From assembly GCA_900315565.1 (NCBI GenBank), contig OMZS01000002.1, positions 62,001 through 126,000 on the forward strand: a stretch of 64,000 nucleotides of DNA. Reading direction: 5' to 3'. This stretch comes from an uncultured Prevotellaceae bacterium. Its GTDB lineage: Bacteria; Bacteroidota; Bacteroidia; Bacteroidales; Bacteroidaceae. The position numbers and the translations under genes are program-made. The notes below the pieces were generated by a model. The model was given only the letters and a program-made list of their open reading frames with translations, had not been told where the DNA came from and searched no databases. Positions 1 to 64,000 of the stretch are shown in pieces. Numbering within the stretch: position 1 is the first letter of the stretch; each line of letters begins with the position of its first letter.

Positions 1-31
1 TTAACTCCTAACTCCTAACTCCTACCTCCCC
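1..31. repeat. short tandem repeat, TAACTCC unit
   Basis: About four 7-base units (TAACTCC, the last one degenerate) end just before the kinase start codon. The same unit in the opposite orientation fills 23384-23488, and it recurs in the forward orientation at 36342-36385, so this is one of the dispersed intergenic repeat types of this genome. Confidence 0.7.
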
Positions 32-1318
32 ATGGATTCCTCGCAGTTTTCCGATAGCCAGCCACGTCTTGAGGGCATGGAGCAGATAGCCTCTCATGGT
101 GCTACCAGCGATGCCTATCGGGTGAAACTCTATGGTAAACTGCATTTTCTGAAGCGGCTCAAACCACAATTTGCCCACGACATCCGTTATCAGGAAGCAC
201 TACGAAAGGAGTTTGAGACGGGCTACCGTCTGGAACATCCCAATCTGGTTCGCTACATCTCCCTGACAGATGATGGCATTCTGATGGAGTATGTAGATGG
301 CGAAACGCTGGCTCACTTTCTTTCCAATCATCCGGACTATTTTAGGAACCACAAGCACGCCGACAGGTTTATCCGTCAGTTGCTGGATGTTGTGGGTTAT
401 CTGCACAGTCACCAGGTGCTTCACCTTGATCTGAAGCCCGACAACATGCTGCTTACCCGCATCGGCCATGAATTGAAACTTGTTGACCTAGGGTTTAGCC
501 TCACCGACACCTTTGCCGACACGCAGGGACGAACCGATAGCTTTGCTGCTCCTGAGCAGTTTTCGGGTGGTGTGGTGGATGAACGAACCGACATCTATGC
601 CATTGGGAAGGTGCTGGAACTGCTGCCTGGGCGCCCTGTGAGTGAAAAGGTCTTGAAACGCTGTACGGCGCCAGAACCCGAGGACCGCTTTCAGACCATT
701 TCAGATTTGCGCGCAGTCCTGCTCCGTCGCAGCCGCCAATGGATTTGGCTGGCAGTAGGTGTTCTCTTCATGGCATTGTTCGTTGTCTTTTTCCTCTTCA
801 TCAATAGAGAACAGCCCTCAGCAGAGATGATAGAACCGCCAGCGGAGGTTAAGAACGTGGAACAAGAAACCATTCGGGTGAGAGAAGCCATCCGCCCCTT
901 TTCCAGGAAAGAGGAAAAGAAGGAAAAGTCTGCCAATGAGCTACTTCCTACAAGTCCCATCGCATCATCTCCCGTCAAATCAGAGCTATCGAAGGAAGAA
1001 AAAGAGTTTCTGAGTCAGCCAGATTTGCAGAAAGCTACAGATAAGGAGTTTGTGCTTTACAAGCAACGGTTGGACGAATACTACAGCGAGGCAAATGCCT
1101 TTCTCAACGACTCTTCCAACTTTAAGAAATACCCTTCGCATGTTGCTTATTTGACTCACTATCAGGATATTATTCACAAAACCTTGCAGCGCATCAAGGC
1201 TGATGAGCAGTTCTATCCTTTTTATGTGAGCCCCATGAATCCCATCTGTTCCTACACCCGGAAATACAAAGCCGATTTGGAACACCGCGCATTCGTCAAC
1301 AGCAACAAACTGCCGTAA
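32..1318 (+). CDS. Hanks-type serine/threonine protein kinase with one membrane segment
   Basis: A 428-residue protein with an N-terminal eukaryote-like kinase domain (about 15-230). Visible motifs are a candidate ATP-binding lysine near residue 41, the catalytic loop HLDLKPDN at 131-138 (HLD in place of the usual HRD), DLG at 152-154 in place of DFG, and APEQ at 173-176. One hydrophobic segment (about 237-257) would place the kinase in the cytoplasm and the charged C-terminal part (Lys/Glu-rich stretch, then a helical 330-428 region) outside the inner membrane. It likely phosphorylates Ser/Thr of unknown targets. The start is the first ATG after a short repeat; the downstream pair is a toxin-antitoxin unit with no obvious link. 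Confidence 0.85.
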   Translation: MDSSQFSDSQPRLEGMEQIASHGATSDAYRVKLYGKLHFLKRLKPQFAHDIRYQEALRKEFETGYRLEHPNLVRYISLTDDGILMEYVDGETLAHFLSNHPDYFRNHKHADRFIRQLLDVVGYLHSHQVLHLDLKPDNMLLTRIGHELKLVDLGFSLTDTFADTQGRTDSFAAPEQFSGGVVDERTDIYAIGKVLELLPGRPVSEKVLKRCTAPEPEDRFQTISDLRAVLLRRSRQWIWLAVGVLFMALFVVFFLFINREQPSAEMIEPPAEVKNVEQETIRVREAIRPFSRKEEKKEKSANELLPTSPIASSPVKSELSKEEKEFLSQPDLQKATDKEFVLYKQRLDEYYSEANAFLNDSSNFKKYPSHVAYLTHYQDIIHKTLQRIKADEQFYPFYVSPMNPICSYTRKYKADLEHRAFVNSNKLP

Positions 1319-1357
1319 ACCATAAAAAAAGCAAATTTACGACTCACACGCACAAAG

Positions 1358-1381
1358 TTTGCAAAATAATGCTTATCTTTG
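1358..1381 (+). promoter_or_regulatory. promoter of the PIN toxin-antitoxin pair
   Basis: TATCTTTG at 1374-1381 matches the Bacteroidota -7 box TAnnTTTG. A TTTG lies at 1358-1361, but only 12 bases upstream instead of the usual 19-21. A CTCAC stretch just upstream (1342-1346) resembles the promoter modules at 2494, 2809 and 4116. Confidence 0.5.
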
Positions 1382-1400
1382 TTGGCAAATTATTATAATT

Positions 1401-1640
1401 ATGAATAATATGTCATATAGCCAGTTAGCACAGCTTGAATTGTTGAATGCTATTAATAGCATAAAAACAGAGTCTGAACTCAAGGAGTTCAGAGACGTTA
1501 TAGCTCGCTATTTTGCTCAAAAAGCCCAGAGGGCAATTGATGATTTGTGGGAAGAAGGTGTCATCAATAATGAAACTATAGAAGAGTGGGGTGAAGAGCA
1601 TATGCGTACCCCTTATCAATATGAGGCGAATCGTTCTTGA
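1401..1640 (+). CDS. putative antitoxin of a PIN-domain toxin-antitoxin pair
   Basis: A 79-residue, mostly helical acidic protein beginning MNNMSYSQLAQLELL and containing WEEGVINNETIEEWGEEHMR near the C-terminus. Its last 20 bases overlap the start of a PIN-domain gene, the normal arrangement for an antitoxin translated before and coupled to its toxin. The start at 1401 is chosen because it lies 20 bases after a -7 box; an ATG at 1410 is an alternative. No DNA-binding motif is obvious, so the antitoxin role rests on position and size. Confidence 0.6.
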   Translation: MNNMSYSQLAQLELLNAINSIKTESELKEFRDVIARYFAQKAQRAIDDLWEEGVINNETIEEWGEEHMRTPYQYEANRS

Positions 1641-2028
1641 TACAAACTGCCTTTTGCAGTCACTACCCACAAAAAGCCCATACCATAAGATATGGGTAGA
1701 TATAGTTAATGGCCATATTCAGCTATGTGTCAATACTGAGATTATGAATGAATATGAGGAAATATTATCTGTTAAGACTAACAAGGTAATTGCACGTAAT
1801 GTTGTTGAGGCAATTGCGAGACTGAGCACAACCTTCTTTCAAGAATCCTATTTCCATTTTGGACTAATAACAGCCGACCCAGATGACAATAAGTTTGTTG
1901 ATTGTGCTATCGCAGCAGACGCAGAGTATATTGTGACTAATGACAAACATTTCTACGAATTAAAAAACATTCCTTGGCCAAGGCTGTCTGTTGTTACAAT
2001 TAAGGAGTTTTTAGCTCAGTTATCTTAA
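1621..2028 (+). CDS. PIN-domain toxin (putative ribonuclease)
   Basis: A 135-residue PIN-domain protein. Acidic residues typical of the metal-binding nuclease site are visible: D in LDTN near the N-terminus, E in the NEYEEIL segment, and D residues in DPDDNKFVDCAIAA followed by IVTNDKHF. PIN toxins cleave RNA, usually tRNA or mRNA, and are neutralised by the upstream partner. The start MRRIVLDTN at 1621 is preferred over the longer frame from 1591 because the beta strand leading into the first Asp begins there. It overlaps the antitoxin by 20 bases. Confidence 0.75.
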   Translation: MRRIVLDTNCLLQSLPTKSPYHKIWVDIVNGHIQLCVNTEIMNEYEEILSVKTNKVIARNVVEAIARLSTTFFQESYFHFGLITADPDDNKFVDCAIAADAEYIVTNDKHFYELKNIPWPRLSVVTIKEFLAQLS

Positions 2029-2098
2029 TTATGTAAAATTCTTTTTGAAAATGGAGGAAATGGTTGAGCCGTTTCTTCCATTTTTAATCTATACTTTG

Positions 2099-2106
2099 TA
2101 TCTTCG
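2099..2106 (+). promoter_or_regulatory. -7 box (TATCTTCG) for the small secreted protein
   Basis: TATCTTCG differs from TAnnTTTG at one base and lies about 40 bases before the start codon. An imperfect hairpin of the form GGAGGAAATGG...CCGTTTCTTCC lies immediately upstream (about 2052-2080). A related sequence occurs at about 2660-2690, so this may be a small repeated regulatory or terminator unit. Confidence 0.4.
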
Positions 2107-2144
2107 CACGCGAAATAATGATGTATAACCTTATATTAATAGAA

Positions 2145-2441
2145 ATGAAAATGAAAAGAATCGTCATGTTATTCATGTTCTGCAGCCTGATGCTCACCGC
2201 CTTAGCCGACTGGAGCTACGGGACTGCTTATTTCCAAGGTTCTCAACCCTCAAGTTGTCTTAACCACGGCGGGGTGATGATTTGGTACAACGGTGATTTG
2301 AGGCAGACCAGTTTGCAAGGAGGCGTGGAAATCTGGGAGGGAACAGGCGACATCTGCGTGGCTTATCCCAAGAACTACAATGGTCCCAAAATGCGTTTCC
2401 TCTCTAAAGGCGGCTCCGTGCAGATTCAGTATCTGAAGTAA
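2145..2441 (+). CDS. small secreted protein of unknown function
   Basis: About 98 residues with a clear signal peptide (MKMKRIVMLFMFCSLMLTALA) followed by a short Gly/Trp/Tyr-rich mature part with two cysteines that could form a disulfide in the periplasm or outside. The mature part has alternating polar and hydrophobic residues suggestive of a small beta protein. Starts at 2145 or 2151 both give the signal peptide; the frame from 2118 would add residues ahead of it and is less likely. No family recognised. It stands alone between the toxin-antitoxin pair and the first RNA-leader region. Confidence 0.6.
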   Translation: MKMKRIVMLFMFCSLMLTALADWSYGTAYFQGSQPSSCLNHGGVMIWYNGDLRQTSLQGGVEIWEGTGDICVAYPKNYNGPKMRFLSKGGSVQIQYLK

Positions 2442-2493
2442 TCCATTCTGTGTAACAGTATTTTAGGAATAATATGTGCTTTTCTAAAATAAC

Positions 2494-2535
2494 AGCTCAC
2501 TATGAATGTTGTTTGAAAACAAATGCTTATCTTTG
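2494..2535 (+). promoter_or_regulatory. repeated promoter module (copy 1)
   Basis: Contains ACAGCTCAC, then GTTTG, 12 bases, then TATCTTTG at 2528-2535. The same order and near-identical sequence recur at 2809-2853 and 4114-4158. This copy is followed by a 26-codon open frame, not by the structured RNA. Confidence 0.5.
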
Positions 2536-2561
2536 CAAATATATAACTATCTGATGGGATT

Positions 2562-2642
2562 ATGAATAAAAAACAGAAAGATAAGTTGACGTATTGCTAT
2601 GAGTATCTGAAGCATGAACTAAAATACGGTAAAGCGGTTTAG
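2562..2642 (+). CDS. possible 26-residue small protein or gene remnant
   Basis: A short frame starting MNKKQKDKLTYCYEYLKHEL lies about 27 bases after a -7 box. It is Lys/Tyr-rich and has protein-like composition, but no family is recognised. It could be a real small protein or the truncated start of a lost gene. Nothing else coding is seen between 2442 and 3129 apart from the RNA leader. Confidence 0.25.
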   Translation: MNKKQKDKLTYCYEYLKHELKYGKAV

Positions 2643-2785
2643 CGTATTTTAATTTTTGTGAAATGGAAGAAATGGTTAGCCACTTTCTTTCATTTCACAT
2701 TTTCTTTCCATACTTTTGCAACAGTGAAACAAAATAATGGAAAAGAAATGAAAGATTTCAAGAGCCGATACGGCTGATAATCGAA

Positions 2786-2853
2786 AAATGCGTGCATTTA
2801 CGAAAAAAAACAGCTCACAATGAACGTCGTTTGCTAAATTTTTCTTATATTTG
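2786..2853 (+). promoter_or_regulatory. promoter and operator-like palindrome of RNA leader copy A
   Basis: An inverted repeat AAATGC-GT-GCATTT (2786-2799) is followed by ACAGCTCACAATGAACGTCG and TTTG, then after 12 bases TATATTTG (2846-2853). The whole block is almost identical to 4091-4158, so promoter, possible operator and leader were duplicated together. Confidence 0.6.
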
Positions 2854-2859
2854 CGGTGT

Positions 2860-3100
2860 CGTTCAATAAAGGGCGATAAACATAGTAGGAAGCGTTTAGC
2901 TTTCATCTGTACCGAAAAGTCTGGTAAACTTGAAACGTACAACAGATGAATGTGAACACGTTCTCTCCTTGGTTGGAATATACCATGCCGAGCCGTCATT
3001 GGCTCACATCCTATATATCCTCCAAGGGTGTGGGCTGTTTCTTTTATCTTTGTACAGGTTTTACCAGAGCCTTCGGTAGGATAGACTGAAAGGCTCACAC
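2860..3100 (+). ncRNA. structured RNA leader, copy A
   Basis: Paired with a second copy at 4165-4385. Shared unpaired motif AGGAAGCGTTTAGCTTT (2888-2903) is followed by stem 1 CATCTGT/ACAGATG (2904-2910 with 2942-2948), stem 2 CCTTGG/CCAAGG (2967-2972 with 3022-3027) extended inward by GGAATATA/TATATATCC and capped by GAGCC/GGCTC, and stem 3 GTGTGGGCT/GGCTCACAC (3028-3036 with 3092-3100) with an inner hairpin. The paired bases differ between the copies while pairing is kept, which supports a conserved RNA structure. It ends about 30 bases before a membrane-protein start codon, so a cis-acting leader is likely; function unknown. Confidence 0.65.
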
Positions 3101-3129
3101 CTCCCGTTGTACAAGTATGAAGATTGACC

Positions 3130-3600
3130 ATGAAAGATAAAACAATCAGATTAAACAAACATAGTCGCCTTGCAAAAACATTTGTTGGCGTGATGCTTCT
3201 TGTAATAGGTTGTATAGTTTATCTGCTATTTAGGAGTAAGACACTATATTTATATATATGGTGTGAGTCATTGGGACTGTCTGCGCCTATTGATGCCTTT
3301 CGCCTTGCTGTATGCAATTGGTCTATTCCAGACTTTATCAAATTCAGCCTCCCCGATGGTCTTTATTGTGCTGCATATCTCTTAATAATGGATTCAATTT
3401 GGCATGAGGATAATAGCTGGCTAAAATACCCCGTCCTTTCGATGGTTCCAGTAATAACTATTGGTAGTGAGATCTTACAATACTTTGGATTTGTAAAAGG
3501 CACCTTTGATACCTATGATCTCATTTGCTATTCAGTACCGCCCATTATTTATACGTTTATTACACACCAAAGTTTAACAAATAAAATAATTAGATTATGA
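3130..3600 (+). CDS. VanZ-like small integral membrane protein
   Basis: 156 residues with about four hydrophobic segments (near 18-36, 65-85, 90-112 and 125-145). The motifs LPDGLYCAAYLLIMDSIW and SEILQYFGFVKGTFDTYD resemble VanZ-like Bacteroidota membrane proteins (family resemblance from memory). The start at ATG 3130 fits better than the TTG six bases earlier. It follows RNA leader copy A and overlaps the next gene by four bases (ATGA), so the two are co-translated. A diverged, frameshifted second copy lies at 10072-10541, again coupled to a secreted-protein gene. Confidence 0.65.
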   Translation: MKDKTIRLNKHSRLAKTFVGVMLLVIGCIVYLLFRSKTLYLYIWCESLGLSAPIDAFRLAVCNWSIPDFIKFSLPDGLYCAAYLLIMDSIWHEDNSWLKYPVLSMVPVITIGSEILQYFGFVKGTFDTYDLICYSVPPIIYTFITHQSLTNKIIRL

Positions 3601-4013
3601 AAAAGAGCATTTTAACTGTAGCTGTATTAGCATTGTTTGCTATCGGTTTTGTGGCCTCAGATGAAGAGGAACAATCAAACAAAACTACAAGTCCAACCCC
3701 TCAAACGGAACAAAAAAAGGAATCTGCAACTAAAGAAAAACAAAAGCAAGCACCCCAAAAGAGCAAAAAAGACGAAATCAGAGAATTGGGATTTAATGAT
3801 GGCGTCAATTTTGGTTACAGTGACAAGGGGAATGCACTGCGTGAATACGTACAGATGGGGCAGACATTGGATAATGGATTGAACCACATTCAGAATGTGA
3901 TAGCAAAAGTTGCTTATAAAGAAGATTATGGAGATGATATAAGTGACGAGCTGTTGGATGAGTATTGCAAACAGTTTATTGAAGGTTACAAAAGTATAGT
4001 TATAAAGAAATAA
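3597..4013 (+). CDS. secreted or membrane-anchored protein with the ALFAIGFxASDE leader
   Basis: 138 residues. The N-terminus (MKKSILTVAVLALFAIGFVA) is a signal or anchor segment, followed by a low-complexity Lys/Gln/Thr-rich linker (about 25-60) and a small helical domain (RELGFNDGVNFGYSDKG... to the end). The first 25 residues closely match the protein at 10538-11419, but the rest is unrelated, so a common export segment carries different C-terminal domains. It is translationally coupled to the VanZ-like gene. The function of the C-terminal domain is unknown. Confidence 0.6.
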   Translation: MKKSILTVAVLALFAIGFVASDEEEQSNKTTSPTPQTEQKKESATKEKQKQAPQKSKKDEIRELGFNDGVNFGYSDKGNALREYVQMGQTLDNGLNHIQNVIAKVAYKEDYGDDISDELLDEYCKQFIEGYKSIVIKK

Positions 4014-4090
4014 GGTAATGATATAATAGAAGCTATGCAGGTAGATAATCGTCTGACAAATAATATATGCCAGAACGATAGAAATCGAAA

Positions 4091-4158
4091 AAATGCGTGC
4101 ATTTACGAAAAAAAACAGCTCACAATGAACGTCGTTTGCTAAATTTTCCTTATCTTTG
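4091..4158 (+). promoter_or_regulatory. promoter and operator-like palindrome of RNA leader copy B
   Basis: AAATGC-GT-GCATTT (4091-4104), then ACAGCTCACAATGAACGTCG, TTTG, 12 bases and TATCTTTG (4151-4158). It is nearly identical to 2786-2853. Confidence 0.6.
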
Positions 4159-4164
4159 CCGTGT

Positions 4165-4385
4165 CGTTATAAAAGAACGACAAACATTGTAGGAAGCGTT
4201 TAGCTTTTTCCAAACTGATGAATCTCGACACCTCATCTGGAAAAATGGAAAAGTAATGATGTTCTTCCCTTGGTTGTGATAGTATAGGTATATCCTTACT
4301 TCATACAAGGGTGTGAGCTGTTTTCACTAATCTTTTTTCCAGGCAGTCGAGAGCCTATCAGTTAGATTAGCTGACAGGCTCACAC
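4165..4385 (+). ncRNA. structured RNA leader, copy B
   Basis: Homologue of the RNA at 2860-3100. After the shared AGGAAGCGTTTAGCTTT motif (4191-4207), stem 1 is TTTTTCCA/TGGAAAAA (4205-4212 with 4238-4245) with an inner GATGA/TCATC. Stem 2 is CCTTG/CAAGG (4268-4272 with 4306-4310). Stem 3 is GTGTGAGC/GCTCACAC (4311-4318 with 4378-4385), enclosing AGCCTATCAG/CTGACAGGCT. Stem 1 shares no paired sequence with copy A, yet pairs equally well. TTCTTTTTG follows stem 3, so in this copy stem 3 could also act as a terminator. It precedes the secreted-protein operon by about 40 bases. Confidence 0.65.
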
Positions 4386-4424
4386 TTCTTTTTGTATATT
4401 ATTATATATCCTAAATTCTAAATT

Positions 4425-5366
4425 ATGAAAAAAGAAATTTTTTTAACAGCAGCATTTCTGTTTGTCTCATTTATTACAATGGCACAAAAGAAGCCGACAA
4501 TTATGATTCTTCCCAGTGACCATTGGTGTGAGATTCGCTATTTTATGACCACTTATGATAATCAGGGTACGAAAGTGAAAACTCCTAATTATCAGCAGGC
4601 ATTTATAGAAGATACGGAAATAGGTCCAGTTATCAGTAAGATTGGACAAGTGTTGACAGATATGGGTTATAGTCTTAAGGATGCGGAACAAGAAATAAAG
4701 AGTATTAACACGAAGACTGCAGAAGATAATGTGACCATGAGTAAGACAAGTGGTGCTTCATTAGTTGAAAGTCCCCTTGATATTTTGAAACGTCGCATTA
4801 AGTGTGACATCCTTATTCAAATATCCTGGGACTTATCACGTTCAGCAGGTGGCCATTCAACCACATTTACTTTAGAAGCTTTTGACTCATATACCAATAA
4901 GCGTATTGCCACTTCTACAGGAACGACGCAAGGAGCTGGTGGTATTGCAGATTTACTGGCTTCTGCTGTCAAACAAAATGCAAAACCATTTGACAAACAG
5001 ATGGACAAGTGGTATGTAGACCAGAGGAAAAATGGTCGTGAGATTAATCTTTCCATTCGGTGTTGGGACAGTTGGGAGAATGATCTTGAGACAGAATTCG
5101 GCGGTGAAGAACTGACAGACTGCATTCAGTCATGGCTACAGAACAATTGCGTTAACGGTGCCTTCAATTTGAGTGACGGTACAGAATCATTTGCGCAATT
5201 TGAACAGGTTCGTATTCCTTTAGAAGATGAAAAAGGAAAAGCTATGGATGCTCGTGCTTTTGCTACATTATTGCGTAAATACTTAGCAAAACCACCTTAT
5301 AATATTACTGCTAAAGTGATGCAGAGAGGATTAGGAGAAGCAATCTTAGTATTAGGAGAGAAATAA
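4425..5366 (+). CDS. DUF6175-like secreted protein
   Basis: 313 residues with a signal peptide (MKKEIFLTAAFLFVSFITMA). The mature part starts KKPTIMILPSDHWC and contains an alternating strand/helix region followed by IKCDILIQISWDLSR. This pattern is that of a CsgG/TolB-N-like envelope protein, and I associate it from memory with the Bacteroidota family DUF6175. First gene of a run of four secreted-protein genes (gaps of 2, 19 and 16 bases) behind RNA leader copy B. A role in an outer-membrane or periplasmic assembly is possible, but no function is established from the sequence. Confidence 0.6.
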   Translation: MKKEIFLTAAFLFVSFITMAQKKPTIMILPSDHWCEIRYFMTTYDNQGTKVKTPNYQQAFIEDTEIGPVISKIGQVLTDMGYSLKDAEQEIKSINTKTAEDNVTMSKTSGASLVESPLDILKRRIKCDILIQISWDLSRSAGGHSTTFTLEAFDSYTNKRIATSTGTTQGAGGIADLLASAVKQNAKPFDKQMDKWYVDQRKNGREINLSIRCWDSWENDLETEFGGEELTDCIQSWLQNNCVNGAFNLSDGTESFAQFEQVRIPLEDEKGKAMDARAFATLLRKYLAKPPYNITAKVMQRGLGEAILVLGEK

Positions 5367-5368
5367 TT

Positions 5369-6445
5369 ATGAATACAAAATACTTGGTATTATTGATGAT
5401 TGCTAGCAGTTGCTTTTTTATGAAAGTGACAGCAGATTCATCAATAGGCGATATCTATATTTCTGTGGTACAGCCTGAACGTAATGATATACCACAGGAA
5501 GCAGCAGGCCAATTGGAAAATAAGATGCACCAATTGATTACGGCTAATGGAATAGCAGATACAGATCCCAATGGACGATTTGTTATAACCGCTAAAAGCT
5601 TCATCATAACAAAGGACATTATTGGAGGAGCACCTCAAAGAGTATCACAAAGGATAGATTTCACTTTCATTATAGGAGATATCATAGAGAATAAGGTCTT
5701 TGAAAGTTATACATTTTCTGCAATAGGTATTGGTATTAATGAAAATAAGTCATATATCAATGCAATAACGAAGATGAAGACAAATAGTCCTCAATTTAAG
5801 TCTTTTGTAGAGAAAGCAAAGGAGAAGATTATTCAATATTATGCTGCTCGATGTGAGCAAATAATTCTTGAAGCCAAACAGCAGGCAGCTAATCACGATT
5901 ATCAGCAGGCCATTTACCAGCTGATGCAAGTACCAAATATATGTGATTGTTCTGAAAGATGTCAAACAATGATGATTGAATATTATGATGCATATACTGA
6001 ATTTACTGCAGCAGAATTGCTGAACGAAGCAAAATCAAAATGGGCAAGTGCACCGAACGCTGATGGCGCTGCTATGGCTGCCGATGTAATAGCCCGAATA
6101 CCTGCAGGTACAAAAGTCCAATCTGAATTAAATGCATTGATTGCTGAAATAAATCAAAAGCTACGCGAAGATGATAAACGTGATTGGGCTTTTAAAATGA
6201 GACAATATGAAGACGAACAAGCAAAACAGAAACGGGAATTTGCTTTAAGAAAACAACAACAAGAAGCAGATATAGCCTATAGAAACCGTCAACAATCAGC
6301 TGATAATGAATACCGGAAGAAGGAACAGATTGCAAGAGATCAACGTAGACGTTTGTTGATAGATGCTTGCAGACAAGTAGGATTAGCTTTCGCTAAGAAC
6401 TATCAACCTCCAACGTATAATGTAAAGAATGTATATGCATGGTAG
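5369..6445 (+). CDS. secreted CsgG/LpoB-like protein with C-terminal coiled coil
   Basis: 358 residues. Signal peptide (about 1-22), then a domain (25-155) with IYISVVQPERNDIPQEAAGQ, followed by a conserved-looking beta region and a helical segment, reminiscent of CsgG/LpoB folds. Residues 160-260 are helical repeats with a short Cys cluster (CDCSERC). Residues 270-335 form a Gln/Arg/Glu-rich coiled coil. The start codon is two bases after the previous stop, so it is in the same operon. Likely a periplasmic or outer-membrane protein; specific role unknown. Confidence 0.5.
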   Translation: MNTKYLVLLMIASSCFFMKVTADSSIGDIYISVVQPERNDIPQEAAGQLENKMHQLITANGIADTDPNGRFVITAKSFIITKDIIGGAPQRVSQRIDFTFIIGDIIENKVFESYTFSAIGIGINENKSYINAITKMKTNSPQFKSFVEKAKEKIIQYYAARCEQIILEAKQQAANHDYQQAIYQLMQVPNICDCSERCQTMMIEYYDAYTEFTAAELLNEAKSKWASAPNADGAAMAADVIARIPAGTKVQSELNALIAEINQKLREDDKRDWAFKMRQYEDEQAKQKREFALRKQQQEADIAYRNRQQSADNEYRKKEQIARDQRRRLLIDACRQVGLAFAKNYQPPTYNVKNVYAW

Positions 6446-6464
6446 TAACTAAAATGATATATTT

Positions 6465-6959
6465 ATGAGAAAAATTCTTTTATTAATGATGCTCTGCTGT
6501 ATATCAACAATGATGTCTGCACAGAGTTTTGACCAAGAGCGAATAGCTTTGGCAAAGTTTATTGAACGTATGTATAACAGTTCTCCATTTGAAGGCTGCC
6601 GAATTGTTGATGACTATGATAATAGTTATCTCCTTTCTGTCGTAGAACTTGACAAGTCTAAGTATAAGGCAAGTTCAGTTATGAATCGTATTGCCCAAGT
6701 GAAATCTCAGCGTAACGCGGGAGAGTTTTTTAATGGCACACAAAGCTATTCTGAAATTACCATCCGTACTCCCAAGAGTGAGGAAAAAGGGGGAAAGGAA
6801 ATGTCAGAAACGTACGAGATTATCCGTACGAATTCCACGGGTTTTGTGCAGCAGATGGAACTCTTGACTAATTTTGAGAGTAATAGGGGTATGTTGGTAT
6901 ATGTTTTTTATAAAAGAACAACAAACACTAATCACAATTCGAAAATTTTGATCAAATAA
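6465..6959 (+). CDS. secreted protein of unknown function
   Basis: 164 residues, signal peptide MRKILLLMMLCCISTMMSAQ followed by a mixed alpha/beta mature part (FDQERIALAKFIERMYNSSP...). No recognised family. Third gene of the operon that begins at 4425; the short spacing suggests a shared task with its neighbours. Confidence 0.5.
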   Translation: MRKILLLMMLCCISTMMSAQSFDQERIALAKFIERMYNSSPFEGCRIVDDYDNSYLLSVVELDKSKYKASSVMNRIAQVKSQRNAGEFFNGTQSYSEITIRTPKSEEKGGKEMSETYEIIRTNSTGFVQQMELLTNFESNRGMLVYVFYKRTTNTNHNSKILIK

Positions 6960-6975
6960 AAAATTAATTGATGAT

Positions 6976-8109
6976 ATGAAAAAGATTATTATGTTTATGG
7001 TAGTGTTGGTGACATCATTTACTGTAGCTTACACTTCTCCTTTAATTTCTGTGAATGAAAAATGCCAATCAAAAGACGATGTTGGAAAAACTGTCACATT
7101 GGTTGTATCTGGAAATGGAATAACCAAAGAAGAAGCTACAAAAGTTGCTTTAAGGGCAGCATTAGAGCAAGCATTTGGAACGTTTGTTTCTGCAAACACT
7201 AAAGTTGTTAACGATGAACTTATCAAGGATGAGATAGTTTCTATATCATCTGGTAATATTAAAAAGTATAATGTGATATCATGTATAGAGCTTCCTGATG
7301 GTTTATATGATGTTTCTGTGAAAGCAGAGGTTTCTATAGGTAATCTTGTTAGATTTGCCCAAAGTCATGGAATGTCAACAGAGTTGTCTGGAAACACTTT
7401 TCTAATGAATAGGAATATAGCTAAGTTGAATAAGATAAATGAAATTAAGGCATTGAATGATCTCGCTCAGAAACTTTTAATTATTTTTTCGAAAGGGCTG
7501 TATGATTTTTCAATAGATGTTGGTGATCCAAAAGGAGGGGGACCATATAATGTACTTGTTACTATTAAAGCAACTCCAAATGAGAATATGTCAAGATTTT
7601 GGTCTTTACTTGAAGAATCCCTAAATAATATCAGTATGTCGGAAGAAGAATGTCACAATTATAGAAAGTTAAGTATGGAGGTTTTTGATTGTGGAAAAAT
7701 TAAAGAATTAAAGAAAGAACACCTATTAAAAAACAATGTAGGGATTTATCATTTTAGGAATTACTATGGTTCTTTCATTGGCTGGCTAGAGCTTATTCTT
7801 GAAAGTGCAAAGTTCTGCTATGAAGTTTATGATAATTTAGGAACTGAAATAAAACCTATTCTCATTCAGTATGCTAATATAACAGAGCAAGCGAAAGCCA
7901 AAGGCCTATTCTATGAATGGCATGGTTATGATTTGTACTTTGGCATAATGTTAAACTCTGTTCCTTTAACCAATCCCAATTCGAATGTTGAAGTATTAAA
8001 GAATTATTGGGATAATAAGAATTATTTTGAGATTGTATATACAGAAGCGCGGTTGAATTCCTTGAAAAACATTTCCATTAAGCCCTACTTAATTGACGTA
8101 AGTGAATAA
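6976..8109 (+). CDS. secreted protein with LPP20/FlgT-like N-terminal domain
   Basis: 377 residues with a signal peptide (about 1-20). Residues 45-115 read like the LPP20/FlgT N-terminal domain: VVSGNGITKEEATKVALRAA, then AFGTFVSANTKVVNDEL and a strand ending in VKAEVSIG. This domain is found in outer-membrane-associated proteins that help assemble surface structures (family knowledge). The C-terminal 200 residues are not recognised. It closes the four-gene operon. Base composition is clearly AT-rich compared with the core genes after 11.5 kb. Confidence 0.5.
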   Translation: MKKIIMFMVVLVTSFTVAYTSPLISVNEKCQSKDDVGKTVTLVVSGNGITKEEATKVALRAALEQAFGTFVSANTKVVNDELIKDEIVSISSGNIKKYNVISCIELPDGLYDVSVKAEVSIGNLVRFAQSHGMSTELSGNTFLMNRNIAKLNKINEIKALNDLAQKLLIIFSKGLYDFSIDVGDPKGGGPYNVLVTIKATPNENMSRFWSLLEESLNNISMSEEECHNYRKLSMEVFDCGKIKELKKEHLLKNNVGIYHFRNYYGSFIGWLELILESAKFCYEVYDNLGTEIKPILIQYANITEQAKAKGLFYEWHGYDLYFGIMLNSVPLTNPNSNVEVLKNYWDNKNYFEIVYTEARLNSLKNISIKPYLIDVSE

Positions 8110-8162
8110 TTTGCATAAATAAGTGTAAATGAATAAAAAATGAGCGAAAAAGATTTAATAAA

Positions 8163-8285
8163 ATGAGGATTAATATAGTTGGAAGTTATTTAGACAAATT
8201 TAATATTTGTTCTATATGTGATGCAAAGACAAATGCTGTCTTTTTGTTCTTTGAAAGTGAACAAGGAGTAACAAATATTTGCTAA
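8163..8285 (+). CDS. possible 40-residue small protein
   Basis: A frame starting MRINIVGSYLDKF with a CSICDAK segment (C-x2-C) ends 17 bases before the next gene. The composition looks protein-like, but no family or promoter is clear. It may be the first gene of the 8.2-9.7 kb group. Confidence 0.35.
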   Translation: MRINIVGSYLDKFNICSICDAKTNAVFLFFESEQGVTNIC

Positions 8286-8302
8286 TCAATAATTAAAAGA
8301 GT

Positions 8303-8527
8303 ATGAAAAAAGAATTCCAAGAACTTAAAAATCTTTATCTCATGGCTCAAGGTAGAGTAAAAGGATGCTATTTGAGTCAAATGCGTGAAAACCTAAAAAA
8401 ACGCAATGGAAATGCAGATCTCTATACCAATCATTATACTCATCAAGGCAAGACTATTAATATAGATAATTGTGATTATGAGGAATTGTTAGAGATAGAT
8501 AATGATATGGTGGCTTGTGGTAAGTAA
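8303..8527 (+). CDS. small hypothetical protein
   Basis: 74 residues, cytoplasmic (no signal peptide), Lys/Asn-rich and acidic near the end (EELLEIDNDMV). No family recognised. It precedes three further small genes in the same direction with gaps of 17, 6 and 1 bases, so they are probably co-transcribed. Confidence 0.4.
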   Translation: MKKEFQELKNLYLMAQGRVKGCYLSQMRENLKKRNGNADLYTNHYTHQGKTINIDNCDYEELLEIDNDMVACGK

Positions 8528-8544
8528 TATATAATATTATAATT

Positions 8545-8973
8545 ATGAAAAGAATGAGTATCAAGAAAGTAATAATCTTTTTTAGCATGCTGTTGTTTGT
8601 AGGCATGTCTTATGGTGAGAACTACGAATTTAAGTCATACCACATTTATTCAACAGACGATGACAAGTATATACAAACAAATGAGCTGAGTGATAGTTCG
8701 AAGATTTGCATTGATGAAACAAATCAAGAAATAGAACTTAGTCTTTATAATCGCGAGGTAGGAAAATGGATGGTATTCAATTTAAAAATAAATTATAGAG
8801 TAACTCTTGGCTTTAAGTCGAATATAGGAACACTGTATTTCTGTACTAATAATTTGAATCAAACATGCAGTGTCTGCGTGTGTAATAATGATGAAGGAAC
8901 ATTTATCGACTTTCACAATTTCTATATAGGAGAAAAGCCTATGTGTTGTTGGGTTAAATCAGAAAAAGAGTAA
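8545..8973 (+). CDS. small secreted cysteine-containing protein
   Basis: 142 residues, signal peptide (about 1-24, ending MSYG), then a beta-rich mature domain with five to six cysteines clustered in its second half (CTNNLNQTCSVCVC and MCCW). Disulfide-stabilised periplasmic or surface protein is likely. Family unknown. Part of the 8.3-9.7 kb group. Confidence 0.45.
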   Translation: MKRMSIKKVIIFFSMLLFVGMSYGENYEFKSYHIYSTDDDKYIQTNELSDSSKICIDETNQEIELSLYNREVGKWMVFNLKINYRVTLGFKSNIGTLYFCTNNLNQTCSVCVCNNDEGTFIDFHNFYIGEKPMCCWVKSEKE

Positions 8974-8979
8974 AATAAT

Positions 8980-9183
8980 ATGAAAATTACAAAAGTTTTA
9001 TTGTTAGAAAGAGGCTTTGCTGAGCGTTGTGTGGATGGACACATTATTTATGTGAAGGGACATCACGCTTTGTTTTATGTGTTCGGTGTTTGGCTTCCTT
9101 GTTATTATGCAGCAGGAACAATTCTTGCTGAGAAAATTTATATAAATACAATGGAAGAATTAGATATTTTAGAGCAATGGTAG
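8980..9183 (+). CDS. small hypothetical protein
   Basis: 67 residues with a weakly hydrophobic centre (HALFYVFGVWLPCYYAAGTILA) that may be membrane-associated. No family recognised. The stop is one base before the next start, suggesting translational coupling with the gene at 9185. Confidence 0.35.
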   Translation: MKITKVLLLERGFAERCVDGHIIYVKGHHALFYVFGVWLPCYYAAGTILAEKIYINTMEELDILEQW

Positions 9184-9184
9184 T

Positions 9185-9730
9185 ATGTGTAAAGAAAAGT
9201 TGAATCTCAAAAAGGTTGGCGATAGTTTTTTCAACCAACAGTTGGTTAGCCTTGTAGAGAATAATCCCTATTTGGCTTTTGTACTCTTGTCTGCTATATT
9301 GGAGTTTATGGGGCACTGCTATCGAAAAGGACAAAAAACTAACGATGATACAGTAAGAGCTGTTTTCTTTGATTTGATAAATAATGTCGAAGCATTAAAA
9401 GATTATAGACAATTAAACTTTAAGTTCAAGGTAAAGGACAGAAAAAGTGGCCAAGATATAGAAAAAGACAACAATTATCTCTATAAGTATCTGAGATGTG
9501 GAATGCTTCATGAATTGCTGCCCCAAGAGGATATTGTGTTATGTCCAGATAGGAATGATCTATCCAACTCAAAAAAAATAGTTGGAGCGAAAAATCTATA
9601 TGAGGATATGAAAAAGGCTTGGGAAGAATTAAAAATTTCAACAGATATTTCCTTGTACATAGAGAATGCAGATGCCTTGACTATAGATGGCGATTTTTCG
9701 GGTTCTACTAGTTTGTCAATATCAACTTAG
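9185..9730 (+). CDS. hypothetical protein with a possible HEPN-like RX4H motif
   Basis: 181 residues, cytoplasmic and largely helical. The segment YLRCGMLHELLP (about residue 101-112) has the spacing R-x4-H seen in HEPN ribonuclease domains, and the surrounding helices are compatible. The residue after Arg is Cys rather than the polar residue usual in active HEPN RNases, so this is a suggestion only. HEPN proteins are often toxins or defence effectors, which would fit an accessory region. It is preceded one base upstream by a 67-residue gene. Confidence 0.4.
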   Translation: MCKEKLNLKKVGDSFFNQQLVSLVENNPYLAFVLLSAILEFMGHCYRKGQKTNDDTVRAVFFDLINNVEALKDYRQLNFKFKVKDRKSGQDIEKDNNYLYKYLRCGMLHELLPQEDIVLCPDRNDLSNSKKIVGAKNLYEDMKKAWEELKISTDISLYIENADALTIDGDFSGSTSLSIST

Positions 9731-10071
9731 TGCTCATTACATTCTTCTTTTGAAAAAGAATTAACTGAAGCTGACACGATATGATGTATCAGAAATTGGT
9801 TCTGGTTAGGTTATGGCATTTACAATTCTCTATTGTAGATTGGAAAAGGCTTATGCACAATATGAGCAGATTTCTGCAAAGATGGATGGCTTTCTGTTTA
9901 AAAAGAAGAGATAAAAAAGATTGACAAGCTGTAAGGTGAGTACGGTACTTCTTGAAGAGTGTCGTTATGTCTCAGAGTGTTATGGAGAGCGAGATAATGA
10001 GTTTATTCGATGGTCAAACAGTACGGTGGTGTGATTACGTCATGTGGAAAGAAAAGAAAAATAGAATGTTA
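9731..10071. other. intergenic stretch with possible gene debris
   Basis: No complete gene. A 33-codon frame at 9813-9914 (ending GFLFKKKR) has protein-like sequence but no family and could be the tail of a decayed gene. The RNA leader found before the intact VanZ-like gene is not present here; its signature AGCGTTTAGCTTT was not seen. Confidence 0.4.
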
Positions 10072-10541
10072 ATGTCATGTGGTTTTTTACAAAAGCAAAC
10101 AGGAAGCCGTGTCTATAAGATGATCTTTGGAGTATTCCTTCTTTTCTGTGGATGTAGTATATATTTGCTGTTGCGCAGTGAAGCACTAAATATTTACTAC
10201 TGGTGCTGGGAAGTCGGGATTTCTGGATATATTGATTTCTTGCGTTGCATCGTAAGTGGATGGGACTTACCAAACTTCGTCAAATACAATCTACCAGATG
10301 GACTTTATTGTGCTGCATACATATTATGATAGATTCGATATGGGGTAGGAGAAAAGATATGTCTAAGTATCTCATGGTATCAATCATTCCCCTTGCAGCA
10401 TTAGCTTGTGAGGTTCTTCAGTTTTTTGGAATAACGAAAGGGACATTTGATGTCTGTGACTTAATATGTTATGTAATACCAGTCTTCTTTTACATATTGT
10501 TTGAAATCAATTGTTTAACAAATATAATTAGAGAAGTATGA
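10072..10541 (+). pseudogene. frameshifted second copy of the VanZ-like membrane protein
   Basis: The first part (from MSCGFLQKQ at 10072) and the second part (MIDSIWGRRKDMSK... from 10326 to 10541) together align along the whole length of the protein at 3130-3600: YLLLRSEAL, LPDGLYCAAY, then SIW, EVLQFFGITKGTFDVCD. Where the intact copy reads TTAATAATGGAT, this one reads TTATGATAGAT, so a net loss of bases puts a TGA at 10327-10329 and shifts the frame. It still ends in ATGA overlapping the next gene. A sequencing error or frameshifting cannot be excluded. Confidence 0.65.
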
Positions 10542-11419
10542 AAAAGTATTTTTATTCAATGTTAGTGTTGGCTCTTTTTGCCATAGGTTTTGCTGCATCT
10601 GATGAAACAGAAGTACCTAAAGATTCTGTCCAAAAGAAAGATAAAGTTGTTGAGAATAATACAAAGAAAGAATCTCAGTCGAAAGAGAATCTTGATGTAC
10701 AACATTTTGTGGGTGATTACTTTTACAGTTATTTTAGGGGGGATACAAATGCAAAAATGTACTTTAAATTGTCGCTAAAGAGTGATGGAAAGTTTACATT
10801 AGAACCGAGTAATGAGGAGACTAGGAAATGGATAGATATTGATAAGGTTATGAGTGGAGATGATTTCCCTGAAGGTGGTGATTGGAAAGTAAAGGATACA
10901 CCCGTGGGCAAAGGCGCGTTTTTGGATTTTGACGGAGCTTGGGATGAGGGAAGTATTACTTATGACAGGAAAGTTTTAGGGATAAAAAATATGAATGGAT
11001 ATAATTTGAGAGCCGAGTTATCTTATCAAGAAACCAAGACCATTTCCAAAGATCCTGTTTCTCCCCCAAAATCTCCTGAGGTTTTGATTAAAGAATTTTA
11101 TACATATATTTTGGGTGAGAAAGAAATGACAGAAGATGTTTTAGATACTTTTCTTTCTAAGGACATGAAGCTATCTTTGTGGGAGTTAGATTATGAAGGT
11201 CAGTATGCTTATTGGCGTTTTAGAACTGCTGCAGATGATGGTAATGGAGAGCCTGTTGGACCTGATGGAATAAAGCAGGTAAGTCATGATGGTAATAGTT
11301 GGTATACTGTGTCTTATATAGATATGGGCTTTGAGGGACGAACAAAAGTAAAAGTGGTTAATGGTAAAATCGTGGGGCTTAAACAGGATGAGAGTTGGGG
11401 CGAGGAGCCGAATCCCTAA
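10538..11419 (+). CDS. exported protein with ALFAIGFxASDE leader and DUF3828-like C-terminus
   Basis: 293 residues. N-terminal segment MKKYFYSMLVLALFAIGFAA matches the gene at 3597, then a Lys-rich linker (25-50), a beta-rich lipocalin-like domain (about 55-165, starting FVGDYFYSYF), and a C-terminal domain (about 175-285: VLIKEFYTYILGEKEMTEDV, then a Ser/Tyr-rich beta sheet) that resembles DUF3828. Overlaps the frameshifted VanZ-like gene by four bases, repeating the two-gene arrangement at 3130-4013. Probably periplasmic or anchored in the inner membrane. Confidence 0.6.
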   Translation: MKKYFYSMLVLALFAIGFAASDETEVPKDSVQKKDKVVENNTKKESQSKENLDVQHFVGDYFYSYFRGDTNAKMYFKLSLKSDGKFTLEPSNEETRKWIDIDKVMSGDDFPEGGDWKVKDTPVGKGAFLDFDGAWDEGSITYDRKVLGIKNMNGYNLRAELSYQETKTISKDPVSPPKSPEVLIKEFYTYILGEKEMTEDVLDTFLSKDMKLSLWELDYEGQYAYWRFRTAADDGNGEPVGPDGIKQVSHDGNSWYTVSYIDMGFEGRTKVKVVNGKIVGLKQDESWGEEPNP

Positions 11420-11522
11420 ACAGATAATCTGGGAAGGTAAATATTTCGAGCAAGACCATTTTGGGATGGAATAGAAACTAGGACTATATATGTATCAAAT
11501 TGCCTTGGTGGCATGAAAGAGG

Positions 11523-12074
11523 ATGGGAAATGATCAATTGTGGCTGGATAGTTATGGCTTTGTCTATTCAGCGGATTGTAAGCGGTTGCTGAAAGGGGCA
11601 AGCGTGGAAGGGGCCTATTGGATTCCTGAGGGTGTGGAGGAGATTGAGCCGGGAGCGCTGTTGGGGTGCCGAATAGGCACGCTGCATGTTCCGTGGACGG
11701 CTCATGTGCATGAGTGCGACCAGCTGGTGTTCAGCAAAGATGTGGAGGAAAACGAAGAGATGATGCCAGCGGTTTATTTCTGGACAAAGAATTATGCCAA
11801 CCGAGATGAGGAGACGTGGGCTTTTGAGGATGAGTGGGAATATTATGTAGATGAGCACGGTATTGGTTATAGTCTTGACGGCCATCGGCTGTTGTTTGCC
11901 AGGCAGGAATTTAAGGATAGCGAATACCGAGTGCCCAGCGGCGTGGTGACAATCTGTTCGATGGCGTTTGCCACTTGTCGCCATTTCGTAACTCTGATTG
12001 TTCCACGTTCAGTGCGACTGATTGGTGACTTTGTGTTCGGGCCGGAAGGGGGAAAGATTATCATCCGCCCTTAG
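11523..12074 (+). CDS. BspA-like leucine-rich repeat protein, short
   Basis: 183 residues without a signal peptide. Two LRR_5/BspA-type units are visible, each opening with a 'sGxxYSxDgkrLL' style segment (YGFVYSADCKRLL near 11, IGYSLDGHRLL near 115) followed by YWIPEGVEEIEPGAL or YRVPSGVVTICSMAF. Full BspA-like proteins are long, secreted adhesins; this one is short and lacks export signals, so it may be a fragment or an intracellular relative. GC content rises here, marking the end of the AT-rich accessory region. Confidence 0.6.
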   Translation: MGNDQLWLDSYGFVYSADCKRLLKGASVEGAYWIPEGVEEIEPGALLGCRIGTLHVPWTAHVHECDQLVFSKDVEENEEMMPAVYFWTKNYANRDEETWAFEDEWEYYVDEHGIGYSLDGHRLLFARQEFKDSEYRVPSGVVTICSMAFATCRHFVTLIVPRSVRLIGDFVFGPEGGKIIIRP

Positions 12075-12123
12075 AACATCGGCTCTAAAGCTTTGTATCT
12101 ACACACCTTTCATTAAGAAGGGC

Positions 12124-12159
12124 AAAAAAATTTGAGGGCGGCCTAATCAGGTCGCCCTC
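12124..12159 (-). terminator. intrinsic terminator (minus strand)
   Basis: Stem GAGGGCGACCT/AGGCCGCCCTC (one wobble pair; 12134-12144 with 12149-12159), loop of four, followed on the minus strand by AAATTTTTTT. It would end aroC transcription or the small RNA candidate. Confidence 0.75.
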
Positions 12160-12228
12160 AACCAACACAAAAACTAAACTAGACTTAACTAAACTAAATT
12201 AGGATTTTCACAAACCCCGCTTTATTCG
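12124..12228 (-). ncRNA. candidate minus-strand small RNA ahead of a terminator
   Basis: Reading the minus strand, TACATTTG (12240 down to 12233) fits a -7 box, and the region ends in a strong intrinsic terminator (12159 down to 12124). The expected transcript of about 105 nucleotides contains no start codon with a meaningful frame, only AACTAAAC-type short repeats. The alternative is that this is simply the 3' untranslated region of aroC, whose stop codon is about 140 bases upstream on the same strand. Confidence 0.35.
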
Positions 12229-12301
12229 GTTGCAAATGTACGATTATTAATCGACAAAACCTTATTTTTTAAAGACTTTTTTGAATAAAACCGGAAAAAA
12301 G

Positions 12302-13441
12302 TCACAATTTCCCCGCTTTAGAGGCTAGATAATAGTCTAAAAGGGTCATGGCAGCCATCGATTCTACGATGGGCACGGCCCTGGGCAACACACAGGGGTC
12401 GTGGCGTCCGCGGGCGCGCAGCGTGGTGGCGTTGCCCTCTAAATCTACGGTGTTCTGCTCCATGAGCAGGGTGGCCACGGGTTTGAAGGCCACGCGGAAA
12501 TAGATGTCCTGCCCGTTGCTGATGCCGCCCTGAATGCCGCCGCTGTGGTTGGTAAGGGTGTTGGGTGTTGGGTGTTGGGTGATGGGTGATGGGTGTTGGG
12601 TGATGGGTGATGGGTGTTGGGTGTTGGGTGATGGGGTGACGGGCACGAAGATGTCGTTCTGCTCGCTGCCACGGGCGGTTACACCGGCAAATCCCTCGCC
12701 GTATTCAAAACCTTTCACGGCGTTGATGCTGAGCATGGCACCGCCCAGGGCTGCATGTAGCTTGCCAAACTCAGGCTCGCCAAGGCCTGCCGGACAGTTT
12801 CTGACGACGCAGGTGATGATGCCGCCAATGGTGTCGCCCTCGGCTTTCACTTGAGCGATGAGCTGTTCCATGAGCTGCGCCTTTTCGGGGTCGGGACATC
12901 GCACGACATTTGTCTCGGTGAGCGAGAGGTCGTACTGGTGGTAGTCGCGGTCGAGGGCAATGTTGCCCACCTGCGAGGTGTAGGCCTGTATGCTGATGCC
13001 GAGCTGGCGCAGGGCAAGCTTGGCCAGTGCACCGCCCACGCAGCGGCTGATGGTGATGCGGGCCGAAGAGCGTCCGCCGCCCCGATGGTCGCGAATGCCG
13101 TACTTACTGTAATAGGTAAAGTCGGCATGCGAGGGACGGAAGAGGCAACGCATGTTCTCGTAGTCCTGCGAGTGCTGGTTGTTGTTACGCACAATAAACC
13201 CGATGGGGCAGCCTGTGGACTTGCCTTCGAAGACGCCGCTGAGCAGTTCCACCTGGTCGGCTTCGTCGCGCGCCGTGGTGATGTGGCTTTGTCCGGGGCG
13301 CCGACGGTTGAGCTCGGCCTGAATGAAGTCCAGGTCGATGTCGATGCCGGCAGGCAGACCGTCAACTACGCCACCTACAGCCGGGCCATGGCTCTCGCCG
13401 AAGGTGGTCAGCCTGAATATGTTGCCAAAAGTGTTTTGCAT
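12302..13441 (-). CDS. aroC: chorismate synthase with an in-frame repeat insertion
   Basis: Converts 5-enolpyruvylshikimate-3-phosphate to chorismate, the last step of the shikimate pathway, using reduced FMN. Family signatures are clear: [10 protein letters not shown] near the start, [14 protein letters not shown] and [11 protein letters not shown] in the middle, and [14 protein letters not shown] near the end. At 379 residues it is about 20-25 longer than usual; the excess is the run of [12 protein letters not shown]-type units (about residues 269-296), encoded by a GGGTGTTGGGTGATGG repeat and placed in the loop before [13 protein letters not shown]. The enzyme may tolerate this surface loop. 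It feeds the Phe/Tyr operon at 30 kb but lies apart from it. Confidence 0.95.
12556..12636. repeat. GGGTGTTGGGTGATGG repeat inside aroC
   Basis: About eleven 7-base units GGGTGTT or GGGTGAT lie within the aroC frame. The same unit occurs inside the copper ATPase gene (27148-27202) and in the intergenic stretch after tyrA (34163-34190). Confidence 0.85.
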
Positions 13442-13455
13442 AACTTATTAATGCA

Positions 13456-13500
13456 AACTATTAATGCATAATGAATAATGCATAATGCATAATAATCAAA
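13456..13500. repeat. ATGCATAATG-type intergenic repeat
   Basis: ATTAATGCATAATGAATAATGCATAATGC-like units upstream of aroC. The same type occurs at 20850-20890 and 30016-30066. Confidence 0.7.
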
Positions 13501-13531
13501 TTGGAACTCTCAACTTGGAACTCAGAACTCA

Positions 13532-14116
13532 TTAATGGCAGTGGCCGCATCCGCAACCTTCGTGGTGGTTGTGGCCGCATCCGTCGCCGCAAGAGTCGCC
13601 ACACTCGTCGCATCCGCATCCGCCGCTGATATGGTTGATGAGGCTCTGAATCTCCTCGTTGGTGGCCTCGCGGTTTTCCACGATGTGGCCTTTGAAGTTG
13701 AGTTCTTTTTCGGCCAGAGGATGGTTGAGGTCGATTTTCACTTTTTCTTCGTCTATTTCGAGCACTTTGCCAAGAAAGCGCTGGCCGTCCTCGTTCTGAA
13801 GGGGAAGCAAGGCGTCAACGAAAACATGCTCGTGGTCGAAGTGGCCGTTGATGCAAAACATGTCGCGCTCCAGGTCAACGATGCGTTCGGGCTCGGCTTT
13901 TCCGTAGGCCTGTTCAACGGTGAGGGTGAAGTTGAATTCGTCGCCTTTCTGCAGGCCAACTACTTGTTTTTCGAATTCGTCGAGAGTGAATCCGAATCCG
14001 CTGATAAACTCAAAGGGTTTCTCGTCGGTGGCCTCTTCGACAAACTCGAGTGTCTTTTCGCCCGCAGCATAGAGCTTGTAAGCCACGGCGATGTACTTGT
14101 TGTTGTTATTTTCCAT
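13532..14116 (-). CDS. slyD: SlyD-type FKBP peptidyl-prolyl isomerase
   Basis: 194 residues. FKBP fold with an inserted chaperone flap: FEFISGFGFTLDEFEKQVVG, then GLQKGDEFNFTLTVEQAYGK and the flap near LERDMFCING. The C-terminal tail is a Cys/His/Gly-rich metal-binding segment (GGCGCDECGDSCGDGCGHNH onward), typical of SlyD proteins that bind nickel or zinc. Catalyses proline isomerisation and assists folding in the cytoplasm. The start MENNNNKYIAVAYK at 14116 is chosen over an ATG 33 bases upstream because the FKBP domain begins there and a -7 box lies at 14154-14147. Confidence 0.9.
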   Translation of the reverse strand: MENNNNKYIAVAYKLYAAGEKTLEFVEEATDEKPFEFISGFGFTLDEFEKQVVGLQKGDEFNFTLTVEQAYGKAEPERIVDLERDMFCINGHFDHEHVFVDALLPLQNEDGQRFLGKVLEIDEEKVKIDLNHPLAEKELNFKGHIVENREATNEEIQSLINHISGGCGCDECGDSCGDGCGHNHHEGCGCGHCH

Positions 14117-14146
14117 ATTTTTGTTCGTGAATTTGCATTTGGCCTG

Positions 14147-14154
14147 CAAAGGTA
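14147..14154 (-). promoter_or_regulatory. -7 box TACCTTTG of slyD
   Basis: Minus-strand TACCTTTG followed by GCA, about 30 bases before the slyD start. Confidence 0.6.
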
Positions 14155-14244
14155 CAAAATAATACTGAATATAAGCCGCGATTTTGGAACATTAACGCAT
14201 TTCTGTCCGTAAAACCTTAGTTTACTTACTCGCTAAAAGTTAAG

Positions 14245-14982
14245 TCATTTGGTTTCTCCGCATTTTGCGGCTTCGCCCTTCTTGCAGCACTTCTTGTCTT
14301 CGTCTTTCTTGCAGCCTTTCTTGCTTTCGTTATTCTTGCAGCACTTCTTGCCTTCGCCCTTCTTGCAGCACTTCTTATTCAGCAGAGCGCAGATGTCGGC
14401 ATCGATGTCGGCAATTTTGTCGGTAGGCTCATAGCGTTTCACTACGTTTCCTTTTTGATCGACCAGGAACTTGGTGAAGTTCCATTTGATGCTGGGCGAC
14501 TGGGCGTAGTTGGGGTCGTTTTTCTTGAACATGTCGTCGAGCAGTTTGCCCGTCTTGTCGTTGAGGTCAAATCCGCCGAAGGGTTTCTGTGCTTTCAGGT
14601 AGGTATAGAGCGGGTGCTCGTTGGGGCCGTTGACCTCAATCTTGTCGAACTGTGGAAACTGAATGTTGAAGTTGGCCGTGCAGAACTGGTGAATCTCCTC
14701 GATGCAGCCTGGAGCCTGCTCGCCAAACTGGTTGCAGGGGAAATCGAGAATCTCGAGCCCCTTGTCGCGGTATTTCTCGAAGAGAGCCTCCAATTCGTTG
14801 TACTGGGGCGTAAACCCGCAGCGCGTAGCCGTGTTGACAATGAGCATCACCTTGCCTTTGTACTGGGCAAGTTCCACCTGTTTGCCTTCATCGTTAGTCA
14901 CCTGGAAATTGTAAATCTCTTGTGCGTTGCCCGTCAGCGTAAGAAGGGCGGTCAGCATACATAATAAAATGGTCTTTTTCAT
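14245..14982 (-). CDS. exported glutathione peroxidase-like protein with Cys/Lys-rich tail
   Basis: 245 residues: signal peptide (1-20), thioredoxin-fold peroxidase domain (22-195) with NTATRCGFTPQY containing the peroxidatic Cys, LDFPCNQFGEQAPG and WNFTKFLVD holding the Gln/Trp/Asn partners. It would reduce peroxides in the envelope, probably with thioredoxin-like donors. The last 45 residues are unusual: four to five KKCCKKGE-like units rich in Cys and Lys, not part of the family. They could bind metal or form disulfides. A -7 box lies at 15021-15014 on the minus strand. Confidence 0.85.
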   Translation of the reverse strand: MKKTILLCMLTALLTLTGNAQEIYNFQVTNDEGKQVELAQYKGKVMLIVNTATRCGFTPQYNELEALFEKYRDKGLEILDFPCNQFGEQAPGCIEEIHQFCTANFNIQFPQFDKIEVNGPNEHPLYTYLKAQKPFGGFDLNDKTGKLLDDMFKKNDPNYAQSPSIKWNFTKFLVDQKGNVVKRYEPTDKIADIDADICALLNKKCCKKGEGKKCCKNNESKKGCKKDEDKKCCKKGEAAKCGETK

Positions 14983-15013
14983 GAGTTTGTTTGCTTTTTC
15001 GTGTTGTAGGCTG

Positions 15014-15021
15014 CAAAGTTA
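15014..15021 (-). promoter_or_regulatory. -7 box TAACTTTG of the peroxidase gene
   Basis: TAACTTTGCAGCC on the minus strand about 32 bases before the start codon. Confidence 0.6.
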
Positions 15022-15135
15022 AACAAAAGGTGGTAAAAAATGAGTTGATTGTTACTTTTTTTTGAGTGTGCTGAAACGTTTTTTTTGATTTACGTCAAAA
15101 TAACGGGCATTTCGCTGAAAAGAACCGCCAAAAAA

Positions 15136-15166
15136 TTTGGTGCTGTTGAAAATCGCCGTACCTTTG
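15136..15166 (+). promoter_or_regulatory. full promoter TTTG-N19-TACCTTTG
   Basis: TTTG at 15136-15139, 19 bases, TACCTTTG at 15159-15166: a textbook Bacteroidota promoter. The start codon is at 15359, leaving an untranslated leader of about 185 bases that contains a short GGGCC/GGCCC hairpin (15304-15321). No other gene is seen in 14983-15358. Confidence 0.75.
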
Positions 15167-15358
15167 CACCGTCGAAAGGAGACAAAGAGACGAAAAAAAT
15201 GGAGTAGGGAATAAGAGACTTAGAAATTAGAAAACAGATAAAAAAATAAAGCAGTAAAGTAACAAAGAAAAGTAAACCGCAAGGCTAATTATTTTAGGAT
15301 AACGGGCCATTCAGGAGGCCCAAAAGTTTAACAGATTAATTAAAAGAAAGGTAAAAAG

Positions 15359-15715
15359 ATGATGAAAAGAATGATTTTAGTGGTAGTAGCCATGCTCAGC
15401 ATGACCGCCATGCACGCAGAAGACGAGAAAGTGAACAGTGTGAACGCTTACGACATGAGCGTGAATATCGAGAAGCTCGGAGAAGCACTTTCGCTGTCAA
15501 CCGACCAGGAGCAGTTCGTGGACGATGTACACAAGGCTTTCTGCGCAGAGATGCTCAACGCCGGCAACGCCAGCAAGGATGAGCGCAACGCAATGATGAA
15601 GAAGGCTATCCGCAAGGACCTTGCTTACATGCGTTACATTCTCACCAAGAAGCAGTATCGCAAGTACCTGTTGCTGCTCAACACCACTCTCAACAACCGT
15701 GGTCTGAACGATTAA
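15359..15715 (+). CDS. small exported helical protein of unknown function
   Basis: 118 residues with a signal peptide (MMKRMILVVVAMLSMTAMHA) and an all-helical mature part with LGEALSLSTDQEQFVDDVHK and LTKKQYRKYLLLLNTTLNNR. The pattern (helix, ...L.T..Q...., ...L...Q...Y) resembles Spy/LTXXQ-type periplasmic proteins, but identity is not certain. Monocistronic: own strong promoter, long leader, and a terminator right after the gene, so probably well expressed. Confidence 0.65.
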   Translation: MMKRMILVVVAMLSMTAMHAEDEKVNSVNAYDMSVNIEKLGEALSLSTDQEQFVDDVHKAFCAEMLNAGNASKDERNAMMKKAIRKDLAYMRYILTKKQYRKYLLLLNTTLNNRGLND

Positions 15716-15753
15716 TAAAAAGAGAAAGAATAGTTGTAATAATGTAAGTAAGA

Positions 15754-15798
15754 GGGCTGCCGGCAATGATAACATTGCATGGCGGCTTTCTTTTTTTG
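15754..15798 (+). terminator. intrinsic terminator
   Basis: Stem GCTGCC-GCAATG/CATTGC-GGCGGC with a four-base loop (about 15756-15786), followed by TTTCTTTTTTT. Confidence 0.85.
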
Positions 15799-15965
15799 TG
15801 TGTTTTCTTTTGCTGTCTCGTTTTTTTTCGCTTATTTTGCAGGGTACATCGGTTTTTTAAAAAGAAATAAGTATGCAACACCCATCAATACTCCCATCTA
15901 CGTTTTCAATACTCAAAAACACGTTTTCAACATTCCATTCCACGTTTTCAGTCCGGCCTGCAAGC

Positions 15966-18179
15966 ATGCCTTGGCTGTGTATGGGGCGTTTCTGTATGCT
16001 GGCCGTGCTGTTGCTTGTGACTGTCCAGATGTCGGCTCAGCGCGTAGGTTATCAGAAAATGTCGTCGCTGGTGCGCAGAGCCAGTGTTGAGCATCGGGCC
16101 ATGCGTCGCATGCCGGCACGCATAGGCCACGAACAGGAACTGTGTGCCTTTGTGCGTGTGGAGGGCGATTGTGCCGAGGTGCTTCGCGAGCACGGGTGCC
16201 GTGTATTGGCCCAGTTCGGGCAGGTGGCCATAGCCAGCATACCGCTGGAGCGGCTGACGCAACTCTCTGCCGACATGCGCGTGCAACGTATAGAGGCAGG
16301 CGAGCGTTGTTCGTTGCAGATGGACTCCACGCCCATCCGCGTGAATGCTTTGCCCGTTTATCGTGGCGAGGGGCTGCCGCAGGCTTATACCGGAAAAGGA
16401 GTGATGGTGGGTGTGCAGGACGTTGGCTTCGACCTGACTCACCCCACGTTCTACGAGCGTAGCGGCTTTGGCTACCGCATTTGCAGCATCTGGGACCAGC
16501 TTTCTACCGACACCGTGGGAAGCAAACTTTACGTGGGAGCCGACTACAAGTATCCATGGACTCTTTCGGACTACCCTCACTCGCGCGACGGCAAAATGCT
16601 CGCCCACGGCACCCATACCGCCGGCATAGCTGCTGGAAGCGGATATGACAGCCCTTACCGGGGCATGGCCTTCGAGAGCACCATTTGTCTGGTGAGCAAC
16701 GCCGTGACCGACGACACCGTTTTCATAGCCAAGGAAGACCTTTACAAATACACCTCGGCCACCGACGCGCTGGGGTTTAAATACATCATGGACAAAGCCA
16801 CCGAGTATGGCATGCCCTGTGTGGTTTCGTTCAGCGAAGGCTCGTATCAAGACTTTTTCGGCGACGACGTGCTGTTGTACGAGGTGCTCGACTCGCTTGT
16901 AGGTCCTGGGCGCATTATTGTAGCTGCGGCCGGTAACGAAGGCCATCGGAACGGCCATCTTTTCAAGCCCGCAGGGCAGGCGTCGGCTGGCGTGTTTCTC
17001 TATAGGTCGAGACCGAGCGCCTACATGACCATGAAGGCCGATGCCGACTTTGTGTTTCGCCTTACCTACTATCATCCTTCGGGCAGGCAAGTGGTGGAGA
17101 TACCTTCGCGGCAGGTCATAGAGCGCCCCGACTCGCTTTATACCGACACGCTCACCATAGCCGACGGGCGCTATCCCATAGCCATTGCGGGCTATCCCAA
17201 CATTTACAACCCTGAGGAGCAGGCCTACGAGCTGCTGCTCACGGTTCCCACGGGCAATTTTGGCTCGGGCAATTGCCGTGTGTCGGTGGAGGCTGTCGGC
17301 GACGATGCCAACGTGGATTTCTACGGCACGAGCAGCGCTTTTCTCACCGACGAACTCAATCCGCAGCTTGGCGGCTACGACGGCCGTTACTGCATCCATT
17401 CGCCCGGCAGCGCGCCCAGCGTAGTATGTGTGGGTGCCACGTCCTACCGGGTGAGCTATAAGAATTACAAGGGCGAGGAGCGCAAGTTCGACTGGGGAAC
17501 CGGTGGCGTTAGGGCAGGCTATTCGTCGGTAGGTCCCACGCTCGACGGGCGCATCAAGCCCGACGTGATGGCCCCTGGCACCAGCGTGGTGTCGGCTTAC
17601 AACAGTTTCTTCATGGAGAACAATCCCGATGCCTACGACCTGCAGCAAGACGTGGCTCACTTTAAGTTTCGTGGACGCACCTATTCGTGGAACAGCAATC
17701 TGGGCACCTCGATGTCAACGCCCGTTGTGAGCGGAGCCATCGCCCTTTGGCTGCAGGCCAACCCGAGTCTCACTCCCGACGATGTGAAGCAGGTGTTCAG
17801 CCGCACTTGCCACCATTACGACCCCTCGCTCAGCTATCCCAACAACGAATATGGCTATGGCGAGATTGACGTTTACGCAGGTTTGCTCGACGTGCTCCAT
17901 CTCACCAGCAACATTCCCGCGCTGCCTACCCATCAGCCCGCAGCCGTGAGCTTTGCCCTGAACAATGGAGAGCTGCTGCTGACGTTCAACCAGCCCCTGC
18001 GCCACGAGGCCCGGCTTACGGTGTGGACCACGGCAGGCGTTCCCGTACTGACAAGCGTCTGTGCGCCCGGAAGTACCACTCATGCCGTTGGCCTTTCGGA
18101 CGTTCCCTCGGGTGTTTACGTCTGTCAGCTGACGTGTGCCGACAGTAGGGTAGAAGGCTCCACACTTTTCAGGAAATAG
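15966..18179 (+). CDS. secreted S8 (subtilisin-like) serine protease
   Basis: About 737 residues from the start chosen here. Signal sequence (MGRFCMLAVLLLVTVQMSAQ), a propeptide-like region, then the S8 domain with catalytic D in VGVQDVGFDLTHP, H in AHGTHTAGIAAGS, oxyanion N in VAAAGNEGH and Ser in LGTSMSTPVVSGAIAL. The domain carries a large insert of about 150 residues between N and S. The C-terminus (YVCQLTCADSRVEGSTLFRK) looks like a type IX secretion tail. An upstream ATG at 15873 in frame would add 31 residues made of ACGTTTTCA-type repeats ahead of the signal peptide; it lies close to a TTATTTTG box, so it cannot be excluded. Likely degrades extracellular protein. Confidence 0.85.
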   Translation: MPWLCMGRFCMLAVLLLVTVQMSAQRVGYQKMSSLVRRASVEHRAMRRMPARIGHEQELCAFVRVEGDCAEVLREHGCRVLAQFGQVAIASIPLERLTQLSADMRVQRIEAGERCSLQMDSTPIRVNALPVYRGEGLPQAYTGKGVMVGVQDVGFDLTHPTFYERSGFGYRICSIWDQLSTDTVGSKLYVGADYKYPWTLSDYPHSRDGKMLAHGTHTAGIAAGSGYDSPYRGMAFESTICLVSNAVTDDTVFIAKEDLYKYTSATDALGFKYIMDKATEYGMPCVVSFSEGSYQDFFGDDVLLYEVLDSLVGPGRIIVAAAGNEGHRNGHLFKPAGQASAGVFLYRSRPSAYMTMKADADFVFRLTYYHPSGRQVVEIPSRQVIERPDSLYTDTLTIADGRYPIAIAGYPNIYNPEEQAYELLLTVPTGNFGSGNCRVSVEAVGDDANVDFYGTSSAFLTDELNPQLGGYDGRYCIHSPGSAPSVVCVGATSYRVSYKNYKGEERKFDWGTGGVRAGYSSVGPTLDGRIKPDVMAPGTSVVSAYNSFFMENNPDAYDLQQDVAHFKFRGRTYSWNSNLGTSMSTPVVSGAIALWLQANPSLTPDDVKQVFSRTCHHYDPSLSYPNNEYGYGEIDVYAGLLDVLHLTSNIPALPTHQPAAVSFALNNGELLLTFNQPLRHEARLTVWTTAGVPVLTSVCAPGSTTHAVGLSDVPSGVYVCQLTCADSRVEGSTLFRK

Positions 18180-18247
18180 GGCTACAAGGGGCAGCAGGAC
18201 ATGGATAGTCATTAGTAGGTATTTGCGCAATACCCTATTTTTAGGTA

Positions 18248-18278
18248 TTGCAGGGTTGGCGTTTTCGTTTTACCTTTG
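18248..18278 (+). promoter_or_regulatory. promoter TTG-N20-TACCTTTG of a candidate small RNA
   Basis: TTG at 18248-18250 and TACCTTTG at 18271-18278, spaced 20 bases. The region downstream has no credible coding frame and ends in a terminator about 175 bases later. Confidence 0.7.
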
Positions 18279-18284
18279 CACCAG

Positions 18285-18480
18285 AAATAATGAATTGATC
18301 TTTAGCCAAAACAGAAGACGAAGACTTGTACTTTTATTTGACATCTTGTTCGCTAAAATAACAGTAGATTCCAGCTTGTGGGAGCCACACAATACAGGTC
18401 GTTTCTGTTGCAGTCCCACGGCTGTTCATAATGTTTTTGTATTGAGAATATAAGGTTGTCGTGAGACAGCCTTTTATTTT
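18285..18480 (+). ncRNA. candidate structured small RNA of about 195 nucleotides
   Basis: Bounded by a full promoter and an intrinsic terminator. Internal pairings include TTTAGC/GCTAAA (near 18301 and 18353), CAGC-GTGGGA/TCCCAC-GCTG (near 18374 and 18412-18425) enclosing ACAG/CTGT, and the terminator stem. The open frame crossing the region starts inside the promoter and has unconvincing Arg/Phe-rich sequence, so it is rejected as a gene. Size and architecture would fit a 6S-like or other housekeeping or regulatory RNA, but no family signature is recognised. Confidence 0.5.
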
Positions 18481-18482
18481 TT
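18452..18482 (+). terminator. intrinsic terminator of the candidate small RNA
   Basis: Stem AAGGTTGTC/GACAGCCTT (18452-18460 with 18465-18473, one wobble) and loop GTGA, then TTATTTTTTTT. Confidence 0.8.
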
Positions 18483-18483
18483 T

Positions 18484-18972
18484 TCATTCAATCAACCTTT
18501 CGTTCAGCATTTCGCAGAGCTGCTGGCATGTCATCTGCAACCCTCCGGCGTAGATTTCGTAAGGCTTGCCGGGATGAAGGTTCTCAGGATATCTGATGCG
18601 CCACTTGCGGCTGTTCGCTATTTCCTCTTCGGGTTTCCAGTACTCTGTGCCCTGCTTATAGCATACTCCGATGGCTTCTTGCCCCCGGTAGATGGTAGGG
18701 TAGAAAGACTCCACGTCGTTGAGATGCACTACCCACGGGTCTGGCGAGTTTACCTTTATTACCTTGTCGAAGATAATCAGTTTGGGTTTTCTCCAGAGAT
18801 AGTTGAAGATGGTGATGAGTAAAAAGAATCCGAACATTCCTAACAGAATCGTTCCGCTATACGCAGACTGGCTTTTCAGAATCATATACACAGCCCATAT
18901 ACAGACTGTAAGACTCGCCGCCAGGCGGGTGTCGTTGTTCCAGAAGGATTCGTATATTTTGATTGTTTCCAT
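18484..18972 (-). CDS. small membrane protein, STM3941-like
   Basis: 162 residues. Two hydrophobic segments (about 18-34 and 40-60), then a soluble PH-like half beginning KPKLIIFDKVIKVNSPDPWV. Short N-terminal tail, two membrane helices and this C-terminal domain match small bacterial proteins such as STM3941 (recollection of family layout). Function unknown. It is downstream of the DUF2975 gene on the same strand, separated by a short region with three CAAGGAGTT repeats (18991-19021), and may be co-transcribed with it. Confidence 0.5.
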   Translation of the reverse strand: METIKIYESFWNNDTRLAASLTVCIWAVYMILKSQSAYSGTILLGMFGFFLLITIFNYLWRKPKLIIFDKVIKVNSPDPWVVHLNDVESFYPTIYRGQEAIGVCYKQGTEYWKPEEEIANSRKWRIRYPENLHPGKPYEIYAGGLQMTCQQLCEMLNERLIE

Positions 18973-18990
18973 TGTTTGTGGTATTTTTGT

Positions 18991-19023
18991 TCAAGGAGTT
19001 CAAGGAGTTGCAAGGAGTTGCAA
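18991..19023. repeat. CAAGGAGTT direct repeats
   Basis: Three copies of CAAGGAGTT(G/C) in tandem between two minus-strand genes. Confidence 0.6.
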
Positions 19024-19041
19024 GACAATAGCCATGGGCAC

Positions 19042-19527
19042 CTAAATGGTCAGGTCCTGTTCCTCCTTCAGTTTAAGTCCGATAACAAATACCTCGGCCA
19101 TCAGCAGGCAGAACACGCTAAAGATGAAGTCGTCCATGGTGTCGTTGTAGATTTTGTCGATGGGGATATGCTCCAACAAGTTGTAAACGACAACGATGAC
19201 GGTTGAACTCAGCAATCCCCAGCCAGTCCAGCGCAGCAAGGGCACGTTCTCCCACACAAACACCTTGTCGCGGTTGACGTTCAGTATGAACCGCACAAAG
19301 GCGATGAGCGAGCGAATGACGAGGAAAAGGCAAGCCAGGCCCAGAGACACCATTGCCAGCTCGTAGCCAAAACCCGAAGCAGTGGTAGCGGGAGCATTTA
19401 TTCCATCCTCCCAGCCTTGTTGGAAGGCTTGGACATTCTCGCCAAAGCCCATCACGTTGCCAATGATGATTTGCGCTGCCTTGAGCACCAGCAGAAGAAC
19501 ACAAAATACGTTCAGTTTCTTTTTCAT
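19042..19527 (-). CDS. DUF2975-like membrane protein
   Basis: 161 residues with four hydrophobic segments (about 5-22, 52-80, 98-115, 128-150). The phrase RFILNVNRDKVFVWENVPLLRWTGWGLL is the hallmark of DUF2975 proteins. These are commonly followed by a small HTH regulator of the Xre type; none is found here, the next gene being a different membrane protein. A full promoter lies at 19659-19628 on the minus strand, with a leader of about 90 bases. Confidence 0.7.
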   Translation of the reverse strand: MKKKLNVFCVLLLVLKAAQIIIGNVMGFGENVQAFQQGWEDGINAPATTASGFGYELAMVSLGLACLFLVIRSLIAFVRFILNVNRDKVFVWENVPLLRWTGWGLLSSTVIVVVYNLLEHIPIDKIYNDTMDDFIFSVFCLLMAEVFVIGLKLKEEQDLTI

Positions 19528-19627
19528 ATTACCTGTTGTTTTATTTTGATTTTTATTCTGTTTTATCTGTACTGTTTTGAATTTCTATTTATTGATTTAA
19601 TTTAGAAATTTATTGTTTATCGATATG

Positions 19628-19659
19628 CAAAGGTATAACTATTCATGCTATCTGCCAAA
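19628..19659 (-). promoter_or_regulatory. promoter TTTG-N20-TACCTTTG (minus strand)
   Basis: Minus strand: TTTG at 19659-19656, 20 bases, TACCTTTG at 19635-19628. It drives the DUF2975-like gene. Confidence 0.75.
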
Positions 19660-19815
19660 TAAAATCAATAAAAAATTATCGAAAAACGATATATTTAACA
19701 TCTGTTTGCATTTTCTCCCTTTTGTTGGCAGGGCGAAGGCTGTGGTTGTTTTCAAAGTTGAATCAACTTATTTTCATCAAATCGGCATTCTGATGTCATT
19801 TTTTTTGATGAATAG

Positions 19816-19846
19816 ATTGCGGTTTCAATTTTAATTTATAATTTTG
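19816..19846 (+). promoter_or_regulatory. promoter upstream of the M48 protease gene
   Basis: ATTG at 19816-19819, 19 bases, TAATTTTG at 19839-19846. The leader of about 170 bases contains the inverted repeats at 19867-19974. Apart from these elements and the divergent promoter, 19528-20022 holds no gene. Confidence 0.65.
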
Positions 19847-19866
19847 CAGCATCCAAGTAGGGGGCC

Positions 19867-19974
19867 ACGTGGCTCACGTGACAACAGCGCCGCCAGCGAC
19901 GTGAGCCACGTCGCCTCCTATACGCAGGAGCAAACTCTGTCCTTGCTGAAATTCGCCTCCTATACGCAGGAGCG
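19867..19974. repeat. perfect 13-bp inverted repeat followed by twin hairpin units
   Basis: ACGTGGCTCACGT (19867-19879) and ACGTGAGCCACGT (19899-19911) are exact reverse complements around a 19-base GC-rich loop. They are followed by two copies of CGCCTCCTATACGCAGGAGC (about 19912-19931 and 19952-19971), each itself a CTCCT/AGGAG hairpin. All lie in the 5' leader of the M48 protease gene. Confidence 0.75.
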
Positions 19975-20022
19975 TGCTGAATAGCCACGAACCAATAAAA
20001 ACCATTATAAAAACACTTAATG

Positions 20023-20838
20023 ATGAAAAACCTGAAAGTTTATTTCATTGCCATGTTGGCAGCGGTGCTCTTTGCATCGTGTGGCACAACGCGCACCGTG
20101 CCCATCACGGGGCGCCAGCAGAAGATTTCTGTGAGCGATGCCGACATTCTCAGCCTGAGCAATCAACAGTACAGCGAGTACATGAAATCGGCCAAGCCTT
20201 CGACCAACGCCAACAACACGGCCATGGTGAAGCGCGTGGGACAAAAACTGGCCACCGCTGTGGAAACCTATCTGAAGTCCAACGGCATGGCCGAGGATGT
20301 GAAGAACTATTCGTGGGCGTTCAACCTGGTGCAGGACAAGAACATCAACGCCTTCTGTATGCCTGGCGGAAAGATTGTGGTCTATGAGGGACTGCTGCCC
20401 GTCACCCAAAACGAGGCCTCGCTGGCCATTGTGCTCGGCCACGAGATAGCCCACGCCGTGGCGCGCCACTCGGCCGAACAGCTCAGCAAGCAGTACAGCC
20501 AGCAAACCATGACGCAGATAGGCGGCGCCGTGCTCGGAGCACTCGGCATGGGCAGCACCACCACATCGGTCATTCAGGCCATTGCCCAGCAGGGATTCCA
20601 GTTTAAGAACCTCTCTTACTCGCGCGAGCATGAGTACGAGGCCGACCACATGGGACTCATCTTCGCCGCCATGGCCGGATACGACCCGCAGGTGGCCGTC
20701 ACCTTCTGGCAGCGCATGGCTTCCAGCTCGAAGAATCAGCCCTCCGAAATCATGAGCAGCCACCCCAGCGATGCCAACCGCATCAAGATGATTCAGCAGT
20801 GGATGCCCGAGGCCCTGAAGTACTACAAGAAAAAGTAG
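20023..20838 (+). CDS. M48-family metalloprotease lipoprotein
   Basis: 271 residues. Lipoprotein signal with lipobox LFAS-C near residue 20, so it is probably anchored in the envelope. The zinc motif HEIAH appears around residue 140 in ASLAIVLGHEIAHAVARHSA, and the third ligand region is YSREHEYEADHMGLIFAAMA. Layout and length match periplasmic M48 proteases such as LoiP/BepA that handle misfolded outer-membrane proteins (family inference). The second of two adjacent ATGs is used; the first is three bases earlier. Long structured leader upstream. Confidence 0.9.
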   Translation: MKNLKVYFIAMLAAVLFASCGTTRTVPITGRQQKISVSDADILSLSNQQYSEYMKSAKPSTNANNTAMVKRVGQKLATAVETYLKSNGMAEDVKNYSWAFNLVQDKNINAFCMPGGKIVVYEGLLPVTQNEASLAIVLGHEIAHAVARHSAEQLSKQYSQQTMTQIGGAVLGALGMGSTTTSVIQAIAQQGFQFKNLSYSREHEYEADHMGLIFAAMAGYDPQVAVTFWQRMASSSKNQPSEIMSSHPSDANRIKMIQQWMPEALKYYKKK

Positions 20839-20849
20839 GGGATTTTTTA

Positions 20850-20945
20850 TAATGCATAATTCATAATGCATAATGCATAATATTTCATTTTCACCAGTGA
20901 ATTAGTAAAAAAGTGAAATTGTAAAAAAGTGAAATAGTGAAATAA
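20850..20945. repeat. mixed intergenic repeats (ATGCATAAT and GTGAAATAGTGAAAT types)
   Basis: ATAATGCATAATTCATAATGCATAATGC units are followed by AAAAGTGAAATTGTAAAAAAGTG units, the same two families found before pheA at 30016-30118. Confidence 0.7.
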
Positions 20946-21416
20946 ATGAATTTGTTGAGACTCCTTTTCCGTTCACCTCGGCCCGCATCAGTTAGCGACA
21001 TGCCGGCCGAGGTGAGCCGTTTGTGGCGGCGCAAAGGCTTTACCGCCATGACCGTGTTTGGCCATATCTTTACCAGCGAGCAGGCCATGGCCGACCATCT
21101 CAACAGCAAGTTCAGCACACTCAAGAACCACGAGATGATTCACCTGCGACAGGCACAGTCGACGCACAACTCGTGGTTCCGCTTCTATGCCCTCTATTTC
21201 TGGTACTCCCTGCGGGCCCTGCGCTATTTCAGAAAGGTGAAAAACGCCGTCTATTATCTCAATCCCTTCGAGATAGAAGCCTACAGCCACCAGCACGACC
21301 TGCACTATCTCGACCATTGTGGCGAACAAGGGGCGCGCGAGTGGCGCCGCTTTGCCCGTATGAAACTCCGTGAGCGGGCCGAATACATCCGCCAGCACGG
21401 CATCGGGCGCCACTAA
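20946..21416 (+). CDS. small protein with an HExxH motif (putative metallopeptidase)
   Basis: 156 residues. HEMIHLRQAQS near residue 62 gives the zinc motif HExxH, and NPFEIEAYSHQHD about 40 residues later offers a Glu in the position of a gluzincin third ligand. A hydrophobic WFRFYALYFWYSLRALRYF lies between them. This arrangement suggests a membrane-associated metallopeptidase-like protein, but the family is not firmly recognised and activity is unproven. It follows the M48 gene and is separated from it only by repeats. Confidence 0.5.
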   Translation: MNLLRLLFRSPRPASVSDMPAEVSRLWRRKGFTAMTVFGHIFTSEQAMADHLNSKFSTLKNHEMIHLRQAQSTHNSWFRFYALYFWYSLRALRYFRKVKNAVYYLNPFEIEAYSHQHDLHYLDHCGEQGAREWRRFARMKLRERAEYIRQHGIGRH

Positions 21417-21468
21417 TGTCCTCTGTTTCAGGGCGTTTGGTGGTGTAAGGGCATGCATCGGCAGGCAA

Positions 21469-21636
21469 TTTGTCACAAGGTCACAAAGTCACTTTGTCAC
21501 CGTTTTCCCTATTTCATTTTTTTTGTTAATAATATGTTATAGATATATATATAATATTTAAATATTATATATATATCTATAAAGGGTTTTTTCAAGCCTT
21601 AACGGTGACATTGTGACAAAGTGACTTTGTGACTTT
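21469..21636. repeat. long palindromic element with a 42-bp perfect core
   Basis: The core at 21539-21580 is a perfect palindrome (two 21-base arms starting ATAGATATATAT). It is flanked by outer arms built from GTCACAAAGTCACTTTGTCAC (from 21472) and GTGACAAAGTGACTTTGTGAC (to about 21632), with AACGGTGACA/TGTCACCGTT also paired. The whole could fold into one large cruciform or hairpin. No coding frame inside. Resembles a MITE-like or REP-like insertion or a very strong bidirectional terminator. Confidence 0.75.
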
Positions 21637-21862
21637 TTGTAGGAGAAAACGTCTTTAACTGACTGATAATCAATGTGATATATGGAAATCTATGGTTGTT
21701 AAATTCACTGTTTTGCATGCTTCCATCGTGCTCGTACCGATGGTTTTCTTACGGTGGAGCATTGTCCGACAAGGGCAAACGCCTCGGTGGGGAGAGTAAA
21801 AAAACACTTCCGCGTGATATGTTAATCTTCCCAAAACCTTCGTTTGTTCGAGTTTTTTTTCG
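21637..21862. other. intergenic stretch without a recognised gene
   Basis: Contains a small hairpin CCATCG/CGATGG (about 21723-21743) followed by TTTTCTT. An antisense 72-codon frame crosses the region but has no recognised family or promoter. Confidence 0.4.
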
Positions 21863-21870
21863 TAAATTTG
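21863..21870 (+). promoter_or_regulatory. -7 box TAAATTTG of the NfeD/SPFH operon
   Basis: TAAATTTG at 21863-21870 with TTTG 16 bases upstream (21843-21846), about 55 bases before the NfeD start. Confidence 0.55.
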
Positions 21871-21925
21871 CATAAGATTTTTAAACATCCAACATATTCA
21901 TTAGTCAAATATAAAATTATAAAAT

Positions 21926-22378
21926 ATGATAGAATATTTTGCAGCACATTTATGGCAGATGTGGGCTTTGATAAGCTTCATTTGTCTGATTCTGGAACTG
22001 ATGAACGGCGATTTCTTCATCATGTGTTTTGCCATTGGCGGAGTTTTTGCAGCCGTTGCGGCCGCCCTGGGCCTGGGCATTTACGGGCAGCTGCTTGTGT
22101 TTGCCGTGTTCTCGGTGCTTAGTTTGTTCTTCGTGCGTCCGTTCGCGCTGAAGTATCTTCACCACAGCGGCGAAGAGCGGGTGAGCAATGCCGAGGCGCT
22201 CATCGGGCGCGTGGGAACCGTGAGCGAGGCCATTGAGGCTGGCGGCTACGGCCGTGTGGCCATCGACGGCGACGACTGGAAAGCCACGTCGGTGGGCGGA
22301 GTGGCCATTGCCAAAGGCCAGCACGTCAGGGTGGTGAGCATGGAGAGCATCATCCTCACCGTAGAAATGGTTAATTGA
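21926..22378 (+). CDS. NfeD-family membrane protein
   Basis: 150 residues: three hydrophobic segments in the first 75 residues (LISFICLILELMNGDFFIMC, GGVFAAVAAALGLGIYGQL, LLVFAVFSVLSLFF) followed by a soluble OB-fold half (ALIGRVGTVSEAIEAGGYGR...). This is the short NfeD form that pairs with an SPFH/stomatin protein. The next gene is that partner, only about 55 bases downstream, confirming the assignment. Probably helps organise membrane microdomains. Confidence 0.85.
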   Translation: MIEYFAAHLWQMWALISFICLILELMNGDFFIMCFAIGGVFAAVAAALGLGIYGQLLVFAVFSVLSLFFVRPFALKYLHHSGEERVSNAEALIGRVGTVSEAIEAGGYGRVAIDGDDWKATSVGGVAIAKGQHVRVVSMESIILTVEMVN

Positions 22379-22416
22379 TAATTGACAATTGATAATTGAT
22401 AATTGATAATTCAAAT
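22373..22416. repeat. GATAATTGACAATT-type repeat
   Basis: About five 7-base TTGATAA/TTGACAA units between the NfeD and SPFH genes. The same type is at 39772-39800, 40741-40780 and inside cobC (49730-49792). Confidence 0.75.
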
Positions 22417-22432
22417 TTAAGTTTTAAGCTAT

Positions 22433-23380
22433 ATGACAACTTATATTTTCATCGCCATTGTGGTGCTGGCCATCGTTTTCATCAAGATGAGCCTCGTGAT
22501 TATCCCTCAGTCCGAAACCAAGATTGTGGAGCGTCTGGGTAAGTATTATGCCACGCTCAAACCGGGCATCAACATCATCATCCCCTTCATCGACCGTGCC
22601 AAGACGTTCATCACCATGAACCGCGGGCGCTACGTCTATTCCACCAGCATCGACCTTCGTGAGCAGGTGTACGACTTCGACCGCCAGAACGTGATTACCA
22701 AGGACAACATCCAGATGCAAATCAACGCGCTGCTGTACTTCCAGATTGTTGACCCCTTCAAGGCCGTCTATGAAATCAACAACCTGCCCAACGCCATCGA
22801 GAAACTCACGCAGACAACCCTGCGTAACATCATTGGTGAGCTGGAGCTCGACCAGACGCTCACCTCACGCGACACCATCAACACCAAGCTGCGCGCCGTG
22901 CTCGACGATGCCACCAACAAGTGGGGCATCAAGGTGAACCGCGTGGAGCTGCAGGACATCATTCCGCCCGAGAGCGTGCTCTCGGCCATGGAGAAGCAGA
23001 TGCAGGCAGAGCGCAACAAGCGTGCCGCCATTCTCACCAGCGAGGGCGACAAGCAGAGCGAAATCCTTCAGTCGGAAGGTGAGAAAATGGCCACCATCAA
23101 CCGGGCAGAGGCTCAGAAACAGCAGGAAATTCTGCGTGCCGAGGGTGAGGCGCAGGCCCGCATCCGCAAGGCTGAGGCCGAGGCCAAGGCCATAGAGCTC
23201 ATTACCGAGGCCGTGGGCAAATCTACCAACCCCGCCAACTATCTGCTGGCGCAGAAGTACATCCAGATGATGGAGGAGCTGGCCAAGGGCGACAAGGCCA
23301 AGACCGTTTATCTGCCCTACGAGGCTACCAACGTGATGGGCTCCATCGGCGGCATCAAGGAACTCTTTAAGGGAGAGTGA
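22433..23380 (+). CDS. SPFH/Band 7 (stomatin/QmcA-like) membrane protein
   Basis: 315 residues. N-terminal membrane segment (about 3-22), then the Band 7 domain starting PQSETKIVERLGKYYATLKP and including VYDFDRQNVITKDNIQMQIN. The C-terminal part is a long Ala/Glu/Gln-rich helix (AERNKRAAILTSEGDKQSEI to about 265) that forms oligomers. It likely builds ring or cage assemblies in the inner membrane and works with the NfeD protein encoded just upstream. Confidence 0.9.
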   Translation: MTTYIFIAIVVLAIVFIKMSLVIIPQSETKIVERLGKYYATLKPGINIIIPFIDRAKTFITMNRGRYVYSTSIDLREQVYDFDRQNVITKDNIQMQINALLYFQIVDPFKAVYEINNLPNAIEKLTQTTLRNIIGELELDQTLTSRDTINTKLRAVLDDATNKWGIKVNRVELQDIIPPESVLSAMEKQMQAERNKRAAILTSEGDKQSEILQSEGEKMATINRAEAQKQQEILRAEGEAQARIRKAEAEAKAIELITEAVGKSTNPANYLLAQKYIQMMEELAKGDKAKTVYLPYEATNVMGSIGGIKELFKGE

Positions 23381-23383
23381 GCT

Positions 23384-23488
23384 TAGAGTTAGGAGTTAAG
23401 AATTTAGAGTTAGGAGTTAGGAGTTTAGAGTCAGGAGTTAGGAGTTTAAAGTCAGGAGTTAGGAGTTTAAAGTCAGGAGTTAGGAGCC
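23384..23488. repeat. GAGTTAGGAGTT repeat array
   Basis: Roughly a hundred bases of 7-base GGAGTTA/GGAGTTT units between the SPFH gene and the next gene. It is the reverse complement of the units at 1-31 and 36342-36385. Confidence 0.8.
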
Positions 23489-23518
23489 TGATTCTTCATT
23501 CTTCATTTTAAAGATATT

Positions 23519-24613
23519 ATGCTGAACATCTGTATTGTTGTGGGAGCGCGTCCCAACTTTATGAAGGTGGCGCCCATTGTGAGGGCCATCAACAAGGCGA
23601 AGGCCGACGGCGAAGCCATCAACAGCACCCTGGTATATGCCGGGCGTGCCGACGACCCCACTCTCGAAGCCTCGCTGTTCGACGACCTGCAGATGGCGCG
23701 CCCCGACGTGTGCCTGAATGTAGATTGCGAGAACCTCAACGAGCTGACGGGGCAGGTGATGACCAAGTTTGAGGCTTACTTGCAGCAGAATGCCACCGAC
23801 GTGGTGATAGTCGTCGACGACCTCGCGTCAACCATGGCTGCGGCCATTGTCACCAAGAAGCAGGGGCTCACCTTGGCCCACTTGGTGGCCGGAACCCGCT
23901 CGTTCGACATCCACATGCCCAAGGAAATCAACCGCCTGGTGATCGACGGACTGTCCGACCTGCTCTTTACCGCCGGCATCAGCAACAACAGCATCACCAA
24001 CCGCGAGGGAGCCGAGCAGAGCCGCGTCTATATGGTGGGCAACATACTCATAGACAACCTGCGCTTCTACCACACGCTGTGGCGCCGTCCGGCAGTAGTC
24101 GATGAGCTGGGGCTCAAGGAGGGGCGCTACATCGTGTTTACGCTCAACCGCAAGGCGCTGATGGCCGACAAAGCCAATCTCGCCAGCATGCTGGGCACCA
24201 TGGTGAGCACAGCCGGCAGCTCACCCGTGGTGGCTCCGTTGCGAGGGGCAGCTGCGGCAGCCGTGCGCGAGGCGCTGGGCAACAATATGGGCTCGCTCCA
24301 CATTGTTGAGCCGCTGGGCTATCTGGAGTTTGGCTGGCTCACGGCTCATGCGCAGGGCATCGTTACCGACTCGGGCAATGTGGCCGAAGAGGCAACCTTC
24401 AACAGCGTTCCCTGCATTACGCTCAACAGCTACACCGAGCACATAGAAACCGTCAAGGTGGGCTCAAACGTGCTCGTAGGCGAGGATGCCGGACGGCTGG
24501 GCGAAGCACTTGCCGACATGCTTTCGGGCAACTGGAAGCAAAGCAGCCTGCCCGAACGCTGGGACGGACGCACGGCCGAGCGCATCGTGCAGATTCTTTA
24601 CAATAAACAATAA
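23519..24613 (+). CDS. UDP-GlcNAc 2-epimerase-like protein with altered active site
   Basis: 364 residues, GT-B fold of the non-hydrolysing 2-epimerase family: VVGARPNFMKVAP at the start, IVVVDDLASTMAAA, LVAGTRSFDIHMPKEINR and TDSGNVAEEATFNSVPCITL. Compared with family motifs remembered from WecB (VEAGLRT, T-x-HRREN), the catalytic Glu of EAGLR is Val here, and the His-Arg-Arg segment reads FTLNRKAL. The Asp of the GDT-like motif and the Glu of PKEINR remain. Fold assignment is firm; epimerase activity is doubtful. It stands alone between repeat arrays. Confidence 0.75.
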   Translation: MLNICIVVGARPNFMKVAPIVRAINKAKADGEAINSTLVYAGRADDPTLEASLFDDLQMARPDVCLNVDCENLNELTGQVMTKFEAYLQQNATDVVIVVDDLASTMAAAIVTKKQGLTLAHLVAGTRSFDIHMPKEINRLVIDGLSDLLFTAGISNNSITNREGAEQSRVYMVGNILIDNLRFYHTLWRRPAVVDELGLKEGRYIVFTLNRKALMADKANLASMLGTMVSTAGSSPVVAPLRGAAAAAVREALGNNMGSLHIVEPLGYLEFGWLTAHAQGIVTDSGNVAEEATFNSVPCITLNSYTEHIETVKVGSNVLVGEDAGRLGEALADMLSGNWKQSSLPERWDGRTAERIVQILYNKQ

Positions 24614-24660
24614 CCAATAAACCATTACCAATAACCAATAAACAAGAAACGTTCAACACG
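24603..24660. repeat. ATAACCAATAAACC-type repeat
   Basis: Short AATAAACAATAACCAATAAACC units span the 3' end of the epimerase-like gene and the spacer after it; the final codons of that gene (YNKQ) are made of it. Confidence 0.6.
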
Positions 24661-24694
24661 CAACACTAAACTTTAAAAAAAATCGAGTATTAAA

Positions 24695-25081
24695 ATGAAA
24701 AGAATTGTTTTTGCTGCTCTTATTGCAGCTTTCAGCTTATTGACCGCACAGGCCGACGATGTGATGAAGAAAAATGCTGACGGCACCTACGTCGTCAACA
24801 CCACTACGCTGGCCAAGGAAGTGAAAGGATATATGGGCGCAACGCCCCTGGAGATACATATCCAGAAAAACAAAGTTGTGAAAATTGTGCCCCTCAAGAA
24901 CCAGGAGACACCTAAATACTTTGCCCGCATCAAGAAACTCCTGCTCAACCAGTGGGAGGGGCTGAAAGTGTCGAAGGCCGCTGATGCCAAAATCGACGGC
25001 GTCACCGGCGCTACCTTCTCGTCGGACGCTGTAAAAGAAAACGTGAAGCGAGGCCTGCAGTACTACAAGCAGCACAAGTAG
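24695..25081 (+). CDS. exported FMN-binding domain protein
   Basis: 128 residues, signal peptide (1-20), then a single FMN_bind domain. DGVTGATFSS at 101-110 matches the flavinylation motif DGxTGATxS, with Ser109 the expected attachment site for FMN via a phosphoester bond made by an ApbE-type transferase (family knowledge). Would act as a periplasmic electron carrier. No ApbE or Rnf/Nqr gene is in the window. A secreted endonuclease gene follows by 29 bases. Confidence 0.85.
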   Translation: MKRIVFAALIAAFSLLTAQADDVMKKNADGTYVVNTTTLAKEVKGYMGATPLEIHIQKNKVVKIVPLKNQETPKYFARIKKLLLNQWEGLKVSKAADAKIDGVTGATFSSDAVKENVKRGLQYYKQHK

Positions 25082-25110
25082 AGCCTCGGGCGCTAAAACC
25101 TACCATTACT

Positions 25111-26685
25111 ATGAAAAATTGCAGATGTTTATGGCTCGTTGCAATGCTGGTCTGCCTGTCGGCAACGGCTTTTGCCCAGGCCCCCAACGGCACCGGCAGA
25201 TACTATGAGAGTGCCAACAACACCAAAGGCCGCGAACTGAAGACGGCTCTGTTTCAGATTATCAAAAATCCCGAAGTTGATTCCTACGACCAGTTGTGGG
25301 TGGACTATGGCTATTCCGACCGGCGCGACGACGGGATGATTTGGGACATGTACTCGGGCATCACCAACTATGAGATTGGCGGCGACAAGCAGGGAGCCAC
25401 CATCAGCAAGGAAACCAGCAGCTACAACCGCGAGCACTCGTTCCCCAAAAGCTGGTTTGGCGAAGAAGCGCCCATGTATTCCGACCTCATGCACATCGTG
25501 CCCGTTGACAGCTGGATAAACTCCATGCGCAACAACTATCCCTACGGCGAAACCAAAGGCGAGAAAAACCACTCGGCCGACTATTTCAGCAAACTGGGAA
25601 AATGCACCGTCAGCGGCTATTCGGGAACGGTTTTCGAGCCCAACGACGAGTACAAGGGCGACTTTGCCCGCATCTACTTCTACATGGCCACCTGCTACGA
25701 AGACCTCATCGGCTCATGGAAAGCCAAAAACAATGACACCGACATGCTCTCGGGCGACAACTATACGGCCTACGCCGACTGGGCTTTGCCCATGCTGCTG
25801 CGCTGGTCGGAGCAAGACCCTGTGAGCCAGAAGGAAATCGACCGCAACCGCATTGTGCAAATTGTGCAGGGCAACCGCAATCCGTTTGTCGATTACCCGG
25901 GACTGGAGCAGTATGTGTGGGGCGACAAAACCGACGTGGCTTTCGTCTATGATGATTATGAGAATGCTGTCATCACCGACGAAATCCCCGACCCATTGCC
26001 CGTGGAATCCTCCGACCCGTTGGTGGGCGAGCAGACCTTCGTGAAGATTGCGAGTACCATGGAGCTGGAGATGGGCTGCCATTACCTGGTTGTCAACGAA
26101 AAAAACAATACTGCATTGTCGGCCACAAACATGTACAGCAGCTATATCATTCGCAAAGACGAGCCCGTCACCATTACCGACAACACCATCACCACCGAGA
26201 CGGGTGTAGCCGACAAACCCTACACACTCTATGTTGACGGCCAACTGGGAGCCTACACCCTTTACGACCCCGTTGCCAACAAATACCTGGCACAGACCGA
26301 CAACTCAAAGAACAACCTCTACGACGTTGACGACGATTCAGAGCTCGTCGTTGACGGCAGCGACGCAGCTTTGTGGCGAATCAGGTTCGAAAAAGGAAAC
26401 GTCAAGCTTATCAACAAGGACAACGGACGCTACATTTTGTATAACGAGAACAATCCGCGATTTTCCACCTACCAGAAACCCAGCGAGCATGTTTTGCCCG
26501 TGCAGCTCTATAAGCATGTGGTTTCCGACGGCGTGAAGCCCGTTCCTGTCCGTCGCAGCAGCCTGATGGATGTCTATACCGTCTATGGCGTCAAGGTGCG
26601 CACAGCCCGCAGCCTGACCGATGCTTTGGAGGGTCTTCCGCAGGGCGTTTACATCGTTGGCGGACGTAAGTTTGTGGTCAGATAA
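25111..26685 (+). CDS. secreted endonuclease I-family nuclease
   Basis: 524 residues. Signal peptide (1-23), then the Endonuclease_1 domain (about 30-280) with SSYNREHSFPKSWFGEEAPM, the DLMHIVPVDSWINSMRNNYP motif and GVxF-like acidic stretch near EPNDEYKGDFARIYFYMATC. Such enzymes cut extracellular DNA and need Mg2+. The C-terminal half is a beta-rich domain, ending in a short tail (GLPQGVYIVGGRKFVVR) typical of type IX secretion substrates of the type A sorting domain. Confidence 0.85.
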   Translation: MKNCRCLWLVAMLVCLSATAFAQAPNGTGRYYESANNTKGRELKTALFQIIKNPEVDSYDQLWVDYGYSDRRDDGMIWDMYSGITNYEIGGDKQGATISKETSSYNREHSFPKSWFGEEAPMYSDLMHIVPVDSWINSMRNNYPYGETKGEKNHSADYFSKLGKCTVSGYSGTVFEPNDEYKGDFARIYFYMATCYEDLIGSWKAKNNDTDMLSGDNYTAYADWALPMLLRWSEQDPVSQKEIDRNRIVQIVQGNRNPFVDYPGLEQYVWGDKTDVAFVYDDYENAVITDEIPDPLPVESSDPLVGEQTFVKIASTMELEMGCHYLVVNEKNNTALSATNMYSSYIIRKDEPVTITDNTITTETGVADKPYTLYVDGQLGAYTLYDPVANKYLAQTDNSKNNLYDVDDDSELVVDGSDAALWRIRFEKGNVKLINKDNGRYILYNENNPRFSTYQKPSEHVLPVQLYKHVVSDGVKPVPVRRSSLMDVYTVYGVKVRTARSLTDALEGLPQGVYIVGGRKFVVR

Positions 26686-26766
26686 TTCGTCAATAATGTT
26701 CTGGGAATTCGTCATATTATTCTAGGAATTCGTAAAAATGTTCTGGGAATTCGTAAAAATGTTCTA
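26686..26766. repeat. GGAATTCGTAAAAATGTTCT tandem repeat
   Basis: Four imperfect units of about 20-22 bases (AATTCGTCAATAATGTTCTGGG type) fill the gap after the nuclease gene and run directly into a terminator. Confidence 0.8.
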
Positions 26767-26796
26767 GGGGGGGATTTACAGTCCCCCCTTGTTTTA
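26767..26796 (+). terminator. intrinsic terminator
   Basis: GGGGGGG (26767-26773) pairs with CCCCCC (26783-26788), followed by TTGTTTTAG. Confidence 0.7.
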
Positions 26797-26812
26797 GAAG
26801 CGTATTGAATCA

Positions 26813-28828
26813 ATGGAGAAACGAACAATACCAGTGGTAGGCATGATGTGTGCCGGCTGTTCGGCGGCAGTCGAGCGGAAACTCAATTCGCTGGAGGGCG
26901 TCGCGCAGGCGTCTGTCAATCTGCCTGGCCGCTCGGCCTTGGTGGAGTACGATCCCGAGCGCATCAGTCTTCAGCAGATGAAAGACGAGATTCAGCGCGC
27001 CGGCTACGATCTGGTGATTGAGCAAGACCGCAGCGCCGAGGCCATCGAGCACCGCTCCATGGTGTTGCTGCGCCGCAAGGTGTTGCTCTCGTGGCTGTTT
27101 GCCCTGTTGGTCATGGCCATCAGCATGGGGTGGATAAGTCTGGGGCCATCATCATCCATCACCCACCACCCATCACCCATCACCCAACACCCATCATCCA
27201 CCCCCTTCGCCAACCAGGTGATGCTCATTCTGGCCTTGCTCAACTTGGTGTATTGCGGCCGTCAGTTCTTTGTCAACGCCTGGCGCCAGCTCCTTCACCG
27301 CTCGGCCAACATGGATACGCTGGTGGCCATGTCAACGGCCATTTCTTTCCTCTTCAGCGTGTTCAATACGTTCTGGGGCGAACAGTTCTGGGGCAGCCGT
27401 GGTATTGAGTGGCACACCTATTTCGATGCGTCGGTTATGATCATCACCTTTGTGCTGACGGGCCGCCTGCTGGAGGAGCGCGCCAAAAACAGTACAGCCT
27501 CTGCCATTCGCGGACTCATGGAACTGGCCCCGAAGACCGCCCGGCTGGTGAGCCGATTCCCCACGTCGCCCGATGTGGAGGATGTCTCCGAAGTGCCACT
27601 CTCCACGCTGCAGCCTGGCGACATCATCGAGGTGCATGCGGGCGAGAAGATTCCTGTGGACGGGGTGGTGCAGGCTGCCCAATACGCGCTCATCGACGAG
27701 TCGGCCATGACGGGCGAGGCGGCATTGGTGGAGAAACGTGACGGCGACCAAGTGCTGGCCGGAACCATTTGCCGACAAGGCAGTTTCCGCTTTAAGGCGC
27801 GTCAGGTGGGTGAGCAGACCGTGCTGGCCAACATGATACGCATGGTGCAGGAGGCGCAAGGCTCCAAGGCTCCCGTGCAGCGTGTGGTTGACCGAATTGC
27901 CTTGGTCTTTGTGCCTGGCGTGCTGGCCGTCGCGCTGCTCACGTTTGTGCTTTGGATGCTCATTGGCGGAACCGCTCAGTTGCCGCGCGCAGTATTGTCG
28001 GCGGTGTCAGTACTGGTTATTGCCTGCCCCTGTGCCATGGGACTGGCCACGCCCACGGCGCTGATGGTGGGCATTGGCAAGGCTGCCCAGAAAAGCATTC
28101 TCATCAAGGATGCTACCGCCCTGGAGAACCTGCGCCACGTCAACGCCATGGTCATCGACAAGACTGGCACGCTGACCGAAGTGGTAGAGGAAAGTGGAGA
28201 GAGAAAAGTGGATAATGGAGAGCGGGGAGTAGAAAGTGGAGAGAGAAAAGTGGAATGTGGAGAGCGGAGAGTGGAGCGGCTCAAACCCCACGCCCGCGAA
28301 GCCATGGAACAGTTGCAGCAGCAGGGCATAGAGGTTTACATGATGAGCGGCGACAAGGACGAGAACGTGCGCCGATGGGCTGCTGAGGCTGGTATCTGCC
28401 ACTGGCAGAGCCAGGTGATGCCTCAGGACAAAGAGAATCTGGTGCGCCGTTTGCAAGCAGAGGGCAAGCAGGTGGCCATGGTGGGCGACGGCATCAACGA
28501 CTCGCAGGCCCTGGCCTCGGCCGATGTGAGCATAGCCATGGGGCGGGGCACCGATGTGGCTATGGACGTGGCACAAGTGACGCTCATGGGTTCCGACCTG
28601 CGGCGCATCGGCGATGCCATACGTCTGTCTCATCGCACGGTGGGCATGATTCGGCAGAATCTGTTCTGGGCGTTCATCTACAATATTATATGTATTCCGT
28701 TGGCGGCAGGACTGCTTCGCCTGTTTGGTGTGGATTTCCAGATTACGCCCATGTGGGCCAGCGCCTTGATGGCTTTCAGCAGCGTCAGCGTGGTGCTCAA
28801 CAGTCTGCGGCTGAAGCTGGTGGGGTAG
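26813..28828 (+). CDS. copA: copper-transporting P1B-type ATPase lacking a nucleotide-binding domain
   Basis: 671 residues. One HMA domain with MMCAGC (Cys13, Cys16); membrane helices; TGEA actuator loop; CPC metal site at 405-407; phosphorylation motif DKTGTLT at 449-455; MVGDGIND hinge near 560. Between DKTGTLT and LKPHAREAM (from residue 490) there are only about 34 residues, and these are GERKVDNGERGVESGERK-type repeats; the ~120-residue N-domain that binds ATP, with its His-Pro motif, is absent. A second low-complexity insert ([15 protein letters not shown], near residue 112-130) sits in an early membrane loop. It may be a lineage-specific N-domain-less form or a non-functional pump. Confidence 0.8.
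   Translation: MEKRTIPVVGMMCAGCSAAVERKLNSLEGVAQASVNLPGRSALVEYDPERISLQQMKDEIQRAGYDLVIEQDRSAEAIEHRSMVLLRRKVLLSWLFALLVMAISMGWISLGPSSSITHHPSPITQHPSSTPFANQVMLILALLNLVYCGRQFFVNAWRQLLHRSANMDTLVAMSTAISFLFSVFNTFWGEQFWGSRGIEWHTYFDASVMIITFVLTGRLLEERAKNSTASAIRGLMELAPKTARLVSRFPTSPDVEDVSEVPLSTLQPGDIIEVHAGEKIPVDGVVQAAQYALIDESAMTGEAALVEKRDGDQVLAGTICRQGSFRFKARQVGEQTVLANMIRMVQEAQGSKAPVQRVVDRIALVFVPGVLAVALLTFVLWMLIGGTAQLPRAVLSAVSVLVIACPCAMGLATPTALMVGIGKAAQKSILIKDATALENLRHVNAMVIDKTGTLTEVVEESGERKVDNGERGVESGERKVECGERRVERLKPHAREAMEQLQQQGIEVYMMSGDKDENVRRWAAEAGICHWQSQVMPQDKENLVRRLQAEGKQVAMVGDGINDSQALASADVSIAMGRGTDVAMDVAQVTLMGSDLRRIGDAIRLSHRTVGMIRQNLFWAFIYNIICIPLAAGLLRLFGVDFQITPMWASALMAFSSVSVVLNSLRLKLVG
27148..27202. 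repeat. CATCACCCAACACC repeat inside the ATPase gene
   Basis: 7-base units CCATCAC/CCAACAC/CCACCAC, the reverse complement of the aroC repeat, read in frame as [12 protein letters not shown]. Confidence 0.8.
28187..28278. repeat. GTGGAGAGAGAAAAGTGGA repeat inside the ATPase gene
   Basis: About ninety bases of GTGGAGAGNGNAAAGTGGA units, read in frame as ESGERKV-type repeats, occupy the position where the nucleotide-binding domain would normally be. Confidence 0.8.
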
Positions 28829-28843
28829 AGAAATGCAGGAATG

Positions 28844-29659
28844 TCAGTTGGTGGGAATAGTAGATGCAGGCGGGGGAGTGTTGGCCGGCGGCATGGGCAG
28901 CCGGTAGTCGGGCAGGCGTATTTCTTCTACGGCTACCTGAATGCTGAAGGTGGGCGAGAAATTATATTTCACGGCAGCCCCGATGCGGTCGCCAATGGCA
29001 CCCATGTCGTAGAGGGGCATCATCATGTAGGGATGGCGCACGCCGCCCAGTTTGTTGTTGGTGAGCGATTTCTGCCCGTAGAGGTAAGCCTCCCAGTGCT
29101 CGTTGAACCGGTAGCCAATGATGGCACTAATGCCAGCGCCGCGCCATGAGTCGCTGCCCCACGAAACATTGTTCAGATAGCCGCCTATGGCTATTGAGAG
29201 ACGGTCGGTAATGGGCTGGGCGAACATCATCGAGATGTTCTGCTGAAAACCGGCCCCCTTGTGCCATGCGTTCTTGCCAAGCTGAGCGAAAACCGACGCG
29301 CCAAGATTCACGTTGAGCCCCTGGTGCAGCGGCCAGCCGTACCATCCGCCCCAATAAAGCGGCGAGAGGTAAGGAGTGAGTGCATAGTGGTAAGAGGGTA
29401 GGGGCTGTCCGAGTTGGTTGACGGGCAGAAGTGCCAGCGGGTCGGCTCCTTTGTCGGATGTTGGTTGCGCGGATTGCCGATTCTCATGAACATTGGCGGG
29501 TGCTACGTTCTTCTCGTGGCTGGAAACAGGTGCCTGCTGGTAGCCCTGCACCTTGAGCGTATCAACTGTAGAGGGCAGCTGGCGTCTCACCTCCTGCGCT
29601 TCGGCAACGGTGGCCATAAGGAGTGCCAGGAGCAATATGATGGTTTGCGGTTTCTGCAT
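28844..29659 (-). CDS. putative outer-membrane beta-barrel protein
   Basis: 271 residues. Signal peptide (1-21), a polar proline/Asn-containing linker to about 85, then alternating aromatic strands (YHYALTPYLSPLYWGGWYGW, then a set of GYLNNVSWGSDSWRGAG-like strands) and a proline-rich end (PPANTPPPASTIPTN). No family recognised. It faces the copper ATPase tail to tail, with 15 bases between. A -7 box (TATTTTTG) is at 29696-29689 on the minus strand. Confidence 0.6.
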   Translation of the reverse strand: MQKPQTIILLLALLMATVAEAQEVRRQLPSTVDTLKVQGYQQAPVSSHEKNVAPANVHENRQSAQPTSDKGADPLALLPVNQLGQPLPSYHYALTPYLSPLYWGGWYGWPLHQGLNVNLGASVFAQLGKNAWHKGAGFQQNISMMFAQPITDRLSIAIGGYLNNVSWGSDSWRGAGISAIIGYRFNEHWEAYLYGQKSLTNNKLGGVRHPYMMMPLYDMGAIGDRIGAAVKYNFSPTFSIQVAVEEIRLPDYRLPMPPANTPPPASTIPTN

Positions 29660-29688
29660 GTTGTAGTTGTTTGACTGATTAGCTGCTG

Positions 29689-29696
29689 CAAAAATA
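29689..29696 (-). promoter_or_regulatory. -7 box TATTTTTG (minus strand)
   Basis: TATTTTTGCAGC on the minus strand about 30 bases before the start of the barrel protein gene. Confidence 0.5.
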
Positions 29697-29798
29697 GGAA
29701 AAACTTCCGTAAAGTGTACCGAAGGGCAGTTATAATTTTTCTTTTTTGGCTATTGAGACGAAAAATGAAATGTTTTTTGCAATTTTTCTTCCAAATTG

Positions 29799-29829
29799 TT
29801 GCACGTTTCGCGGAAATGTTTTACTTTTG
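29799..29829 (+). promoter_or_regulatory. promoter of the Phe/Tyr operon leader
   Basis: TTG at 29799-29801, 20 bases, TACTTTTG at 29822-29829. Transcription would start near 29836, about 20 bases before the leader peptide. Confidence 0.75.
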
Positions 29830-29856
29830 CAACCGAAATTTAAAAATATTAGAAAT

Positions 29857-29934
29857 ATGAATGCTCTGAACGCTTCTTATTATTACTTCTACTTTTACTT
29901 TGCAGGCCACTGTGAAGCGGGAAGTTGCGTGTAG
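29857..29934 (+). CDS. Phe/Tyr attenuator leader peptide
   Basis: A 25-codon frame starting MNALNAS and containing YYYFYFYF at positions 8-15 (five Tyr, three Phe), ending in CEAGSCV and TAG. It lies right after a promoter and in front of a pair of mutually exclusive hairpins and the prephenate dehydratase gene. A ribosome starved for charged tRNA-Phe or tRNA-Tyr would stall in this run. This is the pattern of pheA/trp-type leader peptides; the mix of both amino acids fits an operon that makes both. Confidence 0.9.
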   Translation: MNALNASYYYFYFYFAGHCEAGSCV

Positions 29935-30015
29935 AGTTCAACTTAAAATGATGTTCAAACAAAGAAACAGATAAAAGGTTCCCGCTTCACTTCAATGAGT
30001 GAGCGGGTTTTTTTG
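29912..30015 (+). terminator. Phe/Tyr attenuator: antiterminator and terminator
   Basis: GTGAAGCGGGAA (29912-29923), inside the last codons of the leader peptide, is exactly complementary to TTCCCGCTTCAC (29979-29990). The latter overlaps the left arm of a terminator: CCCGCT-CACT (29981-29991) with AGTG-AGCGGG (29998-30007), followed by TTTTTTTG. With the ribosome stalled on the Tyr/Phe codons, the 5' segment is free and sequesters the terminator arm; when translation reaches the stop codon, the ribosome covers it and the terminator forms. Confidence 0.9.
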
Positions 30016-30118
30016 TAAATGCATCATGAGTAATGCATAATGCATAATGAGTAATGCATAATATAGAATGCAAATAGTGTGTGAAATTGTAAAAATAGTG
30101 AAATAGTAAAATCATTAA
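30016..30118. repeat. mixed ATGCATAATG and GTGAAATAG repeats before pheA
   Basis: Dispersed repeat units fill the space between the attenuator and the pheA start codon, in the same order as at 20850-20945. Confidence 0.7.
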
Positions 30119-30961
30119 ATGAAACGTATAGCCATTCAAGGATTGCAGGGGTCGTTCCACGACATTGCGGCGCATCAGTATTTCAACGGTGAGCAGATGC
30201 AGCTCATCTGCTGCTCAACATTCGAACAGGTGTTCGAAAACATGAAGCGCGACCCTACGTGCATCGGCATGCTGGCCATCGAGAACACCATTGCCGGCAG
30301 CCTGCTGCACAACTACGAGCTGCTGCGTGACTCGGGCACCACCGTGGTGGGCGAGCACAAACTGCACATTGCCCATTGCATCTGCTGCCTGCCCGACGAC
30401 AACTGGGCTACCATCAGCGAGGTTCACTCACATCCCGTGGCGCTGATGCAGTGCCGGCAGTTCCTGGCCAACCATCCCGATATCAAGAATGTGGAGGCGG
30501 AAGATACCGCCGGCTCAGCCAAATACATCAGCGAAAACCAGTGCCGCGGCTGGGCTGCCATCTGTCATGCCGACGCTGCCCGCATGTATGGACTGAGGAT
30601 TCTGGAAGACCACATCGAGGACAACAAGCACAATTTCACACGTTTTCTGGTGGTGAGCCATCCCAACAAGGCCGACATGCTACGCCCGCTGACCAAAGCC
30701 AACAAGGCCAGCATCGTTTTCTCGCTGCCCCACGAGGAAGGGTCGCTCTCGCATGTGCTGGCCATTCTTTCGTTCTACAAAATCAACCTTACCAAAATAC
30801 AGTCGCTGCCCATCATCGGCCGCGAGTGGGAGTATTTGTTCTATGTCGATGTGATGTACGACGACCTGACACGCTACCGACAGTCCATCGACGCCATTAT
30901 TCCACTGACCAAAGACTTAATTATTTTAGGAGAATACGAAGATGGAAAACAAACCTATTAA
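30119..30961 (+). CDS. pheA: prephenate dehydratase
   Basis: 280 residues. Decarboxylates and dehydrates prephenate to phenylpyruvate. Dehydratase domain (1-185) with IAIQGLQGSFHDIAA at the start, LAIENTIAGSLLHNYELL, and HNFTRF at 171-176 including the catalytic Thr. A C-terminal ACT domain (about 198-275: SIVFSLPHEEGSLSHVLAIL, then INLTKIQSLP) should bind phenylalanine for feedback inhibition. Unlike the enterobacterial protein it has no chorismate mutase domain; that activity is on the downstream DAHP synthase. First gene after the attenuator; its end overlaps the aminotransferase start by 20 bases. Confidence 0.93.
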   Translation: MKRIAIQGLQGSFHDIAAHQYFNGEQMQLICCSTFEQVFENMKRDPTCIGMLAIENTIAGSLLHNYELLRDSGTTVVGEHKLHIAHCICCLPDDNWATISEVHSHPVALMQCRQFLANHPDIKNVEAEDTAGSAKYISENQCRGWAAICHADAARMYGLRILEDHIEDNKHNFTRFLVVSHPNKADMLRPLTKANKASIVFSLPHEEGSLSHVLAILSFYKINLTKIQSLPIIGREWEYLFYVDVMYDDLTRYRQSIDAIIPLTKDLIILGEYEDGKQTY

Positions 30962-32126
30962 AACCATACAGCCCGCCGAGCGGCTGAAACTTGTCAGCGA
31001 ATACTATTTCAGCCGCAAACTGAAAGAGGTGGCCCAGCTCAACGCCGAGGGCAAAGACATCATCAGTCTGGCCATTGGAAGCCCCGACATGCCGCCCTCG
31101 CAGCAAACCATAGAGAAACTATGCGAGGTGGCGCGTCGCCCCGATGCCCACGGCTATCAGCCCACCATGGGTACGCCCGAATTGCGCGAGGCCATGGCCG
31201 ATTTCTACCAGCGCTGGTACGGCGTCAGCCTCGACCCGAAGAGCGAAATTCAACCCCTCATCGGCTCTAAGGAAGGCATACTGCACGTCACGCTGGCCTT
31301 TGTCAACCCTGGCGACCAGGTGCTGGTGCCCAATCCCGGTTATCCCACCTACACGTCGCTCTCCAAGCTGCTCGGTGCTGAGGTGGTGAACTACGACCTT
31401 CGCGCTGACAACGGCTGGCAGCCCGACTTCGACGCATTGGAACAGATGGACCTGAGCCGCGTGAAGCTGATGTGGACCAACTATCCCAATATGCCCACCG
31501 GAGCCAACGCCCAGATGCAGACCTACGAGCGGCTGGTGAGCTTTGCCCGCGAGAAGGGCATCGTGGTGGTGAACGACAATCCCTATTCGTTCATTCTCAA
31601 CGAGCATCCCATTTCGCTGCTTCAGGTGCCTGGGGCCAAGGACTGCTGCATAGAGTTCAACTCCATGTCGAAGAGCCACAATATGCCGGGCTGGCGTGTG
31701 GGACTCTGTGCCACCAACGCCACGTTCATCAGCTGGATTCTGAAGGTGAAGAGCAACATAGACAGCGGCACGTTCCGCGCCATTCAGCTGGCCGCCGCCG
31801 AGGCTTATCACAACGAGCCCGAATGGCACGTGCAGGCCAACCGTAAGACCTATGCTGAGCGCCGCCACTATGCCGAGGAAATCATGCGCCAGCTGGGCTG
31901 TACTTACGACCCCGAGCAGGTGGGCATGTTTCTCTGGGGCAGGATTCCCGACAGTTATCAGAACGTGGAAGACCTCACCGAGCGTGTGCTTCACGAGGCC
32001 CGTGTGTTCATCACTCCCGGCTTCATCTTCGGCTCCAATGGCGAGCGTTACATCCGCATTTCGCTCTGCGCCAAGAAAGAGAAAATTGAAGAGGCACTCC
32101 GGCGCATCCGCCAGGTGTTTCAATAG
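30942..32126 (+). CDS. class I/II aminotransferase (aromatic amino acid pathway)
   Basis: 394-residue PLP fold-type I aminotransferase. ISLAIGSPDMPPS near the N-terminus, the substrate/PLP loops YPNMPTGA and DNPYSFIL, the PLP lysine in FNSMSKSHNMPGWRVG, and the terminal FGSNGERYIRISLC arginine motif. Sequence resembles aspartate/LL-diaminopimelate-type enzymes, but its position between prephenate dehydratase and DAHP synthase points to transamination of phenylpyruvate and 4-hydroxyphenylpyruvate. Translation coupled to pheA by overlap. Confidence 0.85.
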   Translation: MENKPIKTIQPAERLKLVSEYYFSRKLKEVAQLNAEGKDIISLAIGSPDMPPSQQTIEKLCEVARRPDAHGYQPTMGTPELREAMADFYQRWYGVSLDPKSEIQPLIGSKEGILHVTLAFVNPGDQVLVPNPGYPTYTSLSKLLGAEVVNYDLRADNGWQPDFDALEQMDLSRVKLMWTNYPNMPTGANAQMQTYERLVSFAREKGIVVVNDNPYSFILNEHPISLLQVPGAKDCCIEFNSMSKSHNMPGWRVGLCATNATFISWILKVKSNIDSGTFRAIQLAAAEAYHNEPEWHVQANRKTYAERRHYAEEIMRQLGCTYDPEQVGMFLWGRIPDSYQNVEDLTERVLHEARVFITPGFIFGSNGERYIRISLCAKKEKIEEALRRIRQVFQ

Positions 32127-32177
32127 GATGAGTGCTAGTAACGAAACAAAGAAATAACTAAAAAACAAAATAACACA

Positions 32178-33242
32178 ATGGAACTAGAATTAGAACCCCT
32201 GAAACTTCCGAGCGACAACGAACGTCCGTTCGTCATTGCCGGCCCCTGTTCGGCTGAGACCGAAGAACAAGTAATGACCACTGCACGCCAACTGGCTTCG
32301 AAAGGCTGCCACAACTTCCGAGCCGGTGTGTGGAAACCGCGCACCAAGCCCGGCGGATTCGAAGGCAACGGCGAGAAAGCTCTGCCTTGGATGAAGCGCG
32401 TGAAAGAAGAAACGGGCATGAAGGTGGCCACCGAGGTGGCTACGCCCGAGCATGTGGAGCTGGCCATGAAATACGACATCGACATCATGTGGATAGGTGC
32501 CCGTACGTCGGCCAATCCCTTTGCCATGCAGGCGCTGGCCGACGCCATGCGCGGCATCGAGGTGCCCGTGTTTGTGAAAAACCCCGTCAACCCCGACCTG
32601 GAGCTTTGGATTGGCGCCCTTGAGCGTCTCAACCAGGCCGGCGTGAAAAAGTTGGGAGCCATTCACCGTGGTTTCTCCAGCTACGACAAGAAGATGTACC
32701 GCAACCTGCCCATGTGGCAGATTCCCATTGAACTGCGCCGCCGCATTCCGCAACTGCCGCTCATCAGCGACCCCAGCCACATTGGTGGCCGCCGCGAGCT
32801 CATCGCACCCCTCTGCCAGCAGGCCATGGACCTGGGCTTCGACGGTCTGATTGTAGAGAGCCACTGCTCGCCCGACGATGCGTGGAGCGATGCCAAACAG
32901 CAGGTAACGCCCGACGTGCTCGACTTTATTCTTTCGCTGCTCGTCATTCGCGACGAGAAAGCTACCACCGAGGGCATTCACGAGCTGCGTAAGCAGATTG
33001 ACGAGATTGACAATCAGCTGGTGGAACTGCTGGCCAAGCGTATGCGCGTGTGCCGTGAGATAGGTACCTACAAGCGCGAGCACAACATGACCGTGCTGCA
33101 GCCCACGCGTTACAACGAAATCATCGACAAGCGTGGTGCCCAAGGTGCTTTGTGCAGCATGGACAGCGAGTTTGTGAAGTCGGTGTTCGAGGCTGTTCAC
33201 CAGGAGTCGGTGCGCCAGCAAATGGAAATCATCAACCGATAG
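32178..33242 (+). CDS. bifunctional DAHP synthase / chorismate mutase
   Basis: 354 residues. N-terminal DAHP synthase domain (about 1-260) condensing erythrose-4-phosphate and PEP: VIAGPCSAETEEQVM, FRAGVWKPRTKPGGFEGNGE, IGARTSANPFAMQ, KNPVNPDLELWIGA, HRGFSS and ISDPSHIGGRRE. C-terminal AroQ-type chorismate mutase (about 265-354: IHELRKQIDEIDNQLVELLA, then MRVCREIGTYKREHN). Fusion of the first shikimate step to the first Phe/Tyr branch step is common in Bacteroidota. Third gene of the attenuated operon. Confidence 0.93.
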   Translation: MELELEPLKLPSDNERPFVIAGPCSAETEEQVMTTARQLASKGCHNFRAGVWKPRTKPGGFEGNGEKALPWMKRVKEETGMKVATEVATPEHVELAMKYDIDIMWIGARTSANPFAMQALADAMRGIEVPVFVKNPVNPDLELWIGALERLNQAGVKKLGAIHRGFSSYDKKMYRNLPMWQIPIELRRRIPQLPLISDPSHIGGRRELIAPLCQQAMDLGFDGLIVESHCSPDDAWSDAKQQVTPDVLDFILSLLVIRDEKATTEGIHELRKQIDEIDNQLVELLAKRMRVCREIGTYKREHNMTVLQPTRYNEIIDKRGAQGALCSMDSEFVKSVFEAVHQESVRQQMEIINR

Positions 33243-33254
33243 ATGAATCTGGCG

Positions 33255-33362
33255 ATTTTACGATTTCACTATTTTACAATTTCACAATTTGACAATTTAA
33301 AATAGTGAAATCGTATCATCGTAAAATTGTGAAATTGTGAAATTGAAAAATAGTAAAATCAA
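33255..33362. repeat. GTGAAATTGTGAAAT-type repeat array with inverted halves
   Basis: ATTTTACGATTTCACTATTTTACAATTTC-like units followed by their reverse complement (GTGAAATTGTGAAATTG), so the spacer between the DAHP synthase and tyrA genes could form a long hairpin. Confidence 0.7.
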
Positions 33363-33365
33363 ACC

Positions 33366-34160
33366 ATGCGAATATTAGTTTTAGGCGCAGGCAAGATGGG
33401 CAGCTTCTTCATCGACCTGCTGAGTTTTGAGCACGAGGTGGCTGTTTTTGAGAAAGACCCCAAACGCATGCGCTTCACCTACAACTGCCAGCGGTTTACA
33501 CAACTGGAGGAAATAGGCGAGTTTAAGCCCGAACTGGTCATCAATGCAGTCACGCTGAAATACACTATTCCAGCCTTCCGCGAGGTGATGCCCTTTCTGC
33601 CCAAGGACTGCATCCTGAGTGACATCGCCTCGGTGAAAACCGACCTGAAGGAGTTTTACGAGCAGGCGGGCATGCGTTACGCTTCGTCGCACCCCATGTT
33701 TGGCCCCACCTTCGCCAACCTCAATCAGCTGAGCGAGGAGAATGCCATCATTATCACCGAGGGCGACTTCATCGGGCGTTTGTTCTTCAAAGACCTCTAC
33801 CAGAAGCTGGGACTGAACATCTACGAGTACAGTTTCGAGGAGCACGACCAGACCGTGGCCTACTCGCTCTCCATTCCGTTCGTCTCTACGTTTGTCTTTG
33901 CTGCCGTCATGAAGCATCAGGATGCTCCTGGCACCACCTTCAAGCGCCACATGCGCATTGCCAAGGGTGTGCTGAACGAGGACGACTACCTGCTGCAGGA
34001 AATTCTGTTCAACCCCTACACGCCGGGGCAGGTGTCACAGATCCGCACCGAACTGAAAGAGCTGCTCGAAATCATCGACAACCGCGATGCAGAAGCCATG
34101 CAACGCTATCTGCAGAAAATTCGCAACAACGTAAGGCGTGACATCGAAATCAAGCAATAG
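33366..34160 (+). CDS. tyrA: prephenate dehydrogenase
   Basis: 264 residues. Oxidises prephenate to 4-hydroxyphenylpyruvate for tyrosine. Rossmann NAD-binding motif ILVLGAGKMGSFFIDLL at the start, DIASVKTDLKEF, the SSHPMFGPTFANL segment with the conserved His and the helical C-terminal dimerisation half. No ACT domain. It completes the Phe/Tyr operon (dehydratase, aminotransferase, DAHP synthase-mutase, dehydrogenase), which explains the mixed Tyr/Phe leader peptide. Confidence 0.9.
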   Translation: MRILVLGAGKMGSFFIDLLSFEHEVAVFEKDPKRMRFTYNCQRFTQLEEIGEFKPELVINAVTLKYTIPAFREVMPFLPKDCILSDIASVKTDLKEFYEQAGMRYASSHPMFGPTFANLNQLSEENAIIITEGDFIGRLFFKDLYQKLGLNIYEYSFEEHDQTVAYSLSIPFVSTFVFAAVMKHQDAPGTTFKRHMRIAKGVLNEDDYLLQEILFNPYTPGQVSQIRTELKELLEIIDNRDAEAMQRYLQKIRNNVRRDIEIKQ

Positions 34161-34162
34161 AT

Positions 34163-34345
34163 TAGGTGTTAGGTGTTGGGTGTTAGGTGTTTAGAGTTAG
34201 GAGTTTACGGTATACCGTTTACAGTTTACAGAATCTGCGTAATCTGTGTAATCTGTGTAATCTGTGTGACAAAGATCTAATTTCAATGTTCAATGTTCAA
34301 AGAATCTGCGTAATCTGTGTCGTCTGCTTCATCTGTGGTTCTGCA
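34163..34345. repeat. three repeat types in series
   Basis: AGGTGTTAGGTGTTGGGTGTT units (34163-34190), TAGAGTTAGGAGTTT (34191-34207), then AATCTGCGTAATCTGTGTAATC units (34228-34268) and again from about 34304, running into the signal peptide of the next gene. TTCAATGTTCAATGTTCAA at 34283-34300 is the same type as in cobT. Confidence 0.75.
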
Positions 34346-35287
34346 CCTGTCCACGCCCAAACCCGCCGCAAAGCCGTCAGGGCCAAAGTGGATAGCGTGT
34401 TGCAGAGCAGATACGAAAGGGTGAAGTACGACACGGCCTTCATCGGCCGGCCCAAAGCACGGCTCACGCTCAAAGGGCGAGTCAATGTTTCGGGCAACAG
34501 TATCCATGCGCGCGGAACCGTCAACGATATCTATTCGAAAGCCCATCTGCGCACCAGCCGTAAGCTCACGCTGGCCATAGCGGCCAACTATCGCGGACTG
34601 TCGGCTGGCCTCGCACTCAATCCTGCCTCTATTTTTGGCAAGAAAAAAGACTATGAGTTGAACGTCAACTTCTATAGCAACCGCCTGAGCCTGGATGCCA
34701 GCTACCACAACTCACACACGCTGTCGGGCGACATCGAGCGTAATGGCATGTCGCACCTCGAAGAGGGCTATGCCGACATGAAAGTGGTCAACCTCGCTGC
34801 CTACTACACCTTCAACCATCGCCGCTTCTCCTATCCAGCCGCCTTCACACAATCCTACATTCAGCGGCGTTCGGCTGGCTCGTGGCTGGCGGGAGTGTCG
34901 TTTCAGGGCGGCACCATCAAGAACAGCGAAAGTGCTCCTGCCACCTTGCCCCAGATGCGCATCGAGGCCGACAACTTGGGCATTGGCGCGGGCTACGGTT
35001 ACAACTTCGTTCTGGGTCAAAAATGGCTCATCCATCTTTCTGCCCTCCCCACCGTGGTGGTGTTCAATCACAACAACCTCACCATCAACGGCGTGCGTAA
35101 GTCGGCCAAAGCCATGAGGTTCAACATGATTTTCAACGAGCGGCTGGCTTTGGTGCATAATTTCTCCGACCGCTATTTTGCCGGTGCTACCGCCGTGATG
35201 AACAACACTCTTTTCGACGACGAGGTGGTGGTCATCAATCAGAACAAATGGCGTTTCCGCGCCTTCTTCGGAGTCAGAATACCCTGA
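34286..35287 (+). CDS. DUF4421-like outer-membrane protein
   Basis: 333 residues from the start chosen here. The signal peptide (MFNVQRICVICVVCFICGSA...) is itself encoded by dispersed repeat sequence. The mature part has a short helix then many amphipathic strands (ARLTLKGRVNVSGNSIHARG, SAGLALNPASIFGKKKDYEL, ending WRFRAFFGVRIP), the pattern of a beta-barrel in the DUF4421 family of Bacteroidota. An upstream start at 34187 would add 33 residues consisting of NLCNLCNLC-type repeats and is unlikely. Function unknown. Confidence 0.7.
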   Translation: MFNVQRICVICVVCFICGSAPVHAQTRRKAVRAKVDSVLQSRYERVKYDTAFIGRPKARLTLKGRVNVSGNSIHARGTVNDIYSKAHLRTSRKLTLAIAANYRGLSAGLALNPASIFGKKKDYELNVNFYSNRLSLDASYHNSHTLSGDIERNGMSHLEEGYADMKVVNLAAYYTFNHRRFSYPAAFTQSYIQRRSAGSWLAGVSFQGGTIKNSESAPATLPQMRIEADNLGIGAGYGYNFVLGQKWLIHLSALPTVVVFNHNNLTINGVRKSAKAMRFNMIFNERLALVHNFSDRYFAGATAVMNNTLFDDEVVVINQNKWRFRAFFGVRIP

Positions 35288-35318
35288 CCTCTCAAACTTC
35301 AACCTTCGTACATACGGC

Positions 35319-36350
35319 ATGAAACACACTCTCTGGCAGTTTTTTCTCAGCATCATTCTGCTTTGCGCAAGTTTTTCTGATGTTCTTGCGCAGACGGCAG
35401 AACACGTCGAGGATGCTCCCGGGCTGACGCTTGTAGAGCTGAACTGCGAGAACCTCTTCGACTGCGACGACGACCCTCTTCACAACGATAATGAGTGGCT
35501 GCCTGAGGCCGTGCGTCGGTGGACACCGCGCCGCTATTGGCAAAAGCTCAACAACATTGGGCAGGAAATCATTGCCTGCGGCCAACAGACCGACGGCTCG
35601 TGGGTGCTGCCCGACCTGGTGGCTCTTTCGGAGGTGGAAAACGACTCTGTGCTCGTGGCTCTCTCGCGCCGCTCGTTGTTGCGCCGTGCGGGCTACGAAT
35701 ATGTGATGACCCACTCTGCCGATGAGCGAGGCATCGACGTGGCACTGCTCTTTTCGCCATTCTCTTTCCGACTGTTGCGCCACTATGCCCTGCGCGTCAT
35801 TCCGCCCGAAGGCCGCCATGCTACGCGCGACGTGCTCTATGCCGCCGGCGAACTCACCACGGGCGACACCCTCCATGTGTTTGTGGTTCATGCTCCCAGC
35901 CGCTACCAGGGCGAACGGGCCTCGCGGCCTTTCCGGTTGCGAGTGGCCGACCGCGTGTGTCAGTCCATCGACTCCATTCGTCACCACGATGCCGATGCCC
36001 GCATTCTTGTGGCTGGCGACTTCAATGCCTACGCCACCGACCATTCGCTGCAGTATTACGAGCATCACGGTCTCGTCAACGTTGCCCGCAACGCACAAGG
36101 CACCCACGGCGCGCGCGGCACCTATCGTTATCAGGGCGAGTGGGGCAGTCTCGACCAGATTCTTGCCAGCACGTCGCTTGCCGCTGGCCTCGACAGCTGC
36201 GTCATTTTCGATGCGCCCTTCCTCATGGAAAAAGACGAAAAATACGGCGGGGTACAACCCCGCCGCAACTATCGTGGCATGCGCTATAACCGTGGCTACA
36301 GCGACCATCTGCCCCTCGTAGCCCGTTTCCGCCTAACCCCTAACTCTTAA
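35319..36350 (+). CDS. secreted endonuclease/exonuclease/phosphatase-family protein
   Basis: 343 residues. Signal peptide (1-25), then the EEP fold: LVELNCENLFD (metal/substrate Asn-Glu), VALSEVENDSVL, HAPSRYQG, ILVAGDFNAY and GYSDHLPLVARF. These are the metal-binding and catalytic motifs of a DNase I-like hydrolase; the substrate may be DNA, a phosphoester or a lipid headgroup. The last residues (TPNS) are encoded by the TAACTCC repeat that follows. Confidence 0.85.
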   Translation: MKHTLWQFFLSIILLCASFSDVLAQTAEHVEDAPGLTLVELNCENLFDCDDDPLHNDNEWLPEAVRRWTPRRYWQKLNNIGQEIIACGQQTDGSWVLPDLVALSEVENDSVLVALSRRSLLRRAGYEYVMTHSADERGIDVALLFSPFSFRLLRHYALRVIPPEGRHATRDVLYAAGELTTGDTLHVFVVHAPSRYQGERASRPFRLRVADRVCQSIDSIRHHDADARILVAGDFNAYATDHSLQYYEHHGLVNVARNAQGTHGARGTYRYQGEWGSLDQILASTSLAAGLDSCVIFDAPFLMEKDEKYGGVQPRRNYRGMRYNRGYSDHLPLVARFRLTPNS

Positions 36351-36385
36351 CTCCTAACTCCTAACTTCTAACTCCAAACTCTCTC
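36342..36385. repeat. TAACTCC repeat overlapping the end of a gene
   Basis: CTAACTCTTAACTCCTAACTC units beginning in the final codons of the phosphatase-family gene. Confidence 0.75.
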
Positions 36386-36390
36386 CAAAG

Positions 36391-37722
36391 TTAGTATTTC
36401 AAAATCAGATACTCGAAAGGTTCGAGTGTCGTCTTTTCTTCAAGCTTCATTTTCTTGTCGGTCATCTCGTCTTCGGTTTCATGGCCAATCCATTCCTTGG
36501 GAGTCTGTATTGTTTTCTTCTCGTTGCGAACGTTGGCAACAACGAGGAAACGCTCTTCTGCATCTTTCTTTTCAAACACCAGCACGTCCTTGTCGGGATA
36601 AGCCGTCATGCTGCCTTTGCGCAGGGCTGCATGCTCGTTGTAGAGTGCGATGAGCGCTTTGTACTCGTTGAAGATCTCCGGCTTTGCCGTCCAGTCAACA
36701 GGCACATATTTGAAGAAGTTGATAGGCTCGGGATAGCCCACCTCCTGCGAACCGTAGATGAGAGCTCCTCCATGAGGGAAAATGCTGGCCACGTATGCAG
36801 CCATGGCGCCGCGGTCGTTGGTGAACTCCACGCAGGGCGTTGCCTCGGTTGAATGGTCGTGGTTGGTGGTGAAACGTAGTTTCATCTTGCCTGCCGGCAG
36901 GCTGTCGTACTCGGCCTTGTCGGCCTTGATGAGGTTATCGGCCGGAGCACCCTTGAACACCTTCACGAGCTCGTCTTTGTAGTCCCAGCCGTAGTTCATG
37001 TCGAAGCCGCCCACGGAGAAATTGTCCGAGTGCTTACCCTCTGCCAGCATCAGAATACGCCTCTTGCCGGCAGCAGCGCGTAGCTCGTTGATGGCTTCTT
37101 TCCAGAAATCGGCAGGCACACCGTCGGCCACATCGCAGCGGAACCCGTCGATGCCCACTTCCACAATCCAGAACTTCATGGCGTCGATCATCGCCTTGCG
37201 CATGTCCTGGTTGTCGTAGTTAAGGTCGGCTACGTCGTACCAATCCCACGGACGCGGATGGATAATGGTGTCGGCTTTCTCGTCGTGCGTGTACCAGTCG
37301 GGGTGGGCTTTCACCCAGGGGTGGTCCCACGCCGTGTGGTTGGCCACCCAGTCGAGAATGATGCCCATGCCGTGCTCGTGGCACACCTCGGCAAGATGCT
37401 TGAAGTCGTTGATGGTGCCAAACTCGGGGGCTATGGCCTTATAGTCGCTGATGCAGTAGGGCGAGTTCTTGCCCTTTTCAATGCCAATGGGATAGATGGG
37501 CATCACCCACATCACGTTCACCCCCAGTTCGCGGATAGAGTCAATGCGGGCTGCAACCGCATTGAGCGATTTCTCGGAAGCAAAAACACGTGGGTTCACC
37601 TGATACATGGCGATGTCGTCAACTGCAGGCATTTCGAATGCCTCTTGCTTGGCGTCCTTGGTGGGCTTGCACGAAGCCATGACAGCCAGAATGCCGATAA
37701 ACAAAACAAACTTTTTCATCAT
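36391..37722 (-). CDS. GH13 alpha-amylase-family lipoprotein
   Basis: 443 residues. Lipoprotein signal with a lipobox ending VMAS-C near residue 18. Barrel motifs: VMWVMPIYPIG, ILDWVANHTAWDHPW (region I), GIDGFRCDVADGVP (nucleophile Asp, region II), ILMLAEGKHSD (acid/base Glu, region III) and RFTTNHDHSTE (region IV). It hydrolyses alpha-glucans at the cell envelope, probably on the surface or in the periplasm. The start is at one of two adjacent ATGs (37722 or 37719), rather than an ATG 30 bases further up, because the lipoprotein signal begins there. Confidence 0.9.
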   Translation of the reverse strand: MMKKFVLFIGILAVMASCKPTKDAKQEAFEMPAVDDIAMYQVNPRVFASEKSLNAVAARIDSIRELGVNVMWVMPIYPIGIEKGKNSPYCISDYKAIAPEFGTINDFKHLAEVCHEHGMGIILDWVANHTAWDHPWVKAHPDWYTHDEKADTIIHPRPWDWYDVADLNYDNQDMRKAMIDAMKFWIVEVGIDGFRCDVADGVPADFWKEAINELRAAAGKRRILMLAEGKHSDNFSVGGFDMNYGWDYKDELVKVFKGAPADNLIKADKAEYDSLPAGKMKLRFTTNHDHSTEATPCVEFTNDRGAMAAYVASIFPHGGALIYGSQEVGYPEPINFFKYVPVDWTAKPEIFNEYKALIALYNEHAALRKGSMTAYPDKDVLVFEKKDAEERFLVVANVRNEKKTIQTPKEWIGHETEDEMTDKKMKLEEKTTLEPFEYLILKY

Positions 37723-37772
37723 TGTTCTTTGCTTTAGATTTTTAATGGTCAATGTTTAGGATTTTTACGTCA

Positions 37773-37780
37773 CAAAGATA
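37773..37780 (-). promoter_or_regulatory. -7 box TATCTTTG of the amylase gene
   Basis: TATCTTTGTGACG on the minus strand about 50 bases before the start codon. Confidence 0.6.
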
Positions 37781-37869
37781 ACACAAATGCCGCGTTGTTC
37801 TTCACTAAACAGCTCTTTTTTTCAACACTTACGTCATGCAACCGTTTGCACAAAAGCGAGTTCCCCGCC

Positions 37870-38240
37870 GCTTGTATTAAACATAACTGAGAAACAAGAA
37901 AAACATAGAAAAGGCATCTGTTGTTTTATTTCACGGCGTTATTATCGCCACGCCATGAGTTACGAAATTATCTCACGACGTTATTTTCGCCACGCCGTGA
38001 GTTACGAAATTATTTCACGACGTTATTATAAAATTCTCTAGAAAAATTGAAACTCGCGTCGTAAGATAATCTCAGAATCTCATGATCTATTGTTTTATTT
38101 CAAAATAACAGTTTCAAATACTTTGCTATTTTTGTCTTTTCCACATGAATTGTGTGTAGAAATTTTGTTTAGGGTAATAAATCCCCGAAAGGAATATGTT
38201 TTTCCCTGTTTTTCTGGTTTTTCTCTGTTTTCCTAAGAAG
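37870..38240. repeat. palindromic CACGCCGTGAGTTA / CTCTAGA repeat cluster 1
   Basis: Several units of TTTCACGGCGTTATTATCGCC and GCCGTGAGTTACGAAATTAT with a TTCTCTAGAAAA core (around 38034-38045). They are flanked by AGAAAAACATAGAAAAGG (about 37897) and ATGTTTTTCCCTGTTTTTC (about 38200), which are partly complementary. Clusters 2 and 3 lie at 49063-49195 and 59725-59995. No gene is seen between 37781 and 38335. Confidence 0.7.
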
Positions 38241-38335
38241 TCACCATTTGTTTGTTGTGCAATAATAATAATGGCTAAAAACGTGATTTTTTGAATTAAT
38301 AACTAATAAATGATGGTGGTTTGCAGTTTTTTCCG

Positions 38336-38343
38336 TACCTTTG
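38336..38343 (+). promoter_or_regulatory. -7 box TACCTTTG of ffh
   Basis: CGTACCTTTGCAG about 90 bases before the ffh start. TTTG at 38320-38323 is only 12 bases upstream. The leader contains AACGATAAAAATAACGCTAACG short repeats. Confidence 0.55.
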
Positions 38344-38432
38344 CAGAGTTTTTTTAAAGGCTAACGAAAAAGCCGACGATAACGATAAAAATAACGCTAA
38401 CGATAACAAATACGAAAACGGTTTAAATCATT

Positions 38433-39773
38433 ATGTTTGAGAATCTTAGTGACAGACTAGAACGGTCGTTCAAAATACTGAAAGGTGAAGGAAAAATCAC
38501 CGAAATCAATGTGGCCGAAACGCTGAAGGACGTGCGCCGTGCGCTGCTGGATGCCGACGTGAACTACAAAGTGGCTAAGACATTCACCGACACGGTGAAG
38601 CAGAAAGCTTTGGGCATGAACGTTATCAACGCCGTGAAGCCAGGTCAGCTGATGGTGAAGCTGGTTCACGACGAACTGGCAGAGCTGATGGGTGGCGAGG
38701 CCGTGCAGCTGCAGCTGAAAAACAAACCTGCCATTGTGCTGATGTCAGGCCTGCAAGGTTCGGGTAAGACGACGTTCAGCGGTAAGCTGGCCAATATGCT
38801 CAAGGCCAAGCAGCACAAGAAGCCGCTGCTGGTGGCTTGCGACGTGTATCGCCCTGCAGCTATCCAGCAGCTGAAGGTGGTGGCTGAGCAGATTGGCGTA
38901 CCCGTATATAGCGAGGACGGCAACAAGAATGTGGTTGAGATAGCCAACCATGCCATCCAGCAGGCCAAGGCGCAAAGCAACGATGTGGTCATCATCGACA
39001 CCGCCGGCCGACTGGCCGTGGATGAGGAGATGATGCAGGAGATAGAGACGCTGAAGAACGCCGTTCAGCCCGACGAAACGCTGTTCGTAGTAGATTCGAT
39101 GACGGGTCAGGACGCTGTGAACACGGCCAAGGAGTTTAACGACCGGCTGGACTTCGACGGCGTGGTGCTGACCAAACTGGACGGTGACACCCGCGGTGGT
39201 GCCGCGTTGAGCATCCGCACGGTGGTGACCAAACCCATTAAGTTTGTGGGTACGGGCGAGAAGATGGAGGCTATCGACGTGTTCCACCCCTCGCGCATGG
39301 CCGACCGCATTCTGGGCATGGGCGACATTGTCAGTCTGGTGGAGCGCGCCCAGGAACAGTACGACGAAGAGGAGGCCCGCCGCCTGCAGAAGAAAATTCA
39401 GAAAAACCAGTTTGACTTCAACGACTTCCTGAACCAGATACAGCAAATCAAGAAGATGGGTAACCTGAAAGACCTCGCTGCCATGATTCCCGGCGTGGGC
39501 AAGGCCATCAAGGACGTGGATATCGACGACGATGCCTTCAAGGGCATAGAGGCCATCATACGCAGCATGACGCCCAAGGAGCGCAGTCATCCCGAAATAC
39601 TGAACAGCAGCCGCCGTCAGCGCATTGCTAAGGGCTCGGGCACCAACATTCAGGAGGTGAACCGGCTCATCAAGCAGTTCGACCAGACGCGCAAGATGAT
39701 GAAAATGGTGACGGGCGGCGGCATGGCTGGCATGCGTGGCATGATGAAAGGAATGCCGAAAATGAAGAATTGA
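38433..39773 (+). CDS. ffh: signal recognition particle protein Ffh
   Basis: 446 residues. SRP54 GTPase that binds signal sequences on ribosomes and docks with FtsY. N domain (1-90), G domain with GLQGSGKTTFSGKLA (G1), DTAGRLAVDEEMMQE (G3), TKLDGDTRGGAAL (G4) and GTGEKMEAIDVFHPSRMADR, then the methionine-rich M domain ending MVTGGGMAGMRGMMKGMPKM, which binds SRP RNA and the signal peptide. Full length. No SRP RNA gene was recognised in the window. Confidence 0.95.
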   Translation: MFENLSDRLERSFKILKGEGKITEINVAETLKDVRRALLDADVNYKVAKTFTDTVKQKALGMNVINAVKPGQLMVKLVHDELAELMGGEAVQLQLKNKPAIVLMSGLQGSGKTTFSGKLANMLKAKQHKKPLLVACDVYRPAAIQQLKVVAEQIGVPVYSEDGNKNVVEIANHAIQQAKAQSNDVVIIDTAGRLAVDEEMMQEIETLKNAVQPDETLFVVDSMTGQDAVNTAKEFNDRLDFDGVVLTKLDGDTRGGAALSIRTVVTKPIKFVGTGEKMEAIDVFHPSRMADRILGMGDIVSLVERAQEQYDEEEARRLQKKIQKNQFDFNDFLNQIQQIKKMGNLKDLAAMIPGVGKAIKDVDIDDDAFKGIEAIIRSMTPKERSHPEILNSSRRQRIAKGSGTNIQEVNRLIKQFDQTRKMMKMVTGGGMAGMRGMMKGMPKMKN

Positions 39774-39855
39774 CAATTGATAATTGATAATTGACAATTA
39801 AATTGTGAAATTGTGAATTGTGAAATTGTAAAATAGTGAAATAGTGAAATAGTTA
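39772..39855. repeat. GATAATTGACAATT and GTGAAATAG repeats
   Basis: Both repeat types fill the ffh-folD spacer, beginning at the ffh stop codon. Confidence 0.75.
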
Positions 39856-39862
39856 TATAATC

Positions 39863-40741
39863 ATGCAACTGATTGACGGAAAGGCTACCGCTGCGGCCAT
39901 CAAGGCAGAGATAGCTGAGGAAGTGAAGACAATTGTGGCCTCCGGAGGCAAACGCCCCCATCTGGCAGCCGTGCTGGTTGGCCACGATGGCGGCTCGGAA
40001 ACCTATGTAAAGAACAAGGTGCTGGCCTGCGAGGCTTGCGGCTTTAAGTCGTCGCTTATACGCTATGAGGATGGCATCACCGAGGCTGAGCTGCTGGCAT
40101 GCGTGGATAAGCTGAACAAGGATGACGACGTTGACGGATTCATCGTGCAGCTTCCCTTACCCAAGCATATTGACGAGCAGAAAATCATCGAAGCCATTGA
40201 CTACCGCAAAGACGTGGATGGATTCCACCCCGTGAACGTGGGCCGCATGGCCATCGGACTGCCCTGTTTCATTTCGGCTACGCCGTTGGGCATTCTCACC
40301 TTGTTGCGCCGTTACAACATTGAGACGAGAGGCAAAAAGTGCGTCATTCTGGGACGCTCGAACATTGTGGGCAAACCCATGGCACAGCTCATGATGCAGA
40401 AGCAGTTTGGCGATGCCACCGTTACCGTTTGCCACAGCCGTTCGAAGACTCTGAAGCAGGAATGCCGCGAGGCCGACATCATCATTGCTGCCATTGGCCG
40501 GCCGAATTTCGTGACTGCCGACATGATAAAACCTGGTGCGGTGGTCATCGACGTGGGCACCACCCGCGTGCCCGACGCCACGCGAAAGAGCGGCTATCGT
40601 CTGAACGGCGATGTGAAGTTCGACGAGGTGGCTCCGTTGTGCTCGTTTATTACTCCTGTCCCCGGTGGCGTAGGGCCAATGACCATCTGCTCGCTGATGA
40701 AGAATACACTCTCGGCTGGCAAGAAAGAGTATTATAGATAA
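39863..40741 (+). CDS. folD: methylenetetrahydrofolate dehydrogenase / methenyl-THF cyclohydrolase
   Basis: 292 residues. Interconverts methylene-, methenyl- and formyl-THF with NADP. Signature segments: [20 protein letters not shown] with the Tyr/Lys pair, [50 protein letters not shown] and [21 protein letters not shown] ending in [12 protein letters not shown]. Full length. It is separated from neighbours by repeat arrays and is probably expressed on its own or with ffh. Confidence 0.95.
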
Positions 40742-40780
40742 CTGATAATTGATAATTGACAATTGATAATTGACAATTAA
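40741..40780. repeat. GATAATTGACAATT repeat
   Basis: Five 7-base units directly after the folD stop codon. Confidence 0.75.
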
Positions 40781-40794
40781 ACAGATTTAGATAA

Positions 40795-40974
40795 ATGTCG
40801 GCTGAAGAGTATTACCAGAAAGGGAACGAGGCCCGCAAGCAGGGTTTGTGGCACGAAGCCATCAACTGCTACATGGAAGCCATACGGCTTGACCCCGACA
40901 GCCCCGCTGTTGCGGCCAAGCAGATGCTCGACGACATTATGAGCTTTTATTGTAAAGACATGTATAATCCCTAA
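40795..40974 (+). CDS. 59-residue single-TPR protein
   Basis: MSAEEYYQKGNEARKQG followed by LWHEAINCYMEAIRLDPDSP: one complete tetratricopeptide repeat plus a C-terminal capping helix (AAKQMLDDIMSFYCKDMYNP). It lies 18 bases before the ferredoxin gene and in the same direction, so it appears to be the first gene of the 2-oxoacid:ferredoxin oxidoreductase operon. A small assembly or scaffolding role is a guess from the TPR fold. Missed easily because of its size. Confidence 0.8.
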   Translation: MSAEEYYQKGNEARKQGLWHEAINCYMEAIRLDPDSPAVAAKQMLDDIMSFYCKDMYNP

Positions 40975-40992
40975 ACATTGAAATAAAGAACT

Positions 40993-41223
40993 ATGGCAAA
41001 GTTAAAAGGTGCTATTGTTGTTGACACGGTACGGTGCAAGGGATGTTCGCTCTGCGTGGTGGCTTGCCCGCAGAACGTCATCGCTCTGGCCGGAAAGGTC
41101 AACGTGCATGGCTATCCCTATGTGGAGGCCGTGCGTCAGGAGGCATGCGTAGGCTGCGCTTCGTGTGGCATAGTGTGTCCCGACGGATGTATAACTGTTT
41201 ATCGTAAACGAATGGAGGAGTAA
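40993..41223 (+). CDS. 2x[4Fe-4S] ferredoxin subunit of 2-oxoacid oxidoreductase
   Basis: 76 residues with two cluster motifs: CKGCSLCVVACP and CVGCASCGIVCPDGC. In four-subunit 2-oxoacid:ferredoxin oxidoreductases (Kor/Vor) this delta subunit carries electrons from the TPP centre to external ferredoxin. Its position directly before the alpha, beta and gamma genes confirms the role. Confidence 0.92.
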   Translation: MAKLKGAIVVDTVRCKGCSLCVVACPQNVIALAGKVNVHGYPYVEAVRQEACVGCASCGIVCPDGCITVYRKRMEE

Positions 41224-41227
41224 CGCT

Positions 41228-42313
41228 ATGGCAGAACAGAAAGAAGTTGTATTGATGAAAGGCAACGAGGCCATTGCCCGTGCTGCTATTCGTTGCGGTG
41301 TTGACGGATACTTCGGCTATCCCATTACTCCGCAGAGTGAAGTGATTGAGACGCTTGCCGAGCTGAAACCTTGGGAGACCACTGGCATGCAGGTGGTGCA
41401 GGCCGAGAGCGAGCTGGCAAGTATCTACATGGTGTATGGTGCTGCCGGTGCCGGCAAGCGCGCCATGACCTCCTCGTCATCGCCTGGCGTAGCCCTGATG
41501 CAGGAAGGCATCACCTATCTGGCTGGTGCCGAGTTGCCCGCCCTGATTGTCAATGTGCAGCGTGGCGGCCCCGGTCTGGGAACCATTCAGCCTTCGCAGG
41601 GCGACTATTTCCAGGCTACCCGTGGTGGTGGTAACGGCGACTACAACGTCATTGTGCTGGCTCCCGCCTCGGTGCAGGAGATGGCCGACTTTGTTGACCT
41701 GGCTTTCGAACTGGCCTTTAAGTATCGCAACCCGGCCATGATTCTCTCCGATGGTGTCATCGGTCAGATGATGGAGAAAGTGGTTCTGCCGCCGTTCAAG
41801 CCCCGTCGCACCGACGAGGAAGTGATAGCCCAGTGTCCGTGGGCTTCTACTGGCAAACCGAAGAGCCGTGAGCGCGTGGTGATTACCTCGCTCGAACTGA
41901 AGCCTGAGATTATGGAGCAGCGCAATCTGCACTTGCAGGAGAAGTATGCTGAGATTCGCGAGAAAGAGGTGCGCTACGAAATGCAGCAGTGCGACGATGC
42001 CGAATACGTGATTGTGGCCTTTGGCTCGGCTGCCCGTATTGCAGAGAAGTCGGTTGAGCTGGCACGTGCCGAGGGCATCAAGGTGGGGCTGTTCCGTCCC
42101 ATTACGCTGTGGCCGTTCCCCACAAAGGAGATAGCCAATGTGGCAAAGGGAAAGAAGGGCGTGCTCGTGGCTGAAATCAATGCCGGACAGATGGTTCAGG
42201 ACGTTCGTCTGGCCATCAACGGAGCCGTGCCCGTGGAGCAGTTTGGCCGCTTGGGCGGTATCGTTCCCGATCCTGAAGAGATTGTTAACGCATTGAAAAC
42301 TAAAATGATGTAA
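41228..42313 (+). CDS. vorB: 2-oxoacid:ferredoxin oxidoreductase alpha subunit (VorB/KorA type)
   Basis: 361 residues. Pyrimidine-binding half of the TPP enzyme: MKGNEAIARAAIRCGVDGYF, YPITPQSEVIETL, SSSSPGVALMQEG, NVQRGGPGLGTIQPSQGDYF and a C-terminal domain (VIVAFGSAARIAEKSVELAR). Acts with the beta, gamma and delta subunits to oxidise 2-oxoglutarate or branched-chain 2-oxoacids to acyl-CoA with reduction of ferredoxin, or the reverse. The exact substrate cannot be told from sequence. Four bases after the ferredoxin gene. Confidence 0.9.
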   Translation: MAEQKEVVLMKGNEAIARAAIRCGVDGYFGYPITPQSEVIETLAELKPWETTGMQVVQAESELASIYMVYGAAGAGKRAMTSSSSPGVALMQEGITYLAGAELPALIVNVQRGGPGLGTIQPSQGDYFQATRGGGNGDYNVIVLAPASVQEMADFVDLAFELAFKYRNPAMILSDGVIGQMMEKVVLPPFKPRRTDEEVIAQCPWASTGKPKSRERVVITSLELKPEIMEQRNLHLQEKYAEIREKEVRYEMQQCDDAEYVIVAFGSAARIAEKSVELARAEGIKVGLFRPITLWPFPTKEIANVAKGKKGVLVAEINAGQMVQDVRLAINGAVPVEQFGRLGGIVPDPEEIVNALKTKMM

Positions 42314-42317
42314 GGCT

Positions 42318-43085
42318 ATGGACAACAATCAGATTATAGCACCAGAGAACTTGGTATATAAGAAGCCGACGCTTCTCAACGATAACAACATGCACTACTG
42401 CCCGGGCTGCTCGCACGGCGTGGTTCATAAGCTCATTGCCGAGGTTATCGAGGAAATGGGAATGGAAGAGAAGGCCATTGGTGTAAGCCCCGTGGGCTGT
42501 GCCGTGTTTGCCTACAACTATATTGATATCGATTGGCAGGAGGCTGCCCACGGACGTGCTCCCGCACTGGCTACAGGCATCAAGCGTTGCTGGCCCGACC
42601 GTCTGGTGTTTACCTATCAGGGCGACGGCGACCTGGCTTGTATCGGTACCTGCGAGACTATCCATGCGCTGAACCGTGGCGAAAACATTGTCATTATCTT
42701 CGTCAATAATGCCATTTATGGCATGACGGGCGGACAAATGGCTCCCACAACGCTCATCGGACAGAAGACGGCCACATGCCCTTACGGACGCGATCCCAAA
42801 CTGCACGGTTATCCCCTGAAGATGGCCGATATTGCCGCTGGTCTGGAAGGTACCTGCTATGTCACCCGTCAGTCGGTGGAGTCGGTTGGTGCCATCAACA
42901 AAGCCAAAAAAGCCCTGAAGAAAGCCTTCCAGGCTTCGATGGACGGCAAAGGCTCAAGCTTGGTTGAGTTTGTCTCTACTTGCAACAGCGGTTGGAAACT
43001 CACACCCGCCAAGGCTAATGAATGGATGAAGGAAAACATGTTCCCCTTCTATCCCAAAGGCGACCTCAAAGACACTACGATTTGA
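42318..43085 (+). CDS. 2-oxoacid:ferredoxin oxidoreductase beta subunit (TPP-binding)
   Basis: 255 residues. TPP-binding half: HYCPGCSHGVVHKLIAEV, GVSPVGCAVFAYNY, QGDGDLACIGTCETIHALNR (GDG...N metal/TPP motif continuing to NNAIYGMTGGQMAPTT). Starts four bases after the alpha gene. Completes the catalytic core with the neighbours. Confidence 0.92.
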   Translation: MDNNQIIAPENLVYKKPTLLNDNNMHYCPGCSHGVVHKLIAEVIEEMGMEEKAIGVSPVGCAVFAYNYIDIDWQEAAHGRAPALATGIKRCWPDRLVFTYQGDGDLACIGTCETIHALNRGENIVIIFVNNAIYGMTGGQMAPTTLIGQKTATCPYGRDPKLHGYPLKMADIAAGLEGTCYVTRQSVESVGAINKAKKALKKAFQASMDGKGSSLVEFVSTCNSGWKLTPAKANEWMKENMFPFYPKGDLKDTTI

Positions 43086-43166
43086 CAATTTGGCAATTTT
43101 CAATTTGACAATCTGGCTGCGCGTCAATTGTGAAATAGTGAAATAGAAAAATAGTGAAATAAAACG
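43086..43166. repeat. TTTGACAATTTGG and GTGAAATAG repeats
   Basis: Dispersed repeat units separate the beta and gamma subunit genes within an otherwise compact operon. Confidence 0.7.
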
Positions 43167-43709
43167 ATGAAAAAAGAAATAATTATAGCAGGATTTGGAG
43201 GTCAGGGCGTGCTTTCAATGGGTAAGATTCTGGCCTATTCGGGACTGATGGAGGACAAGGAAGTGACTTGGATGCCTGCTTACGGTCCTGAACAGCGCGG
43301 TGGCACAGCCAATGTGACGGTTATCGTCAGCGACGAGCGCATTTCTTCGCCCATCCTCAGTAAGTACGACATTGCTATTGTGCTCAATCAGCCTTCGCTC
43401 GAAAAGTTTGAGCCGAAGCTCAAGCCTGGTGGCATTCTTATTTACGACGGTTTTGGCATTATCAATCCTCCCACCCGCCAGGATATTGAGGTGTATCGCA
43501 TCGATGCCATGGATAAGGCTGCCGAGATGAAGAATGCAAAAATCTTCAACATGATTGTGCTGGGCGGACTGCTGAAAGTGTGTCCCGTGGTAGGTGATGG
43601 CGGTGTGGAGAAAGCTCTCTACAAGACTTTGCCCGAACGTCACCACGCTCTCATACCGCTCAATATGGAAGCTATCAAAGCTGGTCGTGAGATTATTAAG
43701 AAGCAGTAA
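43167..43709 (+). CDS. 2-oxoacid:ferredoxin oxidoreductase gamma subunit
   Basis: 180 residues: IIIAGFGGQGVLSMGKILAY, MPAYGPEQRGGTANVTVIVS and PSLEKFEPKLKPGGILIYDG are standard gamma-subunit segments that contact CoA and the TPP subunits. Two bases separate its stop from the start of the GH51 gene, so the latter may be read from the same transcript. Confidence 0.92.
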   Translation: MKKEIIIAGFGGQGVLSMGKILAYSGLMEDKEVTWMPAYGPEQRGGTANVTVIVSDERISSPILSKYDIAIVLNQPSLEKFEPKLKPGGILIYDGFGIINPPTRQDIEVYRIDAMDKAAEMKNAKIFNMIVLGGLLKVCPVVGDGGVEKALYKTLPERHHALIPLNMEAIKAGREIIKKQ

Positions 43710-43711
43710 AA

Positions 43712-46327
43712 ATGAACAAGAAGTCGGTAACCATTCTATTGTTGGGAGCAGCCTTGTTGGCTGCTCCTGTGCATAGCGATGCCAAGCGTCCGCTGAAGCG
43801 CAAAACCACGGCTAAGGCCGACTCGCTCAAGCAAGTGTTTCTTTATAGTCCCAACGAGCGTGCCGGTCTGCACATTGCCACCCAGCGTGCCGACAAGCAG
43901 TGGTACGACATGGGTATGCTGGTGGGTAGCGACTATTCGAGCTGGGGTAGCGAGAAACGTATGTACAATCCATACGTCATACGTGCCAACGACGGCTCGT
44001 GGCGGGCTGTCTGGCAGGTGAACCAAACGGCTCCCTGCTTTGCCGCAGCTTATAGTCAGGACCTTGTCACCTGGCGTCCGCAAGATTATCCGCGCATGTC
44101 AGCACAAGGAGTGTTGTCGCCTGTCATTTTCAAGGTGAAGAGCGACGACCCGCAGAAAGAAAAGTTCATGATTTTCTACCGCACCCCTGACGAATCGCTC
44201 CGACAGACGATTGCCAGCAACGATTTCCGCACATTCTCACCCGACAAAGAGGCTGGTGAGCATGCAGAGGAAATGATTAGCAAGTACTCGCTGCTCAACG
44301 ATACCGTCACCATTGATGGCAAGCGATTCACTGGAGCTATCTTCCCGCTGAAACCTTCGGAACTGAACAAAATTGTGGAGAGTTTCGACCGTCAGAAAGC
44401 TGAGGCCGAACTCAACAGCGAGGCAATGAAAGACGATGCCCACCGCTACGAGGGCATGAAAAACGTGCAGGCCACGCTCACCGTGTTCCCTAAACAGCAG
44501 AAGGCCATCAGCGACAAACTCATTGGCGTGTTTTTCGAGGACATCAGCTATGGTGCCGACGGAGGCCTGTATGCCGAGCTGGTGCAGAACCGCGACTTTG
44601 AGTATTCGTCGGTTGACCACAAAGACTGGAACGCCACCACAGCGTGGACTTCGCCTTCGAAAATTGTTATTCAGACCGACAATCCCCTCAGCAAGAACAA
44701 TCCAAACTATGCCGTGCTCACCACCCATAGCATTACCAACAACGGATGGGACGGCATGGCACTCAAAGCTGGCGACAAGTACGACTTCAGTCTTTATGTG
44801 CGTTGCATAGATTGCAAGAAGAAAGACTTCACCGTGCAGCTGACCGAAAACGGAAAGACCGTTGCCACAGCCAAACTGCGTGCTCAAGGCGAAGGATGGC
44901 AGCAACTCACCGCCACGCTGGTTCCCCAGCAAAACACCCATAACGCCCAGTTGGTGGTCACTCCGCTGAAAAAAGGTGCCATGGCAGTCGATATGATCAG
45001 TCTCTTCCCGCAAAAAACGTTCAAAGGGCGCAAGAATGGCTTGCGCGCCGACCTGGCACAGGCCGTTGCCGACTTGCATCCCAAGTTTGTGCGTTTCCCC
45101 GGCGGCTGCATGAGTCATGGCGAAGGTCTGGGCAACATCTACCGCTGGAGCCAGAGTGTTGGCCCGCTGCAGGACCGTGTGCCCGCCCGCAACCTCTGGA
45201 ACTACCACCAGACGCGCGGACTCGGTTTCTTTGAGTATTTCCAGTTTTGCGAGGACATTGGCGCTGAGCCGCTGCCAGTGCTCGCTGCCGGCGTTCCCTG
45301 TCAGAATTCACCTGCCGACCAGAACGGCTACGGCGGACAGCAGGGTGGCATTCCCATGGACCAGATGCAGGAGTATATCGACGATTTGCTGCATCTCATT
45401 GAGTGGGCCAACGGCGACCCAGCCACCAGCCAGTGGGCCAAGATGCGTGCCGACGCGGGCCATGCCGCTCCTTTCCGTCTGAAGTACATCGGCATTGGCA
45501 ACGAGGACATCATTTCAACCGTCTTCGAAGAGCGTTACGAAATGATTGCCCGCGCCATTCGCGAGAAGTATCCCGACATCAAGATTTGCGGCACAGCAGG
45601 GCCCTTCCATGCGCCGTCGGCCGACTATATTGAGGGTTGGCGTTTTGCCAAGGAGCACAAAGACCTGCATGACCTCGTGGACGAACATTACTACGAGTCG
45701 CCGGGCTGGTTCCTCAACCATCAGGACTACTACGACCATTACGACCGCAAAGGCCCCAAGGTGTATCTTGGCGAATATGCATCCCGCACTCGAACACTGG
45801 AGTCTGCGCTTGCCGAGGCCATTTACCTGTGCAACATAGAGCGCAACGGCGACGTGGTGAGCATGACCAGCTATGCGCCGCTATTCTGCAGCGAGAAGCA
45901 TAGCAACTGGAATCCCGACATGATTTATTTCAACAGCGACAGCCTGACGCTTACCCCCAGCTACCACACTCAGCGCCTGTTCAGTCTGCACACGGGCAAT
46001 CGCTACATAGGCTCGCAGCTTGAAGTCACAGCCGACTTCAAAACCCCCGAGACGCGCCTCTCGCAAGAGCGCAAACTCAACAAGCGCGTGGTGGCCAGTG
46101 TGGTGCGCGACACCCGCACGGGCAAAACCTACCTCAAGGTGGTCAATGCCTTGCCCGCACCGTTGAAACTCACCGTGAAGGGACTCAAGCTGCGCGCCAC
46201 GGCCAAGACCGAGATGTTCTCTGGTCAGCCTGCCGACAATAGTGTTACTCCTGTTGCCGGAACCCTTGGTTCTGACGACGGCCTGCTCTCGGTTCCCGCT
46301 TATGCTGTTGTGGCAGTGGAACTGTAA
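43712..46327 (+). CDS. GH51 alpha-L-arabinofuranosidase with N-terminal extra domain
   Basis: 871 residues. Signal peptide (1-24). Residues about 35-235 form an extra module (FLYSPNERAGLHIATQRADK, YSQDLVTWRPQDYPRM) resembling part of a five-bladed GH43-type propeller. Residues 250-871 are a GH51 enzyme: IGVFFEDISYGADGGLYAEL, GGCMSHGEGL, the acid/base Glu near 597 (GIGNEDII) and nucleophile Glu near 688 (VYLGEYASRT). It releases arabinose from plant arabinans or arabinoxylan in the periplasm or outside. Placed 3 bases from the Vor gamma gene; terminated by a strong hairpin. Confidence 0.9.
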   Translation: MNKKSVTILLLGAALLAAPVHSDAKRPLKRKTTAKADSLKQVFLYSPNERAGLHIATQRADKQWYDMGMLVGSDYSSWGSEKRMYNPYVIRANDGSWRAVWQVNQTAPCFAAAYSQDLVTWRPQDYPRMSAQGVLSPVIFKVKSDDPQKEKFMIFYRTPDESLRQTIASNDFRTFSPDKEAGEHAEEMISKYSLLNDTVTIDGKRFTGAIFPLKPSELNKIVESFDRQKAEAELNSEAMKDDAHRYEGMKNVQATLTVFPKQQKAISDKLIGVFFEDISYGADGGLYAELVQNRDFEYSSVDHKDWNATTAWTSPSKIVIQTDNPLSKNNPNYAVLTTHSITNNGWDGMALKAGDKYDFSLYVRCIDCKKKDFTVQLTENGKTVATAKLRAQGEGWQQLTATLVPQQNTHNAQLVVTPLKKGAMAVDMISLFPQKTFKGRKNGLRADLAQAVADLHPKFVRFPGGCMSHGEGLGNIYRWSQSVGPLQDRVPARNLWNYHQTRGLGFFEYFQFCEDIGAEPLPVLAAGVPCQNSPADQNGYGGQQGGIPMDQMQEYIDDLLHLIEWANGDPATSQWAKMRADAGHAAPFRLKYIGIGNEDIISTVFEERYEMIARAIREKYPDIKICGTAGPFHAPSADYIEGWRFAKEHKDLHDLVDEHYYESPGWFLNHQDYYDHYDRKGPKVYLGEYASRTRTLESALAEAIYLCNIERNGDVVSMTSYAPLFCSEKHSNWNPDMIYFNSDSLTLTPSYHTQRLFSLHTGNRYIGSQLEVTADFKTPETRLSQERKLNKRVVASVVRDTRTGKTYLKVVNALPAPLKLTVKGLKLRATAKTEMFSGQPADNSVTPVAGTLGSDDGLLSVPAYAVVAVEL

Positions 46328-46357
46328 ACCCTTTCCCTGTTGAAAGCCACAAATAAA

Positions 46358-46412
46358 GAGTTCAGCGTTATGATTGCTCCTCATTGGTAAGAGCTGTCAT
46401 AACGCTGAACTC
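46358..46412. terminator. bidirectional intrinsic terminator
   Basis: Perfect 16-base inverted repeat GAGTTCAGCGTTATGA (46358-46373) and its complement (46397-46412), with A-rich and T-rich flanks, sits between the convergent GH51 and C10 protease genes and can serve both. Confidence 0.85.
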
Positions 46413-46440
46413 ATTTTATGAACCCGCAACTAAGCCGTTT

Positions 46441-48840
46441 TTACTTCACCAGTATCTTCTTGTTGTTGTGGATATACACGCCACGTTTCAGGTCGCTTGC
46501 GCTGACGCGCCGTCCCTGCAGGTCGTAATAGATGTCGTCGTCAGGGTTTTGCAGAATGGTAGGGTTGATGCCGCTACCGTCGTTTTTATACGTGAAAATG
46601 GTGTTATAAAGCCACCTCAAAGTTGATTGTTCACCTTCGTGGTTGTTGTTGTAGTAGAAAATCCTAAGGTCGTACTTGTAGTACTTAGGAATAAGCACTT
46701 CACTACCCATCGAGAAAGACACTGTGGCAGTTTCGTTAGGTTTCAGGCTGAGATACCAAACTCTTTGCCACTTCCAGGTGGGGTATCCTGTTTCGGGGCG
46801 GTAGATTTGATTTCCATGCTCGTCAATTTCATATACGAGTGTTGATACATCTATTACGTTGTTGAAAGTGGTAGTACCTTTGTTTGTGATTATGCACTCA
46901 ACGTCGAGGTTGTTAAGCACCACGTTGTTATTAAGTCCACGCGTGTTTACTTTAGCTTCGAGGTTATACTCCGGGGCATCTGTCACAGTCAGTTTCCCTG
47001 TGTATATCACCTTTTTCCCGTCCCAGTCGGTGCAAATCCTGACATCGTGTGTTCCCTTTGCGGGGGCTTCGGTGCAGAAGTCGATGTAGTCCGACTTGCC
47101 CGGGTCAACGTATGCGCCCACTCCCGTTCTGATCTTCTCCTCTTTGTCAATCCAGAGGAAAAGCTCATTCTCGTAATTTGTACCGTTGTTTGTGAACCAA
47201 ACGCGCATGTTCAGTTTCTCACCTTCGTATGCCGCATAATATTCCACTTTGTCAATCTTTATATTAGGCTCTGCTGAGGATACGCCAATATGAAGGTTGT
47301 TGCCGTTGATGGTGGCGGTATAGTGGCGCATGGGTGTGCCGTCGTCTGTCGTGTAGCGATACTCACGGTAATCTTCCCATTCCTTTGCTCCGCGGTTGCG
47401 GAAAATGGGAAACAGCTGATAGGTGCCGTCGGCCAGCTGGTTGCCCATGTTGAATTTCATGTTGAGGTTGGTGTATTCCTGACTGGTGTTCGACGAGCAA
47501 AGCTCCTTTTTCAGCAGTCCGTTCTGAAACAGGCCCCATCCGCAGTCCATGGTCTTGCCGTTGCTGTCGTGCCGCCTCATGGTGGCGCTGAGCTCGATGT
47601 CCTTGAAGTCGGCAGTCGAAGAGCTGCGCGTGAAGTCGGCTTTCTTAAGCGCATAACTGCCATAGTCAACGCTCACCACCGGCACGGCATCGTTGCCCTT
47701 ATTCGGCTGGAAGCCGAAATAACCCGCCTGACTCACGTTATAACCGCTGAATTCTACAGCACCGTACTGATTCCAGCAATCGTTAATCACACCCAGTTTG
47801 TAAAAAATGTTGGCACTGCCGCGGTTAGTTTCTCCCAAGTTGACATGGAAATAGCCTCTTCCGTCGTAGCCGTCGATAATGAACTGGTGCGACTGGTTGC
47901 CAACTGCCCCTGCCGAGTAGGGCACGGGGCGCCCTGCCTTCAACTCGTTATACACCATATCCTCCCACACGTCGTGCGGATAGTTGCCCGCCAACAGATA
48001 GCGTGCGCCCTTGTCGTAATTGAAATACTTGGCTATAAGCTCATTGTCGAACACCGACGCTGAACCATCTACTGAGTATTGCATCTGCACGGCACAGCCC
48101 GCATACATCAGCAGTTTTGTCACCTCCTGGAATGCCTGGTCGTTCGTGTTAACATCCTTCCTGTAATCCACCATTTCGTAATTCAAATACATCTTTGAAT
48201 AATTGAACGTGGTGGGCGGCAGTTCAGGCATTTCGTAACCATTCCATGTCTTATAGGCAGGAATAGGCACAGTTGTACTCTTGGGATACTGATAATAGTA
48301 CATCAGCTGGGCAAGTGCAATGGCCACGCAGCCCACCATCGTGTTCCGTCCGACAATCTCGTCGAAAGGGCAGTAGAAATTTAGAGGTAGATACTGGTGC
48401 CATGTAGTCTTAATGAGCGGCACAATAGCTGGGCGGTTTGCTGCCGCTGCGGCCTTGCGGACAACAGGGGCACCCTTTTTCATTTGTGCTAACTGCTGCT
48501 CGTAGCCCAGGAGCATCACCTGCATGGCCTCGGGCATGAAATTGGGGTTGAAATCGTCGGCCTCGCTGTAGGCCAGTACTGGCTCTATGCGGTCGTCGTC
48601 GGCAACAATGACGAAGCCCCCGTTTGCCTCGTCGGCAAAGGCGAAGAGGTTTTTCATGCCGATGTCTTTGACTTTCAGCTGCCGCTGTGCGGGAGCAGCT
48701 TTCCTGCCGTTGATGGTGATGCTTTTGGTGCTCGCCAAAAACTCTTTGGCAATCTCTCTTGCTTTTTCCTGTCCGATGGGCTCAGCCATCAGCAGCAGAG
48801 GCATGGCCAAAACAAAGAATGTGGTTATTAGCTTTTTCAT
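46441..48840 (-). CDS. secreted C10-family cysteine protease (streptopain-like)
   Basis: 799 residues. Signal peptide (1-19), propeptide (about 20-135) of the SpeB type, then the papain-fold domain with catalytic Cys171 in NTMVGCVAIALAQLMYYYQY and His318 in NQSHQFIIDGYDGRGYFHVN. Residues about 370-720 are beta-rich modules; the end (YDLQGRRVSASDLKRGVYIH...) is a type A type IX secretion tail. Related enzymes such as PrtT and interpain degrade host proteins (family knowledge). A -7 box lies at 48959-48952 on the minus strand. Confidence 0.92.
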   Translation of the reverse strand: MKKLITTFFVLAMPLLLMAEPIGQEKAREIAKEFLASTKSITINGRKAAPAQRQLKVKDIGMKNLFAFADEANGGFVIVADDDRIEPVLAYSEADDFNPNFMPEAMQVMLLGYEQQLAQMKKGAPVVRKAAAAANRPAIVPLIKTTWHQYLPLNFYCPFDEIVGRNTMVGCVAIALAQLMYYYQYPKSTTVPIPAYKTWNGYEMPELPPTTFNYSKMYLNYEMVDYRKDVNTNDQAFQEVTKLLMYAGCAVQMQYSVDGSASVFDNELIAKYFNYDKGARYLLAGNYPHDVWEDMVYNELKAGRPVPYSAGAVGNQSHQFIIDGYDGRGYFHVNLGETNRGSANIFYKLGVINDCWNQYGAVEFSGYNVSQAGYFGFQPNKGNDAVPVVSVDYGSYALKKADFTRSSSTADFKDIELSATMRRHDSNGKTMDCGWGLFQNGLLKKELCSSNTSQEYTNLNMKFNMGNQLADGTYQLFPIFRNRGAKEWEDYREYRYTTDDGTPMRHYTATINGNNLHIGVSSAEPNIKIDKVEYYAAYEGEKLNMRVWFTNNGTNYENELFLWIDKEEKIRTGVGAYVDPGKSDYIDFCTEAPAKGTHDVRICTDWDGKKVIYTGKLTVTDAPEYNLEAKVNTRGLNNNVVLNNLDVECIITNKGTTTFNNVIDVSTLVYEIDEHGNQIYRPETGYPTWKWQRVWYLSLKPNETATVSFSMGSEVLIPKYYKYDLRIFYYNNNHEGEQSTLRWLYNTIFTYKNDGSGINPTILQNPDDDIYYDLQGRRVSASDLKRGVYIHNNKKILVK

Positions 48841-48951
48841 GATGCGTTGGATTATTATTATTAGACAATTATTCAGGAGTTAATAAGCTCAGGAACGGAG
48901 AAGTCATAATGATGACATTTCTTTCTGTTGACAAAAATAATGATAATAATG

Positions 48952-48959
48952 CAAACATA
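48952..48959 (-). promoter_or_regulatory. -7 box TATGTTTG of the C10 protease gene
   Basis: TATGTTTGCATTA on the minus strand, about 110 bases before the start codon. Confidence 0.55.
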
Positions 48960-49062
48960 CAAGCATTTCGCAGTTTTTTTGAAGCATTTCAACCTTTTCC
49001 GTACGATTTATCCATAAACGCTGGTATGCGAAAAACAAATGCGCGAGACATAAAAACCCGCC

Positions 49063-49195
49063 GTGAGTCTGAACAATAACTCACGGTGCGGTTCTCAAAT
49101 TTTCTAGAGAATATCATGCTAACGTCGCGAGTTATTTTTTTATTACCGTGAAATAAAAAATTATCTCGCGGTAATAAATAAAAAATCTCTAGCTT
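49063..49195. repeat. palindromic CACGGTG / CTCTAGA repeat cluster 2
   Basis: CGCCGTGAGT, ATAACTCACGGTGCGG, AAATTTTCTAGAGAAT and ACGTCGCGAGTTATTTTT units: same family as 37870-38240 and 59725-59995. Confidence 0.7.
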
Positions 49196-49219
49196 GAATT
49201 GTTCACAAAGAATGAAGAT

Positions 49220-49350
49220 TTACGCTACGCGCCTTTCAAAAACCAAGAAAAACCAAGAAAAACTAATAAAAACCGGGTGGGTACAAATAAAAACATGTTT
49301 TTCCTTGTTTGCTTTTGTTTTTCTTGGTTTTTGAAAGGCGCGTAGCGTAA
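49220..49350. repeat. 131-bp element bounded by 34-bp perfect inverted repeats
   Basis: The arms at 49220-49253 (starting TTACGCTACGCGCCTTTC) and 49317-49350 (ending GAAAGGCGCGTAGCGTAA) are exact reverse complements over 34 bases. The 63-base centre contains further AACCAAGAAAAAC and GTTTTTCCTTG pieces that could extend the stem. No frame inside encodes a recognisable protein. It could be a MITE-like element or a very long hairpin transcript terminator for cobC. Confidence 0.8.
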
Positions 49351-49406
49351 AAAAAGAAACTAATGAATAATTCTGGCTAGTAAATCTGAACGTAACGCCT
49401 GATGCC

Positions 49407-50021
49407 TCAGATGCTGAGTTGCTGAATGCCGCCGTAGGGTACGAGATGAGAGAAGGCGTGCTCGTCGGCGGGGAAGAGTCCGGCGTAGATGGCAGCGGCA
49501 ATCAGTACGCCGCCGTGGGCGAAAATGGCCACGCGGCGAAAGGGCTGCTGGCGCAGCTCTTCGAGAAACGAGGCCACGCGGCCATAGAACTGCGGAAAGC
49601 TCTCGCCGTTGGTGGTGGGCTTGTGCATGAAATCGTCGTACCACTCCTGCAACTTAGGGTCGCTGATGCTGTCGAACTGTTGCATCTCCCAGTCGCCCAT
49701 GTTCATCTCCTTCAGCCGCAGGTCGAAGGTAATTGACAATTGATAATTGACAATTGATAAATGCTCTTGGCTAATTGATAATGGGTCACTGTTCATCTCT
49801 TTTCCTCCTTCTCTTCTCATACAGTATTCAGCCAGCATGCGGGCGCGGGTGAGGGGAGAGCTATATACGCGGTCGAACGGCATGAGGGGTTGAAGATTGC
49901 GCAGCGTTTCGGCAGCTTCCTGTTCGAAGGTGTCGGCCACGGGCACATCGGTCCATCCGTAGCAAGTGCCACGGGGAACGCCTACCGAGGTGTGACGAAT
50001 CATGATGAGGTCCATAGGCAT
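49407..50021 (-). CDS. cobC: alpha-ribazole phosphatase-like histidine phosphatase with repeat insertion
   Basis: 204 residues. Histidine phosphatase motifs: IMIRHTSVGVPRG with the RH-containing motif, VYSSPLTRARMLAEYC, FDLRLKEMNMGDWE and IFAHGGVLIAAAIY. In this operon it would dephosphorylate alpha-ribazole phosphate or cobalamin phosphate in lower-ligand synthesis. Between the second and third motifs an in-frame run SISQEHLSIVNYQLSI (about residues 77-97) is encoded by the GATAATTGACAATT repeat and is foreign to the family. The start at 50021 overlaps the cobS stop as TAATG; ATG at 50015 is an alternative. Confidence 0.85.
   Translation of the reverse strand: MPMDLIMIRHTSVGVPRGTCYGWTDVPVADTFEQEAAETLRNLQPLMPFDRVYSSPLTRARMLAEYCMRREGGKEMNSDPLSISQEHLSIVNYQLSITFDLRLKEMNMGDWEMQQFDSISDPKLQEWYDDFMHKPTTNGESFPQFYGRVASFLEELRQQPFRRVAIFAHGGVLIAAAIYAGLFPADEHAFSHLVPYGGIQQLSI
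49730..49792. repeat. GATAATTGACAATT repeat inside cobC
   Basis: Five to six 7-base units of the type found between genes at 22373, 39772 and 40741, here in frame within cobC. Confidence 0.85.
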
Positions 50022-50815
50022 TAGCGGCTGCAGGTGATGGTCAGATAGAAACTCAACTCGATGAGCAGAAACATGGCACCGCAGCAGTCGCCAGTGTAGC
50101 CGTGCAGCCGTCGGTTGATGAAAAGATAGAGAAAATACATGACGAGGCAGGGCACGAAAATAGTCAAATCCCAGCGCAGCCATCCCTCGGTGATGCCTAT
50201 ATATAATAAAGGTATAAGCGGGAGCATGCCCTGAGCAAAGAGACTGAAGCCGGCAACGGGACTGAACTTGCGATAAACGGTGTGGTTCTTGGCTGTCTGC
50301 TCGGTGCGGGCGTATGGCAGGAACATGATGATTTGCCCGGCTACCATCTTGCTATAGGCGTCGCCGCCCAGCACGGCCAGGGCCGCATAGAAGGGCTGCA
50401 GGTGGAGCAGAGCAACGTAGAGCAGGGCGAAATAGAAGATGAGTCCCAGCACTCCGTAGGTGCCGATGCGCGAGTCTTTCATGATTTCGAGCACACGCTC
50501 GCGGTTGTTGCCGCCACCGCCGAAGCCGTCGCAGAAGTCGGCCAGCCCGTCCTCGTGCAGCGCACCGGTGATGAGGATGCGCGCCACGATGGCCAGCAGC
50601 AGGGCAATGGGGTAGGGGAACACCATGCTTCCGAAATAGATAATGGCGGCCATGATGCTGCCCGTAAGCCAGCCAACGAGGGGCCAGTGCTCCACCACGG
50701 TTTTATAGCATGACTCAGGTGGCTGACTGATGCGCCAGAATGGCAGACGGGTGAAAAAGATGAATGCCGCCAGAATGCGCTCGTACCACTTTGTGTTGTC
50801 GATATTTACTTCCAT
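50021..50815 (-). CDS. cobS: adenosylcobinamide-GDP ribazoletransferase
   Basis: 264 residues, six to seven membrane segments. The conserved GALHEDGLADFCDGFGGGGN motif, followed by RERVLEIMKDSRIGTYGVLG, is diagnostic. Joins adenosylcobinamide-GDP with alpha-ribazole (phosphate) to make cobalamin, at the inner membrane. Third gene of the cobU-cobT-cobS-cobC cluster. Confidence 0.95.
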   Translation of the reverse strand: MEVNIDNTKWYERILAAFIFFTRLPFWRISQPPESCYKTVVEHWPLVGWLTGSIMAAIIYFGSMVFPYPIALLLAIVARILITGALHEDGLADFCDGFGGGGNNRERVLEIMKDSRIGTYGVLGLIFYFALLYVALLHLQPFYAALAVLGGDAYSKMVAGQIIMFLPYARTEQTAKNHTVYRKFSPVAGFSLFAQGMLPLIPLLYIGITEGWLRWDLTIFVPCLVMYFLYLFINRRLHGYTGDCCGAMFLLIELSFYLTITCSR

Positions 50816-50841
50816 TGTTTACAGTTTACAGAGGGGTTGGA

Positions 50842-51918
50842 TTAGAAATATTTCGTGATATTGGCATTCTGAAAGTTGTTCATTTCGTTCACCATACGCA
50901 CGGCACTCTCCACGATGGGGTAGGCACATAACGCACCAGTGCCTTCGCCCAGTCGCATGCCTAAGTGCAGCAGTGGGCGCGCGTTCATCAGCTGAAGCAT
51001 GAGCTTGTGGCCGCTCTCGTCGCCCTGGTGGCCAAAGATGGCGTAGCTGAGTACATCGGGGTAAAGCCGCGAAGCGGCCAGCATGCAAGCCGACATGATG
51101 AACCCGTCAACCATGACCAGCATCTTCAGTTCTGCCGCACGGAGCATGGCTCCGATGGCCGCAATCATCTCAAAGCCACCGAAATAGCGGAGGATAAACT
51201 TTGAACTTTGAACATTGAACTTTGAACATTGAACATTGAGCTTTGAACATTGAGCTTTAAAGTGGTTCACGGCTTTGGTCAATATCTCGCGCTTGTGCAG
51301 AATGCCCGGAGTGTCGAGACCGGCTCCCGCACCAATGCACTCGTCGAGTGGAATGTTGCCCAGCAGATGCATCCAGATGCTGCTAGCCGACGTGTTGGCA
51401 ATACCCATTTCGCCGATGCACAGAATGTTGCACCCTTCGTCGGCACACTGGTCGGCCATTTCGCACCCCACGTCGATGGCACGGTCGAACTCCTCTTCGC
51501 TCATGGCTGGCTCATGAAGGAAATTGCGGGTGCCGCGCGCAATCTTGCGGTCGATGATGCCGCCTACGGAGCTCAGGTCGTAATCCACGCCCACGTCGAT
51601 GATGCGCAGCCGGAATCCGTGCTGGCGACAGAACATATTCACGCCGCCGCCGCCACGGGTAAAGTTCATCATCTGCTGCCAGGTAACCTCGCGCGGGCTG
51701 ACGCTGACGCCCTCGCGCTCAATGCCGTGGTCGCCGCCGAACAACAGGTGACAGGGATGGCTGAGCCGCGGCGAGAGCGTCTGTTGCGCCATGCAGATTT
51801 GCATGGCCAGCTCCTCGAGCACGCCCAATGAGCCTTTGGGCTTGTTCAGGTTGTCTATCTTGTCTTGAATGGCTGCCCGCAGTCGTTCGTCGGGTTTTTC
51901 TATATGGAATGTTCTCAT
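50842..51918 (-). CDS. cobT: nicotinate-nucleotide-dimethylbenzimidazole phosphoribosyltransferase with repeat insertion
   Basis: 358 residues. Makes alpha-ribazole phosphate from the lower-ligand base. Motifs: NKPKGSLGVLEELA, FGGDHGIEREGVSVSPREVT, CIGEMGIANTSASSI, GAGAGLDTPG, GGFEMIAAIGAML, and the C-terminal HLGMRLGEGTGALCAYPIVE including the catalytic Glu. An in-frame insert (about residues 219-242, CSKLNVQCSKFNVQSSKF) from the TTCAATGTTCAAAGTTC repeat lies just before FGGFEM. The start overlaps cobU by four bases. Confidence 0.93.
   Translation of the reverse strand: MRTFHIEKPDERLRAAIQDKIDNLNKPKGSLGVLEELAMQICMAQQTLSPRLSHPCHLLFGGDHGIEREGVSVSPREVTWQQMMNFTRGGGGVNMFCRQHGFRLRIIDVGVDYDLSSVGGIIDRKIARGTRNFLHEPAMSEEEFDRAIDVGCEMADQCADEGCNILCIGEMGIANTSASSIWMHLLGNIPLDECIGAGAGLDTPGILHKREILTKAVNHFKAQCSKLNVQCSKFNVQSSKFILRYFGGFEMIAAIGAMLRAAELKMLVMVDGFIMSACMLAASRLYPDVLSYAIFGHQGDESGHKLMLQLMNARPLLHLGMRLGEGTGALCAYPIVESAVRMVNEMNNFQNANITKYF
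51195..51262. repeat. TTGAACATTGAACTTTG repeat inside cobT
   Basis: About 65 bases of 7-8-base units AACATTG/AACTTTG in frame within cobT. The same type appears at 34283-34300. Confidence 0.85.
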
Positions 51919-52433
51919 GTTTGTTTGGTTTTTACCTTCATCGGAATGCCGCTCACCATCATCACCACATCGTCAGCACGTTCGGCTACGTACTGGTTCA
52001 TCCAGCCCTGAAGGTCGGTGAACCGCCGCTGCACGGCATTGGTGCTCACACCGCCGCTGCCAATCTCGTTGGTCACAAAAATGAAGGTGGCATCCTGACT
52101 CGTAAATCGGTCGAACTCGGCCTTGGCGGTGGCGAGCGCCTGGTCAACATCCTGCGACTCATAGAAAAAGTTGGTCAGCCAGAGCGTAATACAATCGATA
52201 ACCACCACGCGCCCCGACACATCGTGACGGCTGAGCCATTGCTCCTCCTCAATGTTGGTCCATTGTGGTCCGCGCCGCTGCTGGTGTCGAACAACGCGCT
52301 GGCGGAACTCGTCGTCCCACACGTGCGCAGTGGCCATATACACAGGCTGTTGGCTGAGGCTCAGTGCCACGCTTTCTGCATATTTGCTTTTTCCCGACCG
52401 TTGCCCGCCGGTAATGAGTATGATTCGTTTCAT
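51915..52433 (-). CDS. cobU: adenosylcobinamide kinase / adenosylcobinamide-phosphate guanylyltransferase
   Basis: 172 residues. P-loop ITGGQRSGKSKYAES near the N-terminus, MATAHVWDDEFRQRVVRHQQ, DCITLWLTNFF and VTNEIGSGGVSTNAVQRRF are typical of CobU/CobP. Phosphorylates adenosylcobinamide and transfers GMP to it. First gene of the B12 operon. The start at 52433 (MKRIILITGG) is set by the P-loop strand; a TAACTTCG -7-like box at 52446-52439 lies so close that the mRNA would be nearly leaderless. Confidence 0.93.
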   Translation of the reverse strand: MKRIILITGGQRSGKSKYAESVALSLSQQPVYMATAHVWDDEFRQRVVRHQQRRGPQWTNIEEEQWLSRHDVSGRVVVIDCITLWLTNFFYESQDVDQALATAKAEFDRFTSQDATFIFVTNEIGSGGVSTNAVQRRFTDLQGWMNQYVAERADDVVMMVSGIPMKVKTKQT

Positions 52434-52559
52434 ACGTGCGAAGTTACTACAAAAAGCGCGTTCGTACACTATTTTTAGGGTTAAAAAAGGTGATTTTTGC
52501 CTTTTTCTGCCTTTGGGGCTGCCAATCGGCCTGGTTTTCATCACAATTTGTCGTTTTTT

Positions 52560-52591
52560 TTTGGCAATTCCATTCTTTTTGAGTTATTTTG
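52560..52591 (+). promoter_or_regulatory. promoter of the OmpA-like gene
   Basis: TTTG at 52560-52563, 21 bases, TATTTTG at 52585-52591 (one base shorter than the consensus box). Confidence 0.55.
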
Positions 52592-52644
52592 CACTCGCTT
52601 ACGTTAACGGAAAAAGAAAAGTTTTTGATTATTATTCCATTATT

Positions 52645-53826
52645 ATGAAGAAAATTGTTATGACGCTTGCCGCACTTGCTGTGGCAGCAACAGTGTCGGC
52701 ACAGGCACTGACAGAAAGCAAATCCACCGACAATATCTACATTGGTGTGAACGGTGGCGTGGCTACCAAGACCGTCGGCAGCAACTGGCTGAAAAACCTC
52801 AATCCCAATGCCGGACTGCGCATCGGGCGTTATTTCACTCCTGTTTTTGGCCTTGCCGTAGAGGGTAATGCCTATTTCTCGAACAAGCCTTACAAGTCGT
52901 CGGCTACGGCCATCCGTTTCACCAACGTCTCGCTGCTTGGTACGGTAAACCTGAGCAACTGGTTCGGCGGTTATCAGGGACAACCGCGACCCTTCGAAGT
53001 GTCGGCAGTGGCTGGCTTTGGCTGGGCGCACCTCTTCTCGCACAACGTTTATAAGAAAGCCAACCATGCCACCTCGAAAGTCGGCATCGATTTTGCGCTT
53101 AACCTTGGCGAGAGTAAGGCTTGGCAGATTTATGTGGAGCCATCCATGACCTGGTGCTTCCTGGGCAGCGTCTCCAACCATGTGGCTGAGACCTACAAGG
53201 CTGGCGTGAACACCTATCAGCCTTCTTACAACATCAACAACTCTATGTTCCAGCTCAATGCCGGTATCATCTATCGCTTCCGCAATAGCAATGGCGAACA
53301 CTATTTCACCACCGCACAGATTAAGGACCTCAGCGAAATCGACGCCCTCAATGCCCGCATCAACAGCCTGCGCAACGAGATTGTGGGTCGCGATGCCGAC
53401 CTGGCCTCTAAGGACCGCGAGATTGCCGAGCTGGCACGCCAGTTGCGCGACTGCAAGAACGAGAAGAAACCCGTCATTGTTCAGCAGAACACAACATCCA
53501 CGAACCTGTTGCCCACCGTCATCTTCCGTCAGGGCAAGTCGAACGTCGATCCCGCCCAAATGGCTCAGATTGAGCTAATTGCCATTTACATGCGCAACCA
53601 TCCCGATGCCCGCGTTGAAATCAAGGGCTATGCTTCGCCTGAGGGCGATCCCGAGCTCAACCAGCGCCTGTCTGAGGCCCGTGCCCAGTCGGTTAAGGAT
53701 GTGCTTGTCAATCGCTATCACATCGCTGCCAACCGTCTCACCACCGTTGGTTGCGGCCCCACCGCTACGCTCTTCGAGCAGGTTGAGTTCAACCGCGTCG
53801 CCACTTTCAACGACAACACGAAGTAA
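52645..53826 (+). CDS. OmpA-family outer-membrane protein
   Basis: 393 residues. Signal peptide (MKKIVMTLAALAVAATVSAQ), an N-terminal eight-strand-type beta-barrel (about 25-215: NIYIGVNGGVATKTVGSNWL ... FQLNAGIIYRF), a coiled-coil linker (225-275, INSLRNEIVGRDADLASKDR) and a C-terminal OmpA peptidoglycan-binding domain with VIFRQGKSNVDP and GYASPEGDPELNQRLSEARA. Anchors the outer membrane to the cell wall. It has its own promoter and a long terminator hairpin. The start codon is set by the signal peptide. Confidence 0.92.
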   Translation: MKKIVMTLAALAVAATVSAQALTESKSTDNIYIGVNGGVATKTVGSNWLKNLNPNAGLRIGRYFTPVFGLAVEGNAYFSNKPYKSSATAIRFTNVSLLGTVNLSNWFGGYQGQPRPFEVSAVAGFGWAHLFSHNVYKKANHATSKVGIDFALNLGESKAWQIYVEPSMTWCFLGSVSNHVAETYKAGVNTYQPSYNINNSMFQLNAGIIYRFRNSNGEHYFTTAQIKDLSEIDALNARINSLRNEIVGRDADLASKDREIAELARQLRDCKNEKKPVIVQQNTTSTNLLPTVIFRQGKSNVDPAQMAQIELIAIYMRNHPDARVEIKGYASPEGDPELNQRLSEARAQSVKDVLVNRYHIAANRLTTVGCGPTATLFEQVEFNRVATFNDNTK

Positions 53827-53880
53827 GCCTGTCTGCTGAGCCAATTCTCTCGCAGAGAGTGCAGAATAGTTTTTCTCACA

Positions 53881-53942
53881 CAGAGGAACAGAGTATAAGG
53901 AGTTTTCATAGTGCTCCTTTTACTCTGTTCCTCTGATTTTTA
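53881..53942 (+). terminator. intrinsic terminator after the OmpA-like gene
   Basis: 22-base arms CAGAGGAACAGAGTA-AAGGAG (53881-53902) and its near-exact complement (53914-53935), one mismatch, followed by ATTTTTATT. Confidence 0.85.
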
Positions 53943-54041
53943 TTACTCGCCGTAGTGATTCGTCTTTATGGCAATAATGGCGCGATTCGGGCCAACGGGG
54001 TTACATTTTCGCGCTTTAGACGCAAATTGCGTGAAAAAATG

Positions 54042-54072
54042 TTGGCGTTTCGGGAAAAACAGCGTAACTTTG
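54042..54072 (+). promoter_or_regulatory. promoter of the ilv operon
   Basis: TTG at 54042-54044, 20 bases, TAACTTTG at 54065-54072. The start codon is at 54124. No leader peptide rich in Ile/Val/Leu is seen in the short leader. Confidence 0.75.
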
Positions 54073-54123
54073 CACAATTATTCTGTTAAAAGCAGAAGAA
54101 ACCGAAAACCAATAGCAGAGAAT

Positions 54124-55941
54124 ATGAAACATCCGTTGAGAAGCAGCGTTTGCACCGAAGGCCGCCGCATGGCTGGCGCGCGCGCCCTGTGGGTGGCCAC
54201 AGGCATGAAGCATGAGCAGTTTGGCAAACCCATCATTGCCATCGTGAATTCGTTTACCCAGTTTGTGCCAGGACACACCCATCTACACGAGATTGGGCAG
54301 ATTGTGCGCGAGGAAATTGAGCGCATGGGCTGCTATGCGGCTGAGTTCAACACCATCGCCATCGACGACGGCATCGCTATGGGGCACGACGGTATGCTTT
54401 ACTCGCTGCCTTCGCGCGACATCATTGCCGACTCGGTGGAATACATGGTCAACGCCCATAAGGCCGATGCCATGATTTGCATTTCGAACTGCGACAAGGT
54501 GACACCGGGCATGCTGATGGCGGCCATGCGACTGAACATCCCGGCGGTGTTTTGTTCGGGTGGTCCTATGGAGGCCGGACGCTGGCGCGGCGAAAACGCC
54601 GACCTCATCACGGCCATGGTGAAGGGTGCTGACCCCAGCGTGACTGATGACGAAATCAAGGAGATAGAACAGTGCGCCTGTCCGGGTTGCGGCTCGTGCA
54701 GCGGCATGTTCACGGCCAACTCGATGAACTCGCTTACCGAGGCAATCGGTCTCAGTTTGCCCGGCAACGGAACTATACTTGCCACCCACACCAACCGAGT
54801 GGAGCTGTTTAAAAATGCTGCCCGGCAGGTGGTGAAAAACGCTTTGGCTTACTACGAGGACGGTGACGAGAGCGTTCTGCCCCGCTCGATAGCCACACGC
54901 GAGGCTTTCCTCAACGCCATGACGCTCGATATTGCCATGGGCGGTAGCACCAACACCGTGCTCCATCTCTTGGCCGTTGCACAAGAAGGTGGTGTGGATT
55001 TCACCATGAGCGACATCGACCAGCTGTCGCGCAAGACGCCCTGCCTTTGCAAGCTGGCTCCCAATACACAGAAGTACAGCGTGCAGGAGTGTAACCGTGC
55101 AGGCGGCATTCTCGGCATTCTGGGCGAGCTGAACAAAGGCGGACTGATTGACGGTTCGGCCAAGCGCGTGGACGGCATGACGCTGGGCGAGGCAATGGAA
55201 AGATATGCGGCCTCCCTCGGCCTCTCCGAAGGTAGGGGAGATGCGGACGATCCTCGCCACATTTATTTTTCTGCTCCTGGGGGCCGATTCTCCACGAAGA
55301 TGGGGTCGCAGTCAGAGCTTTATGATACGCTCGACCTCGACCGTGCCGGCGGTTGCATCCGCGACATTGAGCACGCCTACACCAAGGACGGCGGACTGGC
55401 CGTGTTGTTCGGCAACATCGCTCAGGATGGTTGCGTGGTGAAGACGGCGGGCGTGGATGAGAGCCTGTGGCACTTCGAAGGCCCTGCCGTGGTGTTCGAC
55501 TCACAGGAAGACGCCTGCGAAGGCATTCTGGGCGGACGCGTAAAGAGCGGCGACTGTGTGGTGATTACCCACGAAGGTCCCAAGGGCGGCCCTGGCATGC
55601 AGGAAATGCTCTATCCCACCAGCTACATCAAGTCGATGCACCTCGGCAAGGAGTGTGCCCTGATTACCGACGGACGCTTCTCGGGTGGCACCAGCGGTCT
55701 GAGCATAGGCCACATCTCGCCCGAGGCAGCCGCTGGCGGCAACATTGGCAAGATTCAGGACGGCGACATCATTGTTATCGACATCCCCTCGCGCAGCATC
55801 AACGTGAAACTCACCGACGACGAGCTGGCCTCGCGCCCGCAGCAGCCACTGAAGCGCAACCGCGTGGTGAGCAAGGCTTTGCGTGCCTACGCCCAAAGCG
55901 TCAGTTCGGCAGATAAAGGGGGAATCAGAATTATTGAATAG
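54124..55941 (+). CDS. ilvD: dihydroxy-acid dehydratase
   Basis: 605 residues. Dehydrates 2,3-dihydroxy-isovalerate and -methylvalerate to the 2-oxoacids. Iron-sulfur and active-site motifs: [71 protein letters not shown] and [20 protein letters not shown]. The start [20 protein letters not shown] is chosen because it follows the promoter by the expected distance; the open frame continues 156 bases upstream across the promoter. Confidence 0.95.
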
Positions 55942-55942
55942 T

Positions 55943-57646
55943 ATGAAAGAAGTAATAACAGGAGCCAAGGCTCTCATGCGGGCATTGAAAGCCGAGGGGG
56001 TGAAAACCATCTTTGGTTACCCTGGCGGTGCCATTATGCCCGTTTACGACGCGCTGTTCGACTACACGCGCGGAGAGAAAAAATGTTTCGACCATATTCT
56101 GGTGCGCCACGAACAGGCTGCCACACACGCCGCCGAGGGTTACGCCCGTGTCAGCGGCGAGGTAGGCGTGGCACTTGTCACGAGTGGCCCTGGAGCCACC
56201 AACACCCTCACAGGCGTGGCCGATGCCATGATGGACTCAACGCCCATGGTGGTGATTGCCGGTCAGGTAGCCATCAGTGCCCTGGGTACCGATGCCTTTC
56301 AGGAGGTCGATTTGGTGGGTGTGGCCCAGCCCGTATCGAAGTGGAGCTACCAGATACGCCATGCCAAGGACATCGCCTGGGCGGTGAGCCGCGCTTTTTT
56401 CATTGCCCGTAGCGGGCGGCCCGGTCCGGTGGTGCTCGACTTTCCTCGCAACGCCCAGGTGGAAGAGGTGGAGTGGGAGCCGCAACGAGTCAACTTCGTT
56501 CGTTCGTACGTGCCCTTTCCACCGCTGGACAACATGCTGGTGGCCGAAGCTGCCAGGCTCATTAACGAAGCCAAGCGCCCGCTGGCTCTCGTGGGGCAGG
56601 GTGTAGAGCTGGCCGGTGCGCAGGAAGAGCTGAAAGCTTTCCTCGAGAAGGCCGACATCCCCGCCGGGCGCACCATGCTCGGCTTGTCGGCACTGCCCAG
56701 CAATCATCCGCTCAACGTGGGCATGCTCGGCATGCACGGCAACTACGCCGTCAACCTGAAGGAGCAGGAGTGCGACGTGCTCATTGCCATCGGCATGCGC
56801 TTCAGCGACCGCGTAACGGGCAATCTGAAGACCTATGCCAAGCAGGCCAAAATCATACATCTCGACATTGACAAGAGCGAGATTGACAAGAATGTGAAAA
56901 CCGACATTGCCGTGGTGGCCGACTGCAAGGAGTCGTTGCCCGCCATTACGGCACTGCTCAATAAGAACGAGCACCGCGAATGGCGTGAGTCGTTCAAGGA
57001 GCTGGACAACAAAGAACGCGTGAAAGTCATCGAGCCCGCCATCCATCCTGCCTGCGGTCCGCTGCTCATGGGCGAGGTGGTCAACGCTGTGGCCGAGGCC
57101 ACCAAGGGCGATGCCGTACTCGTGACCGATGTGGGTCAGAATCAGCTGTTTGCCACCCGATACTTCAAGTTTAACCAAAAGCGCAGCATCTGCACCAGCG
57201 GCGGTCTTGGCACCATGGGCTACGGCATGCCAGCTGCCATCGGAGCCACCTTTGCCACCAACCGCACCGTTTGCTGCTTTATGGGCGACGGCGGTTTCCA
57301 GATGTGCATCGAGGAGCTGGGCACCATCATGGAGCAACAGGCACCCGTGAAAATGATTCTTATGAACAACAACTATCTGGGCAATGTGCGCCAATGGCAG
57401 GACATGTTCTGGAGGCGCCGCAAGTCGTTCACCAAGATGATGAACCCCAACTACGAACTCATTGCGCAGGGCTACGGCATCAGCTATGAGGCCGTGACCG
57501 ACCGTAGCACCCTGGCCGCGGCCATTGAACGTATGCTGGCCGAGAAAGGCCCGTTCATACTGGAATGTGCCATCAAAGAAGACGACGACGTGCTGCCCAT
57601 GACACCTCCGGGCATGAACGTCAACGACATGATGTTAGAGATTTAA
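55943..57646 (+). CDS. ilvB: acetolactate synthase large subunit
   Basis: 567 residues. TPP enzyme joining two pyruvates, or pyruvate and 2-oxobutyrate. Motifs: FGYPGGAIMPVYDAL, RHEQAATHAAEGYARVSG with the catalytic Glu, TSGPGATNTLTGVADAMMDS, FQEVDLVGVAQPVSKW, and the TPP/Mg motif MGDGGFQMCIEELGTIMEQQ continuing to NNNYLGNVRQWQDMF. It starts one base after the ilvD stop codon; the longer frame into ilvD is not used. Confidence 0.95.
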   Translation: MKEVITGAKALMRALKAEGVKTIFGYPGGAIMPVYDALFDYTRGEKKCFDHILVRHEQAATHAAEGYARVSGEVGVALVTSGPGATNTLTGVADAMMDSTPMVVIAGQVAISALGTDAFQEVDLVGVAQPVSKWSYQIRHAKDIAWAVSRAFFIARSGRPGPVVLDFPRNAQVEEVEWEPQRVNFVRSYVPFPPLDNMLVAEAARLINEAKRPLALVGQGVELAGAQEELKAFLEKADIPAGRTMLGLSALPSNHPLNVGMLGMHGNYAVNLKEQECDVLIAIGMRFSDRVTGNLKTYAKQAKIIHLDIDKSEIDKNVKTDIAVVADCKESLPAITALLNKNEHREWRESFKELDNKERVKVIEPAIHPACGPLLMGEVVNAVAEATKGDAVLVTDVGQNQLFATRYFKFNQKRSICTSGGLGTMGYGMPAAIGATFATNRTVCCFMGDGGFQMCIEELGTIMEQQAPVKMILMNNNYLGNVRQWQDMFWRRRKSFTKMMNPNYELIAQGYGISYEAVTDRSTLAAAIERMLAEKGPFILECAIKEDDDVLPMTPPGMNVNDMMLEI

Positions 57647-57651
57647 GAGCT

Positions 57652-58209
57652 ATGAAGAAAGAACAGAAAACACTCTACACCCTGCTGGTTTATTCGGAGA
57701 ATGTGGCAGGTATTCTCAATCAGATTACGGCCGTGTTTACGCGCCGCCAGGTAAACATTGAGAGTCTCAACGTTTCGGCCAGCAGCATTCCCGGCGTGCA
57801 TAAATACACCATTACTGCCTGGAGCGACGAAGACCAGATTGAGAAAATCACCAAGCAGATTGAGAAAAAAATCGACGTGGTGAAAGCCAGTTACTACACC
57901 GACGACCAGCTGTTCATTCGCGAGGTGGGCATGTATAAGCTTTCTACACCCGTAGTGCTCGAGAACTCTGACATCTCGCGCATCATACGCCGTCACGACG
58001 CTCAAATCATTGAGGTGAACCCGACTTACTGCACCGTGATGCTGAGCAGTGTAACCGAAGAGATACAGAATCTTTTCTTCGAGCTCGACAAGTATGGCTG
58101 CGTGCTGCAATACACTCGCAGCGGGCGCATTGCCCTGACGCGCAGCACCGTGGAGCAGGTGAGTGATTTCCTGGAGATACAGGAGCAGCGCTCAAAGGAG
58201 AGAGAATAA
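57652..58209 (+). CDS. ilvN: acetolactate synthase small (regulatory) subunit
   Basis: 185 residues. An N-terminal ACT domain (TLYTLLVYSENVAGILNQIT, then RQVNIESLNVSASSIPGVHK) and a C-terminal ALS_ss domain (DISRIIRRHDAQIIEVNPTY). It binds valine and activates and feedback-regulates the large subunit encoded five bases upstream. Confidence 0.93.
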   Translation: MKKEQKTLYTLLVYSENVAGILNQITAVFTRRQVNIESLNVSASSIPGVHKYTITAWSDEDQIEKITKQIEKKIDVVKASYYTDDQLFIREVGMYKLSTPVVLENSDISRIIRRHDAQIIEVNPTYCTVMLSSVTEEIQNLFFELDKYGCVLQYTRSGRIALTRSTVEQVSDFLEIQEQRSKERE

Positions 58210-58236
58210 ACGCAAAACGTACATTTTCTAAACGAC

Positions 58237-58998
58237 ATGCTTGAAAAAGTAGGAAAATACCAATTTATGGCCGAGCCGTTTCATTGCGACTTCGGCCTTC
58301 AATTGTTTATGGGCCATCTGGGCAACCATCTGCTCAACGCGGCCGACTTTCACAGCAACGACCGCGGTTTCGGCATGATTTACCTGAAAACTGTCAACAA
58401 GGCGTGGGTGCTCTCGCGGCTGGCCATCGAAATGGAACGCATGCCCCGCGCCTACGACCGCTTCTGGGTAGAAACGTGGGTGGAAAGCGCCATGCGCTAC
58501 TTCACCAACCGTAATTTTGCCATCACGGGCCTCGACGGCCAGGTGTATGGCTACGGGCGCAGCGTATGGGCGATGATAGATACAGAGACGCGTCAGCCGC
58601 AGAACATCATGGAGGTGCACAATGGCTCCATCAGCGACTATGTGGAGCGCGAAAAACCGTGTCCCATTGCCCGCAGCTCGCGCGTGCAGATGACGGCCGA
58701 CGCGCCGCTGGTGCGCACCATCGACACCTATTATAATGATGTGGATATGAACGGCCACATCAACAGCGTGAAATACATTGAGCACGTGCTCGACCTTTGG
58801 GATCTCGAATGGTATAAGGCCCATCGCCTGCGCCGTTTTGAAGTGGCCTACGTGGCCGAGAGCCATCAGGGCGACCGGCTTTCGCTTTTCCGCGAAAAGA
58901 CTCCAAATGCCGACGCTTCGGCCAGCGAGGATTACTGCATTCGCATCAGCAAAGACGACGGCACCGAGGTGGTGCGCAGCAGGGTGCTATTTGGCTAG
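58237..58998 (+). CDS. acyl-ACP thioesterase
   Basis: 253 residues with two hot-dog domains of the plant-FatA/FatB-like bacterial family: FHCDFGLQLFMGHLGNHLLN, IYLKTVNKAWVLSRLAIEME, and the second half with DTYYNDVDMNGHINSVKYIE (the Asn/His active-site segment) and FEVAYVAESHQGDRLSL. It releases free fatty acids from acyl-ACP. In many Bacteroidales it lies in the ilv operon before ilvC (recollection); here the next gene is on the other strand. Its end overlaps the zinc-ribbon gene by 12 bases, tail to tail. Confidence 0.88.
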   Translation: MLEKVGKYQFMAEPFHCDFGLQLFMGHLGNHLLNAADFHSNDRGFGMIYLKTVNKAWVLSRLAIEMERMPRAYDRFWVETWVESAMRYFTNRNFAITGLDGQVYGYGRSVWAMIDTETRQPQNIMEVHNGSISDYVEREKPCPIARSSRVQMTADAPLVRTIDTYYNDVDMNGHINSVKYIEHVLDLWDLEWYKAHRLRRFEVAYVAESHQGDRLSLFREKTPNADASASEDYCIRISKDDGTEVVRSRVLFG

Positions 58999-59685
58999 CG
59001 GGCAGCGGTTGCGAATGAAGTCGTAAACAAAATCGAAGTCGGAATCCGCCACAAACACGCGGTTTTTGCCGAAACGCTCGTTCACCTTTATCAGATTTTG
59101 CCGGCGCACTGCCTTTACATGGCGCACGCAGCTGAAGTCGGAGCTCATGTCTGTGCGCGAGGCACTCAGCAGTCCGGCGCCCGCCGTCGTCGGATTTCTG
59201 GCCAGCAGTCCCACCAGAGCCGTTATCATTCCGAGTTTCTTGGCCCGTTCGGTGTGGCGCGGATGCTGGCTGTGGGTAACGCCGCTTTCGTCCATGGTAA
59301 ACATGGCCAAATACTTGCCCCCGTTGACCACTGACCAGAGCATGTAACCCAGATAGCAAAGCACCAGCAAGCCTCCCGCGCCAATGAGAATGCCTGTTCC
59401 CATGCTCTTAAGCCAGTCGAGGGTGATGTCGCCTTCGAAGAGTGCTAGCAGAAAAATAAAGGCAAACACAATGCCAAACGAAATGAACATTACTTTAATA
59501 ACGTCAACGAGCACCGCATAATTGGTGTAAAGATTCACCTCGTAGGCCCAGCGATACTTGCCGTCGATGCCTTTTTGCACGCGGGTGTTGCCCACTTTGT
59601 CGATGTCTTCCACCTTTGCGCCGCAATGTTTGCAGACGCGGGCTTTTTGGGGGGCTTTCTTTCCGCAGTTGAAACAGTATTTCAT
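58987..59685 (-). CDS. zinc-ribbon membrane protein of unknown function
   Basis: 232 residues. N-terminal zinc ribbon MKYCFNCGKKAPQKARVCKH (C4, C7, C18, C21), then two membrane segments (about 55-82, 95-118) and a soluble C-terminal domain containing KYLAMFTMDESGVTHSQHPR. A typical 'double zinc ribbon plus membrane' architecture without a known function. Palindromic repeats fill the space upstream. Confidence 0.65.
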   Translation of the reverse strand: MKYCFNCGKKAPQKARVCKHCGAKVEDIDKVGNTRVQKGIDGKYRWAYEVNLYTNYAVLVDVIKVMFISFGIVFAFIFLLALFEGDITLDWLKSMGTGILIGAGGLLVLCYLGYMLWSVVNGGKYLAMFTMDESGVTHSQHPRHTERAKKLGMITALVGLLARNPTTAGAGLLSASRTDMSSDFSCVRHVKAVRRQNLIKVNERFGKNRVFVADSDFDFVYDFIRNRCPLAK

Positions 59686-59724
59686 TGTCCTATTCCTTTC
59701 AGTTAAGTTTTTGTTTTCGCATTT

Positions 59725-59995
59725 CCCCGAATTATCTCACGGCAATAGCTTCAAATTCTCTAGAAAATTTTGTCGCAACGTCGTGAGATAAAATTATGTT
59801 TCCGCATTTCCCAAAATTAACTCACGGCGTCAGTTTCAAATTCTCTAGTAAATTTTGTCGCAACGTCGTGAGTTATTTTCGCAACGTCGTGAGATATTTT
59901 CGTAGCGTCGTGAGTTATTATTTTATTGTCGTGAAATAAAAAAATATTGTCGTGAGTTATTTTCGCAGCGCCGTGAAATAATTCTTTATTATTGG
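59725..59995. repeat. palindromic CGTCGTGAGTTA / CTCTAGA repeat cluster 3
   Basis: Two full units of the form TTA-(T/A)CTCACGG...CAAATTCTCTAG(A/T)AAATTTTGTCGCAACGTCGTGAG (about 59733-59790 and 59818-59874), then five shorter TTATTTTCGCAACGTCGTGAG-like units to 59990. It is the largest of three clusters. No gene lies in 59686-60004. Confidence 0.8.
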
Positions 59996-60004
59996 GCATG
60001 CTGA

Positions 60005-60745
60005 TCAGAACGTCCATTTGGCGGCCAGCGTAGGGATGGCATAAAAACGGTTGTTCTGTCCGTGGTCGTTCCAGACGAAGTTGTTGCTCAGTTCAATTTC
60101 GGTTCCCAGGCTCAGGTTCACGTCGTCCATGCCCTTCAGCCGGTTGAGATTCACCCACAGCTGCGGCTCAGAGAGCAGTATCCATTTGCCCTGCACGTCG
60201 GGATTGTACCAGCAGTCGGCGAAACCCGAGAAAGTGAAGAGTCCCTTGGCCATTTGTACCGACCAGACAGCGGTGGCCTGAAAACTGTTGAAGGTGTGGT
60301 TCCAAGGGTTCTGACCTTTGAAGTAGTATTTATACATGGCCTGCAAGGAGAGCGTGCGGCTGAAGTCGGCGCTGTGCCAGTTCCATGCCGGTCCGGCGAG
60401 AAAAGCGTGCTGGAAGCGTGTGCTCTGGTTGTTGTACTGGCTCGACGAAGCGCCGCCGTTGTACTCCACATGGGCAGCCCACTGCTTGGCAGGGCCGATG
60501 CTTATTTCGCGCGCAATTTCCCAGTAGGCTCCGGCCACTCCGTCGTGATAGTAGTCGATATCGGCAAAGAAGAAGGTGCTGCCCCATTTGTCGGGCTTAA
60601 ACATCTCGATGGTGGTAGTTACGCTGGGGCGTCCGCTGAGGTTGCTGTTGAGTGTGTGCCCCAGGTCGTAGTGCAATTGCAGGTTTTGTGCCTGCAGTTG
60701 TGTTGTGGCGAGCAGCACGACAAGTGCCGCAATCAGTTTTCTCAT
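60005..60745 (-). CDS. DUF5020-like outer-membrane channel protein
   Basis: 246 residues. Signal peptide (1-19), then twelve or so amphipathic strands rich in Trp/Tyr (FFFADIDYYHDGVAGAYWEI, NPWNHTFNSFQATAVWSVQM) ending in KWTF with a terminal Phe, as usual for beta-barrels. This resembles DUF5020/Tsx-like nucleoside channels in general layout. A -7 box TAACTTTG is at 60797-60790 on the minus strand. Confidence 0.7.
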   Translation of the reverse strand: MRKLIAALVVLLATTQLQAQNLQLHYDLGHTLNSNLSGRPSVTTTIEMFKPDKWGSTFFFADIDYYHDGVAGAYWEIAREISIGPAKQWAAHVEYNGGASSSQYNNQSTRFQHAFLAGPAWNWHSADFSRTLSLQAMYKYYFKGQNPWNHTFNSFQATAVWSVQMAKGLFTFSGFADCWYNPDVQGKWILLSEPQLWVNLNRLKGMDDVNLSLGTEIELSNNFVWNDHGQNNRFYAIPTLAAKWTF

Positions 60746-60789
60746 TCTTTATGTGATTATTTCGATGATTATTTTTGTGAAACAGGGTG

Positions 60790-60797
60790 CAAAGTTA
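60790..60797 (-). promoter_or_regulatory. -7 box TAACTTTG (minus strand)
   Basis: TAACTTTGCACCC on the minus strand about 45 bases before the DUF5020-like gene. Confidence 0.6.
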
Positions 60798-60909
60798 AGC
60801 TAAAACATGCTTCTGAGCAAGTTTTAAACCAGGAAATTGCATAAAATTGCAAAACATTCGCAAAGAAGAGTGTCACGAATACTTATTCATTCAAAAAAAA
60901 ACAAAAAAA

Positions 60910-60941
60910 TTTGCTCGTTACAGTGATAATTCGTAATTTTG
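60910..60941 (+). promoter_or_regulatory. promoter TTTG-N20-TAATTTTG
   Basis: TTTG at 60910-60913, 20 bases, TAATTTTG at 60934-60941. It drives the gene at 60984. Confidence 0.75.
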
Positions 60942-60983
60942 CAGTCCAATAGGATTTATATTTTTTATAAAACAGATTGGACG

Positions 60984-61583
60984 ATGAAAAAGTTTTTTGC
61001 TCTTTGGCTTTCAGCCTTTGCATTTGTACTGAGCGCAAATGCCCAAAACAACGATTCTCTTTACGTAGTGAAACACAATGGCGAATGCTCGCAGCATGAG
61101 AAGTGCGACAAAAAAGAGCATTGCGAGAAAGATTGCTGCAAACAGAAGTCGGCAATCGTTGACAAGGTGCCTTACACCATTGCCAAAAACTATTTTGTGC
61201 GCAACGACACTAAGTTCCGCGGCAACAAACTCATCAAGAATGCCGACGATTTTGAGGCTATCTTCGGCAAGGCTGCTACGATGGGCGACAACGGCACGCC
61301 TACGCCGATAGATTTCTCCACCCAGTTTGTGCTGGCCATTGTCCGTCCCGAAACCAACATCAGTACGCAAATCACTCCCAACACGCTTTCGGCCGACGAA
61401 AAAGAGCTGAAGTTCAACTACAACATTCTGCAGGGGCGCAGCCAGAGCCACACCATGTTGCCTATGCTCGTGCTCATCATCGACCGCAACTATCTGCGAC
61501 AGAACATCAACGTTAGCTCGCGCGTGAAGCACCTCACCATCGAGGACGACCCCGATGCTGTGCTGCAGGGTGTTTACGACTAA
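60984..61583 (+). CDS. secreted Cys/His-rich protein of unknown function
   Basis: 199 residues. Signal peptide (MKKFFALWLSAFAFVLSANA), then a Cys/His/Lys cluster (HNGECSQHEKCDKKEHCEKD, CCKQK) within the first 30 mature residues and a beta-rich domain (PYTIAKNYFVRNDTKFRGNK ...). The cluster could bind a metal ion. No family recognised for the C-terminal domain. The start at 60984 rather than 60939 is set by the signal peptide and by the promoter, which overlaps the earlier ATG. Confidence 0.6.
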   Translation: MKKFFALWLSAFAFVLSANAQNNDSLYVVKHNGECSQHEKCDKKEHCEKDCCKQKSAIVDKVPYTIAKNYFVRNDTKFRGNKLIKNADDFEAIFGKAATMGDNGTPTPIDFSTQFVLAIVRPETNISTQITPNTLSADEKELKFNYNILQGRSQSHTMLPMLVLIIDRNYLRQNINVSSRVKHLTIEDDPDAVLQGVYD

Positions 61584-61684
61584 CCACCGTGCCGCAAGGC
61601 AAAAGACGTGCGGCAACGTGGTGGGCCGCGTCTCATAATAACGGCCCGCGCTACGAAAGGATATTATTATTTTTAAGGTAAAAT

Positions 61685-64000
61685 ATGAAGAAAAAACTTA
61701 AGAAGGTGCTCGTGCTTGGCAGCGGCGCACTGAAAATCGGACAGGCCGGAGAATTCGACTACTCTGGCTCGCAGGCCCTGAAAGCCCTGCGCGAAGAAGG
61801 TATTAGCAGCGTTTTGGTTAATCCCAACATTGCCACCATCCAGACCAGCGAAGGCATTGCCGACAAGGTGTATTTCCAGCCTGTGACCACCCATTTCGTC
61901 ACGGAAATCATCAAGAAAGAACGTCCCGACGGCATATTGCTGGCTTTTGGCGGACAGACAGCCCTGAACTGCGGCACAGAGCTTTACCTTAACGGCACGC
62001 TGAAAGAGTATGGCGTTGAGGTACTTGGCACCAGTGTCGAGGCCATTATGAATACCGAAGACCGCGACCTCTTTGTGAAAAAACTGGGCGAGGTCAATCT
62101 GAAAGTTCCCGTGAGCCATGCCGTAGAAAACATGGACGACGCGCTGAAAGCTGCCCGCAGCATTGGGTTCCCCATCATGATTCGCTCGGCCTACGCCCTG
62201 GGCGGACTGGGCAGCGGCATCTGTCCCGACGAGAAAACCTTTGTCGAGCTGGCCGAGAGTGCCTTCACCTTCGCCCCGCAGATTCTGGTAGAAGAGTCGC
62301 TCAAGGGCTGGAAGGAAATAGAGTTTGAGTGCATACGCGATGCCAACGACCGCTGCTTCACCGTGGCCTCGATGGAGAACTTCGACCCCCTGGGCATCCA
62401 CACCGGCGAGAGCATCGTGGTGGCGCCTACCTGTTCGCTCACCCCCGAGCAGGTGAAAATGTTGCAGGACATCACCATCAGCTGCGTCAAGCACCTGGGC
62501 ATCGTGGGCGAGTGCAACATTCAGTTTGCGTTCAATGCCGTTACCAACGACTACCGCATCATAGAAATCAACGCCCGCCTGTCGCGCTCCAGCGCGCTGG
62601 CCTCCAAGGCTACGGGCTATCCACTGGCCTTCGTGGCTGCTAAAATAGCCTTGGGCTACACCCTCGACCAGATTGGCGAGATGGGCACCACCAGCTCGGC
62701 CTACGTGGCTCCGAGCCTCGACTACATGATTTGTAAAATCCCGCGCTGGGATCTTACCAAGTTTGCCGGTGTGAGCCGTCTCATTGGTTCGAGCATGAAG
62801 TCGGTGGGCGAAATCATGAGCATCGGACGTTCGTTTGAGGAAATGATACAAAAGGGACTCCGCATGATAGGCCAGGGCATGCATGGCTTTGTTGGCAACG
62901 ACCACACTCGGTTCGACGACCTCGACACCGAGCTGGCCAACCCCACCGACCTGCGCATTTTTGCCATTGCTCAGGCTCTGGAGGAGGGTTACAGCGTTGA
63001 GCGAATTGAAGAGCTGACTAAAATTGATGTTTGGTTCCTTGAGCGACTCAAACATATCGTTGACCTGAAGCATAAGCTGCAAGAATACAACAAGTTGGAG
63101 GATTTGCCCGACGATTTCCTTTTAGAGGTGAAGCGTGCCGGATTCAGCGACTTCCAGATTGCACGTTTCGTGCTCAAACCCGGCAACGGCAACATGGAAA
63201 AAGAGAATCTGGCTGTGCGTCAGTACCGCAAAGAGCGCGGCATCCTGCCTTCGGTGAAGCGCATTCCGACCGTGGCCAGCGAGCACCCCGAGCTGACCAA
63301 CTATCTCTATTTTACCTACACCCATGTTCCCGCCTTCCAGGATGCTTTCAGCGTAGGCCGAGGCGAAGCCACGGCTCCCGCCGCCGCTGCTGCCGCTCTT
63401 TATAAGCCCCGCCACGACGTGAACTACTACCAGAACGACAAGTCGGTGGTGGTGCTCGGCTCGGGCGCTTACCGCATCGGCAGTTCTGTGGAGTTCGACT
63501 GGTGTTCGGTCAACGCCATCAACACTGCCCGCAAGCTGGGCTACAAGAGCATCATGATTAACTACAACCCCGAGACCGTCTCCACCGACTACGACATGTG
63601 CGACCGTCTTTACTTCGACGAACTCTCGCTCGAGCGCGTGCTCGATGTCATCGAGCTCGAATCGCCTCGCGGCGTGATTGTCTCGGTGGGCGGCCAGATT
63701 CCCAACAACCTTGCCATGAAGCTCCACCGACAGGGCGTTCCCGTGCTGGGCACCAGTCCGGTGGACATCGACCGCGCCGAAAACCGCGACAAGTTTTCGG
63801 CCATGCTCGACAAGCTCGGCATCGACCAGCCCGCATGGCGCGCGCTGACCTCGTTCGAGGACGTGAAGGAGTTTGTCGATGAGGTGGGCTATCCCGTGCT
63901 CGTGCGTCCCAGCTACGTGCTCAGCGGTGCGGCCATGAACGTGTGCTACGACGACGAGGAACTGCACCGTTTCCTCAACATGGCCACCGAAGTGAGCAAG
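61685..64000 (+). CDS. carB: carbamoyl-phosphate synthase large subunit (cut by window end)
   Basis: 772 codons visible of about 1070. Makes carbamoyl phosphate from bicarbonate, ATP and glutamine-derived ammonia. First half: VLVLGSGALKIGQAGEFDYS, ALLAFGGQTALNCG-like segment, GGLGSG loop, and the oligomerisation region. Second half begins VVVLGSGAYRIGSSVEFDWC. The motifs GSGALKIGQAGEFDYSG and GSGAYRIGSSVEFDWC are those I recall from eukaryotic CPS/CAD proteins rather than from enterobacterial CarB (GGGPNRIGQGIEFDYC). The partner carA is not in the window. Confidence 0.92.
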   Translation, partial: MKKKLKKVLVLGSGALKIGQAGEFDYSGSQALKALREEGISSVLVNPNIATIQTSEGIADKVYFQPVTTHFVTEIIKKERPDGILLAFGGQTALNCGTELYLNGTLKEYGVEVLGTSVEAIMNTEDRDLFVKKLGEVNLKVPVSHAVENMDDALKAARSIGFPIMIRSAYALGGLGSGICPDEKTFVELAESAFTFAPQILVEESLKGWKEIEFECIRDANDRCFTVASMENFDPLGIHTGESIVVAPTCSLTPEQVKMLQDITISCVKHLGIVGECNIQFAFNAVTNDYRIIEINARLSRSSALASKATGYPLAFVAAKIALGYTLDQIGEMGTTSSAYVAPSLDYMICKIPRWDLTKFAGVSRLIGSSMKSVGEIMSIGRSFEEMIQKGLRMIGQGMHGFVGNDHTRFDDLDTELANPTDLRIFAIAQALEEGYSVERIEELTKIDVWFLERLKHIVDLKHKLQEYNKLEDLPDDFLLEVKRAGFSDFQIARFVLKPGNGNMEKENLAVRQYRKERGILPSVKRIPTVASEHPELTNYLYFTYTHVPAFQDAFSVGRGEATAPAAAAAALYKPRHDVNYYQNDKSVVVLGSGAYRIGSSVEFDWCSVNAINTARKLGYKSIMINYNPETVSTDYDMCDRLYFDELSLERVLDVIELESPRGVIVSVGGQIPNNLAMKLHRQGVPVLGTSPVDIDRAENRDKFSAMLDKLGIDQPAWRALTSFEDVKEFVDEVGYPVLVRPSYVLSGAAMNVCYDDEELHRFLNMATEVSK

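Follow-up and report, generated by a model that had tools for sequence, protein, structure and literature searches.

Near the start of a 64,000-nucleotide window (the whole stretch of DNA analyzed here, from contig OMZS01000002.1 of an uncultured Prevotellaceae bacterium), a structured RNA stands twice behind almost the same promoter and ahead of two different genes, which raises the question of what such an element does. Copy 1 lies at 2859-3102 and copy 2 at 4163-4394. Their promoter regions (2784-2863 and 4089-4168, 80 bases) are 96% identical, and the RNAs can be aligned and carry many base changes. Both copies fold stably (z of -5.8 and -4.8 for copies 1 and 2), with 0 of 200 dinucleotide shuffles as good in either case. 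The initial annotation had described two copies with common motifs and nearly identical promoters, and these are indeed present. It had placed the RNA 30 to 40 bases before the genes, in agreement with the 29 nt (copy 1) and 39 nt (copy 2) measured from the last base of CACAC to the gene start. We consider it slightly better than an even bet that the element is a cis-acting transcription-attenuation leader of about 240 nt, in which a choice between two folds would control the operon behind it.

The features of both copies are collected in Table 1, where TAnnTTTG is what we take to be the consensus of the -7 promoter box. The first gene behind copy 1 has no Pfam match at 1e-3. Proteins that by eye resemble its product are found downstream of the RNA at L011, L014, and L027, and proteins resembling the DUF6175 product behind copy 2 at L031 and L033. 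Pfam searches of ten window proteins returned DUF6175, a kinase, and PIN, the other seven having no match.

Table 1. Features of the two RNA copies and of the genes behind them, in window coordinates
Feature	Position	Strand	Sequence, basis, or remark
Copy 1, -7 promoter box	2846..2853	+	TATATTTG (TAnnTTTG); read in sequence
Copy 1, HP0, 5' hairpin directly behind promoter	2859..2876	+	UCGUUC/GGGCGA; predicted fold and covariation
Copy 1, conserved motif with small hairpin Hm	2887..2903	+	AGGAAGCGTTTAGCTTT; AAGC/GCTT; paired, nearly invariant
Copy 1, P1 stem and domain	2904-2910 / 2942-2948; whole domain 2904..2948	+	CATCTGT / ACAGATG
Copy 1, strands inside P1	P8 5' about 2910-2916; H1/PK1 loop 2920-2929; P2 5' 2937-2942
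Copy 1, P3 hairpin	2965..3028	+	CTCCTTGG/CCAAGGG; fold and covariation
Copy 1, alternative upstream partner of central strand	3000-3011	+	TGGCTCACATCC; inside P3 hairpin
Copy 1, central (putative switching) strand	3025..3036	+	GGGTGTGGGCTG
Copy 1, 3' strands	P2 3050-3055; PK1 3058-3068; P8 3072-3078	+	PK1 strand in H2
Copy 1, P5 3' arm	3092..3102	+	GGCTCACACCT
First gene behind copy 1	3130..3600	+	membrane protein, VanZ-like by eye
Copy 2, -7 promoter box	4151..4158	+	TATCTTTG; read in sequence
Copy 2, HP0	4163..4181	+	GTCGTT/AACGAC
Copy 2, conserved 5' motif	4191-4207	+
Copy 2, P1	4205-4212 / 4246-4253	+
Copy 2, 5' strands	P8 4213-4218; PK1 4223-4229; P2 4239-4245	+
Copy 2, P3 hairpin	4267..4311	+	CCCTTG/CAAGGG; fold and covariation
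Copy 2, P5	4310-4318 / 4377-4385	+	GGTGTGAGC / GGCTCACAC
Copy 2, P7	4327-4332 / 4365-4370	+	CTAATC / GATTAG
Copy 2, 3' strands in P5/P7 loop	P2 4333-4340; PK1 4346-4352; P8 4358-4363	+
Copy 2, U-rich tract directly behind P5	4386..4394	+	TTCTTTTTG; terminator-like
First gene behind copy 2	4425..5366	+	DUF6175 (PF19672); Pfam E 3.6e-99

From 5' to 3', the promoter is followed by the hairpin HP0, the small hairpin Hm (AAGC..GCTT), the P1 domain, the P3 hairpin, and a domain made of P5 and P7. P1 encloses the 5' strand of P8, the hairpin H1 with the 5' strand of PK1 in its loop, and the 5' strand of P2, while the loop of P7 holds the 3' strand of P2, the hairpin H2 with the 3' strand of PK1, and the 3' strand of P8. 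In this way P8, PK1, and P2 connect the 5' domain with the 3' domain. P5 is formed by GTGTGAGC/GCTCACAC, in divergent members often by GGCGTGGGC/CCCACGC. Several motifs had been read as single-stranded and are better described as paired: CCTTGG, GTGTGxGC, and GGCTCACAC form P3 and P5, and AGGAAGCGTTTAGCTTT holds Hm. For stem 1 of copy 2, the proposed 5' strand, TTTTTCCA, is retained, and its partner, given before as TGGAAAAA, is corrected to TGGAAAAG at 4246-4253, which is consistent with the rest of the family. TGGAAAAA at 4238-4245 is complementary as well; by homology it is the 5' strand of P2, the partner of 4333-4340.

The RNA is far from confined to this genome. When up to 2 mismatches are allowed, 29 of 299 congeneric genomes, that of the window included, contain the 5' motif; 33 loci were read (second motif sites in G262, G199, and G059 were left out). 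On reading, 3 of the 29 genomes hold chance matches (L006, L010, L018) and the rest carry the RNA or its beginning; L005, on a viral contig, was also taken as chance, as at all four loci the motif is present and the remainder of the RNA absent. Three congeneric copies (L013, L021, L030) run off contig ends. Named genomes scanned for the motif together with GGTGTG yielded 36 stretches under the titles Prevotella, Prevotellaceae, Bacteroides, Phocaeicola, Alistipes, Muribaculaceae, or Bacteroidales, with nine duplicates, two of these nine within the 36. The core set used below comprises 48 non-redundant complete RNAs; L013, L021, L030, L038, and L048 end too early and were left out, and L057 was kept in the set and left out of the gene counts for its short downstream sequence. 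Up to 78 further RNAs form the divergent set.

Two models were then run within Bacteroidota, both with rough E-values. R1 describes the 3' half without the 5' motif, its GGTGTG having been part of the earlier scan pattern, and at E up to 0.01 it matches 58 of 295 Bacteroidales genomes in 41 of 177 genera, about three being expected by chance. The broader model R2, at E up to 0.001, matches 41 of 392 Bacteroidota genomes in 21 of 178 genera; the chance expectation is about 0.4 matches, provided that its rough E-values hold. The most matches per genome were seven by R1 (G452 and G533) and eight by R2 (G393). In the genome of the window R1 found a third copy, and R2 recovered both window copies, C38, C3, and C22 below 0.001, with C17 and C18 at 0.004. 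The near-palindromic P5 also gives R1 and R2 matches on the opposite strand of copy 2, which were left out of the counts. The matches read individually were L072, L075-L127, and L129-L156. The search for relatives that had been proposed for this locus yields further matches across Bacteroidota, and the RNAs aligned from them covary.

Several lines of evidence point to selection on the RNA structure, as the initial annotation had maintained. Applied to the two window copies and 21 further RNAs (23 in all), RNAalifold found double changes at 18 of 38 pairs. When the 48-row core alignment was scored on the named structure (HP0, Hm, P3, P5, P8, and PK1), 97.9% of cells were paired versus 83.7% in shuffled and 34-44% in slid controls, and double-change cells numbered 250 versus 74.6 in shuffles; 0 of 500 shuffles reached either the observed paired share or the double-change count. 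The number of further pair types was no higher than in shuffles, 163 of 500 of which reached it. Double changes fall on 5/6 pairs of HP0, 6/6 of P8, 6/7 of PK1, and 2/4 of P3, and on none of Hm or P5 among the 48 core sequences. Hm (AAGC/GCTT) hardly varies, so covariation is uninformative on it. In the 3' half, aligned for 58 core and divergent sequences, 87.6% of cells are paired versus 81.9% shuffled, with 83 double-change cells versus 30.9. In these 58 sequences the paired share is 96.0% for P5, 94.3% for H2, and about 70% of aligned cells for P7, and double changes are present at 5/7, 2/3, and 5/5 of their pairs, respectively.

Stem 1 had been said to pair despite its different bases, and it does so throughout: a P1 helix of at least 4 bp is found in 48/48 core relatives (just 4 bp in two), its own arms scoring 16.9 versus 11.7 (sd 2.5) with the arms of divergent relatives, and its own partner is better than every mismatched one in 29/48. 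The contacts between the two domains were assessed by an alignment-free swap, in which the 5' loop of a molecule is matched with its own 3' loop or with the 3' loops of dissimilar molecules. Core members score 43.7 with their own loop versus 24.9 with mismatched ones (sd 5.4), the own loop being best in 44/48 and the other four beaten by one partner each. Divergent members score 50.3 versus 29.5 (sd 5.2), with the own loop better than all 25 sampled partners in 66/78 and the other 12 beaten by one to four. Loop-loop complementarity is thus present within molecules and absent between them. P2 was read by eye and is covered jointly by this test, with no separate pair count. We rejected P0, a plausible-looking terminal helix in which the A-rich 5' end would pair with the U-run: own partners score 19.4 versus 17.7 for swapped ones (n=99), and at the median a fraction of 0.31 of the swaps does at least as well. 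Taken helix by helix, covariation or swap tests support HP0, P1, P3, P5, H2, P8, and PK1, and also P7, with weaker counts.

The helices sort into two mutually exclusive sets with one strand in common. The first set is a long rod, in which P8, PK1, P2, and P3 are nested in a single hairpin; the second consists of two hairpins, P1/H1 and P5/P7/H2, with the U-run after the latter. An earlier reading as one pseudoknot only was replaced by this two-fold reading because a single hairpin can accommodate P8, PK1, P2, and P3 together, as in the minimum-energy fold of the divergent member L096, one long hairpin with all four nested (z -9.0). The two readings are compatible, as kissing contacts may lie inside the two-hairpin fold. 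The strand in common, referred to here as the central strand, pairs either upstream (P3) or with the 3' arm (P5). In swap tests it scores 20.5 with its upstream partner versus 16.4 when swapped and 22.4 with the 3' arm versus 15.9; the share of members in the top 5% is only 37% for the upstream partner and 44% for the 3' arm. A score of 18 or more with each of the two partners is reached in 68/78 divergent members but in only 20/48 core members, and the upstream pairing of the free folds is weaker in the remaining core members. The central strand of copy 1 scores 26 upstream (TGGCTCACATCC) and 25 downstream (GGCTCACACCT), whereas the upstream score of 14 in copy 2 means that it lacks a strong alternative partner.

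In predicted folds without a span limit, the central strand is paired upstream in 48/48 core and 75/78 divergent members; when the span is limited to 105 nt, it moves to the 3' arm in 40/48 core and 33/78 divergent members and stays upstream in 8 core and 45 divergent ones. Copy 1 behaves in this way, with the upstream partner in the free fold and the 3' arm in the span-limited one. The rod is more stable by about 8 kcal/mol in nearest-neighbor folds, and this stability, together with the 45/78 that stay upstream, indicates that the terminator fold would need kinetics, kissing contacts, or a factor.

In the attenuation mechanism that we favor, the ON state would be the rod P8-PK1-P2-P3, which keeps the central strand upstream and the 3' arm free, so that RNA polymerase may enter the gene. 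In the OFF state the RNA would fold locally into a P1/H1 hairpin and a P5/P7/H2 hairpin, and transcription would end at P5 and its U-run. The trigger might be a metabolite, a protein, or another RNA. Termination, this assignment of ON and OFF, and any trigger are what we infer; the helices, U-run, promoter, and co-directional genes are backed directly, as is the common strand for a majority of divergent members and some of the core. Counting against attenuation are the favored rod, the poor U-run of copy 1 (CCCGTTG behind P5), and the absence of a strong alternative partner in copy 2.

The region behind P5 bears on how the leader may act. The T share of the 8 nt behind P5 is 0.73 in the core and 0.81 in the divergent set, versus 0.28 in a control (divergent only), and at least 6 of these 8 positions are T in 100/126 members (33/48 core, 67/78 divergent). 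Downstream of the U-run, part of the family carries a further hairpin, H3, whose loop is complementary to the 3' arm of P5 (in a subset, GAGCC/GGCTC, GGGACT/AGTCCC, and GGGTTT/AACCC). In the H3 swap, 12.5 of the 125 members would be expected in the top 10% and 42 are observed there; for the top 5%, 6 are expected and 25 observed. H3 was not found in either window copy (fractions 0.86 and 0.60) or in most members. The median distance from P5 to the start of the chosen downstream ORF is 72-73 nt. With a view to leader-peptide attenuation, which uses a conserved short ORF, ATGs directly behind the U-run were counted: they stand there in 27/78 divergent members versus 14.3 expected, and the peptides differ. 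In the core, such a mini-ORF is no commoner than in the control (15/47 versus 14.3).

H3 could form only in read-through RNA, and in those members that have it, it may serve as an optional lock on the ON fold. The same hairpin, lying between the U-run and the gene with its loop matching the P5 3' arm in a subset, together with the distance from P5 to the ORF start, would also suit a leader that binds a ligand or protein and influences translation or the stability of the mRNA, with the U-run as an unstructured spacer for ribosome access and P5/H3, near the start codon, setting that access. This explanation seems rather unlikely to us, given a terminator-like U-run directly at the end of P5 in 100/126 members and the lack of H3 in most of them.

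Whether the RNA is a leader at all depends on its relation to promoter and gene. The -7 box is found in the 135-nt upstream stretch of 47/48 core and 59/77 divergent members, versus 1/48 and 5/77 in equally wide windows of the downstream genes, a control that consists of coding sequence. The longest ORF directly downstream is co-directional in 46/46 core and 74/78 divergent loci, 120/124 altogether (an earlier core count gave 45/46). Upstream genes at the 46 core loci are co-directional in 29 cases and not in 15, with 2 lacking an assignment. Among 73 loci where the start codon is at most 120 nt away, a -7 box lies between RNA and gene in 4 and is lacking in the other 69. Co-direction and the rarity of an intervening -7 box favor a leader over an independent RNA, and of the two possibilities left side by side in the initial annotation, the leader class is therefore upheld and the independent RNA disfavored. 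A terminated small RNA acting in trans, with the following gene a mere neighbor, would account for the promoter directly upstream, the terminator-like 3' end, and the several copies per genome; it is nevertheless improbable in view of the contrast between downstream (120/124) and upstream (29/44) genes, the 4/73 intervening boxes, and the differing loop sequences of copies within one genome.

Among known systems, FopS is a family of paralogous Bacteroides sRNAs described, in the part of the article available to us, as trans-acting, with a single-stranded 5' seed stretch followed by a terminator hairpin (PMC11697453). As far as that description goes, our RNA is likewise a multicopy structured RNA of Bacteroidales with SusC genes involved and a terminator-like end (PMC11697453). 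Unlike FopS and GibS as presented there, the window RNA is a large, mostly paired leader, and its 5' end is the hairpin HP0 in place of a single-stranded seed. A likeness is also found in transcription attenuators and riboswitch expression platforms, which also have a promoter, a structured leader, a strand common to two exclusive helices, a stem with a U-run, and a co-directional gene; all of these are found here, the U-run being weak in copy 1. The RNA differs from them in that the long loop of the terminator-like hairpin holds pairing partners of the 5' domain, and in having no known sensor fold and, in part of the family, an extra hairpin past the U-run.

A comparison with Rfam, which might have made the RNA ordinary, returned no known family. 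Rfam 15 had no match in the whole window at the gathering threshold. At E up to 10, positions 2700-4500 gave none at gathering and two far below threshold; these were MIR169_5 opposite copy 1, with 16.8 bits against a gathering threshold of 44, and an lncRNA at another position. In 45 loci (relatives and own-genome copies), searched at E up to 1 or 5, none was above gathering at the RNA, where only ceN93 on L050 appeared (24.9 bits, gathering 60); the above-gathering matches, tRNA and rteR, lie away from the RNA. The titles and abstract openings of the literature searched (open-access text only) hold no description of such an RNA. Among candidate structured RNAs of the same phylum, the accessible portion of a 2010 survey by Weinberg lists 6S-flavo, Bacteroidales-1, Bacteroides-1 and -2, Flavo-1, and GUCCY-hairpin (PMC2864571). 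The candidates from this list that reached Rfam do not match the window RNA; Bacteroides-2 and GUCCY-hairpin, which have no accession in its Table 1, are outside the Rfam comparison (PMC2864571). HMP2_1881, in the excerpt available, is a 108-bp candidate structured RNA, mostly of Bacteroidetes, near radical SAM genes and reported as expressed (PMC8040213). Phylum and radical SAM neighbors are shared with our RNA, which is about 240 long as against 108 bp; compared by description only, HMP2_1881 might overlap part of the family (PMC8040213). Radical SAM type proteins occur by eye behind several of the RNAs, one confirmed by Pfam.

Downstream genes are diverse, and no common pathway was seen among them. 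Pfam assigned ten chosen ones to Radical_SAM, SPFH Band_7_1 with GYF_2 (twice), ResIII helicase, TonB plug/CarboxypepD (twice), BspA LRR_5 (twice), TonB_C, and CHASE2. The earlier view that exported proteins follow the RNA thus gives way to a varied set with at most a modest enrichment: by a crude measure, hydrophobic N-termini are predicted for 26/46 core and 48/74 divergent downstream genes versus 25/54 window ORFs, so that any bias to exported proteins is mild at most. This is apparently a large structured RNA that heads many different Bacteroidota operons and for which no published name was found, and the results suggest an on/off gene switch widespread in this phylum. More tentatively, and with the odds in our view somewhat against it, the copies may form a phylum-wide, unnamed RNA switch class of kissing two-domain architecture, with up to about eight copies per genome, through which a single cellular signal would govern operons that are otherwise unrelated (those of SusC transporters, BspA surface proteins, and membrane and SPFH genes). 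Large structured leaders whose pairs covary strongly are usually a sign of important regulation. This one keeps reappearing throughout a phylum that is prominent in gut and rumen communities, and no Rfam 15 family matches it. Should it be a switch, identifying its signal would show how surface transporters and accessory operons are jointly controlled in Bacteroidota.

The diversity of these genes, along with the hairpin HP0 at the 5' end, would also be expected of a passive 5' element that stabilizes or insulates the mRNA without switching. We regard this as quite improbable, since doubly used strands and loop-loop pairing, which a stabilizer does not need, are kept across divergence. Very different genes behind the RNAs could, finally, be explained by an element acting as DNA, such as a recombination site or the end of a mobile cassette, in which the palindromes matter as DNA. 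The promoter, the orientation bias, and the G-U pairs in the helices make this a very remote prospect, even with two observations on its side: the congeneric copy at L023 is cut off inside the RNA directly before an unrelated gene, and the gene upstream of L120 is transposase-like by eye.

The promoter regions of the two window copies of the leader-family RNA are 96% identical, and the RNAs downstream of them are far more diverged than these regions, so similar a pair of promoters reflecting either recent exchange or strong constraint. A promoter-like stretch elsewhere in the window carries the same upstream element, CAGCTCAC.ATGAA.GT.GTTTG, together with a -7 box, as at both RNA promoters, and it is not followed by an RNA of the leader family. 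Allowing at most three mismatches, this upstream element was found at three sites only in the whole genome, namely this stretch and the two RNA promoters.

Within a single other genome (G533), seven copies of the RNA (L104 to L110) share a similar framework and differ in the sequences of helices P1, P2 and P8; the genes that they head are BspA-LRR-like, lipoprotein-like, membrane and helicase genes. In 27 of 78 divergent members of the family, versus 14.3 expected, the U-run (the T-rich tract after helix P5) is succeeded by an ATG that opens a short ORF (e.g., L082, L105, L107, and L118), and in the core family such ORFs were not above expectation. In a congeneric genome (locus L023, G059), the RNA copy ends after CATCTGTA and an unrelated gene directly continues, which represents either a deletion or an insertion within the leader. 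At another locus, L144, an rteR sRNA scoring above the gathering threshold of its family lies about 1.4 kb from a leader-family RNA.

The second VanZ-like gene of the window looks broken because it is spread over two overlapping frames, and a search with the R2 model, which covers the 3' half of the RNA, detected no leader-family RNA upstream of it. The N-terminus of the gene that follows resembles that of the gene after the first VanZ-like gene. Elsewhere, a small gene and a PIN-domain gene have a layout resembling a toxin-antitoxin pair.

Coordinates of the features discussed (window positions, except for L144)
Feature	Position	Detail
Gene pair	1359-2028	small gene, then PIN_3 (Pfam search)
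Promoter-like stretch	2486-2536	
Promoter region, copy 1	2784-2863	
Promoter region, copy 2	4089-4168	
First VanZ-like gene	3130-3600	by eye
Second VanZ-like gene	9952-10541	by eye; relative of the first
Following gene	10538-11419	
Tandem repeat	12542-12649	GGGTGTT/GGGTGAT heptad
Tandem repeat	14245-14376	27-base unit
rteR copy	L144 39-121
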